From Candidatus Aenigmatarchaeota archaeon (lineage in GTDB: Archaea; Aenigmatarchaeota; Aenigmatarchaeia; CG10238-14; SCSR01), in assembly GCA_016187415.1 (NCBI GenBank), contig JACPJT010000001.1, forward strand, positions 33,965 through 97,964: a DNA stretch of 64,000 nucleotides, in the 5' to 3' direction. The notes beneath the pieces are model-generated. The model was not told the DNA's origin and made no database searches. It saw only the letters and a list, made by a program, of their open reading frames with translations. This document shows, piece by piece, positions 1 through 64,000 of this stretch. The stretch's first letter is position 1; the number at the start of each line of letters is the position of its first letter. The translations under genes were made by a program, and so were the position numbers.

Positions 1-224
1 TTTTCTTTAAATATTTCCCTGCTGCAGCCTGAACAGAGATAGCCGCCATATGGTCTCTCGGGACCCTTTTCACTTGCACTTAATTTCTTAAATTCGCTTT
101 TAGTGGATTTCTTTATGCCCTGTAGAGGCATTTTGCAATTTGCGCATATGACTCTGGCGGGTTTCTCATCTATCTGATAAATCCTTATCTTACCTGCCGG
201 CGACTTGTTTTTTATCCTCTTCAT
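1..224 (-). CDS. rpl34e: Ribosomal protein L34e (partial, runs off window start)
   Basis: Reverse-strand translation MKRIKNKSPAGKIRIYQIDEKPARVICANCKMPLQGIKKSTKSEFKKLSASEKGPERPYGGYLCSGC.. with CxxC pairs typical of L34e. Confidence 0.85.
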   Translation of the reverse strand, partial: MKRIKNKSPAGKIRIYQIDEKPARVICANCKMPLQGIKKSTKSEFKKLSASEKGPERPYGGYLCSGCSREIFKE

Positions 225-225
225 C

Positions 226-729
226 TCATTCACCTATGAATTTTCTCAGCAACCAACTTCCTGTAACTGAGACAAGTATATACCATAAAACCCAGCTTAT
301 ATTGTTTCCTAAAAACGGCAAATAGAACGGCAAGCTTGCGATTCCTGCCAAGCTACCGAATTGCCTGCTTGCCCACGGAAACAGTACAATCAGCACTAAA
401 AACGAGACTATCATCACTTTGAATGTTTGACCAAGATGCTGGTTGTTTATTGTCATGTACTCTTTCAAGAATCTGTTCACATCATCCTGTTTCCCTTCTT
501 TCTGAGCTTTATTCATATTCTCTTTTACAGCCGCGAGTTTTTCCTTGATCTCTTTCATAACGTTTTTGTTTACCAGCAGCTTGTTCAGACCGTATATGAG
601 CGCAGTCAATATTAGCGAAAAAAGGAATATTGCTATATGCGGCTTGAAAATTAGTAGAGGCGAGAATACGGGATCTATAAGCACAGCCAATGGATTCAAC
701 AAATCTAACACCATTTTATTCACCAACAA
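226..729 (-). CDS. EMC3/TMCO1 (DUF106) family membrane protein, YidC-like
   Basis: Three-TM protein with coiled segment, located next to secY as usual in archaea. Confidence 0.85.
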   Translation of the reverse strand: MLVNKMVLDLLNPLAVLIDPVFSPLLIFKPHIAIFLFSLILTALIYGLNKLLVNKNVMKEIKEKLAAVKENMNKAQKEGKQDDVNRFLKEYMTINNQHLGQTFKVMIVSFLVLIVLFPWASRQFGSLAGIASLPFYLPFLGNNISWVLWYILVSVTGSWLLRKFIGE

Positions 730-2143
730 ATTTTCTAATCAACGGATGTGCCTCGTCCAGCTTCTCATGCTGGAGCTGCTCGTAATAATTATAAACGATC
801 ATAACAGTTAAAAGTATTCCAGTTCCCGTTCCTATGGCTCCTGTCAAGTCAGCGAATGCGGCGAGCAGACCGATTGCAATACCGCCCAGTACAGACAACG
901 CCGGTATATAGCGATTAAGCACGGCCTCCATGACTTTTGGATCTTTCCTGTATCCTGGTATCTGCAGCCCAGAGCTGTCCAATTGTCCTGCGACGCTTGC
1001 AGCATTCATGCTGGCGGTATTGACCCAGAATATAGAGAATATAGTTGCGCCCACTGTCAAAAACAGCGTATACGTTAACGCCCTTACAAGTTCGGATGGA
1101 ATCAATGAACCGGTGACAATCTGTGCCAGCAGGCTGTTATGAAAGCCGCCCCTGCCAGGCGCGGAAAGATAATAGACTAGTCCGCTTTCAGCCACGCCTC
1201 CCTGGCCGAAGCATCCCAGCAGACTGCAAGTCAATCCATCTGATGTAACGGTTGCACCAAATCTGCCAAGCAATTGTATGTTCGCAATCAATGCGGCTGT
1301 AAGTATGACTGGGATATTGCTCGTGTACAAAAGTTTCAGATCCCATGTCCTGCCGAATCCCCTTAAAGTGGAAAATGTTAGTGGCAATTGAATTTTGATG
1401 TGCTGGGCATAAACAACCATGAAAAATATGGCTAGAGTCGTTATTACGGGGAGTATATACCCAAGTGCCAGCGTGCTGTTTCCCACCATCATGCTATCTA
1501 TGAACCCCGGTATGCCACCCGCAATTCTGCCACCGCTGGCCAGCGGACTTATCACACCGATGATGACTTGCGTGGCTACTCCTGATGCGATGAAAAGGCT
1601 GACGCCTGATCCGAATCCCCACTTGCTAACCAATTCATCCAAGATGATAACTATAATTCCGCCTGCGGCAAGCTGAATTATTACGAAGAAAATTAAGAAA
1701 GGCGATGGCGATAGCGGTATTGTTCCAGAAAATGTAAATGCAGCCGCCTCTACAAAAGCCAATAGTACGGCCATTATCTTGTTCCAAGTCTGGAATTTCT
1801 TCCTGCCTTCAGGCTTTGTCACATCCCAGCTTATTATTTTTGAACCTATCAGAAGCTGCATTATAATACCGCCTGTAACTATAGGACCGATGCCCAGCGT
1901 CATCAGGCTTCCGAATTTCGAACCTAGTAATACTTCATATGGTTTGAACTGGTCGAACGAAACGTCTTTGCTTACCCCGACAACGGTAATGTGGGAAAGC
2001 AGTAGGAACAACAGTAATGCTATTCCAGTCCATTTTAGTTTCGAGTTCAGACTCTCTTTATAGTCCGGTTTGCCGACAGAAGGGAAAAATCTTGAAACTC
2101 TAGAAGCAAAATCTTTTTTATCTTCCGACTGATTCTCGTCCAT
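716..2143 (-). CDS. secY: Preprotein translocase subunit SecY
   Basis: Multi-TM SecY sequence (GIGPIVTGGIIMQLLIGS, PGYRKDPKVMEAVLNRYIPALSVLGG). Confidence 0.97.
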   Translation of the reverse strand: MDENQSEDKKDFASRVSRFFPSVGKPDYKESLNSKLKWTGIALLLFLLLSHITVVGVSKDVSFDQFKPYEVLLGSKFGSLMTLGIGPIVTGGIIMQLLIGSKIISWDVTKPEGRKKFQTWNKIMAVLLAFVEAAAFTFSGTIPLSPSPFLIFFVIIQLAAGGIIVIILDELVSKWGFGSGVSLFIASGVATQVIIGVISPLASGGRIAGGIPGFIDSMMVGNSTLALGYILPVITTLAIFFMVVYAQHIKIQLPLTFSTLRGFGRTWDLKLLYTSNIPVILTAALIANIQLLGRFGATVTSDGLTCSLLGCFGQGGVAESGLVYYLSAPGRGGFHNSLLAQIVTGSLIPSELVRALTYTLFLTVGATIFSIFWVNTASMNAASVAGQLDSSGLQIPGYRKDPKVMEAVLNRYIPALSVLGGIAIGLLAAFADLTGAIGTGTGILLTVMIVYNYYEQLQHEKLDEAHPLIRKFVGE

Positions 2144-2152
2144 AGAGCAACC

Positions 2153-2590
2153 TTATATTTTGACGGCTTTGCCGCCAACTTCTTCCAATTTTTTAATCGC
2201 AGACTTTGAAAAATATTTACCCTCTACAATCAGCGGTTTGATTGCCTTGCCTGTGCCTAGAAGTTTTTCATATCCGAGTTTGGCCAGCGCTATTTTTACT
2301 TTCCCGTCTTGTTCCTCAACAAGTTTCTGGTCTTTAAGTTTGTCAACCATAAGATAAAGCTCTTTCAAGTTTATGGTTCTCACATCTTCCATTAGCGAAT
2401 GGTGCCTTTTGAAGCCATGTTTGCCAAAATGTTCTGGGTCGTATTTTAGCATAGTCCCTTTCTTGTGGTGAGCCAACCCTACGTTGCCTCTGCCGCCATG
2501 GTTTCCAGGTCCTCTCCATTTTTTATGCGAGCCATGATAAGTTCTATACCCACGGAACCTCGAATGTTTCTTTCTTTTTCTGACTACCAT
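2153..2590 (-). CDS. rpl15: Ribosomal protein uL15
   Basis: MVVRKRKKHSRFRGYRTYHGSHKKWRGPGNHGGRGNVGLAHHKKG. Confidence 0.97.
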   Translation of the reverse strand: MVVRKRKKHSRFRGYRTYHGSHKKWRGPGNHGGRGNVGLAHHKKGTMLKYDPEHFGKHGFKRHHSLMEDVRTINLKELYLMVDKLKDQKLVEEQDGKVKIALAKLGYEKLLGTGKAIKPLIVEGKYFSKSAIKKLEEVGGKAVKI

Positions 2591-3049
2591 TCAAATCATT
2601 TCCTTAAGCAAGCCGTTTATAGCTACACCTCTGTAACCCAAATCCCCTTTTGGATAGTGCGATTTTATAGATTTAAACCCTTTGGAAGGCGGTGAGAGCC
2701 GGAAAATGCGTTTAATATTTTTGAAATCGCTTAATTTAATCTTCCCAGACAACAACGCATCTGCAAGTTCTTCATAAGAATTATGGCCAAAAATTACCTT
2801 CAACGAGTCTTCGCTTACCCTTTCTTCATTGTTCAATCTAAGCCTCTTTCGGAGAAGCTCCACCAGTGTGGGCTTGTCTATTTCGCCGAACGTGATGTAA
2901 TTCCTCATCTTTTCGAGCATTCCTTTGTAGCTAGGTTCATCTGGCAACAATATGCAATGATGCGGCGCGTCCAATTTCAACATCCTCAGAGTATCCTTGA
3001 ACCCTTTCATCATATCCACATTCCCTCTTATTCTGATTATGCTGAACAT
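2591..3049 (-). CDS. rpl30: Ribosomal protein uL30
   Basis: IIRIRGNVDMMKGFKDTLRMLKLDAPHHCILLPDEPSYKGMLEKMRNYITFGEID. Confidence 0.95.
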   Translation of the reverse strand: MFSIIRIRGNVDMMKGFKDTLRMLKLDAPHHCILLPDEPSYKGMLEKMRNYITFGEIDKPTLVELLRKRLRLNNEERVSEDSLKVIFGHNSYEELADALLSGKIKLSDFKNIKRIFRLSPPSKGFKSIKSHYPKGDLGYRGVAINGLLKEMI

Positions 3050-3168
3050 AGTTTCACTTAGATTAATGAAATTTAATGTCTTTTAAGCTTTAAGAAATTT
3101 TGTTAGAGATAAAATATTGCGTTTAAGAAAAGATAAGCCTAAAAACATAACATAATCTAAAGGAATAT

Positions 3169-4275
3169 ATGAGACCAGAAATAAGCGTGTTCATACCGGT
3201 ATATAAGGGGATCGGTCTCTTATCCAAGAATTTGGGAAATCTGGTAACCCAGAAGATCAATAAGGAAATATTCGTTGTCGTAGACGGCGAACCGTCGCAA
3301 GAGAGTCTGCATGCATTTAAAGAATTTGGCAAGAATGCCAATTTCATTTTCAACAGCAAAAGAATAGGAAAGGTAAACGGCCTGAACAAGGCTGTAAAAA
3401 GAGCAAAAGGCAATGTGTTCGTTTTTTTGGACGATGACGTCGAAGTTGCAAATGATTCAAGGTTTCTTCAGAAAATCGTAAGCGAGATGCACGATACGGA
3501 TATACTGGAAATTAAAAAAGAAGTTGTTGACAATTCCTTGCTCTCAAAGATGACTTACTGCGAATACGTCGGGTTTAACATCTGGGCATGGCTGTTGACG
3601 AGGTTTGGCAAGAGGTCGCCGTCTGTAAACGGCCAGGCGTTCGCCATAAAAAGGAACATTTTTGATTCATTAAACGGATTCAGGAGAGTCATAGCCGAAG
3701 ATTTGGACATGGGCATGAGGGCCTTCCTGAAAAATTACAGATTCAAATACACAGACAAAGTAAAGGTTTACAATCATGTAATTTCTGATTTTAAAACTTG
3801 GGTCATTCAGCGCACAAGATGGGCCACAGCAAATGCATTTTGCGTCAGAGAATGCTTCTTGGAACTGATAAAAAAATCTGCAACCAAATATCAGATATTC
3901 ATTCCCGCGCTACTTTTCCTCTTCCCGTCAATTATACTGCTGTTATCAGGATTTTTAGTGCCTAAGATAACGGTATACAACATCGTTTCATCGATCTCGT
4001 CGTTTCTGACGAACTTTGACATGTCCATGCCGATCTGGTTTCTGACAACCGTGGGCCTGAATTTAATCAAGGGGATATCACTTTCTATAATAAGTTTTGC
4101 GATATTTTCAAGCCTGTCGTTCATGCTGTCCAAAAGAGTGGGGCTGGAGTTCAAGTTAGACGGTTTCCTTATGTACTACTTCTTCTATTCAGTCCTCAGC
4201 ATGCTGATACAGATAGTCGGCTTCACCAAAGTATTCATTTTTAATGACACCTCGTCTTCGGACTGGAAAGTTTGA
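3169..4275 (+). CDS. Glycosyltransferase family 2, membrane-associated
   Basis: SVFIPVYKG, FLDDDVEV, C-terminal TM segments. Confidence 0.88.
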   Translation: MRPEISVFIPVYKGIGLLSKNLGNLVTQKINKEIFVVVDGEPSQESLHAFKEFGKNANFIFNSKRIGKVNGLNKAVKRAKGNVFVFLDDDVEVANDSRFLQKIVSEMHDTDILEIKKEVVDNSLLSKMTYCEYVGFNIWAWLLTRFGKRSPSVNGQAFAIKRNIFDSLNGFRRVIAEDLDMGMRAFLKNYRFKYTDKVKVYNHVISDFKTWVIQRTRWATANAFCVRECFLELIKKSATKYQIFIPALLFLFPSIILLLSGFLVPKITVYNIVSSISSFLTNFDMSMPIWFLTTVGLNLIKGISLSIISFAIFSSLSFMLSKRVGLEFKLDGFLMYYFFYSVLSMLIQIVGFTKVFIFNDTSSSDWKV

Positions 4276-4279
4276 TTAT

Positions 4280-4585
4280 CTACCTACGGTTTTCAAAATT
4301 TTCAATCATATAGTCGATTATACCTTTTTTATTACGATTCGTTAAATAATCCAATCCTCGGGCTAATGTGTAAAAGGCAATCCCCCCGACAATACCCACA
4401 CCCCAACCCATTGAACCATATTCAACATAACCCATCACATCTTTATTTTTGGCTGCTGCCTCTTCCAGTCCAGCAACCGCACCTACAATTGATAAACCAA
4501 CAGCGCCAAGTGTGGCAAGACCAAATGCATGTAGACTTCTAAAATTTAGAACGACCCTTGCGGCATTGCGTCGTATATTATACAC
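4280..4585 (-). CDS. Hypothetical small membrane protein
   Basis: ORF with two predicted TM segments. Confidence 0.5.
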   Translation of the reverse strand: MYNIRRNAARVVLNFRSLHAFGLATLGAVGLSIVGAVAGLEEAAAKNKDVMGYVEYGSMGWGVGIVGGIAFYTLARGLDYLTNRNKKGIIDYMIENFENRR

Positions 4586-4680
4586 ATTTATATATTATTC
4601 CAGAAAGTTTAAAAGTTTGGAGTAGCACTATCACAGAGTCATTGCTTAATTTTAAATATGCGAACTGATTAACTAAATGT

Positions 4681-5109
4681 ATGCCTTTATTGTACACTCT
4701 ATTTGAATTGCTCGACAAAATATTTCCCGCTAAGATTGCTTATGCGCATTGCGACATACCGTGCGGCATTTACGATCCTCATCTGGCTCAGATGGCTGCG
4801 CATACAGTCATCAGGATGGTCACTTTGATCAATGAACTTACTCCAAAAATGACGCCGGATGCGAAACCCGAACAAATGCATGAGCATGTCCAAAAGAATC
4901 CGGACCTCCATGATCTTGTGTGGAAGGTGATGAAGCTCGGCTCAAAAGTGAAACAAGAAGTGAATTTACAATCTTCAGAGGATCTGCTGGAAACTGTCAA
5001 TAAGATTGCTGAGATATTCTGGAAAACGAAAGACATGGGAACTGTAAGATACAAATCACCGTATCCAACAGCAAGAGAAACTGTATATCCAGCACCAAAG
5101 AAAAGTTAA
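4681..5109 (+). CDS. sodN: Nickel superoxide dismutase precursor
   Basis: Ni-hook motif HCDIPCGIYDP after a ~22-aa leader. Confidence 0.93.
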   Translation: MPLLYTLFELLDKIFPAKIAYAHCDIPCGIYDPHLAQMAAHTVIRMVTLINELTPKMTPDAKPEQMHEHVQKNPDLHDLVWKVMKLGSKVKQEVNLQSSEDLLETVNKIAEIFWKTKDMGTVRYKSPYPTARETVYPAPKKS

Positions 5110-5136
5110 TTTAGTTTATTTCACCATTCCTATTTC

Positions 5137-5442
5137 ATGTTTCCCATAATGCGGTTTAAGGTCGAAGACAGGAGTATGGAACCCGCAATTCGGGCTGGCG
5201 ATTATGTCGTAGTCAACAGGCTGGTTTATGCATTGCGAAATCCCTCTAAAGGCGACATAATTGTTCTAAGACATCCGAAAGAAAAAAAGAAATTTTTAAT
5301 CAAGCGTATATCCGTTGTAACAAACTCAAACGAATATTATGTTGTTGGTGACAATAAGGATTTCAGCCAAGACAGCAGGCATTTCGGGCCGATTAAACAA
5401 AGTTCAATAATTGGAAAAGTTTGGTTCCATGTGAAGTCTTGA
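5137..5442 (+). CDS. sodX: Ni-SOD maturation protease, S26 signal-peptidase-like (SodX)
   Basis: DRSMEPAIRAGDYVVVNR...KGDIIVLRHP...FLIKRI...YYVVGDN; adjacent to sodN. Confidence 0.9.
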   Translation: MFPIMRFKVEDRSMEPAIRAGDYVVVNRLVYALRNPSKGDIIVLRHPKEKKKFLIKRISVVTNSNEYYVVGDNKDFSQDSRHFGPIKQSSIIGKVWFHVKS

Positions 5443-5443
5443 T

Positions 5444-6238
5444 TCATTTCTCGTAAACATACAAATTTTTCAAAGCATCAAAAACGGCTAAAATCAGGTT
5501 GACCCTGTTGGAAGTATTTCCAAAAGTCTTTATCCATACGTCTTTGATACCAGCTAATCTGAGCAACTTTTTGGTTTCGTTGTCTGCCACAAGTCCAACG
5601 CCTTTAGGAGCCGGCATCAATTCAACCCTTACAGACCCTGAATGTCCTTTTGTTTTAAATGCTATCGAATGTTCCGTACCGCAACCGCATTCCCAATCGC
5701 CGCAACCTCTTTTTATTTTTATGACACTTAATTTGGCCTTTCTAAGCGATTTTTCCATCGAAGTTCTAGGTTCGACACTGGCGCCTCTTCCCACACCTAA
5801 GATACCGTTGCCATCCCCGACGACGAAAAGTGCGGATGTACTAAATCTTCTTCCTGAACCATGCATCTTCGCAGTTATTCTAATCGGAATCCTTTGTATA
5901 CCGCCGCCTTTGCCCCCCCTTCCGCCTATGAGTATTAGTTCACTTTGAAGAGCAGGAACAAGATGATCGACTATCTGATATTCAACTATCTTGCTGCCAG
6001 AGGAAAATATTTCATCTATGTTTTTAATTTTCCCTTCCAAAACCCGTTTCCCAAGAATTGTCTTGGGTTTCCATGATGATTCAGGCTGCGGCTCTTCGAC
6101 AACTGGGACCTGAGCTATGACTTCGGGAGCTTCTTCCGGAGTTACCATAACAACGACGGGCACCTTTTCCATGGATTCTTCCGAAGTTGTATTATTAGGT
6201 TCACTTTCAGTTTTATTTTTTTCTTCAGACTTTTCCAT
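5444..6238 (-). CDS. rps5: Ribosomal protein uS5 with acidic N-terminal extension
   Basis: RITAKMHGSGRRFSTSALFVVGDGNGILGVGRG core. Confidence 0.95.
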   Translation of the reverse strand: MEKSEEKNKTESEPNNTTSEESMEKVPVVVMVTPEEAPEVIAQVPVVEEPQPESSWKPKTILGKRVLEGKIKNIDEIFSSGSKIVEYQIVDHLVPALQSELILIGGRGGKGGGIQRIPIRITAKMHGSGRRFSTSALFVVGDGNGILGVGRGASVEPRTSMEKSLRKAKLSVIKIKRGCGDWECGCGTEHSIAFKTKGHSGSVRVELMPAPKGVGLVADNETKKLLRLAGIKDVWIKTFGNTSNRVNLILAVFDALKNLYVYEK

Positions 6239-6751
6239 TTATCCACCCAGTATCTTATTCTTGACCTTTTCAAATTCTGAAGTCAAGTTCTTAAACTTCT
6301 CATTTGATGAAATGTGCATTCCTTTAATTCTCTCATCACTAGGCAGCATCTCATCCTCTACTGACATGCTCATGCCAGCATCTTTAGCGCCTTTAATAAC
6401 CGCAAAAATTCTCGAACCCCTAACCGGAGCATACAAACCGGAATCAGGAATAACTCCATCCAACTTTTTTTCCACTGCGCTCTTCCCAATCAACAGTCCT
6501 GTCAAATATGCTGCTGATATGTTATCACACGCAAAGTTCCACCCCAGCTTTTTTAATTCTCTGCTGCTCGCAGCTACAACTACTTTGTCGCCTTTGTTAC
6601 CAAATTCCGCTATCTGCGCGGTGATGTAGTTAAGGCTTCGCCTAATTACCAATCTTGGCGCGCCAGACTTTAACAATCGCAATCTTTGCTGATAATCCGT
6701 CTTACCTTCTTTTCTTCTCTTGAATGGCATTTTATATCGTGGCGACTGCAT
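6239..6751 (-). CDS. rpl18: Ribosomal protein uL18
   Basis: PFKRRKEGKTDYQQRLRLLKSGAPRLVIRRS. Confidence 0.95.
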   Translation of the reverse strand: MQSPRYKMPFKRRKEGKTDYQQRLRLLKSGAPRLVIRRSLNYITAQIAEFGNKGDKVVVAASSRELKKLGWNFACDNISAAYLTGLLIGKSAVEKKLDGVIPDSGLYAPVRGSRIFAVIKGAKDAGMSMSVEDEMLPSDERIKGMHISSNEKFKNLTSEFEKVKNKILGG

Positions 6752-6755
6752 GAAA

Positions 6756-7178
6756 TCACTTTAACATTTTATTCTGTTCTATGTACAGCTTCAAGTGCGC
6801 CCTGCTTCTAAACATGCCGCCTTTTATCAAACCATAGAGCGATCTATAACTCACATTGTCCAATTTGCTTTCATCCTTAAGCTCTTTGATCATCCTTCTT
6901 TGAGTGCGGACAGCGGCCATCCATCTGCTTTTTCGGGAAACAATCGAATATTTTTTACCTTCTTTGCTGCCATGGCCTCGTTTTCTCTTGACTTTCGCAA
7001 CTGATATTCTCACTTTTTTAGGGTGAATTTTGATATCGCCTTTTTTGATCAGTTTGCGTATATCCCAATTGGTTATGGCCTTTTCTATGTCCTTCAGTTT
7101 ATCAGGATTAAACCACACTCTAGATATGCCCGCTTTCATTACTTTCGCAGCCATTCTTTTTTGTACGTTTGGCATCAA
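6756..7178 (-). CDS. rpl19e: Ribosomal protein eL19
   Basis: QKRMAAKVMKAGISRVWFNPDKLKDIEKAIT...KRGHGSKEGKKYS. Confidence 0.95.
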   Translation of the reverse strand: MMPNVQKRMAAKVMKAGISRVWFNPDKLKDIEKAITNWDIRKLIKKGDIKIHPKKVRISVAKVKRKRGHGSKEGKKYSIVSRKSRWMAAVRTQRRMIKELKDESKLDNVSYRSLYGLIKGGMFRSRAHLKLYIEQNKMLK

Positions 7179-7228
7179 ATCACTTCAATAATTCTGAAGA
7201 ATAGAATTTAAATGCTTTAAAAGATTTA

Positions 7229-7579
7229 CTAGGGATTCAGAACCTTCAACTTCAGTTCTTCCGCTTTCTTTAGTATGTCGGTTCTCTTTCTGTTGCCTAC
7301 AGACGAAGATATCCTCACAGCTTCCTTTCCTGCGTCCATTTTTCCCAATGCATCCACATTGCTGACCAGAACTTCCCTGAACCCTGACGGGTGCAGGTAT
7401 CTCAAATCTCTGGGACCCCGATAACCAACATTGGGCATCTGCAATTTGCCCTTTCTTTTCTCCGCCACCTTGGAGTTTATGCCTTTCGGTTTTCTCCAAG
7501 ACGACTTTACCCTTTTCAAGGATGCGGACAGCCATCTTACAAATTTCGGATTTTTTTTCTTATTGACCATTGATATCAC
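7229..7579 (-). CDS. rpl32e: Ribosomal protein eL32
   Basis: SWRKPKGINSKVAEKRKGKLQMPNVGYRGPRDLRYLHPSGFREVLVSN. Confidence 0.95.
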   Translation of the reverse strand: MISMVNKKKNPKFVRWLSASLKRVKSSWRKPKGINSKVAEKRKGKLQMPNVGYRGPRDLRYLHPSGFREVLVSNVDALGKMDAGKEAVRISSSVGNRKRTDILKKAEELKLKVLNP

Positions 7580-8103
7580 TTTTTACCTGATACTAAATAT
7601 ATGCCATCGGAAAATCTTCTTTTGTCAAAACCCACTATTCTGCAGGATTGCTCGATATTGGATGCGGTCTGCCCGACATCTTCCAGATTTATGCCGGTGA
7701 TGGTTACATCCAGGCCGTCTATCTTTACTTGGGTATCTCCTATGATATCAGCGACTCTTGATGTCCTTTCACCAATGAAATTCTGTGTGACCACCTTCCT
7801 GCCTTCAAGCTTGACTGTCATTGGGAAGTGGCTGTAGACTATTTTCATACGATAAGTATAACCATTGGTCACACCTTCGGCCATGTTTCTTATATGCGCA
7901 ATCATCGTGCCGATCATCGCCTTCACTTCCCTCTTTGACAATTCCGAAGAGATCTTGACCTTGTTTTCGGTTTTTTCGATTTTTATACCAAAAGCAAGTT
8001 TGAATGTCCTTTCCAGCTGGCCTTTCGCCCCGGAAACCCTTACCTTACCGCCATCAGTTTCAATAGAAATATTCGCTGGAATCAAGAATTCTTTAGAATA
8101 CAT
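7576..8103 (-). CDS. rpl6: Ribosomal protein uL6
   Basis: L6 sequence and operon position. Confidence 0.95.
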   Translation of the reverse strand: MYSKEFLIPANISIETDGGKVRVSGAKGQLERTFKLAFGIKIEKTENKVKISSELSKREVKAMIGTMIAHIRNMAEGVTNGYTYRMKIVYSHFPMTVKLEGRKVVTQNFIGERTSRVADIIGDTQVKIDGLDVTITGINLEDVGQTASNIEQSCRIVGFDKRRFSDGIYLVSGKK

Positions 8104-8111
8104 AAAATCAC

Positions 8112-8498
8112 TTAATAGATGTAAGATAGCAACCTTCCGCCAATCTTAAGCTCTTTGGCTTTTTTATGTTCCATGACGCCTTGCGATGTAGACATGATTA
8201 ACAAACCCATGTTTCGTGCTGGTAGGAACCTTTTCTCAAATTTTTCATATTTGTCAGTGGTCACAGCAAATCTGGGTTTGATGATCTTGCAGTCGATTAT
8301 CTTGCCCTTTAATTCAACTTTGAACAAGCCGCCTTTGCCGTCTTCTATTTTTTCAAACGATCCGATATAACCGTTATCATGCATGACCTTGAGAACATTG
8401 CCTATCAGTTTGCTGGACTTGACTACACAATCCCTGTCTCCTATTCTTTCAGCATTCTTCACTACTGTCAGTGCATCTGCCAATGTATCCTGCAACAT
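8112..8498 (-). CDS. rps8: Ribosomal protein uS8
   Basis: [43 protein letters not shown]...[19 protein letters not shown]. Confidence 0.96.
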
Positions 8499-8595
8499 AA
8501 ATTCACTCTATTATCTATGGAAATAGCATTTAAAAAGTTTAAAGCAATGCTAGAATTTAATATACGGTACCAATTAATTAACTGGTTAGAAAATA

Positions 8596-9348
8596 TTACT
8601 CGCTATCAGATACTCTCGGTGCAAGGACAAATGACAAGCTAGCCTTGTCGCCTGATTTGAATTCCAATCTCATCGGATAATCCTGCCCCAGCCAGATAGT
8701 AACATTGTCTGCGATTTTAGCAGCCTTCATCATCTTCTTGAGATAATCCAGCGGATACCTTGATTTTACTTCGCTTGCAGCTTCCAAATTCAAAAGATTT
8801 TCATTTCCGCGTTCAAGTTCCAGTTCGGCCTTGCTGACATCGCCTTCTGCGCGCATGACAAACTTGTCTTTCAAAGCCTCCATCATAACAGCATCTGAAA
8901 TAACATCAGCGTCCTCTATTCCAGATTCCAAAATTTGCGGTTTTACTTCTACTTTGACTGGGAAGTCCAATTGTTGTATCGGCGGTATTTCTTCCTGGCT
9001 TATATCAAGCAGTGGTATAACAAATCTCCTCTTGGATTTTCCCTCCAGCTTTATTTCAAGTTTTGATCCTTGCAGGTTGAGCGACATCTTGTCATCCGCA
9101 CCAATCCTCTTCAATACAGACAACATGTTGGTGATATTTAGTCCGATCTTCTGGTCGGCATCTACCTGAAATTCGTCAAACGCACTGGAAGCCATTTTAA
9201 AATCGACTACAGCAACCATGGCCCTGTCGGCCGCAACAAGATTAATACCATCTTTTGTGATGTTGAATACGCCTTCATCTATCAGTTCGCCGATGGTAGA
9301 AATGGCATTGACGAACAATTTCGCATCTGATAGTTTCGCGCTGAACAT
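8596..9348 (-). CDS. pcn: DNA polymerase sliding clamp PCNA
   Basis: FSAKLSDAKLFVNAISTIGELIDEGVFNITKDGINLVAADRAMVAVVDF; C-term LSFVLAPRV. Confidence 0.96.
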   Translation of the reverse strand: MFSAKLSDAKLFVNAISTIGELIDEGVFNITKDGINLVAADRAMVAVVDFKMASSAFDEFQVDADQKIGLNITNMLSVLKRIGADDKMSLNLQGSKLEIKLEGKSKRRFVIPLLDISQEEIPPIQQLDFPVKVEVKPQILESGIEDADVISDAVMMEALKDKFVMRAEGDVSKAELELERGNENLLNLEAASEVKSRYPLDYLKKMMKAAKIADNVTIWLGQDYPMRLEFKSGDKASLSFVLAPRVSDSE

Positions 9349-9645
9349 TTAGACACCCGATGAATTATATAGACTATTAATCTTTTTAAATAGATCCAAG
9401 TCAAGTCCCTCCATATTCTGTACAAAATCCGCTTTCAATTTTTCATCCGCAACGGAGCAGAACACCCTGACGACTCTGCCTTTTTCAGCATCATTCTCGC
9501 ACGCTATTTCAATCTTGCCGGTGTCATCGGACAAAACAAATGAATTTTTGTACACATCGCTAACGACACCCAAAATAGAGACCTTTATGTCGCTGGCCTT
9601 AATTTCGGAAATTCGTTTCGGGATATAGTGGTATGTTGGCATCAA
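9349..9645 (-). CDS. Probable OB-fold (RPA-like) small protein
   Basis: KRISEIKASDIKVSILGVVSDVYKNSFVLSDDTGKIEI pattern. Confidence 0.55.
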   Translation of the reverse strand: MMPTYHYIPKRISEIKASDIKVSILGVVSDVYKNSFVLSDDTGKIEIACENDAEKGRVVRVFCSVADEKLKADFVQNMEGLDLDLFKKINSLYNSSGV

Positions 9646-9674
9646 TCTAAGTTCCTAGTCGAAAACTTAAATAA

Positions 9675-10001
9675 TCAACTGTAGCTTCGCCAGCTATAGC
9701 CGCATTTGGTGCATCTGTAAAACATTGTCGGAGGCTCGTCTGCCGACCTCGTCTGCTGCATCCACCAGTATGCTTCCATATGTTCGCATTGCGGGCAGAT
9801 TATTTTCGTCTTTGGCAATTCGGAGAACTGGTCCTTTTCAGTCATTACAATAATTTTTTTCTTCGAGTCGGAGACGTTTGAAGAAATCCTCAGTTTCTCT
9901 CCCTTTTTGTATACTCTTTTGCATTTTCTGCATGTAAGATAAACGTTCTTCCTTTTCCTTTCAATTACGAGCAGATTGCCGCATTTTTCGCAGAATTGCA
10001 T
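9675..10001 (-). CDS. tfs: Transcription factor S (TFS/RPB9-TFIIS-like)
   Basis: N-terminal CxxC zinc ribbon and C-terminal CPQCEHMEAYWWMQQTRSADEPPTMFYRCTKCGYSWR. Confidence 0.96.
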   Translation of the reverse strand: MQFCEKCGNLLVIERKRKNVYLTCRKCKRVYKKGEKLRISSNVSDSKKKIIVMTEKDQFSELPKTKIICPQCEHMEAYWWMQQTRSADEPPTMFYRCTKCGYSWRSYS

Positions 10002-10565
10002 TTATACACCACTCAGTCTATTCAATATTACCTTAAAATAACCAATTTTGGGTATTATAAAGATTACCTTGCCTTTTATCTGTTCTGGTTTTACGCTCTG
10101 CTCATAACTAAGCTGCCCCAAGTTGTTGTCACCCTTTGTTTGGTATGTCCCATCATCATTGATTTTTATTATCCTGTGAATTATCGGCGCGCTTACGCCG
10201 TTTACAGAATAAACGATCACATCACCGACCTCATACTTTTGATTTTCACTAGGGCCGGCCAGTGAGAAGAGTCCTGTGAACGGTTTGCCACCTTCGACTA
10301 TGGGCATATCACCCACGTTAAAGCCGTTCGAGTCCGGCCACGATTCTATATAGCTCCTGTTATAACCCAGATTTTTCCCCAACCACTGATAATATGTCAC
10401 TTCGGGGTTGGTGTGTTCCATAGAGCTGCTCACAACCGCCACGACCGGCGTGCTTGAGGACAGGACACCGGCTAAGATAACATAATAGAAAATGACGGCT
10501 GCCAGAAACCCGAGTAGTATGTTTCCCCACCATTTTTCTGTCAATATCTTTGGTATTATTCTCAT
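10002..10565 (-). CDS. Signal peptidase I (S26B)
   Basis: VVAVVSSSMEHTNP...GDVIVYSVNGVSAPIIHRII...TKGDNN. Confidence 0.93.
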   Translation of the reverse strand: MRIIPKILTEKWWGNILLGFLAAVIFYYVILAGVLSSSTPVVAVVSSSMEHTNPEVTYYQWLGKNLGYNRSYIESWPDSNGFNVGDMPIVEGGKPFTGLFSLAGPSENQKYEVGDVIVYSVNGVSAPIIHRIIKINDDGTYQTKGDNNLGQLSYEQSVKPEQIKGKVIFIIPKIGYFKVILNRLSGV

Positions 10566-11167
10566 GCCCTTCCACTGCTTTCTCCTTTTACTATCGCACC
10601 GGCAATCATGTGCGCCACCCGCAGAGGTTCGGGTATGTCGCCGTGCGTTGTACTCAATCGGATCAAGTCCTCAGCTTCCGAATCCTCCAATCCAATAGTC
10701 TGATAATATACCTTTTTATCGCTTTTAATACTACAGACCTTTATTTCCCCTGCATTTAAAAGCATTTCCCACCGTTCATTAAAGTCGGCAAAATTCTTTT
10801 CCAATGCTTCCTTGACAGAAGGCAAATTGGGGTGTTTTCTGTTTATGACGATAATCGGTATATTCGTTTCTTCGTAAAGTCTTTTGATGTCTATTATGTT
10901 GAAACCGCCAAGTGTTATGCCGTCAAACATCATAACTTTTAGCTGCGGCTTGTGCTTGGACTTGTTGATGAGGGCGGCCAATTTTTCCGTTGCATCCAGT
11001 CCATCGACCTCAACGTCTGTCTTAAGAGCGCCATCAAGAAAACTGCCGCCGCGATAGATTATGCCAATTATGGAAACCTTCTTGTCAGTTCGTTTAAACG
11101 GCGAATCGTCGAACCCCAGTATCCTGACTTCGGACTTGAACATGGTATGATTATAAAGATTGCACAA
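10562..11167 (-). CDS. DUF99 family protein
   Basis: EVRILGFDDSPF...IGIIYRGGSFLDG...MFDGITLGGFNIIDI. Confidence 0.85.
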   Translation of the reverse strand: MCNLYNHTMFKSEVRILGFDDSPFKRTDKKVSIIGIIYRGGSFLDGALKTDVEVDGLDATEKLAALINKSKHKPQLKVMMFDGITLGGFNIIDIKRLYEETNIPIIVINRKHPNLPSVKEALEKNFADFNERWEMLLNAGEIKVCSIKSDKKVYYQTIGLEDSEAEDLIRLSTTHGDIPEPLRVAHMIAGAIVKGESSGRA

Positions 11168-11201
11168 GGATATTTAAACCTAACACCGAAATTATAGAGT
11201 T

Positions 11202-11375
11202 ATGGTAAAGAAACTTGCCCCAGAAGCCATGGGAAGATTGTATAACAGGGTGTATGTTTGCAAAGTGTGCTCAAGTAAGATCAGGGCAGATCCAACAAAG
11301 GTAAGGCACGGCAAAGTCAAGTGCAGGAGCTGCAGGTCTACAATGTTGCGCCCGAAAAGAAAGCCTTTGGTGTAA
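11202..11375 (+). CDS. rpl40e: Ribosomal protein eL40
   Basis: Not in ORF track; MVKKLAPEAMGRLYNRVYVCKVCSSKIRADPTKVRHGKVKCRSCRSTMLRPKRKPLV, 57 aa. Confidence 0.9.
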   Translation: MVKKLAPEAMGRLYNRVYVCKVCSSKIRADPTKVRHGKVKCRSCRSTMLRPKRKPLV

Positions 11376-11378
11376 TCA

Positions 11379-11660
11379 ATGGAGAGCAAACTCATTGAAA
11401 AATGGGAGAATTCTGGATTGAGGCCAAGCACTTTTGAGTTCTTTACAAACAGGTCGGACTTGGTGATTGGGAAGCTTCCGAATCAGGATGCCGAAGTGGA
11501 ATATGTGTGCCCGTATTGTCAATTCTATGAAATCAAGACTGTGCCGATGGAAAAGGGAACTACAAAAAGCGGCAAGACGAGCAAAAAGTTTAGCAGGCCT
11601 GAGTTCCCCTGTTCAAAGTGCAGTAGGGTAATCAAAGTGACTCCACTAAAGCAGAAATAA
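11379..11660 (+). CDS. Conserved zinc-ribbon protein
   Basis: YVCPYCQFYE...FPCSKCSRVIKV. Confidence 0.6.
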   Translation: MESKLIEKWENSGLRPSTFEFFTNRSDLVIGKLPNQDAEVEYVCPYCQFYEIKTVPMEKGTTKSGKTSKKFSRPEFPCSKCSRVIKVTPLKQK

Positions 11661-11691
11661 ATTAAAACCTACTTCTTATATAATAATGAGT

Positions 11692-11781
11692 GCTCAGGTG
11701 GCAGAACGGCTATGCAGACTAGATTATCTAGGCAGAAGCGCCTGCAGAGCGTCGCAAGCGAGTTCGACTCTCGCCCTGAGC
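11692..11781 (+). tRNA. tRNA-Cys (GCA) with inferred 20-nt intron at 29/30 (approx. 11720-11739)
   Basis: Acceptor GCTCAGG/CCTGAGC, D-arm GCAGAACGGCTATGC, T-arm GCGAGTTCGACTCTCGC; removing the intron restores GACGC-CTGCAGA-GCGTC anticodon arm; directly upstream of cysS. Confidence 0.85.
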
Positions 11782-11816
11782 TCAATAATTTAATTTAAAA
11801 CCGTCAATTACTCATA

Positions 11817-13256
11817 ATGGCATTGAAGCTTTTCAACACCTTGACCAGAAAAAAAGAAACTTTCAAGCCCCTCAAAGACAGGCAGGTCAAACTGTATACT
11901 TGCGGTCCGACTGTTTACGATTATGCGCACATCGGCAATATGCGAGCTTATGTCTGGGAAGATTTGTTAAGACGAGTTCTCGAATTCAACAAGTTCAAGG
12001 TGACTCATGTGATGAACATAACAGACGTCGGACATCTGACTTCAGATCAGGATACAGGCGAAGACAAGATGGAAGTAGGCGCCAAAAGAGAACATAAGAG
12101 TGCGTGGGAAATCGCGGAATTTTACACAAAGGAATTCATCAAGGACATTGAAAAATTGCACATCTTAAAGCCGCATATTGCCCCGAAAGCAACAGACCAT
12201 ATACAGGAACAGATAGAACTAATTAAAATTTTGGAAAAGAAAGGTCACACTTACATAATTTCCGACGGTGTTTATTTTGACACTTCGAAATTGAAGGATT
12301 ACGGCAAGCTCGCAAGACTAAATGTAGAAGGGCTGAAAGCTGGCGCAAGAGTTGAGATGGCCGAGGGAAAAAGAAATCCTACAGATTTTGCCCTTTGGAA
12401 ATTCTCACCAAAGGATCAGCACAGGCAGATGGAATGGGGGTCGCCTTGGGGCACCGGATTTCCGGGATGGCACATAGAATGCAGCGCAATGAGCATGAAA
12501 TATCTCGGCACTACTTTCGACATTCATACAGGCGGCGTTGATCACATACCGGTTCATCATACAAACGAGATTGCACAATCGGAAGCGGCAACCGGGAAAA
12601 AATTTGTAAATTATTGGCTGCACTGCAATCACTTGATTGTTGACGGAGAGAAGATGTCCAAGTCTCTAGGAAATTTCTACAGACTTAAAGACATAACAGA
12701 CAGAAATTACAAGCCTATACATTTGAGATACTTTTACACCAATTCCAATTATAGAAGCCAGTTGAATTTCACATTCAAAGGACTAGACTCGGCTAAGAAA
12801 ACAGTAGAAGGATTGTTTGATTTTGTCAGGAAGCTGAAGGATATTCAAGGGAACAAGGACAATCCAAAAGTCTCCGCGTTAATTAAAAAATTCAGAAAAC
12901 AATTTCTTGTCGGAATAGACGACGATCTTAACTTCCCTAAAGCTCTGGCTTCCATGTTCGATTTTATCAGAACCGCTAACAAACTGATCGCTCAAAATAA
13001 AATTAGCAGGAAAAACGCAGAGACTATAATAAAGTTGATGATCGAGGTGGATAACATATTAGGTTTGGGTTTCATCGATTTGATTGAAGAGAAAAGGGAG
13101 ATGCCCAAAGAAGTTCTTGATTTGATTAGAAAAAGAGAATCTGCTAGAAAGTTAGGCGACTTTGCAACAGCAGACGATATAAGGAATGAAATCCGGGACA
13201 GATTCAACATTGTCATAGAAGATACCAAAGACGGTCTCAAGTGGAGATTTGCTTAA
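11817..13256 (+). CDS. cysS: Cysteinyl-tRNA synthetase
   Basis: [23 protein letters not shown]...[10 protein letters not shown]...KMSKSLGNF. Confidence 0.98.
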
Positions 13257-13283
13257 TAAGCTTTTCCCAACAAATATAATTCA

Positions 13284-13607
13284 ATGGCTGTTAAGGTAGT
13301 TACTCACATACCAGTTCTCGGTCCTGACGGTAAACCCTGCGGAAAAGTGACTTATGACGGAAGGCGATTCGACTATAGAGATTCTGGGAATCTTTATGAC
13401 GTTTTTGATGAAGATTCTCCATATGGAAGGAGAAACACGCGAAGAGTGTTTAAGGAATTGACAGATCGCGGTCATATGCCATTGGCTGTTGCAAGTGGAT
13501 TGGCACCTTATGCTTTACACCGAAGATGGGAACTGGCATTACAACAATTACGTAAAGATTTACCAGAAGCATCAGAGGAAACTTTGTCTTCTAGAATTAC
13601 ATGGTAG
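13284..13607 (+). CDS. Hypothetical protein
   Basis: ORF with upstream AT-rich promoter. Confidence 0.45.
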   Translation: MAVKVVTHIPVLGPDGKPCGKVTYDGRRFDYRDSGNLYDVFDEDSPYGRRNTRRVFKELTDRGHMPLAVASGLAPYALHRRWELALQQLRKDLPEASEETLSSRITW

Positions 13608-13673
13608 TTCAACCAATTTAAATCCTTCCTTTCAATATAATTTCGAGGAGTCTAACTTCTCAAGGCAATTCCC

Positions 13674-14960
13674 ATGGTGGATTTTAAAAAAGTTTGGTCT
13701 TGGTATTCTAGAGAGTCCGTCCAGAAGGCTATTCTGGAAGTTGCAAAGAATCGCGAGGTTGCTTCCGTTTTTCAGGATGGTTCTTTTGGTAAGCGTCCGA
13801 ATGTAGTGCAGTATCCGGCAGATGTGCTTCAGGCCGTTTCGGATGGTTCGATTTCATTTCATGGTTCTGTTGAGCAGTGGTCCAATCCTATGGGATTGGA
13901 AGTCGGCATGCCCAAAGGGGACTTGGACAAGTTGAGAATCGGTTGGAGTCTGTTAATCGACCCTGATGTAAAGGATTTTGAAATCGGAAAACTGGTTACA
14001 AAGGAAATACTGCAGACATTGGAAAATTTCGGCGTCAAAAGCTATTCTGTAAAATTCACAGGTGGCAAAGGATTTCACATCGGCGTGCCATTCGAGTCCC
14101 TTCCCGAAAGGGTCAACCTTCAGCCTACGAATGCATTGTATCCATCCTTGGCGCAGACATTGATAGAATACATCAAGTGGTATTCAAAAGATTCGCTGAA
14201 AGAAAAATTACTCGCGTTGGATGAACCAGAAAATCTGGCCAAAAGAATAGGCAAGTCACTAAAGGAAATTGTAACAGAAAACGAGTTAGACCCCTACAAA
14301 GTTATCTCGATGGATATTTTCGGATCGCGCCATTTGTTCCGGTTGCCATATTCATTGCACGAGTCATCGCTGTTGGTGAGTCTCCCGATAAAGCCGGAAA
14401 GGATTGACAAGTTCCAAAAAGATGATGCGAAAATTGAATCGGCGAAAGTTGAAGAGAGGTTCTTGATTCCGAAAGAAAGGAATGACGCGGAAGGTTTTTT
14501 GGTCGAGGCTATGGACTGGGCCAGCAAGTATAAAGTTGAAATCAAAGAGCATGTTCCCCAGATGAAGAAATTCCTCAGGGTTAGGGAAATCTCAGAATCG
14601 CTGTTCCCCCCTTGCATTACGCATTTGCTTCAGACTGGTTTGGGCGACGGCAAAAAACGTGCGCTATTCATTTTGATTACGTTTCTAAGGAACATGGGGT
14701 GGTCGGATGAAAAAATCCAGGACAGGATATTCGAGTGGAACGAGAAGAATGTCCCGCCTCTCAGGTCGAATTATCTGCGTTCCCAGCTCAGGTGGCATTT
14801 CAGGCAGGACAGGAACCTTCTTCCGCCAAACTGCGAAAATGATGTTTTCTACAAGCAGATTGGACTGTATGACATTTGTTGCAAGGAGATAAACCATTCC
14901 ACTGTCAAGAATCCGGTTAATGTGCCGTTGAGAAGACTGCGGGACAGAAGGCCTAAATAG
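13674..14960 (+). CDS. DNA primase, fused PriS-like + PriL C-terminal Fe-S domain
   Basis: PriS motifs LLIDPDVKD, VKFTGGKGFHIGVP; C-term FPPCITHLLQTG...LPPNCENDVFYKQIGLYDICC resembling PriL Fe-S domain. Confidence 0.85.
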   Translation: MVDFKKVWSWYSRESVQKAILEVAKNREVASVFQDGSFGKRPNVVQYPADVLQAVSDGSISFHGSVEQWSNPMGLEVGMPKGDLDKLRIGWSLLIDPDVKDFEIGKLVTKEILQTLENFGVKSYSVKFTGGKGFHIGVPFESLPERVNLQPTNALYPSLAQTLIEYIKWYSKDSLKEKLLALDEPENLAKRIGKSLKEIVTENELDPYKVISMDIFGSRHLFRLPYSLHESSLLVSLPIKPERIDKFQKDDAKIESAKVEERFLIPKERNDAEGFLVEAMDWASKYKVEIKEHVPQMKKFLRVREISESLFPPCITHLLQTGLGDGKKRALFILITFLRNMGWSDEKIQDRIFEWNEKNVPPLRSNYLRSQLRWHFRQDRNLLPPNCENDVFYKQIGLYDICCKEINHSTVKNPVNVPLRRLRDRRPK

Positions 14961-15016
14961 TCGACTCTGACTAACAGGATGCCATTAGGTTATTAATCTT
15001 TTCATTTAATCTATAA

Positions 15017-15553
15017 TTGTCGCATATGCCAGAAGAGACCATAACCTTCGAACTAATAAGGAAAATACAGCTCGACGAACAGAACACGTCCACTTTGACG
15101 CGGCTGCCTGTCAACTTTTTTCTTGCAATATCCAATTATCTGGAGCAAAAGAAAAGGCTGGTCGCAGGCGACAACAGAAAAGATGCACTGGAAATAAAGA
15201 CGATAGAAAGGCTGGTGGAAGACATTTACAACAGGAGAGAGAGAAAAATAATCAATGCCGCCATCATATCTGCTCGAAGCGGTCTGCCTCCAGAAAATCT
15301 TATAGACGAAGAAAAGCCATTTTACAATTCCATCGTAGCCACGATAAAGAATAGGAGAACAGACTTGCTAAAGACGATAATGGGCGTAAAATCTGCGGCA
15401 TCACCAACAGTAGTCTTCAAGGAAGACACGCCGGAATTTGTAGGCATCGATGAAAAGACATACGGCCCATTTAAGGTCGGCGATACGGCACTATTGCCTT
15501 ATGACAATATGAAGATACTGCTTGAAAGAGGCGTGGTAGAGGAAGCTAAATAA
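15017..15553 (+). CDS. GINS complex subunit (Gins51-like)
   Basis: RKIQLDEQNTSTLTRLP...ERLVEDIYNRRERKIINAAI...VGIDEKTYGPFKVGDTALLPYDNMKILLERGVVEE. Confidence 0.85.
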   Translation: MSHMPEETITFELIRKIQLDEQNTSTLTRLPVNFFLAISNYLEQKKRLVAGDNRKDALEIKTIERLVEDIYNRRERKIINAAIISARSGLPPENLIDEEKPFYNSIVATIKNRRTDLLKTIMGVKSAASPTVVFKEDTPEFVGIDEKTYGPFKVGDTALLPYDNMKILLERGVVEEAK

Positions 15554-15575
15554 ACTTTTAAACTAAACGTTCTAA

Positions 15576-15866
15576 TTGATTAAAATGAAATTCCCAAAAG
15601 TCATGCGAACATATTGTCCGAAATGCAACAAGCACACTGTCCACGAAGTGGAGATGGTAAAGAAAAAGTCAAGAAGAACAATGGCTCAGGGGCAGAGAAG
15701 GTTCAACAGGAAGCTCAAAGGTTATGGCAGTTTTCCAAGGCCTCAGCCGGACTATGAAAAATCGACCAAGAAAATCGACTTAAGGTACAAATGCACAGTA
15801 TGCGGTAAGAAACATATGCGCGGTCAGGGTTGGAGAGCCAAGAAATTCGAATTTGTTAAAAAGTGA
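15576..15866 (+). CDS. rpl44e: Ribosomal protein eL42 (L44e)
   Basis: [24 protein letters not shown]...[33 protein letters not shown]. Confidence 0.97.
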
Positions 15867-15870
15867 TTTG

Positions 15871-16059
15871 ATGAAAGAAACATTACAGATGCCCAAAGGC
15901 AAATTTTTAAGGGTGTCCTGCAGAAAGTGCAGGAACGAACAGGTTGTGTTCAGCAAAGCATCTACCGTGGTAAAATGTCTCAAATGCGATGCGGAATTGG
16001 TTTCGCCTACAGGCGGCGAAGCCGAAGTCAAGGGCAAAATACTGCAGGCATTATCCTAA
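15871..16059 (+). CDS. rps27e: Ribosomal protein eS27
   Basis: GKFLRVSCRKCRNEQVVFSKASTVVKCLKCDAELVSPTGGEAEVKGKIL; start placed at MKETLQ. Confidence 0.94.
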   Translation: MKETLQMPKGKFLRVSCRKCRNEQVVFSKASTVVKCLKCDAELVSPTGGEAEVKGKILQALS

Positions 16060-16099
16060 GATTTAAATACAAGTTCTGTCCAATAATCAATCGATAGCT

Positions 16100-16525
16100 A
16101 TGCCATGGGATTTATGGGATCCTTTCGAAGAAATAGAGAGAATGCGCAAAAAGATGCGGAAGCTCATGGAACGCTTCGGCGAAACCATGGAAGAAAAAAC
16201 ATACGGATTCCCGTTGGACATAAGCGAAACTGACGATGAACTAATTGTAAAAGCTGAATTGCCTGATTTTAACAAGGATGAGATTTCCATCAAGGCGTCT
16301 GAAAACAGTCTTGATATTTCTGCGTCCCGTAAGGAAAAGAAGATAGAGAAAACAGGGAAGGTATACAAAGCCGAAAAGAAGTTTGGCGGCGTAAGAAGAT
16401 ATGTGACATTGCCGGCACCAGTAAAGATTGATGATGTGCGAACCAGTTTTGATTCCGGTGTGCTCACGATCAGACTCAAGAAAGCAAAAGCTGGAAAGAA
16501 AACCAAAGAAATAAAACTCAAGTAA
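16100..16525 (+). CDS. Hsp20/alpha-crystallin small heat-shock protein
   Basis: PLDISETDDELIVKAELPDFNKDEISIKASENSLDISASR...GVLTIRLKK. Confidence 0.93.
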   Translation: MPWDLWDPFEEIERMRKKMRKLMERFGETMEEKTYGFPLDISETDDELIVKAELPDFNKDEISIKASENSLDISASRKEKKIEKTGKVYKAEKKFGGVRRYVTLPAPVKIDDVRTSFDSGVLTIRLKKAKAGKKTKEIKLK

Positions 16526-16562
16526 ACTTATCTTTTTTAACTCCCATATTCCATTAGATAGC

Positions 16563-17111
16563 ATGTTCTGGGACAAGAAATGTAAAGGTTGCAATAGTAA
16601 GATAAAATCCGAATGGGCGTTCTGTCCTAGTTGCGGTGTTCCTCTAAGAGAAACTAAAAAAGTTTCAAGCGAATTCGATAAGGAACCGATAGAAATTGGC
16701 AGGATGCCGGAGATGAATATACCGAACTTGATGTTCAAGCCGTTCATGAAAGACAAGGGGATAAGCATAACGATAACGGCAGACAATAATGCGCCGCCAA
16801 GAATAGAGGTTGTCACATCCGGCGACCAACGCAAGCACCACCATCATGAAGCGAAACCGGTTAGATTGCCAAAAATCACGGAAGAACCGGAAATGAAAGT
16901 AGAGCAGGAACAGAACAAAGATGTCATAACATTAAACTTGCCTGATGTTAAAAGCCTGAATGATATCGATATAAAACAGCTGGATCAAAGCATCGAAATA
17001 AAAGCATTCGCAGGCGACAAGGCGTACTTCAAGTTGATTCCTATTCCATCAAATGCAACCGTCAACAATCAGTTTAAAGACGGTGTGTTGAAGATAGAAA
17101 TCCAGAAATAA
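16563..17111 (+). CDS. Zinc-ribbon protein with Hsp20-like C-terminal domain
   Basis: CKGCNSKIKSEWAFCPSCG; C-term NLPDVKSLNDIDIKQLDQSIEIKAF...FKDGVLKIEIQK. Confidence 0.7.
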   Translation: MFWDKKCKGCNSKIKSEWAFCPSCGVPLRETKKVSSEFDKEPIEIGRMPEMNIPNLMFKPFMKDKGISITITADNNAPPRIEVVTSGDQRKHHHHEAKPVRLPKITEEPEMKVEQEQNKDVITLNLPDVKSLNDIDIKQLDQSIEIKAFAGDKAYFKLIPIPSNATVNNQFKDGVLKIEIQK

Positions 17112-17132
17112 TTCTTATCGTATTTTTATACC

Positions 17133-18254
17133 TTAAAAAATCACATCAAGCGCTTTTTCTATTTCGTGCCATCCAACAGGATTGCTATAACCGCCCATTC
17201 CATTCTTTTGCAGAGAGCCAATTCCATTAGGAAGTACATAGTTAACAACACCACCTACTGTTTTTTTATCATGTACCATAGGTCCCATGATATCACTTTT
17301 TGTGACAACATATCCAATTTGGCTTATTTTGGTTGGCAAGCCATATAGTTTGAGCAATGCAACAATTCGACTAGCGTTATCACGTGACATAATTCCTCTC
17401 ATCGCTGATAATTCGGTCGCGACCACTAACCCTAGGCCAACTGCCAAACCATGTTGTAAACCGTAATTAGTTGCTTTTTCAATTCCATGCCCAGTTGTAT
17501 GACCGAGATTTAAACTTGTTCTGATATCTCTGGTTTCGCGAGGATCTTCTTTGACAACACTCACTTTCGTCTTTGCACTTTCATGAACAATAAACTCATA
17601 CGTTTCTGGATTACGTGCGAACACTTTTTCATGAGACTGTTCGAGGAATTCAAATATGTCGGGACGAAAACCCACACCATATTTAATCACTTCTCCCATA
17701 CCATTGACAACTTCCTGGTTAGGAAGAGAAACAAGCAATTTGGGATCTAGGTATATCCTTCTTGGATTGTAGAAAACTCCTATCATATTTTTTCCAAACT
17801 CATCATCAACACCTGTCTTCCCACCGATTCCCGCATCAGTTTGACCAATAAAGGTCGTTGGGATGTTGATGTATGGTATTCCGCGTTTGTATGTACCGGC
17901 GACATATCCTACAAGATCGCTGAGGGTCCCGCCACCGACAATTATTAAGCACGACCTCCTATCAAACTCTTCACGGTGGAGAAGTCTTCGTAGTTTGGCG
18001 GCAACTGTGTCGCGCTTTACCTCTTCGCCGTCCTTAATCGGTTCAAGTGTAACATTTAATCTTAGTTCTTTCATTCCTTCAAACAATGGTTCTCCATAGA
18101 GACCTGCAATGTCTTCACTAACAAAAATTTTATATTTATTTCCAAGCGGATAATTCTGAAGATGCGTTGGAACATCTTTGAGCATATCATATCCTGTAAC
18201 CACATCGAACGATTCATCAAAGTAGACTGGTGAATGTGTAACTGGCATATTCAT
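17133..18254 (-). CDS. 3-dehydroquinate synthase family (sugar-phosphate cyclase)
   Basis: IIVGGGTLSDLVGYVAGTYKRGIPYINIPTTFIGQTDAGIGGKTGVD...NLGHTTGHGIEKA. Confidence 0.92.
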   Translation of the reverse strand: MNMPVTHSPVYFDESFDVVTGYDMLKDVPTHLQNYPLGNKYKIFVSEDIAGLYGEPLFEGMKELRLNVTLEPIKDGEEVKRDTVAAKLRRLLHREEFDRRSCLIIVGGGTLSDLVGYVAGTYKRGIPYINIPTTFIGQTDAGIGGKTGVDDEFGKNMIGVFYNPRRIYLDPKLLVSLPNQEVVNGMGEVIKYGVGFRPDIFEFLEQSHEKVFARNPETYEFIVHESAKTKVSVVKEDPRETRDIRTSLNLGHTTGHGIEKATNYGLQHGLAVGLGLVVATELSAMRGIMSRDNASRIVALLKLYGLPTKISQIGYVVTKSDIMGPMVHDKKTVGGVVNYVLPNGIGSLQKNGMGGYSNPVGWHEIEKALDVIF

Positions 18255-18297
18255 TGTACTTGTTGAAAAAGCTTAAATACCCAATTAAAAGATGTGA

Positions 18298-19470
18298 TCA
18301 TCTAATCTTGTATCTCATGAACCCGCCAATCCCGCCCAATTGCTTGAATTGCATCCCTTCCGGCGTATCGGTGGAGATTATTTCGACTGTGGTGCCGAAA
18401 TTCTGCGCCTTTTCAGATAACAGTTCGCCAAGATAATCCTTGTCCTGCACCTTTAGTGCCGCCCCGCAAACTCCACACGTCTGCCTGCCAATTTCACTTC
18501 CCGGCAAATCCTTTTCAGTCTCATGCGTATTGTCGCATTTTAACTTGACCCTGACCCAGTCAAACTCTTCGGAGACCAGAAGCGTCTCTATCGCGCCGAT
18601 ATTCAACGCCTCGATCGTTTGCGTATATCCATAAACTACGTTGCCTCCCTTCTGGAGTTGTGTCAGGAATTTTTGCAGCAATTGCCTCTCTTTCATAACT
18701 GCCGCTTCTTTCAACAGGTCTTCAGACCTTTGGACAAGCTCCTCGAAGCCGTGGTCGCCGGTATATCCGATATCCTTTATTCCGAGAATTTTTGGTATCA
18801 GCTGGTAATTGAGATATTCTCCCTTGACGAACTGGTCCTTTATCGGTCCCGGGCCGCCGATTATTATGCCTTTCAATTCCTCCTGCTTCATGAAAATATC
18901 AGACGCAATGCTTGCAACTTCCTTAAAATATTCTATTATAGCATCTTCGCGAATTCTATCATAGCGCCTCTGGCTCATCCCTCCTTTTATCGCCTTGCCC
19001 GCCACAAGAGAGTCAATATGTTTCATCGGTATGATTCTTTTTCCGTGCAATATTCCAATATCCGCTTCGGACGAATCAAGAACAACAAGCCCGTAAACTT
19101 CCTTCTCAGAAATCATCTCCCTTAGCGGATCCAGAACAAAAACTTGGTCACACCAATAAATCTTCGTATTCAATTTATCCGGGGGTTCAAAACTCCAGAC
19201 TTTCAGGTCTTCGTGCCCTTCCACTTCGGACACATTCCCGCAGAAAACCACGAGGCCGTTCGTTGGCGTCTGCTTGAAAATCCTCAAGTGCTGGATTATC
19301 TTTTCCAATGCATCAAGGACATTTTTACGCGTTGTCTTGGATTTTATATTGGATGCAGTCGATTTTTCAGTGTATATTTGGTTTATTATATCGACAAGAT
19401 TGTAACCTGCAGGAACATAGACAGAAACCAATTCGGTGTGCCTTCCGCGTATCGCTTCCAGTTCTTTCAA
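18298..19470 (-). CDS. prf1: Peptide chain release factor aRF1
   Basis: NIKSK motif, YGLVVLDSSEADIGIL, KGGMSQRRYDRIRE. Confidence 0.95.
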   Translation of the reverse strand: MKELEAIRGRHTELVSVYVPAGYNLVDIINQIYTEKSTASNIKSKTTRKNVLDALEKIIQHLRIFKQTPTNGLVVFCGNVSEVEGHEDLKVWSFEPPDKLNTKIYWCDQVFVLDPLREMISEKEVYGLVVLDSSEADIGILHGKRIIPMKHIDSLVAGKAIKGGMSQRRYDRIREDAIIEYFKEVASIASDIFMKQEELKGIIIGGPGPIKDQFVKGEYLNYQLIPKILGIKDIGYTGDHGFEELVQRSEDLLKEAAVMKERQLLQKFLTQLQKGGNVVYGYTQTIEALNIGAIETLLVSEEFDWVRVKLKCDNTHETEKDLPGSEIGRQTCGVCGAALKVQDKDYLGELLSEKAQNFGTTVEIISTDTPEGMQFKQLGGIGGFMRYKIR

Positions 19471-19567
19471 AAGTTTTTTTATCCTGATTTTTGATTCTTC
19501 GTTAAATACAATACACCTTATTGTAGATTTAATTTAATCGTATTTGATATTTAAATCACGCACAAGT

Positions 19568-20353
19568 TCAAGCTTTGGGGGAATCAGGTGATTGTGTAGG
19601 CTGGGATTGATAAATAACTATTCCGGGAAGATTTGTAGGTTTTGTACGTTTATATCCTCGTGTTTGAGCAGATTCTGCTAACCCTAAAAATAACTTATCG
19701 ATTTCAGAGTCAGGCACCAAATCACCTGCAGCAAACAGGTAAGGATCGTCGCTACCATAAACTGGATTGAGATGTAGAAACTCTATATGTGTACGATACC
19801 TCTCATCAACTTTATGGCTCTGAAGCCTGGGTAATATTGTTAGTCTATAAAAATCATCCCCCGAATGTTCTCTATCCCCCAAATACATTCTAACTTTATC
19901 CAAGTTTTCACGATGTTCTTCAGCATGCGTCAATGAAATAGCCGTTTTCAGTAAACGTATTCCACGGGATAAACTCATTACTTCACGTAAGAGCGACGGC
20001 ATCATGCCATAAACAGCCTCTTTTTTCTCTTCATCTGTCAACCCTTCTACAGAAAGCATATGTTTTAAAAGTGAAACATAAAATTCACTCTCTTCAAAAT
20101 CAGGCATTGCAGGAACTCTGTCACGACTTTTTTGAACACCTTTTTTAATACTTTCTGATAACTCTGGGGGAAGACGAGAAGCAAAATCTCGCCACAAAGG
20201 CAATAAAAGTGGATCATGTTGACTATAAGGCGCCCACCTATTTGAAGACGGCATTTCTACGCTTACAGCACCCAGTTCGTTTACAGCTAATTTTTCAAGC
20301 GAAGTTAGGACGTGATTCCAGTCAAGGTTCTGTTTAGTTCTTAGCCCGACCAT
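19568..20353 (-). CDS. Hypothetical protein
   Basis: ORF; no recognisable domain. Confidence 0.5.
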   Translation of the reverse strand: MVGLRTKQNLDWNHVLTSLEKLAVNELGAVSVEMPSSNRWAPYSQHDPLLLPLWRDFASRLPPELSESIKKGVQKSRDRVPAMPDFEESEFYVSLLKHMLSVEGLTDEEKKEAVYGMMPSLLREVMSLSRGIRLLKTAISLTHAEEHRENLDKVRMYLGDREHSGDDFYRLTILPRLQSHKVDERYRTHIEFLHLNPVYGSDDPYLFAAGDLVPDSEIDKLFLGLAESAQTRGYKRTKPTNLPGIVIYQSQPTQSPDSPKA

Positions 20354-20401
20354 AATTAATATTACATAATAAACCTTTTAAATTTCATCGTCGTTACGGC
20401 A

Positions 20402-22729
20402 CTAAACATTAAGGTTGTGCATGGCTTTAAGGTCTTTCTCAAACGGATTCAAGTCCTTAGGCAACTCCATGGTGATCGGATCTTTCAGTGAGAGTTTATT
20501 TTCTTTCTTTCTATTCCATACAGAGGAATTGAACTCTATAATCTTTGGCGTGGAGTCGGACAGCTTGCTTTTCCATTCCGGTTTTGGAAATTCTTCCGTG
20601 TGTATGCTGTACTTATGATACAGTTTTCTCGCAATAAAGTCCGTCATATGCGGCACAATGGGCGCCAGCAATTCCAGAATAGTCTCAAGGCACTTATGAA
20701 GCGTGAACCACGCAGATTGTTGCTCTTCCTTACTGAACCCTTCGCCGTATGCCCTTTTCTTTATCATCTCGATATAGTGGTCCGCAAAAACATTCCAAGC
20801 GAATTCCCTTATTTTGTTTGCAGGTATGAAAAAGTTGAAATCACTGTAGCCCGCCATGCATTCTTCGGCAAGCTTGCTTAATTCGGAGAGAATCCATTTG
20901 TCAGTTTCTGTCAATTCCGCCTTCTCGACTGTCGGGAACATGGATATGAATCTGGAAACATTCCATAACTTTGTCAGGAATTTGCCGCCGTTGGCTATTC
21001 TTTGGTCGGAGCATCTAAAGTCCGACCCCAACGAGGATTCTGTCGCATTCCAATATCTGAACACATCGGCTCCGTAAGTCTGCAAAATCGGAATCGGATC
21101 AATGACATTTCCCTTGCTTTTACTCATCTTTTCCCCCTTCTCGTCAACGCAGTATCCGCTTATCCATGCATGTTCGAACGGTACTTTCTTTGTAATCTGG
21201 TGACATCTCAATAGCGTGTAGTAAAGCCAGGTCCTGATTATGTCCTTTGCCTGCGGCCTCAATGAATTCGGATACGTCTTTGAAAAGAATGGCTTGTCCT
21301 TTCCGTACTTTGAAATGAAAAGCGGCGTAACACTGGAGTCGACCCATGTATCGAAAGTTCTGGTGTCGCCGACAAAATCCTTGCACCCGCACTTGTCGCA
21401 TTTCTTGATAGGCGATTTCTTTTTCCATGGCTGGTAGTATTTGCCAGCAGGCGGAACAAAAACCTTCTTACAGTCCCTGCAATACCAGATGGGTATTTCT
21501 GTTCCGTAAAATCTCCTTCTGGATATGGGCCAATCGATGCTTACATTGTCAATCCAGTCCAAAAGCAACTGCCTGTGAGCATCGGGATGGAACTTTAGTT
21601 TTTTCGCAAGTATTCTCATTTTGTCTTTCATGTCGATCTGTTTGATATACCATTCATTCATCGGGACAATCTCGATTGTATTCTTGCTTCTTTCGCAGGT
21701 CGGCGTCCTGTGCATTATATCCTCTTTCTTGACAACCAGTCCCTTTTCTTCCAAGTCGAGAACGACTTTCTTTCTCGCTTCATCGGCAGTCATGCCGGCA
21801 TACGGGCCGGCGTTTCTTGTCAGCCTGCCTTCGGCATTTATCATGATAATTTCCTCGAGTTTCAATTCCCTGAAAAGCCTGACATCCTCGTAATCGCCGT
21901 AGCTGCATATCATCACAACGCCGGTGCCGAATTCGGGATTGGCCTGGGTATGGGCTATGACTTTTACTTCCCTGTTGAAAAGCGGGATGACGGCCGTTTT
22001 GTTCACAACATCGCGGTATCTTTCATCGTCCGGGTGGACTATTATTGTCTGGCACGCGCCTAAAAGTTCCGGACGGGTTGTCGCAATGGTTATCACGCCG
22101 CCCTCCTTCAATCTGAAGGTTATGTAAACCAGTTTCGTGGGCATATCATTGTACACAACTTCGGCGTCTGCAATCGTAGTTCCGCAGATGGTGCAATAAT
22201 TATTGGGCCTCGTGTCTTCGTACACCAGTCCTTTTTTCCACAAATCGATGAAAGTTGTCTGCGTCAATATCCTGTATTCCTCGGAATCAGTGCGGTAGTA
22301 ATTTTTGAAATCGCCGGACATCCCCATCGTTTTCATCGTGCTGATCATTTCTGCCTCCAGGTCATCCAATGCACCTTTGCAGTATTCTATGAACTTGTCA
22401 CGGGGCGTCGCATGAATGGATATGTTGAATTTCTTTTCCGTGTAAATCTCGACAGGCAAACCGTTCCTATCAATTCCTATCGGAAAAAATGTCTCATGCC
22501 CGAGCATCCTTGCAGTGCGTGCTATCATGTCTATCTGCGAGTAGTGCGCCGCAGCGCCGGCATGCCACGGCCGTCCCGACGGGTATGGCGGCGGGGTGTC
22601 GATGACAAAAACAGGCTTCTTCGACTTGATGTTAAAACTGTATAGTTTCTCCTTTTCCCAGAGACCTCTCACTTTCTCTTCGAGCTGTGGATTCCAGACA
22701 GTCTCTGTGATTTTAGGCGTGAACTTCAT
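20402..22729 (-). CDS. valS: Valyl-tRNA synthetase
   Basis: PPPYPSGRPWHAGAAAHYSQIDMIAR...GEKMSKSKGNVIDP. Confidence 0.97.
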   Translation of the reverse strand: MKFTPKITETVWNPQLEEKVRGLWEKEKLYSFNIKSKKPVFVIDTPPPYPSGRPWHAGAAAHYSQIDMIARTARMLGHETFFPIGIDRNGLPVEIYTEKKFNISIHATPRDKFIEYCKGALDDLEAEMISTMKTMGMSGDFKNYYRTDSEEYRILTQTTFIDLWKKGLVYEDTRPNNYCTICGTTIADAEVVYNDMPTKLVYITFRLKEGGVITIATTRPELLGACQTIIVHPDDERYRDVVNKTAVIPLFNREVKVIAHTQANPEFGTGVVMICSYGDYEDVRLFRELKLEEIIMINAEGRLTRNAGPYAGMTADEARKKVVLDLEEKGLVVKKEDIMHRTPTCERSKNTIEIVPMNEWYIKQIDMKDKMRILAKKLKFHPDAHRQLLLDWIDNVSIDWPISRRRFYGTEIPIWYCRDCKKVFVPPAGKYYQPWKKKSPIKKCDKCGCKDFVGDTRTFDTWVDSSVTPLFISKYGKDKPFFSKTYPNSLRPQAKDIIRTWLYYTLLRCHQITKKVPFEHAWISGYCVDEKGEKMSKSKGNVIDPIPILQTYGADVFRYWNATESSLGSDFRCSDQRIANGGKFLTKLWNVSRFISMFPTVEKAELTETDKWILSELSKLAEECMAGYSDFNFFIPANKIREFAWNVFADHYIEMIKKRAYGEGFSKEEQQSAWFTLHKCLETILELLAPIVPHMTDFIARKLYHKYSIHTEEFPKPEWKSKLSDSTPKIIEFNSSVWNRKKENKLSLKDPITMELPKDLNPFEKDLKAMHNLNV

Positions 22730-22871
22730 AGCATCTTTCTCAGTTTAAATTGAAATTTAGGAATGGAAGTAATTAAAAGACAGTCAACCCGCGACCCGTA
22801 ATCCACCAGACATTGTCTCAAAAACTAATTATGACTCTGGTTATTTAAGCCATGAATTCAACTTCTATTTA

Positions 22872-22940
22872 CCTTGCCTTTTAACGCCTCTGTGTAGTGA
22901 TGAGTTAAGCAAGCTATGACCATAGAAGCACGGGGCAAGG
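22872..22940 (+). ncRNA. Candidate structured RNA (three nested/adjacent stems), strand uncertain
   Basis: CCTTGCC (22872-22878)/GGCAAGG (22934-22940), TTAAC/GTTAA and CTAT-GACC-ATAG inverted repeats in a non-coding gap. Confidence 0.3.
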
Positions 22941-23200
22941 CGATATTCATTATCTTTAAACAGTCGTCACATGATAATAACATATGTTACAAAAAATAAC
23001 ACTAATAGAATAATGGAAATATTTTTTGAAAATCCCAGTAAAAAGTTTCAAATCTTATTCCTATGAAGCCAATGCCGAGTTTCTAAAGAAATTTTATTCA
23101 GTTAACGTAGGGTATGGCAAATATAAAAAGTGGACAGATATAATGAATTAGACTCCAAGCCTTGTAAAACGTTTAAATCCTTATCTTTCATTAATATTTC

Positions 23201-23911
23201 ATGGTAAATGCAGAAGTTGCAGGATCCCTTAGAAGAAAAGGTTATCTTCCAAAAACAGATCTTTTTACGAGAATTCAAGAAACAGAAGAATTAAATGGTT
23301 GTTCTTTTGATATGTTATTCAGTAGTGCCAATGATTGGGGCTGGAAACCTGAGAAAGTTAGAGCAGCTTTATCGGCACACGGAATGAAAGTGGAAAATGT
23401 TGCCGTAGTTAATTGGGACAGTGACAGTACTGGAGCAACATTTACAGGAGATGAGTTAAGTCCTCAAAATCCATTAGTAATTGTCAATTCCCATCTTCAG
23501 TATGGAAGAAAATTTGGTGAATTGTGTGGGGCTTTAGAACAAGATGGAAGACAACTAGGATGGAAAGTCAAGCCAGGAACTTATGCCTTTTTCAAGCGAG
23601 TATACAGCAGTAATGATGGTTCGTTATATGGATTGAATACAATGGTTCCAGTTTATATGACTGGTCTTGATCCAAAAATGGTTTCCGATGATATGTGTGA
23701 AAGGGGGTACGCACTTTGGTTCAGTCACGATTGGGAAAAGGGTGTAAACCATTATTCAATGGTCGCACCTGATAAAGTTACTGGTAAAAAGAAATGGTTC
23801 TCATGGGAAGAGCATCCTTTTGACGAAGAAGCTTGGAGAGTTGACAAAAATATAGAGAACAATGCTGAATTCGGTGGATTTGCCAGACGACACTCATACG
23901 TTAGATTATGA
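23201..23911 (+). CDS. Hypothetical protein
   Basis: 236-aa ORF. Confidence 0.55.
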   Translation: MVNAEVAGSLRRKGYLPKTDLFTRIQETEELNGCSFDMLFSSANDWGWKPEKVRAALSAHGMKVENVAVVNWDSDSTGATFTGDELSPQNPLVIVNSHLQYGRKFGELCGALEQDGRQLGWKVKPGTYAFFKRVYSSNDGSLYGLNTMVPVYMTGLDPKMVSDDMCERGYALWFSHDWEKGVNHYSMVAPDKVTGKKKWFSWEEHPFDEEAWRVDKNIENNAEFGGFARRHSYVRL

Positions 23912-24053
23912 AAATAAATTGATTTTAAAAGAAATTTCTAAAAATCTATAAATATCAGAACAACCAATTATTCGATAATTCAGTGCTGTATTCTTCACGC
24001 CTCATTCTCGATGCAACGGTAACTACTTTTAATTGGAAGCACCATTATATTGT

Positions 24054-25073
24054 ATGAAGGACGACAAAGTTCTCCTTATTCTGCTGGGCGCAATGGCTGT
24101 AATAAGTGTGCTTCTCCTGATGCCGTTCCTGTCTTATGCCCTATTTGCAATTACTCTTGCCGTCATATCATATCCGCTGTACACCAGATTCAAATCCAGC
24201 CTCAAGTTCGCCCCCTTGTCCGCGATAGTATTGATCATCTTGCTGATCCTGATAATCATCATACCATCCATATACATCACGATAACAGTTTTCAATCAAG
24301 CCCGTGATATAATAACAAACATTGGCGCCAGCCAGTTCAAGGATGTGCAGCAGCTGGAGGCCACGCTGAACGGCGTCCTTGGCGTGCAATTGAACTTCGC
24401 CACGCCATTTAGAATCTGGATATTGGATTTTTCATCGACAATCAGGTCATATATTCTGGCTAACATCTTCGACCTTACAAAGTACATTATAAATTTCTTG
24501 GCAGGAGCGAGCTTGACGCTTTTCATAATGTTCTATCTTTTTGTCGACGGCAAGGAAATTGTAGAAAGTTTAAAGTCCCATTTTCCAATAGAAGACGAAT
24601 ACAAGAACAGGCTATTCAGCAGGGCATACCGCACCATACAGGGTCTGTTTTTGGGTTTCTTCCTCACGGCTTTATTGCAAGGCATGCTGGGAGGTCTGGG
24701 TTACTTTCTCTTTGGTGTGCCTAACGTAATCCTTCTTTCGGTCTTGACAGCCGCATTCTCATTGGTGCCTTTCATCGGACCGCCGATTGTTTATGTCCCA
24801 GCATCCATTTACCTAATGTTGAACGGCAATACACTGGCTGGCGTGGGTTTGTTTTTGTATAGCATACTTTTAATCAGCAACATCGACAACATTGTGCGTC
24901 CATGGGTTGTCAGATTCAGATCCAAGATACACCCATTGTCGGTCATACTCGGTGTCATAGGCGGCATTTCCATTCTTGGTTTCATAGGGCTTTTCGTAGG
25001 ACCCCTGATAATTACATTATTCTTGGAAACACTTGATGTGTATCAGATGGCGAAAAACAAGAAACAGAATTAA
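24054..25073 (+). CDS. AI-2E family (PerM/DUF20) transporter
   Basis: Multi-TM; FLTALLQGMLGGLGYFLFGVPN...FSLVPFIGPPIVYVPA; start at MKDDKV. Confidence 0.88.
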   Translation: MKDDKVLLILLGAMAVISVLLLMPFLSYALFAITLAVISYPLYTRFKSSLKFAPLSAIVLIILLILIIIIPSIYITITVFNQARDIITNIGASQFKDVQQLEATLNGVLGVQLNFATPFRIWILDFSSTIRSYILANIFDLTKYIINFLAGASLTLFIMFYLFVDGKEIVESLKSHFPIEDEYKNRLFSRAYRTIQGLFLGFFLTALLQGMLGGLGYFLFGVPNVILLSVLTAAFSLVPFIGPPIVYVPASIYLMLNGNTLAGVGLFLYSILLISNIDNIVRPWVVRFRSKIHPLSVILGVIGGISILGFIGLFVGPLIITLFLETLDVYQMAKNKKQN

Positions 25074-25140
25074 ACGAATTTCGTCAGACAGGCTGGTCAA
25101 GTAAATTTGTTATAAGACACTTGAAATAGAAACATACACC

Positions 25141-26502
25141 TCACTTTATAACAACTCTAGGACGATGACTAACAGATAATGTATTTCGTTCTAGATACCC
25201 AAAATATTCTAAAGTCTCTTTTAATTCTTGAGAATCTCTAGCGAGGTATGGAGCAACTCTAAAAATCAATCCTTTTTTAGAAGGTTTTGCAGTTACATCA
25301 TCATAGCATCCTAGAACATCTCTAGATCGGTCAAAATAAAATAAATCCATGAACATTTTACCAGTTGTTGGAGTAGTATATTTGTATCTTTCTAAATCCG
25401 ATAAAAAGTAATGGCCAGCCGAACGTAATAAAAGAGACTTCATATGTTGTTCTCCCAAGTCTTGAGTTTTCAATTGTGCCAATATATCATCTGAATGTAA
25501 TTGGGTAAATTGACTCTCATCAAAAATTATGAAAGCACCGTCCCTTAATAATGCGTCCAACCTTTTAACCAAATCTTCGTCATATTCTCCAGATAGTAGT
25601 ATACCTTCATCTAAACTGAAGTAGTGTTTTGTGTTATCTGCATCTAATAAAAATAGTTGATCTTCCAATGCTCTTTTACACACACCATTTAAATAATTTT
25701 TATTACCTTGTTTTAACTGATCTTGGAATAGTTTTCCAGTCTTTCTTCTATACGATTCATTGATGTTTCCAAATCTTGGATTGATCTGAAATATATCTGG
25801 CAAATATAAGTTGTGTCTACCATTATACATAATCGACAAAACACGTCGGCTAATTCCTATATCCCTTCTAAACTCCTTGTACAGTTTTAGAAGTTCTGGG
25901 TCTCTGACAATATCCAGCCAACTAAAGTTCTTTAGTTTTGTAGGATCGGTTTGTTCTAACCAAATTCGGAATTGATCCTGCAAAGTAGTGCCTGCTAAAT
26001 CATAATGAGTTTTAACTTTTAATTTCTCTCTCTTTCCATAAAGATTTACTGATAAAATACCTTTTGGTGATAAAACTTGTCTAGACGATATATATCTCAA
26101 GATAGTGAGCACGTCATCTGACAACTGGCCTTCAAAATCAAGGGATATGACATCGAATCTATCTTTTGTAGTCGCGAAAAAATCCCTAGCTTCACCGCTA
26201 AATAAATTAATTTGTAACTCCTGAGATTCAAGATCGTCTGATCTTTCTTTAACTCTCTCAGCACCCGTGATATTGATTCTGGGTACATTGATTTTATCGA
26301 ATACACTGGTTACCTCTAAAGCTTGTGTAGGCGATGTATAAGGTAAACAAAAAACTTTAATTTTACTGGGTGGTTTATCTAATTTAGGAAGCGTCTTTTG
26401 GTCGAATTCCAATTCTCTTTCCCTTGATTTTCTTTTGATTGGCGTATCAAATCTTGACATAAACACAAATAAAAACAGAAATACGATTAAATTAATTATC
26501 AA
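25141..26502 (-). CDS. Accessory protein with Rossmann/methyltransferase-like segment
   Basis: INLFSGEARDFFATTKDRFDVISLDFEGQLSDDVLTILRYISSRQVLSPKGILSVNLYG. Confidence 0.6.
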   Translation of the reverse strand: MIINLIVFLFLFVFMSRFDTPIKRKSRERELEFDQKTLPKLDKPPSKIKVFCLPYTSPTQALEVTSVFDKINVPRINITGAERVKERSDDLESQELQINLFSGEARDFFATTKDRFDVISLDFEGQLSDDVLTILRYISSRQVLSPKGILSVNLYGKREKLKVKTHYDLAGTTLQDQFRIWLEQTDPTKLKNFSWLDIVRDPELLKLYKEFRRDIGISRRVLSIMYNGRHNLYLPDIFQINPRFGNINESYRRKTGKLFQDQLKQGNKNYLNGVCKRALEDQLFLLDADNTKHYFSLDEGILLSGEYDEDLVKRLDALLRDGAFIIFDESQFTQLHSDDILAQLKTQDLGEQHMKSLLLRSAGHYFLSDLERYKYTTPTTGKMFMDLFYFDRSRDVLGCYDDVTAKPSKKGLIFRVAPYLARDSQELKETLEYFGYLERNTLSVSHRPRVVIK

Positions 26503-28225
26503 TACCCATTGCTTTTACACCATTCATATAAAACCTGATTGCCATATGTGGTACAAAATCTCTTAAATATTGAGTAGGGTCCTCGCCTACGGTTTCACAT
26601 AATTTCAATACTTCTCCGATAGCAACTTGATGACTGATTAAGTGCGCATCAAATCTAGCTAATCCCTCTTCATCTCTTTGACGTTCAACTTGTTTTCTAA
26701 GTGTGTGCGCAGTATTAATGTAAACTTTCCCTTGTGACGGATCCAGTTTGCTAGTTAAATGCATTTCCTGTAAATCAAATTCTGTTCTGTGAACAACATA
26801 AGATATTAATCTCCTTCCTCCTCTAATATGTCTGTATTCACCATCTCCTGTTTGTTCATAAGTTGGTCTTCCCTTTGTTTGCTCAGGTGTTTTCCCATTC
26901 CCTTTCCCTTGGATTCTTGTTACACCTCTTCCGCCAGTTGGTGACACACTTAATATTGGGTCTTCTTTCACACCTGGAACAAGAACATGCCCGCCTAAGA
27001 AAAGTTCTTTCCTTAAATCTTTCCATGTGGTGTCTAATGAATTTATGAATGTATCCGTGAGTTCGGCAAGCTTATCACTTTCGGTTTTATTTACCACTTG
27101 GTATTTTCTTAGTTCATCACCAACATGTTTTTTGAGTTTGTCAACAATATCTAAGAATCCATCGAATTCGGTATTTCTAATAAAACTATCACGATTTATA
27201 TTAGGCGTTAGAAAATTTTGTGTGATAAATCCTGTAACATTTTCAGATGCTAAAGGAGTGCCCATCAAATCTGTTTCTAGTTGTGGTAATTGTACTACTA
27301 AAACACCTCTATCATATACGCGGATAGCAGTTGGTGCCTTTTGAGGTGTGTATACTATGTAGCATCTTACAGTCCCATTTTGTGTCTTGCCTGAAGAATC
27401 AGTAAATGGCACATTTATTGTCTCATCTGTTATAACTGTTCCATTATATTCTAGAGGTTTTAGTCGTGTCTGTTTTTTCCCGCCCCACGTACCTATAAAT
27501 ATTTGTGCCCTATTTTCTCTCAATAGAGGATCGTACATTTCTCTTAGTTCTTTTGGAAGGTTTCTAAGCAAATGATCCATTTGCCTGTCTGGAATACCTT
27601 GGACAACGGTTCTCACACCATGTTTAAATGGTACATGTGGTTCGAGGTTTCCTTCGCCAACAACGTCTATATTAACGTCTCTATTGTTCTTAAAATCGCG
27701 CATGCTGGGCCATTCACCTATATAGTAGCAGATATCGGGTGTTTTTGACGAAGTGACACGTAAACCTGATGAGCGAAACTGTTCTGAAATTTTTTGGTTA
27801 ACACTATCATATACTTTCTCAGGAGCTTCTCCAAATCTTGAATATGGTCTAGTATACATTCGCATAGTAGTTGAATCTGAGAAATTTCCATATGCCCAAA
27901 GACCGACAGCTTTTTTACCTATCAGCATTTGCTTATCCCTTTTATTAGATAACCCCACTTTCTCAGGAGCGTGCAATAAAGTCTGCCACATCATTCCAGT
28001 GCCATCATCTTGAATAATTATTCTCGGTGCTCTAGCACCGTTTCTCTGAGTATAATCCTTGTTAAATAAAACCAAAACTCTAATTGATGGTAAGCCAAAT
28101 TCTAACATGTTGTCGACTGAGTTAGAAACATACTCTTTCAAGGCGTCTACGGGATTTCTATAAGATTGCGCCAATTGTGCTATTAAATATCTCTGATCAC
28201 CAATTGCAGCTTTGACTAATGGCAT
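26492..28225 (-). CDS. GHKL (MORC/Hsp90-like) ATPase
   Basis: N-box KEYVSNSVDN, G1 IIIQDDGTGM, G2 LIGKKAVGLWAYG; C-term VYINTAH. Confidence 0.88.
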   Translation of the reverse strand: MPLVKAAIGDQRYLIAQLAQSYRNPVDALKEYVSNSVDNMLEFGLPSIRVLVLFNKDYTQRNGARAPRIIIQDDGTGMMWQTLLHAPEKVGLSNKRDKQMLIGKKAVGLWAYGNFSDSTTMRMYTRPYSRFGEAPEKVYDSVNQKISEQFRSSGLRVTSSKTPDICYYIGEWPSMRDFKNNRDVNIDVVGEGNLEPHVPFKHGVRTVVQGIPDRQMDHLLRNLPKELREMYDPLLRENRAQIFIGTWGGKKQTRLKPLEYNGTVITDETINVPFTDSSGKTQNGTVRCYIVYTPQKAPTAIRVYDRGVLVVQLPQLETDLMGTPLASENVTGFITQNFLTPNINRDSFIRNTEFDGFLDIVDKLKKHVGDELRKYQVVNKTESDKLAELTDTFINSLDTTWKDLRKELFLGGHVLVPGVKEDPILSVSPTGGRGVTRIQGKGNGKTPEQTKGRPTYEQTGDGEYRHIRGGRRLISYVVHRTEFDLQEMHLTSKLDPSQGKVYINTAHTLRKQVERQRDEEGLARFDAHLISHQVAIGEVLKLCETVGEDPTQYLRDFVPHMAIRFYMNGVKAMGIDN

Positions 28226-28229
28226 AATA

Positions 28230-29063
28230 TCACCTTATCCTAAACACTCCCAGCTTCACAAATCTTTTCCATTCTTGATCGCTGTATAGTGCATTTGCAA
28301 GTGTTGTCAAGTAACCTACTAATTTCGGATCCAATTTTTTTGTCAATTCACGTCTTTCGGAATCATCGACATGTTTATAATGTTCCAATTCCTCAATGAG
28401 CGTTAACAACAATTCTCTAACATTGGATACTCTTTCTTTTGGCGGCGTATCTGTTTTTGATTGTAAATGTTTCCATTCACCCGGAAGTCTCTCAGACTCT
28501 AAATAATTTACTACTGAAAAAAGTGCGTCTTTAGCTGTTTTAAGAGCTTCGTTGGCTTTTCCGGATTCTCCCATTCCAGGTTGTCTATAATATGGCACTG
28601 GACTTAAGTCGATTTCATCAACAGGCGCAAAATATTTTAGCCCAGTTGCGTCATACATTTTTTTGCGCAAAGCACCTTTTATTAAGTATGGGTTTTTAAC
28701 TCTCTTCGACAACCAATTTGATATAGTAGAATGTTTAATGCCAGTAGTTCTAGCAAATTCACTCGTCCCGATTTTTTTGTCTGTTAACCATTTCTCAAGA
28801 TCTTTATACCATTCACCAATCTCAAAAAAAGGTTTTAATTGTTCTATACCCAAGTCATCATATAATTGCTTGGCATTTTTTTCAGTAGGTGCAGATTTTC
28901 TATGCAGATAATCTCCTATAGTTTGACGTGGCATCGAAGATGCTTGAGAATAAGCCGTGATGGATCCGTATCTTTCATTTATACGACTCTTCAGTAATTC
29001 TCTCCAGGTTGGTTTTTTTGTCTCTTCCATAATAACACTTGAAGGATAAAGTGTATACTCCAC
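28230..29063 (-). CDS. Tandem XRE-like HTH protein
   Basis: Two HTH-like segments: ITAYSQASSMPRQTIGDYLHRKSAPTEKNAKQL and GTSEFARTTGIKHSTISNWLSKRVKNPYL. Confidence 0.75.
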   Translation of the reverse strand: MEYTLYPSSVIMEETKKPTWRELLKSRINERYGSITAYSQASSMPRQTIGDYLHRKSAPTEKNAKQLYDDLGIEQLKPFFEIGEWYKDLEKWLTDKKIGTSEFARTTGIKHSTISNWLSKRVKNPYLIKGALRKKMYDATGLKYFAPVDEIDLSPVPYYRQPGMGESGKANEALKTAKDALFSVVNYLESERLPGEWKHLQSKTDTPPKERVSNVRELLLTLIEELEHYKHVDDSERRELTKKLDPKLVGYLTTLANALYSDQEWKRFVKLGVFRIR

Positions 29064-29115
29064 TTATAAATGATACCACGAAGCTTTAAATACTTTACTA
29101 AATAGTAGTGAATCT

Positions 29116-30159
29116 ATGGATAATGACAGTTGGCGAGCACAGTTCATGGCTTTGGTAAGCAGATTAGTAGACGATGGTCTAAAAGACGCAGATCTAAGAT
29201 TGATTAAAGCAAAAACAGCTCTAAGAGAAAAAATAATAACCGAAGCAAAAGAGGTTTTTCAGACTAAAAGAGGACCGGAACAAGATGCATATGCAGCACA
29301 TTTGAAAGATATAAACTATCTATCGCTTTTATTATCGTTAACCGAAAAAGAAACCAAGCCTAGAAGGGACGCTGTTAAAGAATCACCACTAACATACGCG
29401 TATCTGGAAAGCGTTATGGGCGATATAGTTAAAAAACATGGTTATATTAGTGCAAAATTGGTGGATCCAGATCCTGAAAGAGCTAGAATAGCTGGCTATT
29501 TGCTGTCACGAGGTTCTAAAAGACTAAACTTGGAGAAGGATCCGAAATCAAAACCCAATGACACACATTTTATACCAATAAAAGAAGTAAGAGTTGGCAA
29601 AAGAAGTTTAACATATGATGGTAAAGGAATAGGCGATTTGCTAAGAGAATATTTTGATAAACGTGATAGAGTCGATGTGACTGATTTCTCTAAAGAGTAT
29701 GGTTTTCCTGATAATGAGAGCAGGCACGTCATAGCTATGCTAGCTGCAGTACTATACAAGAATCAATATCAAGGCGAAGGTTGGGAAAAATCAACATATA
29801 AAGGAAAAACGATTTATACAAAAGATCCAATCTTAAATCAGGATAGAGTTAATCAATACGTTACTAAAATGGATAAATATGCTGAAAAAGGATCTAGGTT
29901 TAAAGCCGATGATATAGACAGTAAACATCCAGAATTGGTTGAGCAACTTCTTCATTCTAAAATACAAGGGGACGGAACATTTATGGAAAAAGAAAATGTA
30001 GGTGAACTTACAATTAGAGGAGCACATGTATATTATTTCAGAGGCACTCCAGGTGAACCACATAAATCATTACAACGTTACACCATAGGCCCAGATCTTA
30101 CAGTTTATACCAGCGGTACTGAACCAAGTAATGATTATAATGATAGGATTGGACGATAA
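29116..30159 (+). CDS. Hypothetical protein, divergent from HTH/GHKL cluster
   Basis: 347-aa ORF. Confidence 0.55.
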   Translation: MDNDSWRAQFMALVSRLVDDGLKDADLRLIKAKTALREKIITEAKEVFQTKRGPEQDAYAAHLKDINYLSLLLSLTEKETKPRRDAVKESPLTYAYLESVMGDIVKKHGYISAKLVDPDPERARIAGYLLSRGSKRLNLEKDPKSKPNDTHFIPIKEVRVGKRSLTYDGKGIGDLLREYFDKRDRVDVTDFSKEYGFPDNESRHVIAMLAAVLYKNQYQGEGWEKSTYKGKTIYTKDPILNQDRVNQYVTKMDKYAEKGSRFKADDIDSKHPELVEQLLHSKIQGDGTFMEKENVGELTIRGAHVYYFRGTPGEPHKSLQRYTIGPDLTVYTSGTEPSNDYNDRIGR

Positions 30160-30161
30160 AA

Positions 30162-30875
30162 TTAAACAAATCTAGCTAAACCAGGTTTTATCTTATCAGT
30201 ATCGATTATGACAATATCCCGGTTGACAGGGAATGCCACATTGAATATGGGAACATTATCGACCATCGCTTGTTTCAATCCCCTGTGAGAATGGCCGTGA
30301 ATTACAAGGTTCGGTTTCTCCTTCAGGAAGACATTCTCATACGCGAATGAGCCCATCCCGCCATAGAATCTCGGATTTTCGCCGACAAGGGTTTTGTATG
30401 TCGGCGCATAATGCATTATCACAATTTTATAATGCGTCAGCATTCTGTGAAGATGCTTCTCAACGGCTTCCAATCTTTCCTGATATACCTTTTCTATATT
30501 CGGTATGTGTATTTTCTGCCAGTTCGTCGGTATATCCAGACTGCCGATGGTGCCAACAATGCCCACCGACATGACATTGTATTTTATTATCATGCTCTCA
30601 TTGTCCAGGAACTTGATGTCTTTCATTTTCTGTTTTATTTCATCCCTGATGTCGGGGATGAATTCGTTGTTGCCGAAGCATGCAACTATGGGGCACGACA
30701 CCTTCCCGAATAGTGTGTTGTAGACGCGCTCATATTCTTCAGCAGACGATCCCCTTTCAATCATGTCCCCGGCCAGTATGAAGAGGTCGGGCTTGACTTG
30801 CATGTTGTCGATTGCTATGACAAAATCCTCGTAGAATTTTGGTGAGTGCACGTCGCTTGTTGCGGCTATAAGCAT
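30162..30875 (-). CDS. Calcineurin-like metallophosphoesterase
   Basis: ATSDVHSP, LAGDMIERG, CFGNNE, HYAPTY, IHGHSHRG. Confidence 0.92.
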   Translation of the reverse strand: MLIAATSDVHSPKFYEDFVIAIDNMQVKPDLFILAGDMIERGSSAEEYERVYNTLFGKVSCPIVACFGNNEFIPDIRDEIKQKMKDIKFLDNESMIIKYNVMSVGIVGTIGSLDIPTNWQKIHIPNIEKVYQERLEAVEKHLHRMLTHYKIVIMHYAPTYKTLVGENPRFYGGMGSFAYENVFLKEKPNLVIHGHSHRGLKQAMVDNVPIFNVAFPVNRDIVIIDTDKIKPGLARFV

Positions 30876-30935
30876 TTTCTCTACTAAAAGATAGTACCTT
30901 TAAAAACTTATCCTTTAATAATGGAATGATATTTT

Positions 30936-31199
30936 ATGGAAGACGAACCGGAAGCAGAGCGATCTGAAAAGAGCAAGGACATCAAGCTTGGCGAGTTCAA
31001 GCTTCGGGACACTGCAGTGCTTGTGATAAAAAAGACCACCTACAACGGTGAGGATAGGATAGATTTCAGGGTGTGGATGAATTCGTCAAAATACAAAGGT
31101 CCGACTAAACAGGGGTTCGTATTGACGATGGATAAGATAGACGATTTCGTGAAAGTGATAAACAATATGAAAAAGAAACTTTCCGATGCTGGAAAATAA
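30936..31199 (+). CDS. PC4-like transcriptional coactivator/ssDNA-binding protein
   Basis: KLRDTAVLVIKKTTYNGEDRIDFRVWMNSSKYKGPTKQGFVLTMDKIDDFVKVI. Confidence 0.65.
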   Translation: MEDEPEAERSEKSKDIKLGEFKLRDTAVLVIKKTTYNGEDRIDFRVWMNSSKYKGPTKQGFVLTMDKIDDFVKVINNMKKKLSDAGK

Positions 31200-31226
31200 T
31201 AAATTATCGATTCTAAAGGTTTCATT

Positions 31227-32774
31227 ATGCCAAAGTGGAAAAGTTTCAAGCACAACGGTGTTTATTTCCCTCCCGAATACCAGTGGAAAAAACTGTGGGT
31301 GAAAATAAAGGGGGAGAAATTCGACCTTGACCAGAAGCAGGAAGAGATGCTATATGCATGGGCAAAGAAAATTAACACTCCTTACGTAAAGGATAATGTA
31401 TTCAAACAGAATTTCTTTTCAGACCTGAAAAAGGTATTACCAGAAAAATTCTCCAGTATCGCAATGGATGACATTGATATATCAAAAATAGTTGAATTTC
31501 AGGAAAATGAAAAAAACCTGACAAAAGAAGAGAAGAAAGTTCTCGCGGCAGAAAGGAAAAAAATCAAGGAATCTCTGAAGGAGAAATACGGCTATGTTGA
31601 CATTGACGGAAAGAAGTCTGAAGTCGCGAACTGGATGGTCGAACCACCCGGCATATTCCTCGGCCGTGGACAGCATCCTTTAAGAGGAAAATGGAAACCG
31701 AGGATATTTCCGGAAGATGTTACTCTTAATCTGGATAAAGATGCTCCTGCGCCATCTGGCAACTGGAAGATTATTCACGACAATGATTCCATGTGGGTGG
31801 CGTCATGGGAGGACAAACTCGCCGACAAAATGAAATACGTATGGCCGAGCGAAGGATCCCAGCTCAGGCAGAAACGGGAAAAGGAAAAGTACGACAAGGC
31901 CATGTCAATAGACGATAAAATAGATGTGATAAGGGAGCATGTGCATGAGGGAATGATATCCGGGGATGAGAAGACAAGGCAGGTGGCCACTGCAAGCTAT
32001 CTTATTGACAGGCTGGTGATGAGGGTGGGCGATGAAAAGGACGAGGACGAAGCCGATACGGTCGGCGCTTCAACATTGCGTGTCGAGCATGTCAAATTCA
32101 CTCCAGAAAACATAGAATTTGATTTTCTCGGCAAGGACAGCGTAAGGTGGGAGAAAAAGATTAGAATTTCGGAAGCGGATCCGGCATTCGTCAAGAACAT
32201 GAGAGAGTTCACGCAAAACAAAAACAAAACGGATCTTGTTTTTAATGGTATTGATTCAAGGCATGTGAATGATTTTCTGGGAAAATGCTCCAAAGGGCTT
32301 ACGGCAAAGGTGTTCAGAACATATCATGCCACGAAAACGCTTGTCTCATACTTGAAGAATGTGAAGGTGCAGCCGCAAGACGGATTTTCAAATCTTTATC
32401 AGGCGAAACTAGCGAATCTCCAGGTTGCGCTGGCATGCAACCACAAGAAGACGCCGCCCAAAACATGGGATGAAACGTTCGCAAGGAAGCAGGCGAAACT
32501 CACAAAGTGGATGAATACAAAACCGAAAACCGAAAAACAAACCGAGAAATTAAAAGAGAGGATAGAGAAACTGAAGCTCGATATAGAGCTTTCGAAAAAG
32601 ACAAAAGAATACAATCTCGGCACATCCCTGAAGAATTACATTGATCCGCGAGTTTACAAATCGTGGTTGGATAAGGCTGGCGTAGACTGGACTAAATTGT
32701 ATACCGTAGCATTGCAGAAGAAATTTTCATGGATAGAACATGCAAAAGTTAAATGGGAAGAAACAGCCAAGTAG
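31227..32774 (+). CDS. DNA topoisomerase IB (eukaryote type)
   Basis: KWKSFKHNGVYFPPEY, MVEPPGIFLGRGQHPLRGKWK, VGDEKDEDEADTVGASTLRVEHV, FRTYHATKT, LGTSLKNYIDPRV. Confidence 0.95.
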   Translation: MPKWKSFKHNGVYFPPEYQWKKLWVKIKGEKFDLDQKQEEMLYAWAKKINTPYVKDNVFKQNFFSDLKKVLPEKFSSIAMDDIDISKIVEFQENEKNLTKEEKKVLAAERKKIKESLKEKYGYVDIDGKKSEVANWMVEPPGIFLGRGQHPLRGKWKPRIFPEDVTLNLDKDAPAPSGNWKIIHDNDSMWVASWEDKLADKMKYVWPSEGSQLRQKREKEKYDKAMSIDDKIDVIREHVHEGMISGDEKTRQVATASYLIDRLVMRVGDEKDEDEADTVGASTLRVEHVKFTPENIEFDFLGKDSVRWEKKIRISEADPAFVKNMREFTQNKNKTDLVFNGIDSRHVNDFLGKCSKGLTAKVFRTYHATKTLVSYLKNVKVQPQDGFSNLYQAKLANLQVALACNHKKTPPKTWDETFARKQAKLTKWMNTKPKTEKQTEKLKERIEKLKLDIELSKKTKEYNLGTSLKNYIDPRVYKSWLDKAGVDWTKLYTVALQKKFSWIEHAKVKWEETAK

Positions 32775-32776
32775 AT

Positions 32777-32846
32777 GGACCAGAGGGGAATCGAACCCCT
32801 ATCTCAACCTTGCGGAGGTCGTGTTATGCCGTTAGACTACTGGCCC
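32777..32846 (-). tRNA. tRNA-Ala (CGC), no intron
   Basis: Acceptor GGGCCAG/CTGGTCC with G3:U70, A73, T-arm AGGGGTTCGATTCCCCT, anticodon arm CGACC-TCCGCAA-GGTTG. Confidence 0.75.
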
Positions 32847-33122
32847 AACATAAAAATACTTTTGTATCAAAGCTCTTATTTCGTGCGAAAATCTCGGATT
32901 CAAACTAATCTCTAAACCATAGCTTGTGGGCTTTGACAATATGAGTCCCCTCCTAATTAATTCTCTAGTTAATTTGTCGACTCTTTTAGAACCTTCTTTA
33001 CCCAAATCTCTGATGTTCCATCCTTTCTTTAAATTATCCACAGACGTATGAGCCCCACCCCATTTACCTCTTTTATCTAACTTTAAAAGAATTCTAATTT
33101 CAACTTCATCGTCAGAAAACAT
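32832..33122 (-). CDS. Small winged-HTH-like protein; 3' end overlaps tRNA-Ala
   Basis: 96-aa ORF; VDKLTRELIRRGLILSKPTSYGLEISLN. Confidence 0.6.
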   Translation of the reverse strand: MFSDDEVEIRILLKLDKRGKWGGAHTSVDNLKKGWNIRDLGKEGSKRVDKLTRELIRRGLILSKPTSYGLEISLNPRFSHEIRALIQKYFYVGPVV

Positions 33123-33135
33123 AAGTACACTTATG
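33120..33135. promoter_or_regulatory. Palindromic putative operator CATAAGTACACTTATG
   Basis: Perfect 7-bp inverted repeat overlapping the start codon of the 33122 minus-strand HTH ORF and between two divergent HTH genes. Confidence 0.55.
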
Positions 33136-33182
33136 ATACTTCGTAAGTAACGCTTAAATACTTTATCTATTTATGTATTATT

Positions 33183-33521
33183 ATGAAAGACGATCCAACA
33201 TTGCTTGTAGAGTTTTTAGGCAACAACCCAACAATTAGAATTATAGACTTTTTCCTAGATAACAGAACAGACTATTCAAAAAATGAAATAGTGCAGGGAA
33301 CTGGAATGTCAAAGACAACTTTTTACAAAGTCTGGAGCAAATTGGAAAGATTCAAAGTTGCGATACCGACAAGAAGATACGGGAAGGCCCAATTGTTTAA
33401 AATCAACACTGAGAACGAACTTGTTAAAAAACTAATAGCCATTGATTTCACTTTAGGAATCCAAGCTATGAATCAAGCACTAACTAAAGTTCCAGTCAAA
33501 GTAACTTCAAAACATAAGTAA
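33183..33521 (+). CDS. HTH transcriptional regulator
   Basis: RTDYSKNEIVQGTGMSKTTFYKVWSKLERFKVAIPTRRYGKAQLFKIN. Confidence 0.75.
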   Translation: MKDDPTLLVEFLGNNPTIRIIDFFLDNRTDYSKNEIVQGTGMSKTTFYKVWSKLERFKVAIPTRRYGKAQLFKINTENELVKKLIAIDFTLGIQAMNQALTKVPVKVTSKHK

Positions 33522-33580
33522 TACTCTCACTGGTCCTCAATTAAAACTTAAGTAATTCTAACTAATTAATAAACCTGTAT

Positions 33581-33667
33581 GGGCGCGTAGCTTAGCCTGG
33601 TGGAGCAATCAAATTGGCTCATTCGACTGATACTCGATAGGCCGAGAGTTCAAATCTCTCCGTGCCC
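33581..33667 (+). tRNA. tRNA-Ile (GAT) with inferred 14-nt intron at 29/30 (approx. 33611-33624)
   Basis: Acceptor GGGCGCG/CGTGCCC, T-arm GAGAGTTCAAATCTCTC, loop CTGATAC; intron removal restores ATCGA/TCGAT stem. Confidence 0.87.
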
Positions 33668-33711
33668 ACTATTTATTTAAATCGGACGCACAAATACAAT
33701 TTAGTGGATAT

Positions 33712-34011
33712 ATGTCAAAACACGTTCTGACCAAGATTGGCGTATTGTCTTTTGCAAAAATAAGCGGAATCTTGTACGCTATTATGGGCCTGATTGCCGG
33801 GCTGTTTTACGGATTATTTTTTTCAGCATGGGGAATGATGATGGCGTTTTATTCGGTTCGAATGTTTCCAACGCTCTTCTTATGGCTAGTGATGATAATA
33901 ATTCTGCCCGTGTTTTACGGGGTGTTCGGATTTTTATGCGGCGCCTTGATGGCATGGCTGTATAATATTATTGCCGGCTGGGTCGGCGGCATCGAATATA
34001 ATACCAAATAA
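33712..34011 (+). CDS. Small membrane protein
   Basis: Two to three TM segments. Confidence 0.6.
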   Translation: MSKHVLTKIGVLSFAKISGILYAIMGLIAGLFYGLFFSAWGMMMAFYSVRMFPTLFLWLVMIIILPVFYGVFGFLCGALMAWLYNIIAGWVGGIEYNTK

Positions 34012-34028
34012 GTTCTATCTGTTTTTGT

Positions 34029-35114
34029 ATGAATGCAAGAATAAAAAATATTTTCGCAAATGCGAATGGTTCTGCAGATGCGTTCATTGTTACCAACGGT
34101 CAGTATCCAAATGTAGATTTGAATTTTTTCTACGCGAGCGGAATAAAATCCGGAACGTTTGAAGGTTGTTATGTTGTTGGGAAGAACAACGGCAAAGGAT
34201 ATTTGCTGACATCGGAATTGGAGGAGACCATAGCCCGCAAGGAAACAGATCTCGAAATACTTGTTTTCAAATCAAAGGAGGACAGAGAATCGCAGTTGAA
34301 GGAACTTTTGTCGAATGTTAATAATCTGGGAATAAATTCCAGCAGTCTACCATTCAAGCAATATTCGGACATATCCAAACTCACAAAGGCAAAATTGACA
34401 GATGTGTCAGAAGCCTTTTCAAAAACACGCTCGATAAAGGACAATGAAGAAATCAAGGATCTGTCCAAAGCATGCGAGATATCCGCTAGAGCAGGGGAGG
34501 AGTTGGTCAATCATATAAAATCGAACATCACAGAAAGGGAACTGTCTAGGAAACTGGTTGAACTTCAATTTTCTAATGACGCAACCAACCTCGCCTTTCC
34601 GCCTATAGTCGCGTTCGGCGAGAATTCCGCGGCGCCGCATCATCTACCTACGGACAGAAAACTGGGTAGGAACGAATTCATCTTAATAGACTTTGGGGCG
34701 GAGTTCAACAGGTACGCATCTGACACGACAAGGACTTTTGTATTCGGCAAGGCAGACAAAAGGATGAAAGAAATTTACGATACCGTTCTTGATGCGCAAC
34801 TTGGTGCCATAAACATGGTAAAGGAAGGGTCCAACGGGAAGTACATAGACAAATTCGCCCGTGCCAAGATAGACAAGAAGTTCAAAGGCAGATTCATTCA
34901 TTCACTTGGTCACGAAGTCGGTTTGTCGGTTCATGACGGCAACAGGTTGGGTTCGCAGGTGGATTTCATCCTTAAGAAGAACATGGTAGTTACGGTGGAG
35001 CCTGGGGTATACATTCCTTCTGTAGGCGGGGTAAGAATAGAGGATACAGTTCTTGTTACAAAAAATAAACCGAAGATTTTGACCGATTCAATCAAAGAAC
35101 TGATTCAGATTTAA
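34029..35114 (+). CDS. Xaa-Pro aminopeptidase/dipeptidase (M24)
   Basis: LIDFGAEFNRYASDTTRTFVFG...HSLGHEVGLSVHD...VVTVEPGVYIPSVGGVRIEDTV. Confidence 0.94.
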   Translation: MNARIKNIFANANGSADAFIVTNGQYPNVDLNFFYASGIKSGTFEGCYVVGKNNGKGYLLTSELEETIARKETDLEILVFKSKEDRESQLKELLSNVNNLGINSSSLPFKQYSDISKLTKAKLTDVSEAFSKTRSIKDNEEIKDLSKACEISARAGEELVNHIKSNITERELSRKLVELQFSNDATNLAFPPIVAFGENSAAPHHLPTDRKLGRNEFILIDFGAEFNRYASDTTRTFVFGKADKRMKEIYDTVLDAQLGAINMVKEGSNGKYIDKFARAKIDKKFKGRFIHSLGHEVGLSVHDGNRLGSQVDFILKKNMVVTVEPGVYIPSVGGVRIEDTVLVTKNKPKILTDSIKELIQI

Positions 35115-35138
35115 ATAACTAGCCTCCGTCTACCTATT

Positions 35139-35501
35139 ATGGAATTGACATACGAACAATTGGGTTATGTTAAACGTCTGATATCTGCGGGTGTGGTAAT
35201 TGACGAAGCGTTGAAAGAATTTCCCGAAGCGGAGATCGCTATTATAAGAGGATATGACGAGTTCCCGAATCAACCTTACGTTAAAGGCGCCTATTTCAGC
35301 AGGTCAAAGGCTGCCGATGCCGCGAAAAAGATACCCAGAAACGGTGACGGTGATTTGTCAGATACTTATCTTATTATTGCATCAACGGTGTCAAACCTTC
35401 GCGGGGGAGTTATAATGGACAGTCGGACAGAAAAGTTGCTTGACGATATAGACATCGCATTGGTTCACTGTTATTTATCAGCTCAACTGGATGCAACATA
35501 G
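35139..35501 (+). CDS. Hypothetical protein
   Basis: 120-aa ORF. Confidence 0.5.
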   Translation: MELTYEQLGYVKRLISAGVVIDEALKEFPEAEIAIIRGYDEFPNQPYVKGAYFSRSKAADAAKKIPRNGDGDLSDTYLIIASTVSNLRGGVIMDSRTEKLLDDIDIALVHCYLSAQLDAT

Positions 35502-35538
35502 AAAACTTTTAAATCAAGAAATGAACTATCTTTTTGAG

Positions 35539-35664
35539 GCTCCCTTCGTCTAGCCCGGTCAACCCGTGCCGAAAGGACTACAGACTTTCGATTGACTTCG
35601 AAAGATTTGACATCTGAGATGAAAGAAGAACTCTGTGGACTGGGGTTCAAATCCCCAAGGGAGC
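35539..35664 (+). tRNA. tRNA-Glu (TTC) with two inferred introns: ~12 nt in D-loop (~35562-35573) and 40 nt at 37/38 (~35591-35630)
   Basis: Acceptor GCTCCCT/AGGGAGC, T-arm TGGGGTTCAAATCCCCA, ACAGA-CTTTCG...-TCTGT anticodon arm. Confidence 0.85.
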
Positions 35665-35675
35665 ATACGACCTTT
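35662..35675. repeat. Left target-site duplication AGCATACGACCTTT (14 bp)
   Basis: Identical to 45088-45101, immediately outside both TIRs. Confidence 0.93.
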
Positions 35676-35726
35676 GGGATATATATAGAGCCCGAGAAAG
35701 TTCCGCTCCCAGAAAGTTCATAAAAA
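35676..35726 (+). repeat. Casposon left terminal inverted repeat
   Basis: GGGATATATATAGAGCCCGAGAAAGTTCCGCTCCCAGAAAGTTCATAAAAA. Confidence 0.96.
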
Positions 35727-35732
35727 ATCCAT

Positions 35733-36839
35733 CTAGAGTACATTGGGGAAACGTGATTTTAGATAGTTTTTGACTGTCCATAAAAATGGTATTAAGAAAA
35801 TAAAATCAAAAAGGGTAAAAGTTAATGGTCTTGAAGGCGGTAAAAGAGAAACTGTAAATTCTGCAATAACGGTTGGTGTTAAAGCTATTATATACATGTC
35901 GTAAAGAGTTTTCCGAAAACCATATTCACGATAGTGTTCAAGAGAACCATATTTTCCGATTACACCCAGTATTAGAATAATTGCTAAGAAGAAAAGAAAC
36001 TCTGAAGGGAATAGCGTTCGGTGAAAGTTTATTTTCACACTTTCAGTTAAATTGCCCCCCGCATCAAATTTGCAGTTTTTAATTGGTACTACAATACCAT
36101 TAGGCAGTGTTTGGTATAGAGAAAAGGAAATTCCATAAAACTCATTATTTCGAAGACCAACGTCGGCAGTTATCAATTGATGGTCAAATTGAATTGGTGT
36201 AGGTTTTGCAGTAAAGACAAATCCCTTGTAATGTGAATAACCAGATGGGGTTTGACATAGAATTTCACCACTTGGAGTCTTTGCTATAGCTTCAACATTT
36301 TGTTTTATATCAGTTTCGGGAAAGATATAATGCCCGATTATTATGATGTTATTTGTTATGCTTTTTGATTCATCGAATGGGTAATAAGCGTCGAATGGAT
36401 AAAGATATTTAGAACGTAGTTCTCCAACATTCTGTACAGAAAACTTTACAGTGACATTTGAATCATTTTCAGATAACTTTATTTCATGTGAGAATATATA
36501 CAACTGTTTATCGTTTTTCTTTAAATCAGAGACGTCAGGTCTTTCCTCAAGATATGTTTGATTACCATTTTCGATAATTTTAAGTTGCCAAACACGAAAA
36601 ATAGTTTCACTTGTGTAATTAATTCTGATTGTTGCATTTTTACCTGTAATTTGCAATTCTTTTGAACTAGAGTCAAAATTCACATTTGTGTTTTCTAATA
36701 TCCTAACAACATTGTCTGAGTTGTCTAAATGTTCATATGTTACATCAAATTTATTTCGATTAAATTGAACTAAATTTAATAATGCGTATAGTAAAATTAC
36801 CAAACCAATTGCTATAAGAATTATTTTATTCCATTTCAT
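35733..36839 (-). CDS. Casposon cargo membrane protein
   Basis: N-terminal TM, extracellular domain, C-terminal TMs. Confidence 0.6.
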   Translation of the reverse strand: MKWNKIILIAIGLVILLYALLNLVQFNRNKFDVTYEHLDNSDNVVRILENTNVNFDSSSKELQITGKNATIRINYTSETIFRVWQLKIIENGNQTYLEERPDVSDLKKNDKQLYIFSHEIKLSENDSNVTVKFSVQNVGELRSKYLYPFDAYYPFDESKSITNNIIIIGHYIFPETDIKQNVEAIAKTPSGEILCQTPSGYSHYKGFVFTAKPTPIQFDHQLITADVGLRNNEFYGISFSLYQTLPNGIVVPIKNCKFDAGGNLTESVKINFHRTLFPSEFLFFLAIILILGVIGKYGSLEHYREYGFRKTLYDMYIIALTPTVIAEFTVSLLPPSRPLTFTLFDFIFLIPFLWTVKNYLKSRFPNVL

Positions 36840-36908
36840 AATGAAACAGTTAGTGAACTATTTATTTATCCTCCACCATATTTCTATCATTCTTGAGGTG
36901 ATAGAAAC

Positions 36909-38055
36909 GTGGTAGATATGGACTTAAATAATAATTTGAATATCTCAAATAAATTCCTCTTTCTTGACGGCTATGGGATAGATGTTAGAGTAGATGATGG
37001 TAAATTGGTCGTAAAAGACGGCAATGGTTCAAAGCAAACATTCTTTCCTAAGAGATTCCCTTTCAATAACGTGATTGTTTATGGAACGAGAGGTTCGATA
37101 AGCTTCGAACGGCAAACTCTTGACCAGTATACTTCCACAAGAAGCCAAGCAAACTGAGTTGAAATTCAGACAATATGAAACATATAAGTCCGAAAGGCGA
37201 GTCGAGATAGCTAGAAAGTTCATTGAAGCAAAGATTCAGAGGACGAAAGATGTTCTTGATTGGTTGAATCAAAGATATCCAGAGATTGACACTAATTTCA
37301 AATCCGACCTATCAAAAGCACAAACTATCCCAGAAATAATGAATGTTGAGGGTAGAGTTGCTGAATTCTATTGGAGACAATTGCATAAACTTCTGAGTAA
37401 AAAGTTTGAATTCGAGAATAGAAAGATTGGTAAGACTGAAAGACCTATGGGTGCTGTAGACCCGATAAATTGTCTGCTTAATTATGGATACTCTTTGCTT
37501 GAGAGTGAATGCAGAAGAGCAATAAATTCTGTCGGACTGGATACACATGTTGGATTTCTACATGAGGTAAATTTAGGCAAAGAACCTTTGGTGTACGACT
37601 TACAAGAGCCTTTCAGATGGTTGATTGACTTGGCTGTAATCAACGCTTTAGAGAATAAGATTTTCGACAAGAAGGATTTCATAAGGACTGAGAATTTCAA
37701 TCTCAAGCTGAAAAACAGTGGTGCTAAGAAGCTGGTTAAGGAAGTTGAAAACCAGTTGAACAAGACTGCCTTTTATCAAAGCATGGAATACAGATGGTTC
37801 AACATCATTTTATTCAAGGCAAGGGAATTAGGGCAACATCTGCTAGGCAAGAGGAAAATTATTGATTTTGGTGTGACAGTAGCAAATCTGGAAAGAATGG
37901 ATAACCATGAATTAAGAGAGAAAATTCTGGAGTTATCGAATTCTAAGGCTAGAAAATTAGGAATATGTAAAAGTGAGTTGTGGTATTTGAAGCGAAAAGC
38001 AAACTCTGAGAAACCATTTAAGATTTATAATAGAATTAAAGAAAGGTTAATATGA
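36909..38055 (+). pseudogene. cas1: Cas1 casposase, coding sequence split across two frames (36909-37157 and 37120-38055) with apparent loss of ~17 codons
   Basis: N-part FLFLDGYGIDVRVDDGKLVVKDG...NNVIVYGTRGSISFE; C-part GKLLTSILPQEAKQTELK, VEGRVAEFYW, DPINCLLNYGYSLLESECRRAINSVGLDTHVGFLHE, LVYDLQEPFRWLID. Confidence 0.92.
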
Positions 38056-38058
38056 TTA

Positions 38059-38502
38059 TTACTCTGGTTGTGTAAAGAAAGTATCATGAATTATTTTATC
38101 TAGTTCTTTTACAATTTCTACTCCATTTAAGCAAATTTGCTTTATTTCATCATCAGAAGGCTCTGCACTTTCGTAGATATTTATATGACCTAATTTATCA
38201 TTTCTGTCAGAATTAAATCTGAGAATTTCTTCTTCAAAATCTTTTTTAATTATCCCTAATATGAATAAATCTTTCGCAAGTGGAGCAAAATATTTTTTAT
38301 TTACGATATTCCATTTTTCTGGGTGGTTTCCTAATGGCTGGTCGTTTTCGTCCTTATTGAATTTGTATCTCAAAATAATTTTCATTTGGTGATGAATTCC
38401 AGCGTGTATGGTGGCAAAAGCTTTCCATATATTTTGCTTCAACAAATTATCAAAATAATCTAGAGATAATTTGTTTCCATTGTAAAGCAATCTATCTTCC
38501 AT
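38059..38502 (-). CDS. HEPN-like domain protein
   Basis: RNDKLGH (RxxxxxH) motif in an all-alpha small protein. Confidence 0.5.
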   Translation of the reverse strand: MEDRLLYNGNKLSLDYFDNLLKQNIWKAFATIHAGIHHQMKIILRYKFNKDENDQPLGNHPEKWNIVNKKYFAPLAKDLFILGIIKKDFEEEILRFNSDRNDKLGHINIYESAEPSDDEIKQICLNGVEIVKELDKIIHDTFFTQPE

Positions 38503-38539
38503 TATTTTAATTAGTCTAGGTATTTAAAAATTAGAATGT

Positions 38540-38743
38540 TCATTTCTTCTTCCAAAAGAAACCAGCCTTAGTTTCTATCCTTTCTACCTTACCTTCGTTC
38601 TTCAATTCCATAAGAACCCTGTATAGCATGTGCCAATTAATGCTTTTGCCACTCTTTTCTTCGACCTCTTTCAGGACTTGGTTCGTACTCTTTATATTAT
38701 TCAAAGAAAGTATACCCAAAACCGTTTCTCTATACTTACTCAT
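38540..38743 (-). CDS. Small HTH protein
   Basis: NQVLKEVEEKSGKSINWHMLYRVLMELKNEGKVERIETKAGFFWKKK. Confidence 0.6.
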   Translation of the reverse strand: MSKYRETVLGILSLNNIKSTNQVLKEVEEKSGKSINWHMLYRVLMELKNEGKVERIETKAGFFWKKK

Positions 38744-38829
38744 AAGAGAGTTTTACAAAATATTGTTACTAAGCATATATCCAAAGGTTTGATACAAGAG
38801 TTTTAAAGGTAAAATGTAATAGTAAATTA

Positions 38830-39459
38830 ATGAAAAGCAAGCCTAAGAGCATATTGAAATGGTTTGGCATAATAGTTGGAATTTTCTTTCTTGCTATGAT
38901 AATATGGGGTATTCTGGGTTACTTGTCATATTCCTACATTTTAACAAACTCTACAACATCAGCCTCTCCAGATGTACAAAAATTCAACGAACTTAGCAGT
39001 AGAAGTCGGAAGGAAGTAAATCAATTTTCCAATGAAATAAAAGACTATTCAGTTAGCCTAAAAGCTGGAGATACCATTGCATCTAGAAGTAAGGTCACCA
39101 ACGCTAGAAACATATTGATTGATTTGAAGAATGATTACCAATTCGTATGCGATTTCCAAGAGAGTAACAAGCAATTATTTAGCAGTGACATAGAGATACT
39201 AATTCAAAAGTGCAAAGGCTTTTTGGATGTTTTCAACTTATGCTATCCAAAATACTTGGATTCGTTGTATAGTCTAACTTACTTAGTAGAACAAGGAAAC
39301 CAAGCAAAAACTCAGCAAGGTACACAGAATTACCAAACGTCATGTGCTTCTTGGCTAAACGACTGGAATATTGTAAGGGGTAGCTGTAGTACATTGTCGG
39401 AAAAGTATTATTTGGGTCTAGAATTTGCAGATTTGTCCGAAATGTGCAAATTAAACTAG
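38830..39459 (+). CDS. Membrane-anchored hypothetical protein
   Basis: N-terminal TM segment. Confidence 0.55.
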   Translation: MKSKPKSILKWFGIIVGIFFLAMIIWGILGYLSYSYILTNSTTSASPDVQKFNELSSRSRKEVNQFSNEIKDYSVSLKAGDTIASRSKVTNARNILIDLKNDYQFVCDFQESNKQLFSSDIEILIQKCKGFLDVFNLCYPKYLDSLYSLTYLVEQGNQAKTQQGTQNYQTSCASWLNDWNIVRGSCSTLSEKYYLGLEFADLSEMCKLN

Positions 39460-39506
39460 GATTCTTCTTCAATAGCTCACACTTTAATGTAAACTCTAGG
39501 ATATGC

Positions 39507-39776
39507 ATGGCTTGTCTAGTAAAATGTCCGATATGTCAGAAAACTAAGAAGCTTGATAGCAGAACCAAGCATTACTTTAGATGTGATTGGTGTCATATAG
39601 CTATCGAAGTAAAGCCTAACATATTGGGAGAATCGTTTGTATTGCCTAGAAAATGCAAGGATTGTGGTAGAATTAAGGGTAAAGATTGTGATTGTATTGA
39701 AATTGTAGACGGTGAACCAGAAAAATTGATATTAGTCAATGATGAGTCAGAAAAGTTAATCATTGTTGACAATTAA
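39507..39776 (+). CDS. Zinc-ribbon protein
   Basis: CPICQKTKKL...YFRCDWCHIAIEV...RKCKDCGRIKGKDCDC. Confidence 0.6.
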   Translation: MACLVKCPICQKTKKLDSRTKHYFRCDWCHIAIEVKPNILGESFVLPRKCKDCGRIKGKDCDCIEIVDGEPEKLILVNDESEKLIIVDN

Positions 39777-40333
39777 AATGGATTATATAGTTCTCCTATC
39801 TTCTTTTCTAGGAAGTAAACCGATGTCCTTCTCTTACTTCCATCATATAACTCATCGAAGCTATCAATAAACAATTTAGAAGCTTGTTTTTTACTAAGAT
39901 TTTTAATTCTAACGCTTAGTGACTTGCATCTTTCAATAAAGGATTTCTCTAGAGGTTTAGGTATTTCAGCATCTTTTATTTTCGATATATTATTTTTTGT
40001 CAATTCTGCAAAAAACTTCTTTTCTAATTCCGAACCTTTTATAACAATTTCTGCAACCTTATTTTTATTTGTGAAGAATAACTTTTTTACATGGGGCTTT
40101 ACACCGCTACTTTCATGCATCATCAAACCTTCAGTTTCAATAATATTTAGATAAGTTGTAATATTTTTCGCATAACCAGCATCAATTTCACCTTTTAATA
40201 ATCTGGTAATCTCTTGAGGGTGTATTGCTTTATCCCAACATAAATAAATCAACATGAGATACAGATTTCTGATTTTGAAATTACCCATATTGATAAGTAG
40301 ATGTGTAAATATAAAACTCGATTTACAGCACAA
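39773..40333 (-). CDS. Winged-helix regulator-like protein
   Basis: HPQEITRLLKGEIDAGYAKNITTYLNIIETEGLM. Confidence 0.55.
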   Translation of the reverse strand: MCCKSSFIFTHLLINMGNFKIRNLYLMLIYLCWDKAIHPQEITRLLKGEIDAGYAKNITTYLNIIETEGLMMHESSGVKPHVKKLFFTNKNKVAEIVIKGSELEKKFFAELTKNNISKIKDAEIPKPLEKSFIERCKSLSVRIKNLSKKQASKLFIDSFDELYDGSKRRTSVYFLEKKIGELYNPF

Positions 40334-40366
40334 ACAATAATTTAATTCGAAATTACTAAATTAAAC

Positions 40367-40660
40367 ATGAGAAAACGAGAAGCTGATTTCGTCAAATCAG
40401 CCCCCAGAGTTAAATTAGTTTATATGGCTATTGAAAAAGAGCCAGAATTTGATTTCTTAAATGAAGTATTTGATAGAATGATATTAGATAGAGAGATTTC
40501 TTCTTACCGTAAATCAATAATACCATTTCCACTAATCTTCAAAAGGCTTGGAGTAGTCTACCATTTTTCTAAAAAGACAAGTTTGAAGTTCTTGAAAGTT
40601 TTAGAAAAACGGGGTTACATCAAACTAGTCAACTTTCATGGAATTAAGGTGACTAGATAA
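40367..40660 (+). CDS. Winged-helix-like protein
   Basis: FKRLGVVYHFSKKTSLKFLKVLEKRGYIKLVNFHGIKVTR. Confidence 0.5.
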   Translation: MRKREADFVKSAPRVKLVYMAIEKEPEFDFLNEVFDRMILDREISSYRKSIIPFPLIFKRLGVVYHFSKKTSLKFLKVLEKRGYIKLVNFHGIKVTR

Positions 40661-41160
40661 TGAAAGTTCTTAGTATAGCTAAAACAGCTTGGAGTAAGCT
40701 GAATCCAGAGAAGCGATTTACAAGGATGTTATCACTAGATGCCCTAAATCTGATGCGACATAATAAGCTTTCATTAGAGAAAGCGTCTAAGTATGTGGGA
40801 TTGGACAAAGAAACTGTACAACAACATATAGCTTCTGCAATTTACAAAAGGCACAATAGGTGGATACCTAAAAGAATGGACATTATACAACGAAGAATGA
40901 CTGTCTACAAAAACGGAAAATCAACATCAATTGTTGTAAGAGATTCCAAACAAGCCTCTAGGATAGGAGAATATTTCAATGATGTGAAGAAGGCTTTAAC
41001 AACTGGTGATGACTCATTCCTCAGAAAATACAATAGAAGAAAAATAATCGGTGTAAGAGGAGGAAAGCATAAGCTTGAGACACGACTTGAGAAAATCAGA
41101 GAAATAGAAGAGGCTAAAGAAGACGGTGAGTTTCAAGTTCTCTACGACACGGTGAGATGA
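40660..41160 (+). CDS. HTH-containing hypothetical protein
   Basis: LSLEKASKYVGLDKETVQQHIASAIYKRHNRW. Confidence 0.5.
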   Translation: MKVLSIAKTAWSKLNPEKRFTRMLSLDALNLMRHNKLSLEKASKYVGLDKETVQQHIASAIYKRHNRWIPKRMDIIQRRMTVYKNGKSTSIVVRDSKQASRIGEYFNDVKKALTTGDDSFLRKYNRRKIIGVRGGKHKLETRLEKIREIEEAKEDGEFQVLYDTVR

Positions 41161-41511
41161 ATGAATAGAGAACATTATGAAAGAGAGATAATCAATAAAA
41201 TAAAGCAGAGAAAGTTCAAGGAAGCTTTGAGAGACACTGCAAAAGCAAACATATGCATACTCAAGTGTGAATGCTCTTCTATAGAAGAGCATCATTTACT
41301 CAGCAGAATAAATTCAGATGATACAGTTGGATTGTGCAAACCACCACATAGTTTTGTAACCAATGCACAAAATGAACTACCATCTCAGATAAGAAAAAAC
41401 AAGTCGTCTAAAAAGAGAGGTCTCCATTTCTTCCTTGTAAGCATTGGTGCATTGCTGATTCTGATTGGCGAAAGAATGATAGATTTTGGATTGAGTGACT
41501 TGGATGATTGA
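41161..41511 (+). CDS. HNH-like nuclease with C-terminal TM
   Basis: CILKCECSSIEEHHLLSRINSDDTVGLCKPPHSFVTNAQN. Confidence 0.6.
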   Translation: MNREHYEREIINKIKQRKFKEALRDTAKANICILKCECSSIEEHHLLSRINSDDTVGLCKPPHSFVTNAQNELPSQIRKNKSSKKRGLHFFLVSIGALLILIGERMIDFGLSDLDD

Positions 41512-44008
41512 AAAGAAGGAAATTGCGTTAAGAACGTATGTGAAACCAAAAAGAATAAAAGAAAGAATTCAAAATAAAGAAGTTAACACATCTAGAATTC
41601 TAGTTTTTGATACAGAGACTACGGATGACATGTATCAAAATCTGAAGTTTGGTTCATTTGCCATAATCGAAAACTCCAATGAGCAATACAAGGGAATATT
41701 TTATAACCCAGAAGATGTCACAGAAGACGAAAAGAAATTATTAGAAAAACACTGTAAATTAAAACAAATTCAGTTGTATACAAAGGAAGATTTTATAGAA
41801 AATGTCTTCATAAAGGAAGTTTTTTATACGCAAACTTTATGTATTGGTTTCAACTTACCATTTGATATACCAAGATTGTCTATTGACTGGTCTGAAGCTA
41901 GGGGGAAGAGATTTGAAAATGGGTTTTCCTTTATTTTAAGCAAAAATCCTAGCATTCCTAGATTGAAAATAAAACATATTGACAGCACAATGTCATTCAT
42001 CGAATTCGGCTCTGCTTTTGACTACAATGGGAGAAATTACAATTTCAGAGGCAATTTCCTAGATTTGAAAACCTTGATGTTCGCACTAACTAATGAAAAG
42101 TATTCACTAAAAACAGCTTGTAAATTGTTCAAAACTAAGCACCAAAAATCAGAAGCAAAAACTCATGGTAAAATAACTCCTGAATATATTGAATACAATT
42201 TGAACGACTTGGAATGCACCAAAGAGCTTTATTACAAGGCAAAAGAAGAGTACGATAAATTTTGTATCAACCTGCCAGTTACAAAGGCGTATTCTCCAGC
42301 ATCTATTGGAAAGACATGTCTCGACATGTTGGACATCAAATCATTCGAGAAAAAGAATCCAAACTTTCCAGATGCAATAAAAGGAAACATCATGGCTTCT
42401 TACTATGGTGGTAGAAGCGATGTAATGTTTAGACGAAACCCCATGCAAATTGTTCTTTTAGATTTCACGAGCATGTACCCTACCGTATGCATATTGCAAA
42501 ATCTTTGGAAATTCATAATAGCTGAGAAGATAGAGACAATAGATAATACAGAAAATGTGAGGAAGCTATTGGAGAGAATTAAAGAACCAGCAGATTTGCT
42601 AGACAATGAACTCTGGAAGACTTTCAATTGCATAGTTTTTGTCAAGTCGAATGAAGATTTACTACCAGTTAGGTCAAGATTTAACTATAATGAAGAGGCT
42701 TACAACATAGGAATAGAGTATCTGACAAATGAAAATGCCATACCATATGCCCTTTCAGATGTTATAGCATCCAAGATACTAAATAATAAAACACCTGAGA
42801 TAATGAAGGCTATTAGATTTATCCCAGTTGGCATACAGAATGGCTTGAAGAAGGTAAATATTCTGGGCGTAGAATCAGACCCTGAAAAACAAGATTTCTT
42901 TGAGGCACTCATAGAAGAAAGGCAGAAGATTAAAAACGAGATGAAAAGGTTGGGTGAAGCCTCGCCCGAACACATGCTTTTAGACAGCAAACAAAAGGCA
43001 CTGAAGACGATTGCCAATGCGATAAGTTATGGCATTTACATAGAAGACAATCCAGAAGAAAACTATGAAATAATTGATGCATATGGAATTGAAAAGTTTG
43101 AAGCCGATGCTAGCAAGATTGACAACTTTGGGTATTTTTTCAATCCTATAATGGCTGTTTTGATAACATCTGCATCAAGATTGCTATTGGCTATAGCTGA
43201 GAGTATCCTAGCTAAGCATGGAAAATTCTTCGCATTTTGCGACACCGACAGCATGGCTGTACCACCAGAGTGTGCAAAAGAGTTGCAAGACTATTTCCAA
43301 AAACTAAATCCTTACAAAATTGATGTGGAAATTCTAAAGCAAGAAACTCCAGTTGTTTGGTGTTATTGCATAAGTGCAAAGAGATATGTTTTGTATAAAA
43401 AGGATGACAAAATAGAGATTTTCAAGAAAGATAAAAAATACAGATTTTCATTGCACGGGTTGGGTCACATAGAGAACCCCTTTGGAAATGACAGAGGCGA
43501 TGATATACCATGGCAAATAGAATGGTGGACAGATATACTGAATTTGGAATATGGGATTGTAGATGAGAATGAGATAACAACCAAATATAGAAACAAATAC
43601 GAGATTGCACAGCTTAGTATAACATCAACAAATATAATGAAAAGATTTGAGGTCTTAAATAAAGACAAGAAAATCAAACCATCCAATTTCTTTCTAGTCG
43701 GGATGGGTGCAAAGAAAATTGATGGTATATTAGTCAAGCCCATGGCACCATATTCAAACAATCCGCAATCTATTGTCTATCAAAACTTTGTGGATTACAA
43801 CAGTGGAAAGATATTAAATGACATCTCATATTGGAAGACACTTGATAGAACTTTCTTCAGATATCTAGACCATCCTGAATCAAAGTTTGTCGGTAATAGA
43901 GGAAAGCTAGAAAGAAGACACATAGAAGTAAGCGATATAATTTTCATAGGAAAGGAGGCAAATGACGTAAAGACTACTGGGAGATGCGATAAAATATGGA
44001 ATAAATGA
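41495..44008 (+). CDS. polB: Family B DNA polymerase (casposon PolB)
   Basis: Exo DTETT; motif A DFTSMYPTV; motif B KALKTIANAISYGIY; motif C FCDTDSM; KRYVLY. Confidence 0.93.
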   Translation: MTWMIEKKEIALRTYVKPKRIKERIQNKEVNTSRILVFDTETTDDMYQNLKFGSFAIIENSNEQYKGIFYNPEDVTEDEKKLLEKHCKLKQIQLYTKEDFIENVFIKEVFYTQTLCIGFNLPFDIPRLSIDWSEARGKRFENGFSFILSKNPSIPRLKIKHIDSTMSFIEFGSAFDYNGRNYNFRGNFLDLKTLMFALTNEKYSLKTACKLFKTKHQKSEAKTHGKITPEYIEYNLNDLECTKELYYKAKEEYDKFCINLPVTKAYSPASIGKTCLDMLDIKSFEKKNPNFPDAIKGNIMASYYGGRSDVMFRRNPMQIVLLDFTSMYPTVCILQNLWKFIIAEKIETIDNTENVRKLLERIKEPADLLDNELWKTFNCIVFVKSNEDLLPVRSRFNYNEEAYNIGIEYLTNENAIPYALSDVIASKILNNKTPEIMKAIRFIPVGIQNGLKKVNILGVESDPEKQDFFEALIEERQKIKNEMKRLGEASPEHMLLDSKQKALKTIANAISYGIYIEDNPEENYEIIDAYGIEKFEADASKIDNFGYFFNPIMAVLITSASRLLLAIAESILAKHGKFFAFCDTDSMAVPPECAKELQDYFQKLNPYKIDVEILKQETPVVWCYCISAKRYVLYKKDDKIEIFKKDKKYRFSLHGLGHIENPFGNDRGDDIPWQIEWWTDILNLEYGIVDENEITTKYRNKYEIAQLSITSTNIMKRFEVLNKDKKIKPSNFFLVGMGAKKIDGILVKPMAPYSNNPQSIVYQNFVDYNSGKILNDISYWKTLDRTFFRYLDHPESKFVGNRGKLERRHIEVSDIIFIGKEANDVKTTGRCDKIWNK

Positions 44009-44073
44009 GAGGACGTTAAGAAAAATCAAGAAGAAGATAAGAGGAAATAAAAAACTGGTTCTTAGAAGAAAAA

Positions 44074-44787
44074 TTAAAATGATTTTATGGAAAATAACTT
44101 TAAGAAAAATGATATGATTGTCGTTATACCACTTATTATACCTACAACAACACCAAATTTAGTTAATATAGTCCAAAGTCCTTTAAATGATATTTCTTTA
44201 TTTTCTACATCTGATTTTGGGAGTGCAGACCCGAGTAGTGTAACCACAATTTGAAGAAATAGAAGTGCATATGCTACATATTGAGCCCATATCAAGTTAA
44301 AGGATAACCCCAGTGAGATAAACATCAGTGCAAAGAATAAAAAATATATAGAAAATCTTAACCCAGATATATTATTTTCTACAAGATTTGATACTGTTTC
44401 AAGAAAAGGCATGTAAAGAACCATCGAAGCCGTGGACAATAACGCCATGAAAGGGAAAATAATTAAGTATGTCAACACTATTCTGCCAGATACAAAATAA
44501 TTAGTTGATATGATACTCAATATGAGAATAACAAGTAATCCATTCAGACCAATTAACTTGTCAGTAACTTTCTGACTTTTAGATAAATCTGTTATTTTAG
44601 AAAATCCCATCTTAGCCAAATCTGCAATACTAGTACCATCTTGAGATTTAGAATTTTTATTCACCACATTATTATTTCCAGTAATCCCAATTACATTTTT
44701 TGAATCTTTGATTGTAGTTTTGTATATTGTAGTTCGTTGCCTAGATTCAGACTTTTTCTTAGATTCAGCGACCATTTTATGCCCCAC
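44074..44787 (-). CDS. Membrane protein, ~4-5 TM
   Basis: Hydrophobic segments. Confidence 0.6.
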   Translation of the reverse strand: MGHKMVAESKKKSESRQRTTIYKTTIKDSKNVIGITGNNNVVNKNSKSQDGTSIADLAKMGFSKITDLSKSQKVTDKLIGLNGLLVILILSIISTNYFVSGRIVLTYLIIFPFMALLSTASMVLYMPFLETVSNLVENNISGLRFSIYFLFFALMFISLGLSFNLIWAQYVAYALLFLQIVVTLLGSALPKSDVENKEISFKGLWTILTKFGVVVGIISGITTIISFFLKLFSIKSF

Positions 44788-44791
44788 TAAA

Positions 44792-44989
44792 TTAGGTCTG
44801 AATTTTTGATACTATGTTATTACCACCAAGATTAATACTTTGCTCGATTACCAGAGGAGCTTTCTTATCAGTTAAAATATCCCAAGCATGTTGATGGTCG
44901 AAATCTATCTTTTCGCAGTAATCTCGAATTTCCTTCCAAGTTTTCGGTTCATTTTCAATCAATTCTAGGACTTTGATAATCTTATCCAT
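44792..44989 (-). CDS. Small HTH-like protein
   Basis: KVLELIENEPKTWKEIRDYCEKIDFDHQHAWDILT. Confidence 0.5.
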   Translation of the reverse strand: MDKIIKVLELIENEPKTWKEIRDYCEKIDFDHQHAWDILTDKKAPLVIEQSINLGGNNIVSKIQT

Positions 44990-45036
44990 ATTTTCGATAT
45001 TACAGGTGAAAACTTATATAATTGAAGCAGATAGGA

Positions 45037-45087
45037 TTTTTATGAACTTTCTGGGAGCGGAACTTTCTCGGGCTCTATATATATCCC
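45037..45087 (-). repeat. Casposon right terminal inverted repeat
   Basis: Exact reverse complement of 35676-35726. Confidence 0.96.
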
Positions 45088-45101
45088 AGCATACGACCTT
45101 T
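45088..45101. repeat. Right target-site duplication AGCATACGACCTTT (14 bp)
   Basis: Identical to 35662-35675. Confidence 0.93.
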
Positions 45102-45169
45102 GTGTTATAGGTATCGCCTCAAATCTTTTACGCTTTATAAGGCGTGAAAATACATAAAAAATCATTGAA

Positions 45170-45739
45170 CTAAGATGATTCTATATAAATTTCAAAATAT
45201 GTTTTTATTTCCTTTTCTTCGTCATTACATAATGAACATCTTATAATTACTGGTACTCGTTGGGTACCATATGGCACATCATCAATAGTACAATTAGTTG
45301 ATAAGAGATGACATGGCGAATAGTATATTTTCAAATTAGTAGTATTTCCTGTTTCAGGCGGGATATTATCCCAATATGCTCCTTGTTCAATACCAGCACT
45401 TGCATTTCTTGTAATGTAAAATCTAAATTTTGAATCTGATGGGGAAATCAATAAAACTTGTCCAGTTGATGTTCTCCCGTCATTTCTTATAGAAAAGTGT
45501 ATTAAAGGATAACCTGCCTCGATATCATTGGCTAAAAAATATTGTGTACCATTATTGTACGTTTCCATCCGATACTTGAGAGTGGGTTGTATATGTTGTT
45601 GAAATTGACGACTATCAGAATATGTCCAAGTAGATAATATTAAACTAAGTATAGATATAGCCAATCCAAATACTGCTATTATTGTAGTTAAAGGAGTTTT
45701 TTCAAACCCGTTTTTCATATTTATTGACATGTTTTGCAC
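45170..45739 (-). CDS. Membrane-anchored hypothetical protein
   Basis: N-terminal TM followed by soluble domain. Confidence 0.55.
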   Translation of the reverse strand: MQNMSINMKNGFEKTPLTTIIAVFGLAISILSLILSTWTYSDSRQFQQHIQPTLKYRMETYNNGTQYFLANDIEAGYPLIHFSIRNDGRTSTGQVLLISPSDSKFRFYITRNASAGIEQGAYWDNIPPETGNTTNLKIYYSPCHLLSTNCTIDDVPYGTQRVPVIIRCSLCNDEEKEIKTYFEIYIESS

Positions 45740-45851
45740 ATATGATTCTTGAATCTATTTATTTATCCTCTACCATACTTCTATTAAAGATTCTTATATG
45801 CCATCTCGGTATACAGTCAAATATTCTTATAGAAACTTCAAAATATTATAA

Positions 45852-45926
45852 ATGGAGGTTGAAAATATGTGTACAACTTGTGCAGCTCATGCCGGTAAAA
45901 AGTCAGGCAAAAAGAAACGGATGTGA
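45852..45926 (+). CDS. Candidate small peptide MEVENMCTTCAAHAGKKSGKKKRM
   Basis: 24-aa ORF with CxxC and Lys-rich tail, TATA-like sequence upstream. Confidence 0.35.
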   Translation: MEVENMCTTCAAHAGKKSGKKKRM

Positions 45927-45978
45927 TTCCTTGCTTCCTTTTACAAGGATTTAAAATTCGCGGTTTATACTTTGATTA

Positions 45979-46302
45979 ATGATTGATCCCGCCAGAGAAC
46001 TTTTGCGCATGATGAAAAATGATTTTATTGTATACGGCTATACTCCCGCGAGCCATGTAATTAAATCCCTTGAAAATGTTGGTGGAGGGAAGATAAGTTT
46101 TGAGGATTTTCGAAGAACCATGAGTTCAGGCATTTCATGTTCTTTAAGAAAGGGATATCTTAACGGCGAGCATGCTGACCATATGAGAACTACATTAGGA
46201 CGACTCAAGAAGGGACTGGACGCATCTTACTATGATCCTATTGACGCATCCGGAAGATATGTTACCATACCTTCTCTTGCACAATTTAAAGAAGTGCAAT
46301 AG
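45979..46302 (+). CDS. Hypothetical protein
   Basis: 107-aa ORF. Confidence 0.45.
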   Translation: MIDPARELLRMMKNDFIVYGYTPASHVIKSLENVGGGKISFEDFRRTMSSGISCSLRKGYLNGEHADHMRTTLGRLKKGLDASYYDPIDASGRYVTIPSLAQFKEVQ

Positions 46303-46317
46303 AATAATATTTACAAC

Positions 46318-46402
46318 GCAGGGGTCGGATAGCCTGGTCAATTCCGCCAGCTTGAGGTGTTGGCTGCTTAGTGCATACGTGGGTTCAAATCCCATCCCCT
46401 GC
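46318..46402 (+). tRNA. tRNA-Leu (GAG), no intron
   Basis: GCAGGGG/CCCCTGC, CCAGC-TTGAGGT-GTTGG, class II variable arm, GTGGGTTCAAATCCCAT. Confidence 0.93.
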
Positions 46403-46438
46403 ATCAATGTTTAAAAGGTTCCGAATTATTTCTCTTAT

Positions 46439-47104
46439 ATGTCGACATTGCCGTTGAAGCTTAGGGAACGGTGGTACGATCTTTGTAGTGCGATTGGCGC
46501 GAAGGGAACTTCTTTTATAGGCGATGTCTATAGGGAAATTGTTGTAAGGTATTCGGTTAATAGATTTTATCATGATTTGTCGCATATCGCAAAATGCATC
46601 GAAGAGATTGATGCGATTAGAGACGTTGCAAGCAATCCGCGCCAAATTGAAATGGCTCTTTGGTTTCATGATATAATATATGATACCACTAGAAACGACA
46701 ATGAAGAGAAAAGTGCGCAACTGGCCAAAGACAGATTATTAAGAATGTATGTTGCCAGTGGATTTCGGGAAGGCGTTTACGGTTTGATCCTGGTGACAAA
46801 ACATAACAGACTCCCGACGGACACAGACTCGCAACTCATAGCAGACATTGATTTGGCATCCTTAGGTTCGCCGTGGGAAGTTTTCGATGAGAATACGAGA
46901 AAAATAAGAAAAGAATATCGACATATCTCAGATGATGGATTCGATTCCGGCAGGGCGAGGTTTTTCGAGGGGATGCTGGCAAGAAAGCGCATATACCAGA
47001 CTGACTATTTCGCGCGGAAGTATGGGGATATTGCTAGGGCAAACATGCAGCGGGCATTGGACGCCTTAAGGGTAGACTCGCAGCCAAAGCTTTTATTAGG
47101 ATAA
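46439..47104 (+). CDS. HD-superfamily metal-dependent phosphohydrolase
   Basis: RFYHDLSHIAKCIEEID...LWFHDIIYDTTRNDNEEKSAQLAKD. Confidence 0.85.
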   Translation: MSTLPLKLRERWYDLCSAIGAKGTSFIGDVYREIVVRYSVNRFYHDLSHIAKCIEEIDAIRDVASNPRQIEMALWFHDIIYDTTRNDNEEKSAQLAKDRLLRMYVASGFREGVYGLILVTKHNRLPTDTDSQLIADIDLASLGSPWEVFDENTRKIRKEYRHISDDGFDSGRARFFEGMLARKRIYQTDYFARKYGDIARANMQRALDALRVDSQPKLLLG

Positions 47105-47118
47105 ACTGAATGTAGATT

Positions 47119-47376
47119 ATGGAAGAGAAGAAGCTTATCGGCAAGGTTACGCACTACTACAACAAGATAGGCGTTGCCATAATCGAACTGAGCGATGACA
47201 TACAGCATGGAGACGTTATTTCCATCGAAGGTCCTTCGACAAACATACAGGAAACTGCAGACAGCATGCAGGTTGAACACAAGACAATCAAAGCAGCGCA
47301 CAGGGGAGACGCCATAGGAATGAAGGTCAAGGACATAGTAAGGCCCGGCGACAATGTCTATCGAGTAGTTGAGTAG
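47119..47376 (+). CDS. Translation elongation factor-like (EF-Tu domain II-like) protein
   Basis: GKVTHYYNKIGVAIIELSDDIQHGDVISIEG...AHRGDAIGMKVKDIVRPGDNVY. Confidence 0.8.
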   Translation: MEEKKLIGKVTHYYNKIGVAIIELSDDIQHGDVISIEGPSTNIQETADSMQVEHKTIKAAHRGDAIGMKVKDIVRPGDNVYRVVE

Positions 47377-47414
47377 GTACATGCGCTTAAATAATCAGTT
47401 GATTATCGGATATT

Positions 47415-48245
47415 ATGGACTTTAAAAATAAAGTTGCAATCATCACAGGTGCGGCTTCAGGCATAGGTAAAGCAACAGCCTATGCTTTTGCAGAACACAG
47501 TGTTTCCGTCGTTGTTGCCGATATAGACCCCATAAAAGGAAAATTGGTATCAGATTACTTGAAAAGAAAAGGTTATAGAAGCATTTTTATTGAAACCGAT
47601 GTCTCCAGTCCTGCTCAGACAGATCGAATGGCATCAAAAACTTTAAAGGAATATGGAAAAATCGACATTCTCGTTAACAACGCGGGAATAGAATTTGGTG
47701 ATAAGGGAAACATTATAGACATGCCTTATGGGAAGTTGAAAAGAATATTGGATGTTAATCTTTACGGGTATATCAACTGCGCCAGAAGCGTCGTACCTCA
47801 TATGAGAGAAAGAAAACAAGGCGGTAAGATTGTAAATGTGAGTTCCGTTGAAGGTCTCAGTGCGCTTCTGCCAGGCACAAGTTATCAGGCATCCAAGTCG
47901 GGCATAATAGGATTAACGCGTGCTCTAGCGATAGAATTGGCACCATGGAAAATAAATGTAAACGCGGTAGCGCCTGGCGCAATTGCAACGGAAGGAATGG
48001 GTGCAGCGCATGATCAGAAAATAGTTGAAGCTTACAGAAGAAGGATCCCATGGGGTGCGAGAGGATTTCCGAAAGACATTGCAGGTCCGATACTTTTCCT
48101 TTCTTCCGAATACGCCAGATACATTACAGGGCAAGTTTTAGTTGTTGACGGCGGGTATCTTGCAAGCATCACGCCCGAACCGCTTGTACCAGACCCGCAT
48201 TCGCATCCAGTGTCGCCAGAAGACCCTGATTTAGAAATCAAGTGA
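47415..48245 (+). CDS. Short-chain dehydrogenase/reductase
   Basis: AIITGAASGIGKATA, NNAGIEFG, YQASKSGIIGLTRALA. Confidence 0.94.
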   Translation: MDFKNKVAIITGAASGIGKATAYAFAEHSVSVVVADIDPIKGKLVSDYLKRKGYRSIFIETDVSSPAQTDRMASKTLKEYGKIDILVNNAGIEFGDKGNIIDMPYGKLKRILDVNLYGYINCARSVVPHMRERKQGGKIVNVSSVEGLSALLPGTSYQASKSGIIGLTRALAIELAPWKINVNAVAPGAIATEGMGAAHDQKIVEAYRRRIPWGARGFPKDIAGPILFLSSEYARYITGQVLVVDGGYLASITPEPLVPDPHSHPVSPEDPDLEIK

Positions 48246-48312
48246 ATAAATTTCTCATTTCTCTAATACTCCATTTATTGGTTTTTAAATTTAACATACT
48301 ATCTAATTTTTA

Positions 48313-49452
48313 TGGTTCATCTCTTTGGAGTGACTCATGGCGCTTCTGAGTTTGATTTTCTTGGACGTCGTCGAGACTTGTTCATTCCTGCAAGTGACGG
48401 TCTTACGGGGATTCGAGTGGTTTTCAAGGGATCAATGGCAACTAATTATAGACAATTTAAAAGAATTGGTATCAGAAATACCATATGAGTCTTATCCGCA
48501 AGATCCGTCAGATGGACTGGCGCCTCCCAATTACTCCCCAATTGCTAATCGGTATTGGTCGCGTCTGATTGACTTTCATCGAGATACTGGGCACAAACCT
48601 GTTTTTTTGGAAGATATGGATACATGGTTTAGATTCAATCAGGCTACGGTAGAAGCATTCAAACAAGAATTGAGACGTAGCAAACTTTTGGTTTATGACT
48701 GGGGCGAGAGCGATATGACTTACCATCGGAAGCTAGTAAAACTTAATGAAGCGATTCACAAGGCTGATATTAGAGCAAGGAAAGTTCATGAAATAGATAG
48801 GGACTACAAACTTCTGGAAGCTATAGCTAGAACTGGTGTTGATGTTGCTGTTGTTGGTGGATGTCATTCCGCTTATTGGATTTCCAATCAAGATGCGATA
48901 AGAAGGAAGTATGGAATCAGTTTTGACAGCTATTCGGCAGATGTGCCCGATTACCATAGACGCAATGCGACTTTCACAATAAACCCTTCAGATTCGGAGT
49001 CTGTATTGGACAGGATACTTCTGGAAAGGGCTGTTGCTCTTGTAGAAACTGGAAGACTGGTTCCTGATAAAAAACCGACATATGTCGGAATTTGGGATAT
49101 ACCGATGCCGTCTACCGGATATTTTGAAATGTTTGTGGATGGACGATCAGGCGACAAAATTTCAGGAATTATAGTAGATACGGTAGGAGATGCTGTTTTC
49201 GAAGGTACAGCCACACCAGATGAGATAGTTTTCACAAAGCGTTATACTCCAGCGAATAGAAATGCAGTAGAAGGCGACATAGTTTATCGAGGAATAAAAA
49301 TGGGCGGTGATTTTGTAGGTAGAATACATGCAGATGGACGTTCAGGCTCGTTTTTAATGTCTGAAGCGTTAACAAGTCCAGAAAATATGTCTATCCGTTT
49401 TGGGTACAAGTCCAGTCATATGCAGACAGAGCTTACTAGAATAAAACAATAA
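48313..49452 (+). CDS. Hypothetical protein, possible N-terminal frameshift (ORF track start 48337)
   Basis: ATG at 48313 encodes MVHLFGVTHGASEFDFLGRRRDLFIPASDGLTGIRVVFKG in a frame different from the downstream long ORF. Confidence 0.5.
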
Positions 49453-49483
49453 GTAAATGCGTCTGCAATTAATGTAGAGTTTC

Positions 49484-50164
49484 ATGAAGATAGTAATTTC
49501 TCTAGGTGGTTCTGTCCTGACAAAGGAGCTTACAGCCGAACATTTCAAAAAATATATCGACGCATTCGTCAAGTTGTCGCAGAAGCACAAGTTAATCATA
49601 GTTGTCGGCGGGGGCAAGGTCTGCAGGGAATACCAGAAAATAGGCAAAGAGTTGGGCGCAGGAAACAATGAACGCGATTTCATCGGGATAATGGCAACGC
49701 ATCTGAACGCATCCACATTCGTTACGGGTTTCGGCAGCAAAGGGCATCTTGTTGCATGGAAACAGAGAAAGGAAGCCGAAAAGGAAGTTAAAAATAATTT
49801 TGGGAAAAGGATAATTGTCTGCGCGGGTTATGATGTCGGTGCGTCGACAGATCATGATGCAGCATGCTTTGCTAAGCTGGTGAATGCCGATTTGCTGATA
49901 AACGCTTCTAATGTTCCGGGAGTTTACCCCGAAGACCCGAAGGCGAATCCAGATGCCCGCATGTTTGAAAAACTTTCATACGGTGAATTCCTAAGTATTC
50001 TTAGGAAAAACGCCCAGACACCCGGTGAATACAGGCTGTTCGATTTAAAGGCGGCAAGGCTGATTAAAAAATTTAAAATCAAGACAATAATTATAGACGG
50101 GAATGATCCGGAAGGAATAATTAAAGCTGTTGAAGGACATCATAATGGTACTGTGATTGGATAG
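49484..50164 (+). CDS. pyrH: Uridylate kinase (archaeal PyrH)
   Basis: MKIVISLGGSVLT...VVGGGKVCREYQKI...DHDAACFAKLVNADLLINASNVPGVY. Confidence 0.94.
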   Translation: MKIVISLGGSVLTKELTAEHFKKYIDAFVKLSQKHKLIIVVGGGKVCREYQKIGKELGAGNNERDFIGIMATHLNASTFVTGFGSKGHLVAWKQRKEAEKEVKNNFGKRIIVCAGYDVGASTDHDAACFAKLVNADLLINASNVPGVYPEDPKANPDARMFEKLSYGEFLSILRKNAQTPGEYRLFDLKAARLIKKFKIKTIIIDGNDPEGIIKAVEGHHNGTVIG

Positions 50165-50213
50165 GGAAATGAACCCCCGATAACTTTATCTTACAAGTTA
50201 GGGACTTCATATA

Positions 50214-50975
50214 ATGATAGAATTTGATTTATCGGGAATAGGTAAAAATGGAAAAGATTCCTTCTTTGGGATTAAATTGCCTAAATTTCTAGATAAGGAT
50301 CTTGCATATGAGACTGGTTTACAGATTGGAGACGGATGTCTTTCATCAATAAGTTTATCGGAAACAAATAAAACTTATAGCGTAACTTTTACAGGCCATA
50401 TAAAAGAATTTGAGTATTACGAGCAGATTGTAAAGCCTTTAATCAAAAGATTATATGGAAAAGATGTAATAGTTCGCAAATACAGTCGTGATAATACATG
50501 TCAAATACAGTTTAGATCAAAATCTGTTTTCTTATTCAAGACAAAAATATTAGGTTTAACTAAAAGTCCAAAAGATTCTATCTCAATACCATCCATTATA
50601 ATGGATGACAAACAATTGACATTAAGTTGCATTCAAGGTATTGCAGACTGTGATTTCAGTTTATCATTTTTGAGAAGGAATAAAGATGTTCGTTATTATC
50701 CAAAGTTGACAGCTAATATGAAATCTAAAATTCTGATTGAACAAATGCATGATATAATAAAATCAGAATTGGGGATAAAACCTACAGTTTTATACAATAT
50801 TGAGCGCTTGGACAAGCGTACAGGTAAAACATATACTAGTCATCAAATAGAACTGTGGGGTCGTAAATATCTTTCTGTTTGGATGGAAAAGATAGGATTT
50901 CAAAATCTTGTAACATTAAATAAGTACAAAACATGGAAGGATTTAGGTTATTTACCAAACGAAATGCCTCAGTAG
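50214..50975 (+). CDS. Double-motif LAGLIDADG homing endonuclease-like protein
   Basis: LAYETGLQIGDGCLS and LSCIQGIADCDFSLS. Confidence 0.82.
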   Translation: MIEFDLSGIGKNGKDSFFGIKLPKFLDKDLAYETGLQIGDGCLSSISLSETNKTYSVTFTGHIKEFEYYEQIVKPLIKRLYGKDVIVRKYSRDNTCQIQFRSKSVFLFKTKILGLTKSPKDSISIPSIIMDDKQLTLSCIQGIADCDFSLSFLRRNKDVRYYPKLTANMKSKILIEQMHDIIKSELGIKPTVLYNIERLDKRTGKTYTSHQIELWGRKYLSVWMEKIGFQNLVTLNKYKTWKDLGYLPNEMPQ

Positions 50976-51053
50976 CTCAGTAAGTAGAGCGTTTACAGTA
51001 TTTGGCGCAAGCATGGTAAGCAAAAGGTCGGGAGTGCAATTCCCCCCTGGGGC
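50966..51053 (+). tRNA. tRNA-Thr (GGT) with inferred 16-nt intron at 29/30 (approx. 50995-51010)
   Basis: GCCTCAG/CTGGGGC, D-arm GCTCAGTAAGTAGAGC; intron removal restores TTTGC-ATGGTAA-GCAAA. Confidence 0.8.
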
Positions 51054-51054
51054 T

Positions 51055-51314
51055 CTACAATTTTCTTTTATCGTACTCGTCTCGAGAGCAGAAGTACATA
51101 TCGTTGGTCATCTCCCTCAGATTTAGAATCTGGGATAGCCAGGAGTTGTTATTTGCACCAAATTCATGTCCCTCTTTCGATAGTCCAATAATGTCATAAC
51201 CTTCAACCACACGTTGTGCGACCTTTGGCCATATCCTCTGCCAGGCCCTAGAAATTCCAAAGAAGCATCTTTTCTAAAATAACAAACGATATCAGGCACT
51301 ATTGTGGCAACCAT
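51055..51314 (-). pseudogene. Frameshifted small gene remnant
   Basis: MVATIVPDIVCYFRKDAS.. in one frame continues as ..ISRAWQRIWPKVAQRVVEGYDIIGLSKEGHEFGANNNSWLSQILNLREMTNDMYFCSRDEYDKRKL in another. Confidence 0.5.
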
Positions 51315-51343
51315 AATAATTCTTTACATGTTATATATAAATC

Positions 51344-51914
51344 ACCACCAGTATAAAACTGGTGGTATTAGTAGCCTTGGTTTCTGACGTAGGTGGCAAT
51401 CTTTTCTGGGTATTGTCCTGTCTGACCCATTGAATCGAAGTAAATCATAGGAGACCATAATCCAGAGCCCCAGAAATATTTTGATTTCATGTAAGGGAAT
51501 TCCTGCAGGAGCAAATGCCCGGATGTTCCTTTGAAGAGCTTGGCCATTGACGATATGGACATGGATGGATTCAACTGCACTATCATGTGCACATGATCCT
51601 GATCGAATCCGATTTCCCTGATGGCTATATTGTATTTTTTAGCCACATCAAGGAAGATTTCCTGGCAACGATTCTTGACCGACTCCACTGCGAATATCCT
51701 ATGGCAGTACTTCACCTTGAAGCATACGTGGAATTCAGCTCTGCCATAGCTGGAGCTGAAGCTAATCATGTTCGGATTCATAGAAGAGACCTCCTGGTTT
51801 TATATGCAGAGAGGAACAATCACTAAACAGATGTTCTTCTGCGGAGACATTAGCCTCCGCTAATTATTTTGTTATGTCATAGGATACGCCTTACCACTGG
51901 TCTGTGACCAGTGG
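51344..51914 (-). mobile_element. IS200/IS605-family element (tnpA only), boundaries approximate
   Basis: Subterminal hairpins ACCACCAG-tataaaa-CTGGTGGT (51344-51366) and CCACTGGTC-tgt-GACCAGTGG (51894-51914) flank a Y1 transposase. Confidence 0.85.
51368..51781 (-). CDS. tnpA: IS200/IS605 TnpA transposase
   Basis: FHVCFKVKYCHRIF...DQDHVHMIVQLNPSMSISSMAKLFKGTSG...YVRNQ. Confidence 0.93.
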   Translation of the reverse strand: MNPNMISFSSSYGRAEFHVCFKVKYCHRIFAVESVKNRCQEIFLDVAKKYNIAIREIGFDQDHVHMIVQLNPSMSISSMAKLFKGTSGHLLLQEFPYMKSKYFWGSGLWSPMIYFDSMGQTGQYPEKIATYVRNQGY

Positions 51915-51924
51915 AATTAATGCT

Positions 51925-52239
51925 TTAAACTTCAACAAAAACTTCATTGTTTTCTACTTTCACTTTAAATGACGATTCATCCGCTATATTTACACCAGTC
52001 GCAGGATTGGCCACTTTCTTCCCTGTTTTGACGTTGAACTGCGCCAGATGGCAAGGACATGTCACAACTTCTCCTCTGATAAATCCGTCGGCAAGGGAGC
52101 ATTCTTCATGCGTGCACAGATCGTCAATGGAATAGATTGTCCCGCCGATATTTACCACCAGCAAATCTTTGCCATTAACAATTACCTTCTGCATCTTGCC
52201 TTCGGTAAAATCCGATAATTTGCCTATTTTGACTTCCAT
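51925..52239 (-). CDS. Rieske 2Fe-2S ferredoxin-like protein
   Basis: DLCTHEECSLADGFIRGEVVTCPCHLAQFNVKTG. Confidence 0.94.
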   Translation of the reverse strand: MEVKIGKLSDFTEGKMQKVIVNGKDLLVVNIGGTIYSIDDLCTHEECSLADGFIRGEVVTCPCHLAQFNVKTGKKVANPATGVNIADESSFKVKVENNEVFVEV

Positions 52240-52243
52240 AATA

Positions 52244-52594
52244 TTACCAATAGTCGAATAATCTTAAATTCACATGTGCAGTAACATTTTCCCAGTATGT
52301 TACTCGTTGGCTCTGAGTGCCGTTGGTGTCCAAGTACGATGGGTTGCATGCAGTAGAGATTGCTATTTTGTACATTATGCATGGGAGGCCGAGATCGTTT
52401 ATTTTTCCATTCACCAGTTTGCGTATTGATTTTTCATCCGGATTTTGATTATCAGTAGCTGGAATATTCGTAAGTTCAAAGACGTAAGGTGAAAAAAGCG
52501 TGCCGTCATCCAAATAGCGTTCCGGTCCAGATTCACGTACTTTGACCATCGAGTGCGCTATATAAGCCATATAGAAAGATGATAAAATATTCAT
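52244..52594 (-). CDS. Hypothetical protein
   Basis: 116-aa ORF downstream of L10e. Confidence 0.5.
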   Translation of the reverse strand: MNILSSFYMAYIAHSMVKVRESGPERYLDDGTLFSPYVFELTNIPATDNQNPDEKSIRKLVNGKINDLGLPCIMYKIAISTACNPSYLDTNGTQSQRVTYWENVTAHVNLRLFDYW

Positions 52595-52602
52595 TTAAGG
52601 AT

Positions 52603-53118
52603 TTACTCTTCGACGACGATTCTCATGGTAACCGGCAATTTCAATGATGCTTTTTTCAGCGATTTTTTTGCGGCCTCGAGGTTATTTCTGTTGACTTTCA
52701 ATGTTATCAACGACTGCCCGACGCCTACCTGCACGGCTTTCGTGGTCGGCTTGCCGAAGGACAGTTTCATTCCTCTTGAATACCTGTCTGCACCGGCACC
52801 TTGAGCGATTGGTTTTTCTCTTATAACTTGGTGCGGAAAAAGCAGGAATCTTATGAAATAATTGTTCGGCATTTTCTTTTCCAGGAAGTTGGTAGCGACG
52901 ATTCTCGAAGCTTCAAGCGCGTTATCGCGTATCTGAGCAGGTTGTTTTGAAACAAGATTTAATGTAGTATCAAAGTTGGTGTTTATGTTGCCTGTGATGA
53001 ATTGGTGTATTTTAAGAGGAGGCATTGTAGGTATGTAGCTCTTGCTTTTTTTTGCGGCGAACCTAGTCCAAGGCCTTTCCACCCTTCTCATCGCCCTTGC
53101 CGGTCTTAGCACTGCCAT
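52603..53118 (-). CDS. rpl10e: Ribosomal protein uL16 (L10e)
   Basis: RPARAMRRVERPWTRFAAKKSKSYIPTMPPLKIHQFITGN. Confidence 0.95.
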   Translation of the reverse strand: MAVLRPARAMRRVERPWTRFAAKKSKSYIPTMPPLKIHQFITGNINTNFDTTLNLVSKQPAQIRDNALEASRIVATNFLEKKMPNNYFIRFLLFPHQVIREKPIAQGAGADRYSRGMKLSFGKPTTKAVQVGVGQSLITLKVNRNNLEAAKKSLKKASLKLPVTMRIVVEE

Positions 53119-53151
53119 AAAATCACTTCTTTTAATTGAGTATTTAAGTTT

Positions 53152-53778
53152 TTAAACAATGCCTCTTAATTCCGAAAGTTCGGATATAATAAAATCGGGT
53201 TTTTGCACCGCCAAAATATCTTCTGAATTGTAGCCCCTGGTAATCGCGACCGACATCATGCCCGCCATTTTCGCTGCTTGAATGTCACCAACCATATCGC
53301 CGACATACACAGCATTCCTAGGATCGGTGCCGAATTCTTCGCATAGATAGCGCAGATGAATGCTCTTTTCAAACGCCTCCCCGATGATTCTAGTTATGAA
53401 CTTCGACATGCCGTTTTCAACGGCTTCCTTTCTGACATGGTCTTCTGGTTGGGCGCTCACGACAGCTATCATTTTGCCTTTGCTTGCAATATACTGCATA
53501 ATGTTCACAGAATCAGGATAGACAATTGATTTGGTGTTTTCTATAACTTTTATTAAATTGGTCTCCCACAGTTCTCCTAATTTTTTCGGGTCACCCTCAA
53601 TACCATGACTTTTAAAAATATTTGCCGAATCGATGTTGGACATGAAGGATTTCCATTGGTCGAACGGCATCATGGGCTTTTTGAATACATCGAATATTTT
53701 TGACATCGTCTCGTAAACAGGTCTGCTGTCATCTATTATTGTTCCGCTCCAGTCAAAAACTACCAATCGTATATCCAT
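53152..53778 (-). CDS. HAD-superfamily hydrolase
   Basis: VVFDWSGTIIDDS...VVSAQPEDH...VYVGDMVGDIQAAKMAGM. Confidence 0.93.
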   Translation of the reverse strand: MDIRLVVFDWSGTIIDDSRPVYETMSKIFDVFKKPMMPFDQWKSFMSNIDSANIFKSHGIEGDPKKLGELWETNLIKVIENTKSIVYPDSVNIMQYIASKGKMIAVVSAQPEDHVRKEAVENGMSKFITRIIGEAFEKSIHLRYLCEEFGTDPRNAVYVGDMVGDIQAAKMAGMMSVAITRGYNSEDILAVQKPDFIISELSELRGIV

Positions 53779-53829
53779 AAAATCATGTTTAGTAGAACGT
53801 TTAAATAAGTTAATGACGTTTAATAAATT

Positions 53830-54054
53830 ATGGGAATATCTGCATATTTAAATTCTCCAGATGACTCACCTTATGCAAGTGCGCTAAAAGCCGCTGAGGA
53901 AGGCAATCATATCAGATTTTTGAGAACCTTACCAACAATTAGAGACGCAGAGGTTACTGATTATCTAATAACATATGCAAGAAAACTCACTACATTACCT
54001 GGGCGTACAGGAAAATTGGCAAGAGATACATTGCAGACAATGGGATACATGTAA
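53830..54054 (+). CDS. Hypothetical protein
   Basis: 74-aa ORF. Confidence 0.4.
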   Translation: MGISAYLNSPDDSPYASALKAAEEGNHIRFLRTLPTIRDAEVTDYLITYARKLTTLPGRTGKLARDTLQTMGYM

Positions 54055-54112
54055 ACCGGTTCCATCCAAGGAAATCTACTTAAATATCTAAAAGTCCTTT
54101 TAAAGTATTGTT

Positions 54113-54697
54113 ATGTCAGGAGCAAGCGGATTTCTGTCTGATGTTGATATACGGGAAGCAATAAAAGCGGGCAAGCTTCAGATAACCCCTTTCAAAGACG
54201 AAAGGCTGGGTTCTTGGACATATGATGTAGAATTGGGCAACATATTCAAAACACCGCAGTACAATTCGATAAAATTCATCGATCCTAGGCTGCACCATCC
54301 GGATAACATGTTCCACGTTGTTGAACTGAAGGACGATGAGGAATTTGTTCTACACCCGCACAGGTTCGTTCTGGCCAGCACGAAAGAATACATCAAGCTT
54401 AGCGACGAGGTCGTAAGTCTGCTCGAAGGCAGAAGCTCATTTGCACGCTGGGGAATTGTTCCTCATGTGCAGGCAGGCATAGGCGAACCGGGATGGGAAG
54501 GGCAGTATACTTTGGAAATTCTGAACATGAACGAAGTCCCTGTAATATTGAGGCCCGGCGACGTCATAGCGCAATTATATTTCGCAAAGTTCATCACGCC
54601 GAGCGAAAAACCGTATTACAAAAAAGAAAAGAGCAAATACCAGGGCCAGGTGGGTCCTACGGCAAGCAAGCTTTTCATAGACTTTAAAAAACAATAA
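54113..54697 (+). CDS. dcd: dCTP deaminase
   Basis: LLEGRSSFARWGIVPHVQAGIGEPGWEGQYTLEILNMNEVPVILRPGDVIAQL. Confidence 0.94.
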   Translation: MSGASGFLSDVDIREAIKAGKLQITPFKDERLGSWTYDVELGNIFKTPQYNSIKFIDPRLHHPDNMFHVVELKDDEEFVLHPHRFVLASTKEYIKLSDEVVSLLEGRSSFARWGIVPHVQAGIGEPGWEGQYTLEILNMNEVPVILRPGDVIAQLYFAKFITPSEKPYYKKEKSKYQGQVGPTASKLFIDFKKQ

Positions 54698-54722
54698 TTT
54701 ATATTGTTAAACCCGAAAATTA

Positions 54723-55292
54723 ATGGTTATGAAAGTAATCGGGTTGACGGGCACTATCGGTTCTGGTAAAGATTTTGTAAGAGAAATGCTCGAAAAGAGT
54801 CTTGGCGTGACATCGGTAAGGCTGTCCGACCTGCTTGATACGAGCGTACTGAAAAAGAGAAAAATCACGCTCACGCGAAACATCCAGCAAAATCTCGGTG
54901 ATGAGCTGCGCCAGAAATACGGCACTCATGTGCTTGCCAAAATTGCCGTGGACTTTATGAAGCCGACCGACAAAATCAAAGTTATTGACGGCATAAGGAA
55001 TCCCGGCGAGATAGAATTTCTGAAAAATATGTTCGGAGAAAATTTCGAATTAATAGCGGTCGATGCGCCACAGAAGGTTAGATTCGAACGCGTGGTCAAA
55101 AGAAGCCGCCTCAGTGATCCGAAAACATGGGAGGAGTTTGTAGCAGTAGACGAGCGCGACCAAGGCAAGGACCAGCCGCCATACGGGCAGCAAGTCGGGA
55201 AATGCATTGAGATGGCTGACGTGGTTCTGCAGAATGACGGCACCATGGAAGATTTCCAGAAGAAAGTGGAAGAAATTATAAACACGCTTTGA
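54723..55292 (+). CDS. Nucleotide kinase/dephospho-CoA kinase-like P-loop protein
   Basis: VIGLTGTIGSGKDFV...VIDGIRNPGEIEFLK. Confidence 0.82.
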   Translation: MVMKVIGLTGTIGSGKDFVREMLEKSLGVTSVRLSDLLDTSVLKKRKITLTRNIQQNLGDELRQKYGTHVLAKIAVDFMKPTDKIKVIDGIRNPGEIEFLKNMFGENFELIAVDAPQKVRFERVVKRSRLSDPKTWEEFVAVDERDQGKDQPPYGQQVGKCIEMADVVLQNDGTMEDFQKKVEEIINTL

Positions 55293-55367
55293 TTATAAAA
55301 TATCTCCATTTTGAATAGCAAATCAATTCACTGATATTTATTTATTATAAACACTAAATCTGAATAA

Positions 55368-55577
55368 ATGAAAAAGAATAAACCAAAAAATATTTTGATT
55401 GGGGTTTTATTCATTTTAGCTGGGATGGGAGTGATATTCTATAATTTTTACCCGCTTATTACTGGAAGAGAAGGGTACATTTCTATCGGTGTAATACCTT
55501 TAACCGGAATCTTATTAATTATAGTGGGATTGTGGCGCTTGGGTTTAAAATTGGATTTACCTCAAATATATCGCTAA
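55368..55577 (+). CDS. Small membrane protein
   Basis: Two TM segments. Confidence 0.5.
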   Translation: MKKNKPKNILIGVLFILAGMGVIFYNFYPLITGREGYISIGVIPLTGILLIIVGLWRLGLKLDLPQIYR

Positions 55578-55616
55578 TTTATTGATTATATATCTTTTAT
55601 TTCTCAGTATGAGTTT

Positions 55617-56867
55617 ATGGAACGCTTCAAAGCTTTGAAAGATGCCGACCCAGAGATATTTTCTTCTCATTTAAAGGAATTGGATAAACAAAACAATTCT
55701 CTGCACATGATACCATCTGATAACATAGCTTCGCCCGCTGTACTGGAAGCCTTGTCCATACCAGCACAGAACAGATATGCAGAAGGATATCCGGGAAAAC
55801 GATATTATGGCGGGCAGGAATTCATAGACGAGATAGAAACAGCGGCCATAGAGAGGGCGAAAAAACTTTTTGGCGCGGAGCATGTCAACGTCCAGCCGTA
55901 TTCCGGCTCCACGGCAAACCAGGCGATTTATTTTGCGTTGATGGATCTGCATGACACTTTTCTTGGCATGACTCTCAGCCACGGCGGGCATCTGACGCAT
56001 GGACATTTTGTTAATTTCTCAGGGAAACATTACAATGCAGTTCAATACGGCGTGCGAAAAGATGATGAATTGATAGATTTTGATCAAGTTCGCAGGCTGG
56101 CGCTGGAAAACAAGCCGAAAATAATCCAAGCCGGATATACGGCATACCCGAGGATAATCGACTTCAAACGGTTCAGGGAGATATGCGACGATGTTGGCGC
56201 ATACTTTTTTATCGACATGTCGCACTTTGCCGGTCTTGTAGCTGGCGGCGCTTATCCTTCGCCCATGCCATTCGCGGATGTTGTGATGACAACAACTCAT
56301 AAAACATTGCGCGGTCCCAGAGGCGCCATTATTTTATGTAAACAGGAACTCGCTGAAAAAATCGACAAAGCCGTATTTCCAGGCTTGCAGGGCGGACCGC
56401 ACGAGCATACGATTGCCGCAAAGGCTGTGTGCTTCAAAGAAGCCGTGGAACCAGAATTCAAGGATTACGCCCATCAGATTGTGAAGAACTGCAAAGTATT
56501 GGAAAATATTAAAAATAATTTCAGGCTTGTTTCCGGAGGCACAGATTCACACTTGCTTTTGATCGACCTCCAGCAGAAACTTACAGGCAAGGAAGCGGAG
56601 AAAGCACTGGACGAGTCCGGTATAATTGTCAACAAGAACACAATCCCATTCGATATCCGCAAGCCGTTCGACCCTTCCGGTATAAGATTAGGCACGCCAA
56701 CGCTCACAAGCAGGGGCATGAAAGAAGGTGAAATGAAACTAGTTTCCGATTTGATAATCAGAGTTCTGAGCAATCACAATAATGCAGAAGTCAAGCAAGA
56801 TGTAAGAAAACAAGTGATTGAACTGTGCGCCAAGTTTCCTGTTTATCCAGAGCTTAGCCGAAATTAA
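55617..56867 (+). CDS. glyA: Serine hydroxymethyltransferase
   Basis: [23 protein letters not shown]...[12 protein letters not shown]...[12 protein letters not shown]. Confidence 0.97.
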
Positions 56868-56869
56868 AT

Positions 56870-57196
56870 CTATGCGGTATTTTCCCGTTCAGACATTTTC
56901 TGGGCTTTGGAATATGCTATCAAAAAATTCCTATATGTTCTTGTAAATTCCATTCTTGATCGTGGCAATCGGCTTAATAAACCCCGAAATAACGGGGTTG
57001 CGGCACTTGTATAAGCATCGTAGAACATGTCAATATCAGGTCGATGCAATGTTACTGATAAAACACTATCTTCTGTTCTTCCCCTGAAAACAACATCCAA
57101 AGCGCCATCTGATCTCAAGTGGTATTCTACATGCGGTCCGCCTTTAGGGTGTTTTATGCCATTAAGATTCAGAACATATTCCCTTTCAAATTCCAA
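56870..57196 (-). CDS. Hypothetical protein
   Basis: 108-aa ORF. Confidence 0.45.
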   Translation of the reverse strand: MEFEREYVLNLNGIKHPKGGPHVEYHLRSDGALDVVFRGRTEDSVLSVTLHRPDIDMFYDAYTSAATPLFRGLLSRLPRSRMEFTRTYRNFLIAYSKAQKMSERENTA

Positions 57197-57270
57197 TTAA
57201 TTCGCCTCTTTACAAGATAGCGTAAAATTCTAAGAGATTTAAAGTTGATTGCCGTTATATCCAAACATAA

Positions 57271-57720
57271 GTGTTCAATATGGCGATTCCATTAACTTCG
57301 GATTTCCTTATGTTTTCGCTCGGTTTCATAATTCTAAATTTCATACTGGATCTATTTTCAGACAAATTTCTTGGTATAGATGGAACGGATTTTCTGTTTT
57401 TCGCGCCGTGGTTGGCTGGAATACGTTTCGGCATATTTGAAGGCGTCATTCTGGCTGTCGCATTGCTCGTCATACACAGTTTTATGCATATGAAAATCTC
57501 GCGGTTTATTTTATTGTCATTCCCGACACAACTGCTGGCTATAATCTTCGGATACTTTTTTGGAATTAGCGGATTTTGGATTACTCTGGTTGTTTATTAT
57601 TTGGCTTCCACTATTATTACAGCTTTATTGGGAGGATTGGGTGAAGGATATTTCATGTTTATTTTGGCAAATTCGATTACGAACATTATTGCGTTTTTTG
57701 CTTATCTGTTATTGTTTTAA
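57271..57720 (+). CDS. Membrane protein
   Basis: Multiple TM segments. Confidence 0.6.
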   Translation: MFNMAIPLTSDFLMFSLGFIILNFILDLFSDKFLGIDGTDFLFFAPWLAGIRFGIFEGVILAVALLVIHSFMHMKISRFILLSFPTQLLAIIFGYFFGISGFWITLVVYYLASTIITALLGGLGEGYFMFILANSITNIIAFFAYLLLF

Positions 57721-57782
57721 GGAAACTTTGTCTAAAAGTAACTAACTCAAGGGTTTTATATTTTATTGCATAAACTATAACC

Positions 57783-58607
57783 ATGTCTGATGAATACGAA
57801 CAGCATATTGACTTTGGTCATCATAAAGTAACAGATAGTCATTTTGTAGAAATCTGGGAAAGCACCAAACCTAATAGAATTATAGTGACGGTGCCACATG
57901 ACGGGACGCCAAATTACAAGTGGCCAGATAAACTCAGAAGGATGGGTGTAAGAGGAGGAGATCCTGGTGTCTGGCTAATAGCAATGGATATGATGTTCGA
58001 GCATCCAAAAAGAAAGCGTTATTCGATACAGGATTCAATTAGCGTTGTGCGAGGAACAATCCCTCGCGGACAAGTCGATTTTAATCGCAGCTGGCCAATA
58101 GAGAAAAGCTATTACAAATATCAGCGGTCACAATCAGCTTTAGAAAATCCCCGCTATATTTCGGTGTATAACCATTTTCATAACAATGTCGCCCGCCTTA
58201 TTGAGCGGGGGATTGATACTTACGGTCGTTCAGAATGCTTATTAATTGATTTGCATGGTTTCAGTGAGCAACCAGACTATGCGCCTAAATGTGGATACGA
58301 TTTAATACTTGGTACAGGTAACAGACAAACAATTTTCTATCACGATGTCGATATGCTTATGGGTAGTTTTTTTAGTCGTTTGGACTATACAGTTTTTGTA
58401 CCTGAAGATAAACCGGGAAAAGGTCATCGGGAAGATAGATACAACGCCGATTTCATTACTCGAGGCTATGCCGAGCGATACCAAGTTAATGCTATACAAC
58501 TGGAAACTGCACACAAATTCCGAGATAGAAAGGGAGGTGCACTAATTGGACCTAAACTCTCGAGAGATTTGGTAAGGTTTTTTGGACAATACTTTAATGG
58601 CAAGTAA
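57783..58607 (+). CDS. N-formylglutamate amidohydrolase-like protein
   Basis: VTVPHDG, VDFNRSWP, LLIDLHGFS, YNADFITRGYAERYQVNAIQLETAHKFR. Confidence 0.7.
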   Translation: MSDEYEQHIDFGHHKVTDSHFVEIWESTKPNRIIVTVPHDGTPNYKWPDKLRRMGVRGGDPGVWLIAMDMMFEHPKRKRYSIQDSISVVRGTIPRGQVDFNRSWPIEKSYYKYQRSQSALENPRYISVYNHFHNNVARLIERGIDTYGRSECLLIDLHGFSEQPDYAPKCGYDLILGTGNRQTIFYHDVDMLMGSFFSRLDYTVFVPEDKPGKGHREDRYNADFITRGYAERYQVNAIQLETAHKFRDRKGGALIGPKLSRDLVRFFGQYFNGK

Positions 58608-58629
58608 ATATCAAATCGAAGAATTAAAT

Positions 58630-60348
58630 CTATTTCGCACCCAACGTTTTCTTCTTCACAGCAATTCTGATTTCCGATTCCAATCTGCCCAACGGTCTGT
58701 CATTCATGTCTACAAATTTCATGTGTTCCGCAACTATCGGGTGCAGTTCTTTTACTTTAAGGAACATGTTCTGAACCAATTTCCTATAGTCCGGATGACC
58801 GCCGGGAACTGTCCTCAGTTCGCACAAATGGAAAAACTGCCGTGCATTCAGTTTGTAATACCACCTTGTATTGAACCCGAACGTTACGACATACTGCGAT
58901 TGGAATGGCAGAATAGGATGCAGTCTGTTGAACAGCTCGACAACTTGGCGCATTTTATTTTCATAATCGTCATCGATCCCGATTTCTTTATACTCCTTTC
59001 TCATGTTGTACCCAAGATTCACCGTAAAGTTCTGCCTCTCCTGTGTGCAGATTCTGTGCCTCTGTATGTCCCGGAATATACCAACCCTCCCGTTCAGGTC
59101 AAACAAATATTCAACATTCTCAAATGCCCTGCCGGGTTTGTATCTGCGGTTCGTCCTGTCTCCCACATAAGTGGCGATTAATTTTTTCCTCTCGTCTGCA
59201 GAAAGCTTGCCAGCGTATTCTATCAGCTGCGTCAATGAGTGGCCGCGGCTGAATTTGTAAAGTATTGTGGCGGTCAAAATGATCTGCGCTATTTCATCCG
59301 GGTTTTCTGAGTCTTTTCCCGTATATCCGACCAGTTTCACCTGTTCTTCAACGTCTTTCAGTCCAACGTCTTTCAGAATTTCACTCGACATGTTGAAGGA
59401 GTTATGATTCTTGTTTCTGAGAAATTCCTGGAATGACAGGCCGTGCTTTTCTGGCACCCGCTTTATCAACGACGGCACAAGCTTGTACATCTCTGTAAAA
59501 ACCTGTTTGCCGATCCATCTGCATTCGGCCAAAGGCGATGACAGCATTTTCAGCGTCATGTATTCGTAAGATCGGGCATTCATATTCATTCCAACATGCG
59601 TCAAAGTCGACATCGGCAGATAATCTCTCATCAAATCCAATGCGTTCGCCTTCACAGAATTCTCATACGCCCTTCTCAAGTCAGTTTCTGTTATGCCGTA
59701 TTTCTCTTCAACATCTTTGTTCAATTCAGAGATTTTGATTACAATGTCGCCGATTCTAAATCCCTGCGCTTCAAACGGGTTCAGGTCGCCCATGTATTTT
59801 ATCATAGCATTCATATTTTTGACATAAGATTCAAACAATCCTTTCATCAGGTTCAGGTAATCGTCGCCGTATTGGGAATTCAGTATATCCGGATCCTTGT
59901 AAAACAGGAAATCACCGTTCGGCAAGGTCTTATCGAAAAACACATAGCGCGTAGATTTTTCTATGTACGAGCCCAGTCTCGATTCTTCTATTTCCTTTGC
60001 GGCAAGATTGGAGACAAACTCGCACGAAACAGGCAATCCGCCGGACATTTCCTGTATGGAATCGTCTCCATAATCAACCAGCCACGACTCGAAAAATTCC
60101 CTTCCCCTGTCCTTGTTCGGCAGGAATTCCTTCAAGAAAAGTTTCTTTCCGGTGAAAGATGTCCTGCTGTATCTGGATAACAGTGCGCCAATCTGTTCTG
60201 GTGTCAAGTCGTTGCCGATCTTCCATGCGAAGACATTGTTGTCTATTGTGGTAACGAACTTTGACAATGTCTGTGCTTCTTCATCAGTAAAATCTTCGAC
60301 AGGGACACCTTGGTCATTCTCCCAGAATTTCAATGTTGTTGCGGGCAC
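58630..60348 (-). CDS. Two-domain ThyX-like thymidylate synthase family protein
   Basis: RYSRTSFTGKKLF, EEIEESRLGSYIEKSTRYVFFD; second half FRDIQRHRICTQERQNFTVNLGY. Confidence 0.8.
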   Translation of the reverse strand: MPATTLKFWENDQGVPVEDFTDEEAQTLSKFVTTIDNNVFAWKIGNDLTPEQIGALLSRYSRTSFTGKKLFLKEFLPNKDRGREFFESWLVDYGDDSIQEMSGGLPVSCEFVSNLAAKEIEESRLGSYIEKSTRYVFFDKTLPNGDFLFYKDPDILNSQYGDDYLNLMKGLFESYVKNMNAMIKYMGDLNPFEAQGFRIGDIVIKISELNKDVEEKYGITETDLRRAYENSVKANALDLMRDYLPMSTLTHVGMNMNARSYEYMTLKMLSSPLAECRWIGKQVFTEMYKLVPSLIKRVPEKHGLSFQEFLRNKNHNSFNMSSEILKDVGLKDVEEQVKLVGYTGKDSENPDEIAQIILTATILYKFSRGHSLTQLIEYAGKLSADERKKLIATYVGDRTNRRYKPGRAFENVEYLFDLNGRVGIFRDIQRHRICTQERQNFTVNLGYNMRKEYKEIGIDDDYENKMRQVVELFNRLHPILPFQSQYVVTFGFNTRWYYKLNARQFFHLCELRTVPGGHPDYRKLVQNMFLKVKELHPIVAEHMKFVDMNDRPLGRLESEIRIAVKKKTLGAK

Positions 60349-60443
60349 AAAGTTTAGATAAATTTTAAACTATTAATTCTTGCAAACTTCGGAAACATTT
60401 ATATACCGCAATTCAATTACAATTATTGGAGGTGCAAATAAAG

Positions 60444-60608
60444 ATGGCATTATGTGTCAAATCTGCTGTAAGATCCCAGCTAAAGGGAATGCGAGCAGGC
60501 GGAGATTTCTTCAAGGAATTGGACAACAAAATCGGCTGGAAAGTCAAGCGTGCTATAGAAAGAGCAAAAGCCAACGGAAGAAAGACTCTGCGAGCATGCG
60601 ATTTATAA
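60444..60608 (+). CDS. Small histone-fold-like protein
   Basis: DFFKELDNKIGWKVKRAIERAKANGRKTLRACDL. Confidence 0.6.
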   Translation: MALCVKSAVRSQLKGMRAGGDFFKELDNKIGWKVKRAIERAKANGRKTLRACDL

Positions 60609-60694
60609 GCGTCAGGGTCTAACGATTCAATTTTTTTTCTTTTATCTTTTCAAGTTTTCCAAAGGCTTAAATCTCTATCGTTTCTTTTAAATCT

Positions 60695-61936
60695 ATGTCA
60701 AATGTGATAGAGGAGATACAAGATTCTAGAAATATCATAAGTTACGGCAGGGCGGTTTACAGCGCGGCAAAAACAGTAGTCCAAAAATATGCCGAAGGAT
60801 ACGACGCTCTAATAAATCCCAGTAGGGGTGCAAATCCAATAGCTAGGGGCATTTTCAATACAATACACTATATGGCTCGTTCTGAGTGTCATGGTGTTGA
60901 TAAACAGGCCGCTAGAAGGCTTGCAGACAATATGTACTTTGGCGTCAGGGAGAACCCTAACCATTCTTTCCCTTTTGTTCCAATTCCATTGACTGCTGAC
61001 ATAAACCTTTCAAATGAAGATCTAAGGCCATACGGCTGGGCATTCGACCAAATAATAGACGATATGCGATTATACGGCGCAAATTTCATTCGAACCCTTT
61101 CTTACAGGCCTGAAAAAAGGCAATCTCACATGGAATTTCGTTTATTATCTTGGATTTTCTCAGAGTTGGAAAACCGTCCAGAAGTAAGCCAGTTCTATGA
61201 AAGTTTGCCCCCAATAAAAAGACCAATATTTATTGATACTGCTCTTTCAGGCAGAGCTTCGCGTACAATAATAGAAGGCTTTGGTGACGCTCCAATATAT
61301 TCAATAGTTTTTGCGGATAAAAGTAAGAAATTACGCGAGCACAATGCAAAATTTTTCCAAAAAAAATTATATTCAAGCGACGGGTTGAAAATAATACCGA
61401 TGAGAAGAATAGTTAGCGAAGATCAGGGGGCTGCTTTGTTAGGTTTATATGCTGTGTTTTACCCCCAGATATTGCTGAGAGTTAGAGAGATGTTAACAGA
61501 AAGAGAATTGTATCCATACGCATCAGCGGTGACATGGCATGATATAGAAAAATCCAAGCAAGATTTTGCACGCCCATACCAGGAAACGTTTGCAAGTTTT
61601 ATGGGTCTTATAAGTAAAACGGCCGAGATGATGTGCAAAGTTGAGGGCAGATTCGGCGATATAGAACAAGAGTCAGATGATTCAACACTTAACGACGGAC
61701 TTGACCCCGAAGAACGAGCCGTTTTACAGACTGGCATAAATTCAGTTTTTAGTAGAATAACAGGTTATAAGGTGCCAAGAACCGAATCGTCGGTAACAAT
61801 TAAAAAAGATTTGATATTTTTACCCGATAAAACCGATACGAGTGAAACGCATTCGCATGTTGTGCAAGTTTGGTTGCCAGAAACCTATCTTGAAAAGAAA
61901 ATGCAAGACCTTCAAATTAGATTATTCGGAAATTGA
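60695..61936 (+). CDS. Hypothetical protein
   Basis: 413-aa ORF. Confidence 0.6.
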   Translation: MSNVIEEIQDSRNIISYGRAVYSAAKTVVQKYAEGYDALINPSRGANPIARGIFNTIHYMARSECHGVDKQAARRLADNMYFGVRENPNHSFPFVPIPLTADINLSNEDLRPYGWAFDQIIDDMRLYGANFIRTLSYRPEKRQSHMEFRLLSWIFSELENRPEVSQFYESLPPIKRPIFIDTALSGRASRTIIEGFGDAPIYSIVFADKSKKLREHNAKFFQKKLYSSDGLKIIPMRRIVSEDQGAALLGLYAVFYPQILLRVREMLTERELYPYASAVTWHDIEKSKQDFARPYQETFASFMGLISKTAEMMCKVEGRFGDIEQESDDSTLNDGLDPEERAVLQTGINSVFSRITGYKVPRTESSVTIKKDLIFLPDKTDTSETHSHVVQVWLPETYLEKKMQDLQIRLFGN

Positions 61937-61937
61937 A

Positions 61938-63113
61938 TTAAAACCCGAAGCTGAACCAGCTTTTCTTAGGTTCCTTCTCTCCCCGGGACTTCATAATCTG
62001 CGCTATTTCTCTGGCTTTTTTTTCGGCTTGTCCCAACGATTTCTTGTCGTTCCCGACGCCGCTCGTATTTCCGACTCCGATAACAATTATGCTTCCTTTA
62101 GCCCTTGTGTTTTTAATATTCTGTTCCGTGATGTAAACAGCCTTGGGCACGGCTTTCAAAACATCAATGGGCATGTTCATTATGGCCTCTTCCGGCGCCA
62201 TCTTGATCGCGACAGATTCGACTGGAACTTTCTTTTGAGTGGCGACATTCTCTATGAATGCCCTGTAGAAGCTTCCCATCGCAACCCCGATTCCTTCAGC
62301 CACGCTTCCGGTTTTTTCGCCTTCAAGCTTGCCGGCAGCATCAATCGATATTATTTTCGCGACTTTGCCGCGCCTTACTTCCTTCTCAACAACTTCCCAC
62401 GGTTTTCCCAGTCTTCCGCCAGGGCCTTTCGCTTTGATTATAATGACATTCCTGCCGTTGATTTTTTTTCTAGCCACGACAGTGTCCTTGATTTCCTTTA
62501 CCTTCGAACTTCCAATCAAATTAGATGCGACCATAGGACCCACAGAATCGCCCATGGGCCAGCCATTTGTCATAGTTTCAGTCCCATTCAACATCGACTT
62601 GGCTATTTTTTCAATAAAGGGCATCTGCATCTGCAGGACCAGCGCAAGCTGAAGGTTCTTGGTTTTTCTTATCGTCTCGACATAATGCCTGACTATCTTC
62701 GCAATCTGATTCATCGTAATGGCGCCAGAAAGCCCGCCGACCAGACTGGCCTGATCTTCAGGGCTCATCTTCGGGGAGACCTCCCTGCTGAAGTCCCTGA
62801 ATTTGTCTTCTACAAGCCCGACAAGGTGATCCAGTTTGTTCAATATGCCATAAGGATCCAAGTTAATCGGGTCTATCGCGAAAAATTCCAGAAAGTCAGC
62901 AACTTTTTGCCTTAAGTTCTGGGTCTGCTTTTTCGCAATCCTTTTTAGGACTATGTTCTTTGCCTTGTTCGTGTATCCTTCAAACATCGTGGCGGTCTCG
63001 TCCAGCTTGCCGACCATCTGCATGATCATGATTTTAGGATAAAAGAATGCCATGACTACAAAAAACAGTATCCAGACTATTGTTCCCAAGAGACTGCTAT
63101 CGAATAGAGCCAT
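61938..63113 (-). CDS. DUF1512 family membrane protein
   Basis: TM N-terminus followed by MVGKLDETATMFEGYTNKAKNIVLKRI...MGDSVGPMVASNLIG. Confidence 0.8.
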   Translation of the reverse strand: MALFDSSLLGTIVWILFFVVMAFFYPKIMIMQMVGKLDETATMFEGYTNKAKNIVLKRIAKKQTQNLRQKVADFLEFFAIDPINLDPYGILNKLDHLVGLVEDKFRDFSREVSPKMSPEDQASLVGGLSGAITMNQIAKIVRHYVETIRKTKNLQLALVLQMQMPFIEKIAKSMLNGTETMTNGWPMGDSVGPMVASNLIGSSKVKEIKDTVVARKKINGRNVIIIKAKGPGGRLGKPWEVVEKEVRRGKVAKIISIDAAGKLEGEKTGSVAEGIGVAMGSFYRAFIENVATQKKVPVESVAIKMAPEEAIMNMPIDVLKAVPKAVYITEQNIKNTRAKGSIIVIGVGNTSGVGNDKKSLGQAEKKAREIAQIMKSRGEKEPKKSWFSFGF

Positions 63114-63169
63114 TTTTTCACCAAAGACTATTCAGATTAAGGCGATGCTGCTTTAAATAAATTCCTGAA

Positions 63170-63385
63170 CTACAGGAGCTTCAGTTTGCCGTCGTTTATG
63201 CTGTACAAGGCGAATTTTATGCCAGAAACAATGAGCCATCCCACCCGTTTTATCTCGTTGTGCCGCTTTAGCTTCATCACGCTTACGGCAATCGCATTCC
63301 TGCTTTTGCCAGTTGATTTTATAAAATCCTTAATCGTGCCTTTTCCAAATTTTTTCAGATACTCTAGTATCTCCACTTGCGACAT
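63170..63385 (-). CDS. Small winged-HTH protein
   Basis: VEILEYLKKFGKGTIKDFIKSTGKSRNAIAVSVMKLKRHNEIKRVGW. Confidence 0.65.
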   Translation of the reverse strand: MSQVEILEYLKKFGKGTIKDFIKSTGKSRNAIAVSVMKLKRHNEIKRVGWLIVSGIKFALYSINDGKLKLL

Positions 63386-63432
63386 ACTACTGTAATTGCA
63401 ACCCCTATATAATATTATTAACAGGGTATTAT

Positions 63433-63447
63433 AGTGATGTCATCACT
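63433..63447. promoter_or_regulatory. Palindromic putative operator AGTGATG-T-CATCACT
   Basis: Perfect 7-bp inverted repeat upstream of the HTH gene and of the next plus-strand ORF. Confidence 0.45.
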
Positions 63448-63513
63448 TATATGTAGTGAAGAATAGAAAAGCTTAAATATAAGTAGTTTCATTAATATGA
63501 AAGGTAGATTTGA

Positions 63514-64000
63514 ATGGTAATGGCAGTATTCGATGGGATGAGGAATATAGCTCAAAATTATAGAGAAGCTGTAAGCCCTACCCCAGTTTCCTTAACAAAG
63601 GAAACTGGATTTAAGCATCAACGAAGATTTCCTGATGTTCTTAGAGAGTGTGGAGAGTTAGCAAGAAAAACAGGTGCATATGCTGTTTCGTTTTACGATG
63701 CCGGTACGGCGGAATTCACTTTTTGTCCATACTCACACAACTCCCAATATCGCGTTGCACTTCTAAATGATTCGAGAGACCCTAGAGAGAGCTTTACAGG
63801 AGCAGAGATTGGGGCATTAAATGATTTTGTTAGAGCTAGGGGCGGCACTGTAAGAATATACAGTGAGACATTCAATCCTAACGGGTTTGGCAATATTACT
63901 TTTCCATATGTTCAACCCGGACAAGAAAGAACAAGACAAGAAAGAATTGAACATCGAGAAGAAGTAGAAGTGAAAGAAAGGATATTCCCTCTTTTACCAT
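63514..64000 (+). CDS. Hypothetical protein (partial, runs off window end)
   Basis: Open from ATG 63514 to window end: MVMAVFDGMRNIAQNYREAVSPTPVSLTKETG.. Confidence 0.5.
   Translation, partial: MVMAVFDGMRNIAQNYREAVSPTPVSLTKETGFKHQRRFPDVLRECGELARKTGAYAVSFYDAGTAEFTFCPYSHNSQYRVALLNDSRDPRESFTGAEIGALNDFVRARGGTVRIYSETFNPNGFGNITFPYVQPGQERTRQERIEHREEVEVKERIFPLLP

Follow-up and report, generated by a model that had tools for sequence, protein, structure and literature searches.

Casposons are jumping genes that move by means of a Cas1-like enzyme, a relative of the CRISPR machinery. One such element occupies positions 35676 to 45087 of the window (the whole 64,000-nucleotide stretch of Candidatus Aenigmatarchaeota DNA that was analysed), where it lies against the 3' end of a tRNA-Glu gene between perfect terminal inverted repeats (TIRs) and a target site duplication (TSD). 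Between its ends are a broken casposase gene (cas1), a gene for a family-B DNA polymerase (PolB), genes for HNH-type and helix-turn-helix (HTH) proteins, and several cargo open reading frames (ORFs). The features, in order along the window, are as follows.

35539-35665, plus strand: tRNA-Glu(UUC) with an intron, the target gene; read directly, intact despite the insertion
35662-35675: left TSD, AGCATACGACCTTT; made up of the final 4 nt of the tRNA and the next 10 nt
35676-35726: left TIR, 51 bp, perfect
35733-36839, minus strand: 368-aa cargo ORF without a family match; both ends have hydrophobic segments
36909-37157, plus strand: casposase N-terminal domain fragment, residues 2-60; out of frame with the rest
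37108-38055, plus strand: C-terminal part of the casposase (residues 78-394) with the catalytic domain and HTH; 53 bp missing upstream
38059-38502, minus strand: cargo ORF, 147 aa; no family match
38540-38743, minus strand: 67-aa winged-helix-like protein; 72% identical to one from the casposon of genome G049
38830-39459, plus strand: 209-aa membrane-anchored protein; 48% identical to one from the intact casposon of genome G041
39507-39776, plus strand: small cysteine-rich (zinc-ribbon-like) protein; counterpart in locus L070 by eye only
39773-40333, minus strand: 186-aa ORF; winged-helix-like by eye
40367-40660, plus strand: 97-aa ORF; no family match
40660-41160, plus strand: 166-aa HTH protein conserved among casposons; homologous proteins in casposon loci of Aenigmatarchaeota, Methanolobus and Thaumarchaeota
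41161-41511, plus strand: 116-aa HNH-type protein; homologues among the casposon HNH proteins of the L069, L070 and Methanolobus loci
41495-44008, plus strand: PolB; Pfam DNA_pol_B, 7.1e-10; C-terminal HTH lost
43974-44084, plus strand: out-of-frame relic of the PolB C-terminal HTH (LLGDAIKYGINERTLRKIKKKIRG...)
44074-44787, minus strand: cargo membrane ORF, 237 aa
44792-44989, minus strand: 65-aa ORF; winged-helix-like by eye
45037-45087: right TIR, 51 bp, perfect
45088-45101: right TSD
45102-45118, plus strand: GTGTTATAGGTATCGCC, probably the end of an older casposon; same register as the L072 and L073 TIRs (GGGTTATAGGTATC)
45170-45739, minus strand: 189-aa ORF within DNA of 31% GC; probably cargo that belonged to the older element

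A repeat search of the window extended the TIRs to 60 nt at 95% identity. Allowing up to 3 mismatches, a TIR 25-mer matched these two sites only in the window (shuffles gave an expectation of 0), and no further TIR copies turned up in the rest of the host genome (735 kb in 10 contigs). Both arms abut an exact copy of the 14-bp TSD, of which the window has no third copy. The tRNA-Glu(UUC) gene was missed by ARAGORN, but its alignment to the intact orthologue in G003, a genome of the same genus, scored 206 against a shuffled maximum of 74. A sequence-only reading of this DNA had proposed the 51-bp perfect TIRs, the exact direct repeat outside them and a tRNA 3' end as casposase target, and our searches bear out all three. 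The GC content is 33% within the element versus 39-40% in the 10-kb flanks.

The TSD consists of AGCA, the last 4 nt of the tRNA, followed by TACGACCTTT. This is the geometry published for the Methanosarcina mazei casposon, whose 14-bp TSD takes 4 bp from the end of a tRNA-Leu gene and 10 bp beyond it (PMC6977970). By examining five aenigmatarchaeal elements, namely the window copy, L070 in G041 and the left ends in G088, G081 and G038 (L071 to L073), we found that every one starts with GGG exactly 10 nt past the tRNA discriminator base, which matches the expectation from the M. mazei rule. Their targets are tRNA-Glu, tRNA-Pro (three) and tRNA-Ala. One geometry at five tRNA ends lends support to the published rule for casposase targets in hosts other than methanogens.

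The frame at 37120-38055 (311 aa) matched Pfam Cas_Cas1 at 5.9e-53, as the sequence-only reading had expected when it suggested a Pfam check. Among solved structures, the best match of this C-terminal part is the M. mazei casposase 6OPM (E=5.2e-90, 305 bits), whereas its best CRISPR Cas1 match reaches 89 bits; the alignment with 6OPM runs through the HTH up to chain residue 410, and the catalytic E, H and E are conserved. When genome contigs were searched, a single-protein query matched nothing and an alignment query found relatives. The nearest are casposons in Ca. Aenigmatarchaeota metagenome-assembled genomes of the window's own class (56-61% identity), followed by Methanoculleus and Methanolobus (48-49%), and a sister protein matched the solved casposase at E=1.5e-124. 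In a maximum-likelihood tree, the phylogeny that had also been suggested, casposases form a clade supported at 100/99 and separate from CRISPR Cas1, and the window protein falls inside it. The inner group that joins the window with the aenigmatarchaeal and Methanosarcinales (family 2) elements has weak support (83/65).

The host genome carries a CRISPR-type cas1-cas2-cas4-like cluster elsewhere (L051), so a CRISPR adaptation module, or some other integrated element with a cas1 gene, might be considered in place of a casposon. However, the element contains no cas2, cas4 or repeat array, does contain PolB, TIRs and a TSD, and encodes an HTH-fused Cas1 of the casposase clade, which together leave that reading next to no probability; for the adaptation module itself, the TIRs and TSD, the PolB and the phylogeny rule it out.

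The casposases of intact relatives are 395-398 residues long. Their residues 2-60 map to 36951-37109 of the window and residues 78-394 map to 37108-38049 in a different frame, while residues 61-77 are absent from the window gene, in which 53 bp are missing and the frame is shifted. It follows that the Cas1 homologue noticed by the sequence-only reading is genuine, but the 311-aa protein is the C-terminal part of a broken gene and not a whole casposase. The host assembly is in 10 contigs, and a mis-assembly might in principle account for the missing 53 bp.

In M. mazei numbering the lost residues 61-77 read AIRWLIKHNVQVSILDW. The tetramer interface of the casposase includes helix alpha-1 (residues 59-67; PMC6977970), and the deletion takes out most of this tetramerisation helix. 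Judging from the gene sequence, the casposase is probably dead and the element can probably no longer move by its own enzyme. The two casposase ORFs overlap and have start codons near their junction, which might allow the enzyme to work split or re-initiated, from an 82-aa N-terminal ORF and a C-terminal ORF beginning near 37120, or through frameshifting. Yet even a perfect frameshift would still miss residues 61-77 with most of the interface helix, and we regard a working enzyme of this kind as very improbable.

A family-B polymerase at 41495-44008 had been recognised in the sequence-only reading, and the Pfam match together with the CDTDS motif, which has been described in a casposon polymerase (PMC7544198), agrees with it; the motifs DTET and DFTSMYP are also seen. 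The protein is 40-50% identical to the PolBs of casposon loci in Aenigmatarchaeota, Methanolobus, Nitrosarchaeum and Nanoarchaeota. In relatives, the PolB ends in a C-terminal HTH that resembles that of Cas1 and is intact in L069 and L070, while in the window a 77-bp deletion and frameshift sever it. We read the missing HTH as a loss because the homologous DNA is still present.

Could both breaks be assembly or sequencing artefacts in a fully autonomous, active casposon? The perfect TIRs and TSD, the conserved catalytic residues and the fact that the host is known from a 10-contig assembly only would all suit such an element. On the other hand, the gaps are separate, measure 53 and 77 bp and both shift the frame, which is atypical of small sequencing indels, and decayed casposons are common in the phylum (G088, G081 and G038, with short fragments in G084 and G089). 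We therefore consider an active element rather improbable and keep to the reading of two real lesions. Accordingly, the description "complete-ended" in the sequence-only reading holds for the DNA ends, but the working element that it implied does not, cas1 and PolB both being broken.

The remaining genes provide further links to other casposons. The HNH-like and HTH genes pointed out from the sequence alone proved to have homologues in other casposons, although for the HNH-type protein the second zinc Cys pair is unconserved and Pfam gave no HNH match. Searches with Pfam, PADLOC, PHROGs and NCBIfam returned no confident cargo functions.

According to the sequence evidence, the element is a genuine family 2 casposon of Ca. 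Aenigmatarchaeota, so the casposon and the DPANN-like host of the sequence-only reading both stand, and the family it left unassigned can be named. The hallmarks of the casposon superfamily are all present: a casposase-clade Cas1 (Cas1-solo group 2), a PolB, and TIRs with a TSD. Among the family 2 traits defined by Krupovic et al. 2014 (PMC4046053), we found the HTH fused to the Cas1 C terminus, the HNH gene and the insertion at a tRNA 3' end with a 4+10 nt TSD. The HTH at the PolB C terminus persists only as the out-of-frame relic, and of the pair of conserved HTH proteins, one of which has HEAT repeats, one was found (40660-41160) and the HEAT-type protein was not identified among the window's genes. 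The uninterrupted casposase gene of an autonomous casposon is lacking here, owing to the 53-bp deletion and frameshift.

The family 2 casposons of M. mazei and Methanolobus (PMC4046053; 6OPM, PMC6977970) share with the window copy the HTH-tailed casposase, PolB, HNH and HTH proteins, TIRs and a 14-bp TSD made of the last 4 nt of a tRNA and 10 nt more. They differ from it in host phylum, in TIR sequence and in the start of the TSD (AGCA... in the window versus CGCA...); moreover, the window cas1 is broken, its PolB has lost the HTH and its cargo is mostly unrelated. A closer counterpart is the intact casposon of the same class in G041 (NC_groundwater_1268, L070/L076), which has TIRs at 2223-2280 and 12093-12150, the 14-bp TSD ATAAATTTATTGGG, a 396-aa Cas1 and an 859-aa PolB. 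Its TIRs start with GGGATATA like those of the window, and it has the same tRNA 3' target and geometry, a Cas1 56% and a PolB 48% identical to those of the window, and the 209-aa and HTH/HNH proteins in common. In contrast to the window copy, its casposase is intact, its PolB retains the HTH, it lies at tRNA-Pro and its TIRs are 83% identical instead of perfect.

Our survey of the phylum covered about 160 Aenigmatarchaeota genomes. Full-length casposase-like genes occur in G063, G049 and G041 and a truncated one in G088; in G038 and G081 the casposase is reduced to its C-terminal HTH, and further short fragments lie in G084, G089 and a second place in G081. The viral contigs of IMG/VR contain no relatives and so give no sign of a free viral form. 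We found no earlier report of a casposon from Aenigmatarchaeota in the open literature searched. So far as that literature shows, the host phylum is new for casposons while the element is of a known kind, and the present work adds intact and decayed casposons in a DPANN phylum.

The exact pre-insertion allele would read tRNA-Glu and a single AGCATACGACCTTT followed by GTGTTATAGGTATC. No Cas1 was detected in the same-genus genomes G001-G005, and their tRNA-Glu-like genes, including the clear G003 orthologue, are element-free and followed by other sequence. Searches of the genus with the reconstructed flank DNA, with the synteny of the upstream peptidase and with the downstream 221-aa protein did not find the exact empty site. 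Because the sequence downstream of the congeners' tRNA-Glu loci does not align with the window and the genus lacks the window's right-hand neighbour gene, these loci are not the exact pre-insertion allele. For the empty site that the sequence-only reading had hoped to see in sister genomes, we found element-free tRNA-Glu loci but no exact empty allele.

Directly past the right TSD, 45102-45118 matches the ends of the G081 and G038 remnants at 13 of 14 nt, and these remnants start with GGGTTATAGGTATC in the same register after their tRNAs. The DNA at 45102-45950 has 31% GC, compared with 39-40% in the flanks. In addition, the ORF at 45170-45739 and the cargo ORF at 35733-36839 have a 30-nt upstream sequence in common (at 45755-45784 for the former); it matches twice in the window, and shuffled sequences give no match. 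These observations suggest that an older casposon probably occupied the same site and that the window copy inserted beside it. Our confidence is moderate, because neither the right end nor the core genes (including cas1) of the older element were found, and the window has no third TSD.

It is also conceivable that 45102-45118 is ordinary host DNA with no more than a chance resemblance to a casposon end. The match is just 13 of 14 nt, the searches turned up neither a right end nor a cas1 for the supposed older element, and 158 genomes from the phylum contain five exact copies of the 14-mer KGTTATAGGTATCT, two of these being the G081 and G038 remnants and three lying away from tRNAs, probably as chance matches. 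This explanation is unlikely in our view, since the match sits at the exact predicted register past the TSD, in front of low-GC DNA whose ORF has the upstream sequence of a cargo gene. The older casposon that we prefer would resemble the situation in Methanococcoides burtonii and M. psychrophilus R15, where adjacent (tandem) casposons occur and one is deteriorating (PMC4046053), except that the older copy in the window is recognisable by one terminus and little probable cargo.

Based on this anatomy and the published M. mazei mechanism, we infer that a Cas1-type casposase would have joined the 3' ends of the element to both strands at the 3' end of the tRNA-Glu gene, staggered by 14 bp, and that gap repair would then have yielded the TSD and left the tRNA intact. 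Landing between the tRNA and the end of the older casposon would give the order tRNA, TSD, new element, TSD, old end. The deletions of 53 bp in cas1 and 77 bp in polB would have followed the insertion. We hold this whole account, a family 2 insertion beside an older end and then two disabling deletions, with high confidence. The two deletions combined with perfect ends suggest that the copy, whose own casposase is probably dead, was stranded recently, and the element may possibly still be movable in trans.

The stacking of casposons at one site has been proposed as a forerunner of CRISPR arrays, and perfect ends beside a dead casposase and an apparent older end make this locus a natural case for the questions of trans mobilisation and stacking. 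A more speculative idea, to which we give little credence, is that the defective and miniature aenigmatarchaeal casposons make up a class of non-autonomous elements that a different casposase mobilises in trans. New copies would stack beside the tRNA in much the way that spacers are added at the leader of a CRISPR array, and the surviving HTH-only fragment would bind the ends as a regulator. Besides the window copy, such a class would take in G081 and G038, whose HTH-only elements sit at two different tRNA genes; the one in G081 measures 2.2 kb and has inverted ends and an HTH-only cas1.

Just downstream of a 23S rRNA gene, the host genome carries a solo Cas1 of 327 aa that overlaps a DEDD-type exonuclease. 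This locus (L052, G000:C4:2227-4592) lies on the same contig as the window, to its left. No cas2 is present next to this Cas1, and no repeat array was seen within 20 kb. Between the 3' end of the rRNA gene and the Cas1/exonuclease pair, we found a 236-aa orphan gene bordered by direct repeats, and the rRNA gene itself contains a homing endonuclease ORF that probably marks an intron.

L052 1128-1685, LAGLIDADG homing endonuclease ORF within the 23S rRNA gene
G000:C4 2227-2250 and 3050-3073, 24-nt direct repeats bordering the 236-aa orphan gene

A 17-mer similar to the direct repeat also occurs on host contig C7, adjoining apparent rRNA DNA. The orphan gene with its repeats may represent a second insertion made by a Cas1, here at the end of an rRNA gene. 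The host also has a CRISPR-type cluster at the start of another contig, and its array, if any, would be expected past the contig end.

G000:C3:171-2023, cas1-cas2-cas4-like cluster (L051)

Remnant casposons were found in two other Aenigmatarchaeota genomes, and in both of them cas1 is reduced to the C-terminal HTH, with the cut point at almost the same residue.

L072 (G081) 7316-9480, remnant after tRNA-Pro
L073 (G038) from about 7150, remnant after tRNA-Ala

In the Cas1 tree, the casposase from an Acidobacteria MAG (L098, JADFGZ010000172.1) clusters with Nitrosopumilus/Nitrosarchaeum elements, which probably reflects a binning error or transfer.

Within the window, a 30-nt sequence has two copies (93% identical), each upstream of a minus-strand ORF; the two ORFs are unrelated.

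36858-36887, copy within the casposon
45755-45784, copy outside the casposon

The target tRNA-Glu (35539-35665) shows, in addition to its anticodon-loop intron, an apparent extra stretch of about 12 nt in the D-arm region compared with the intact orthologue in the same-genus genome G003.
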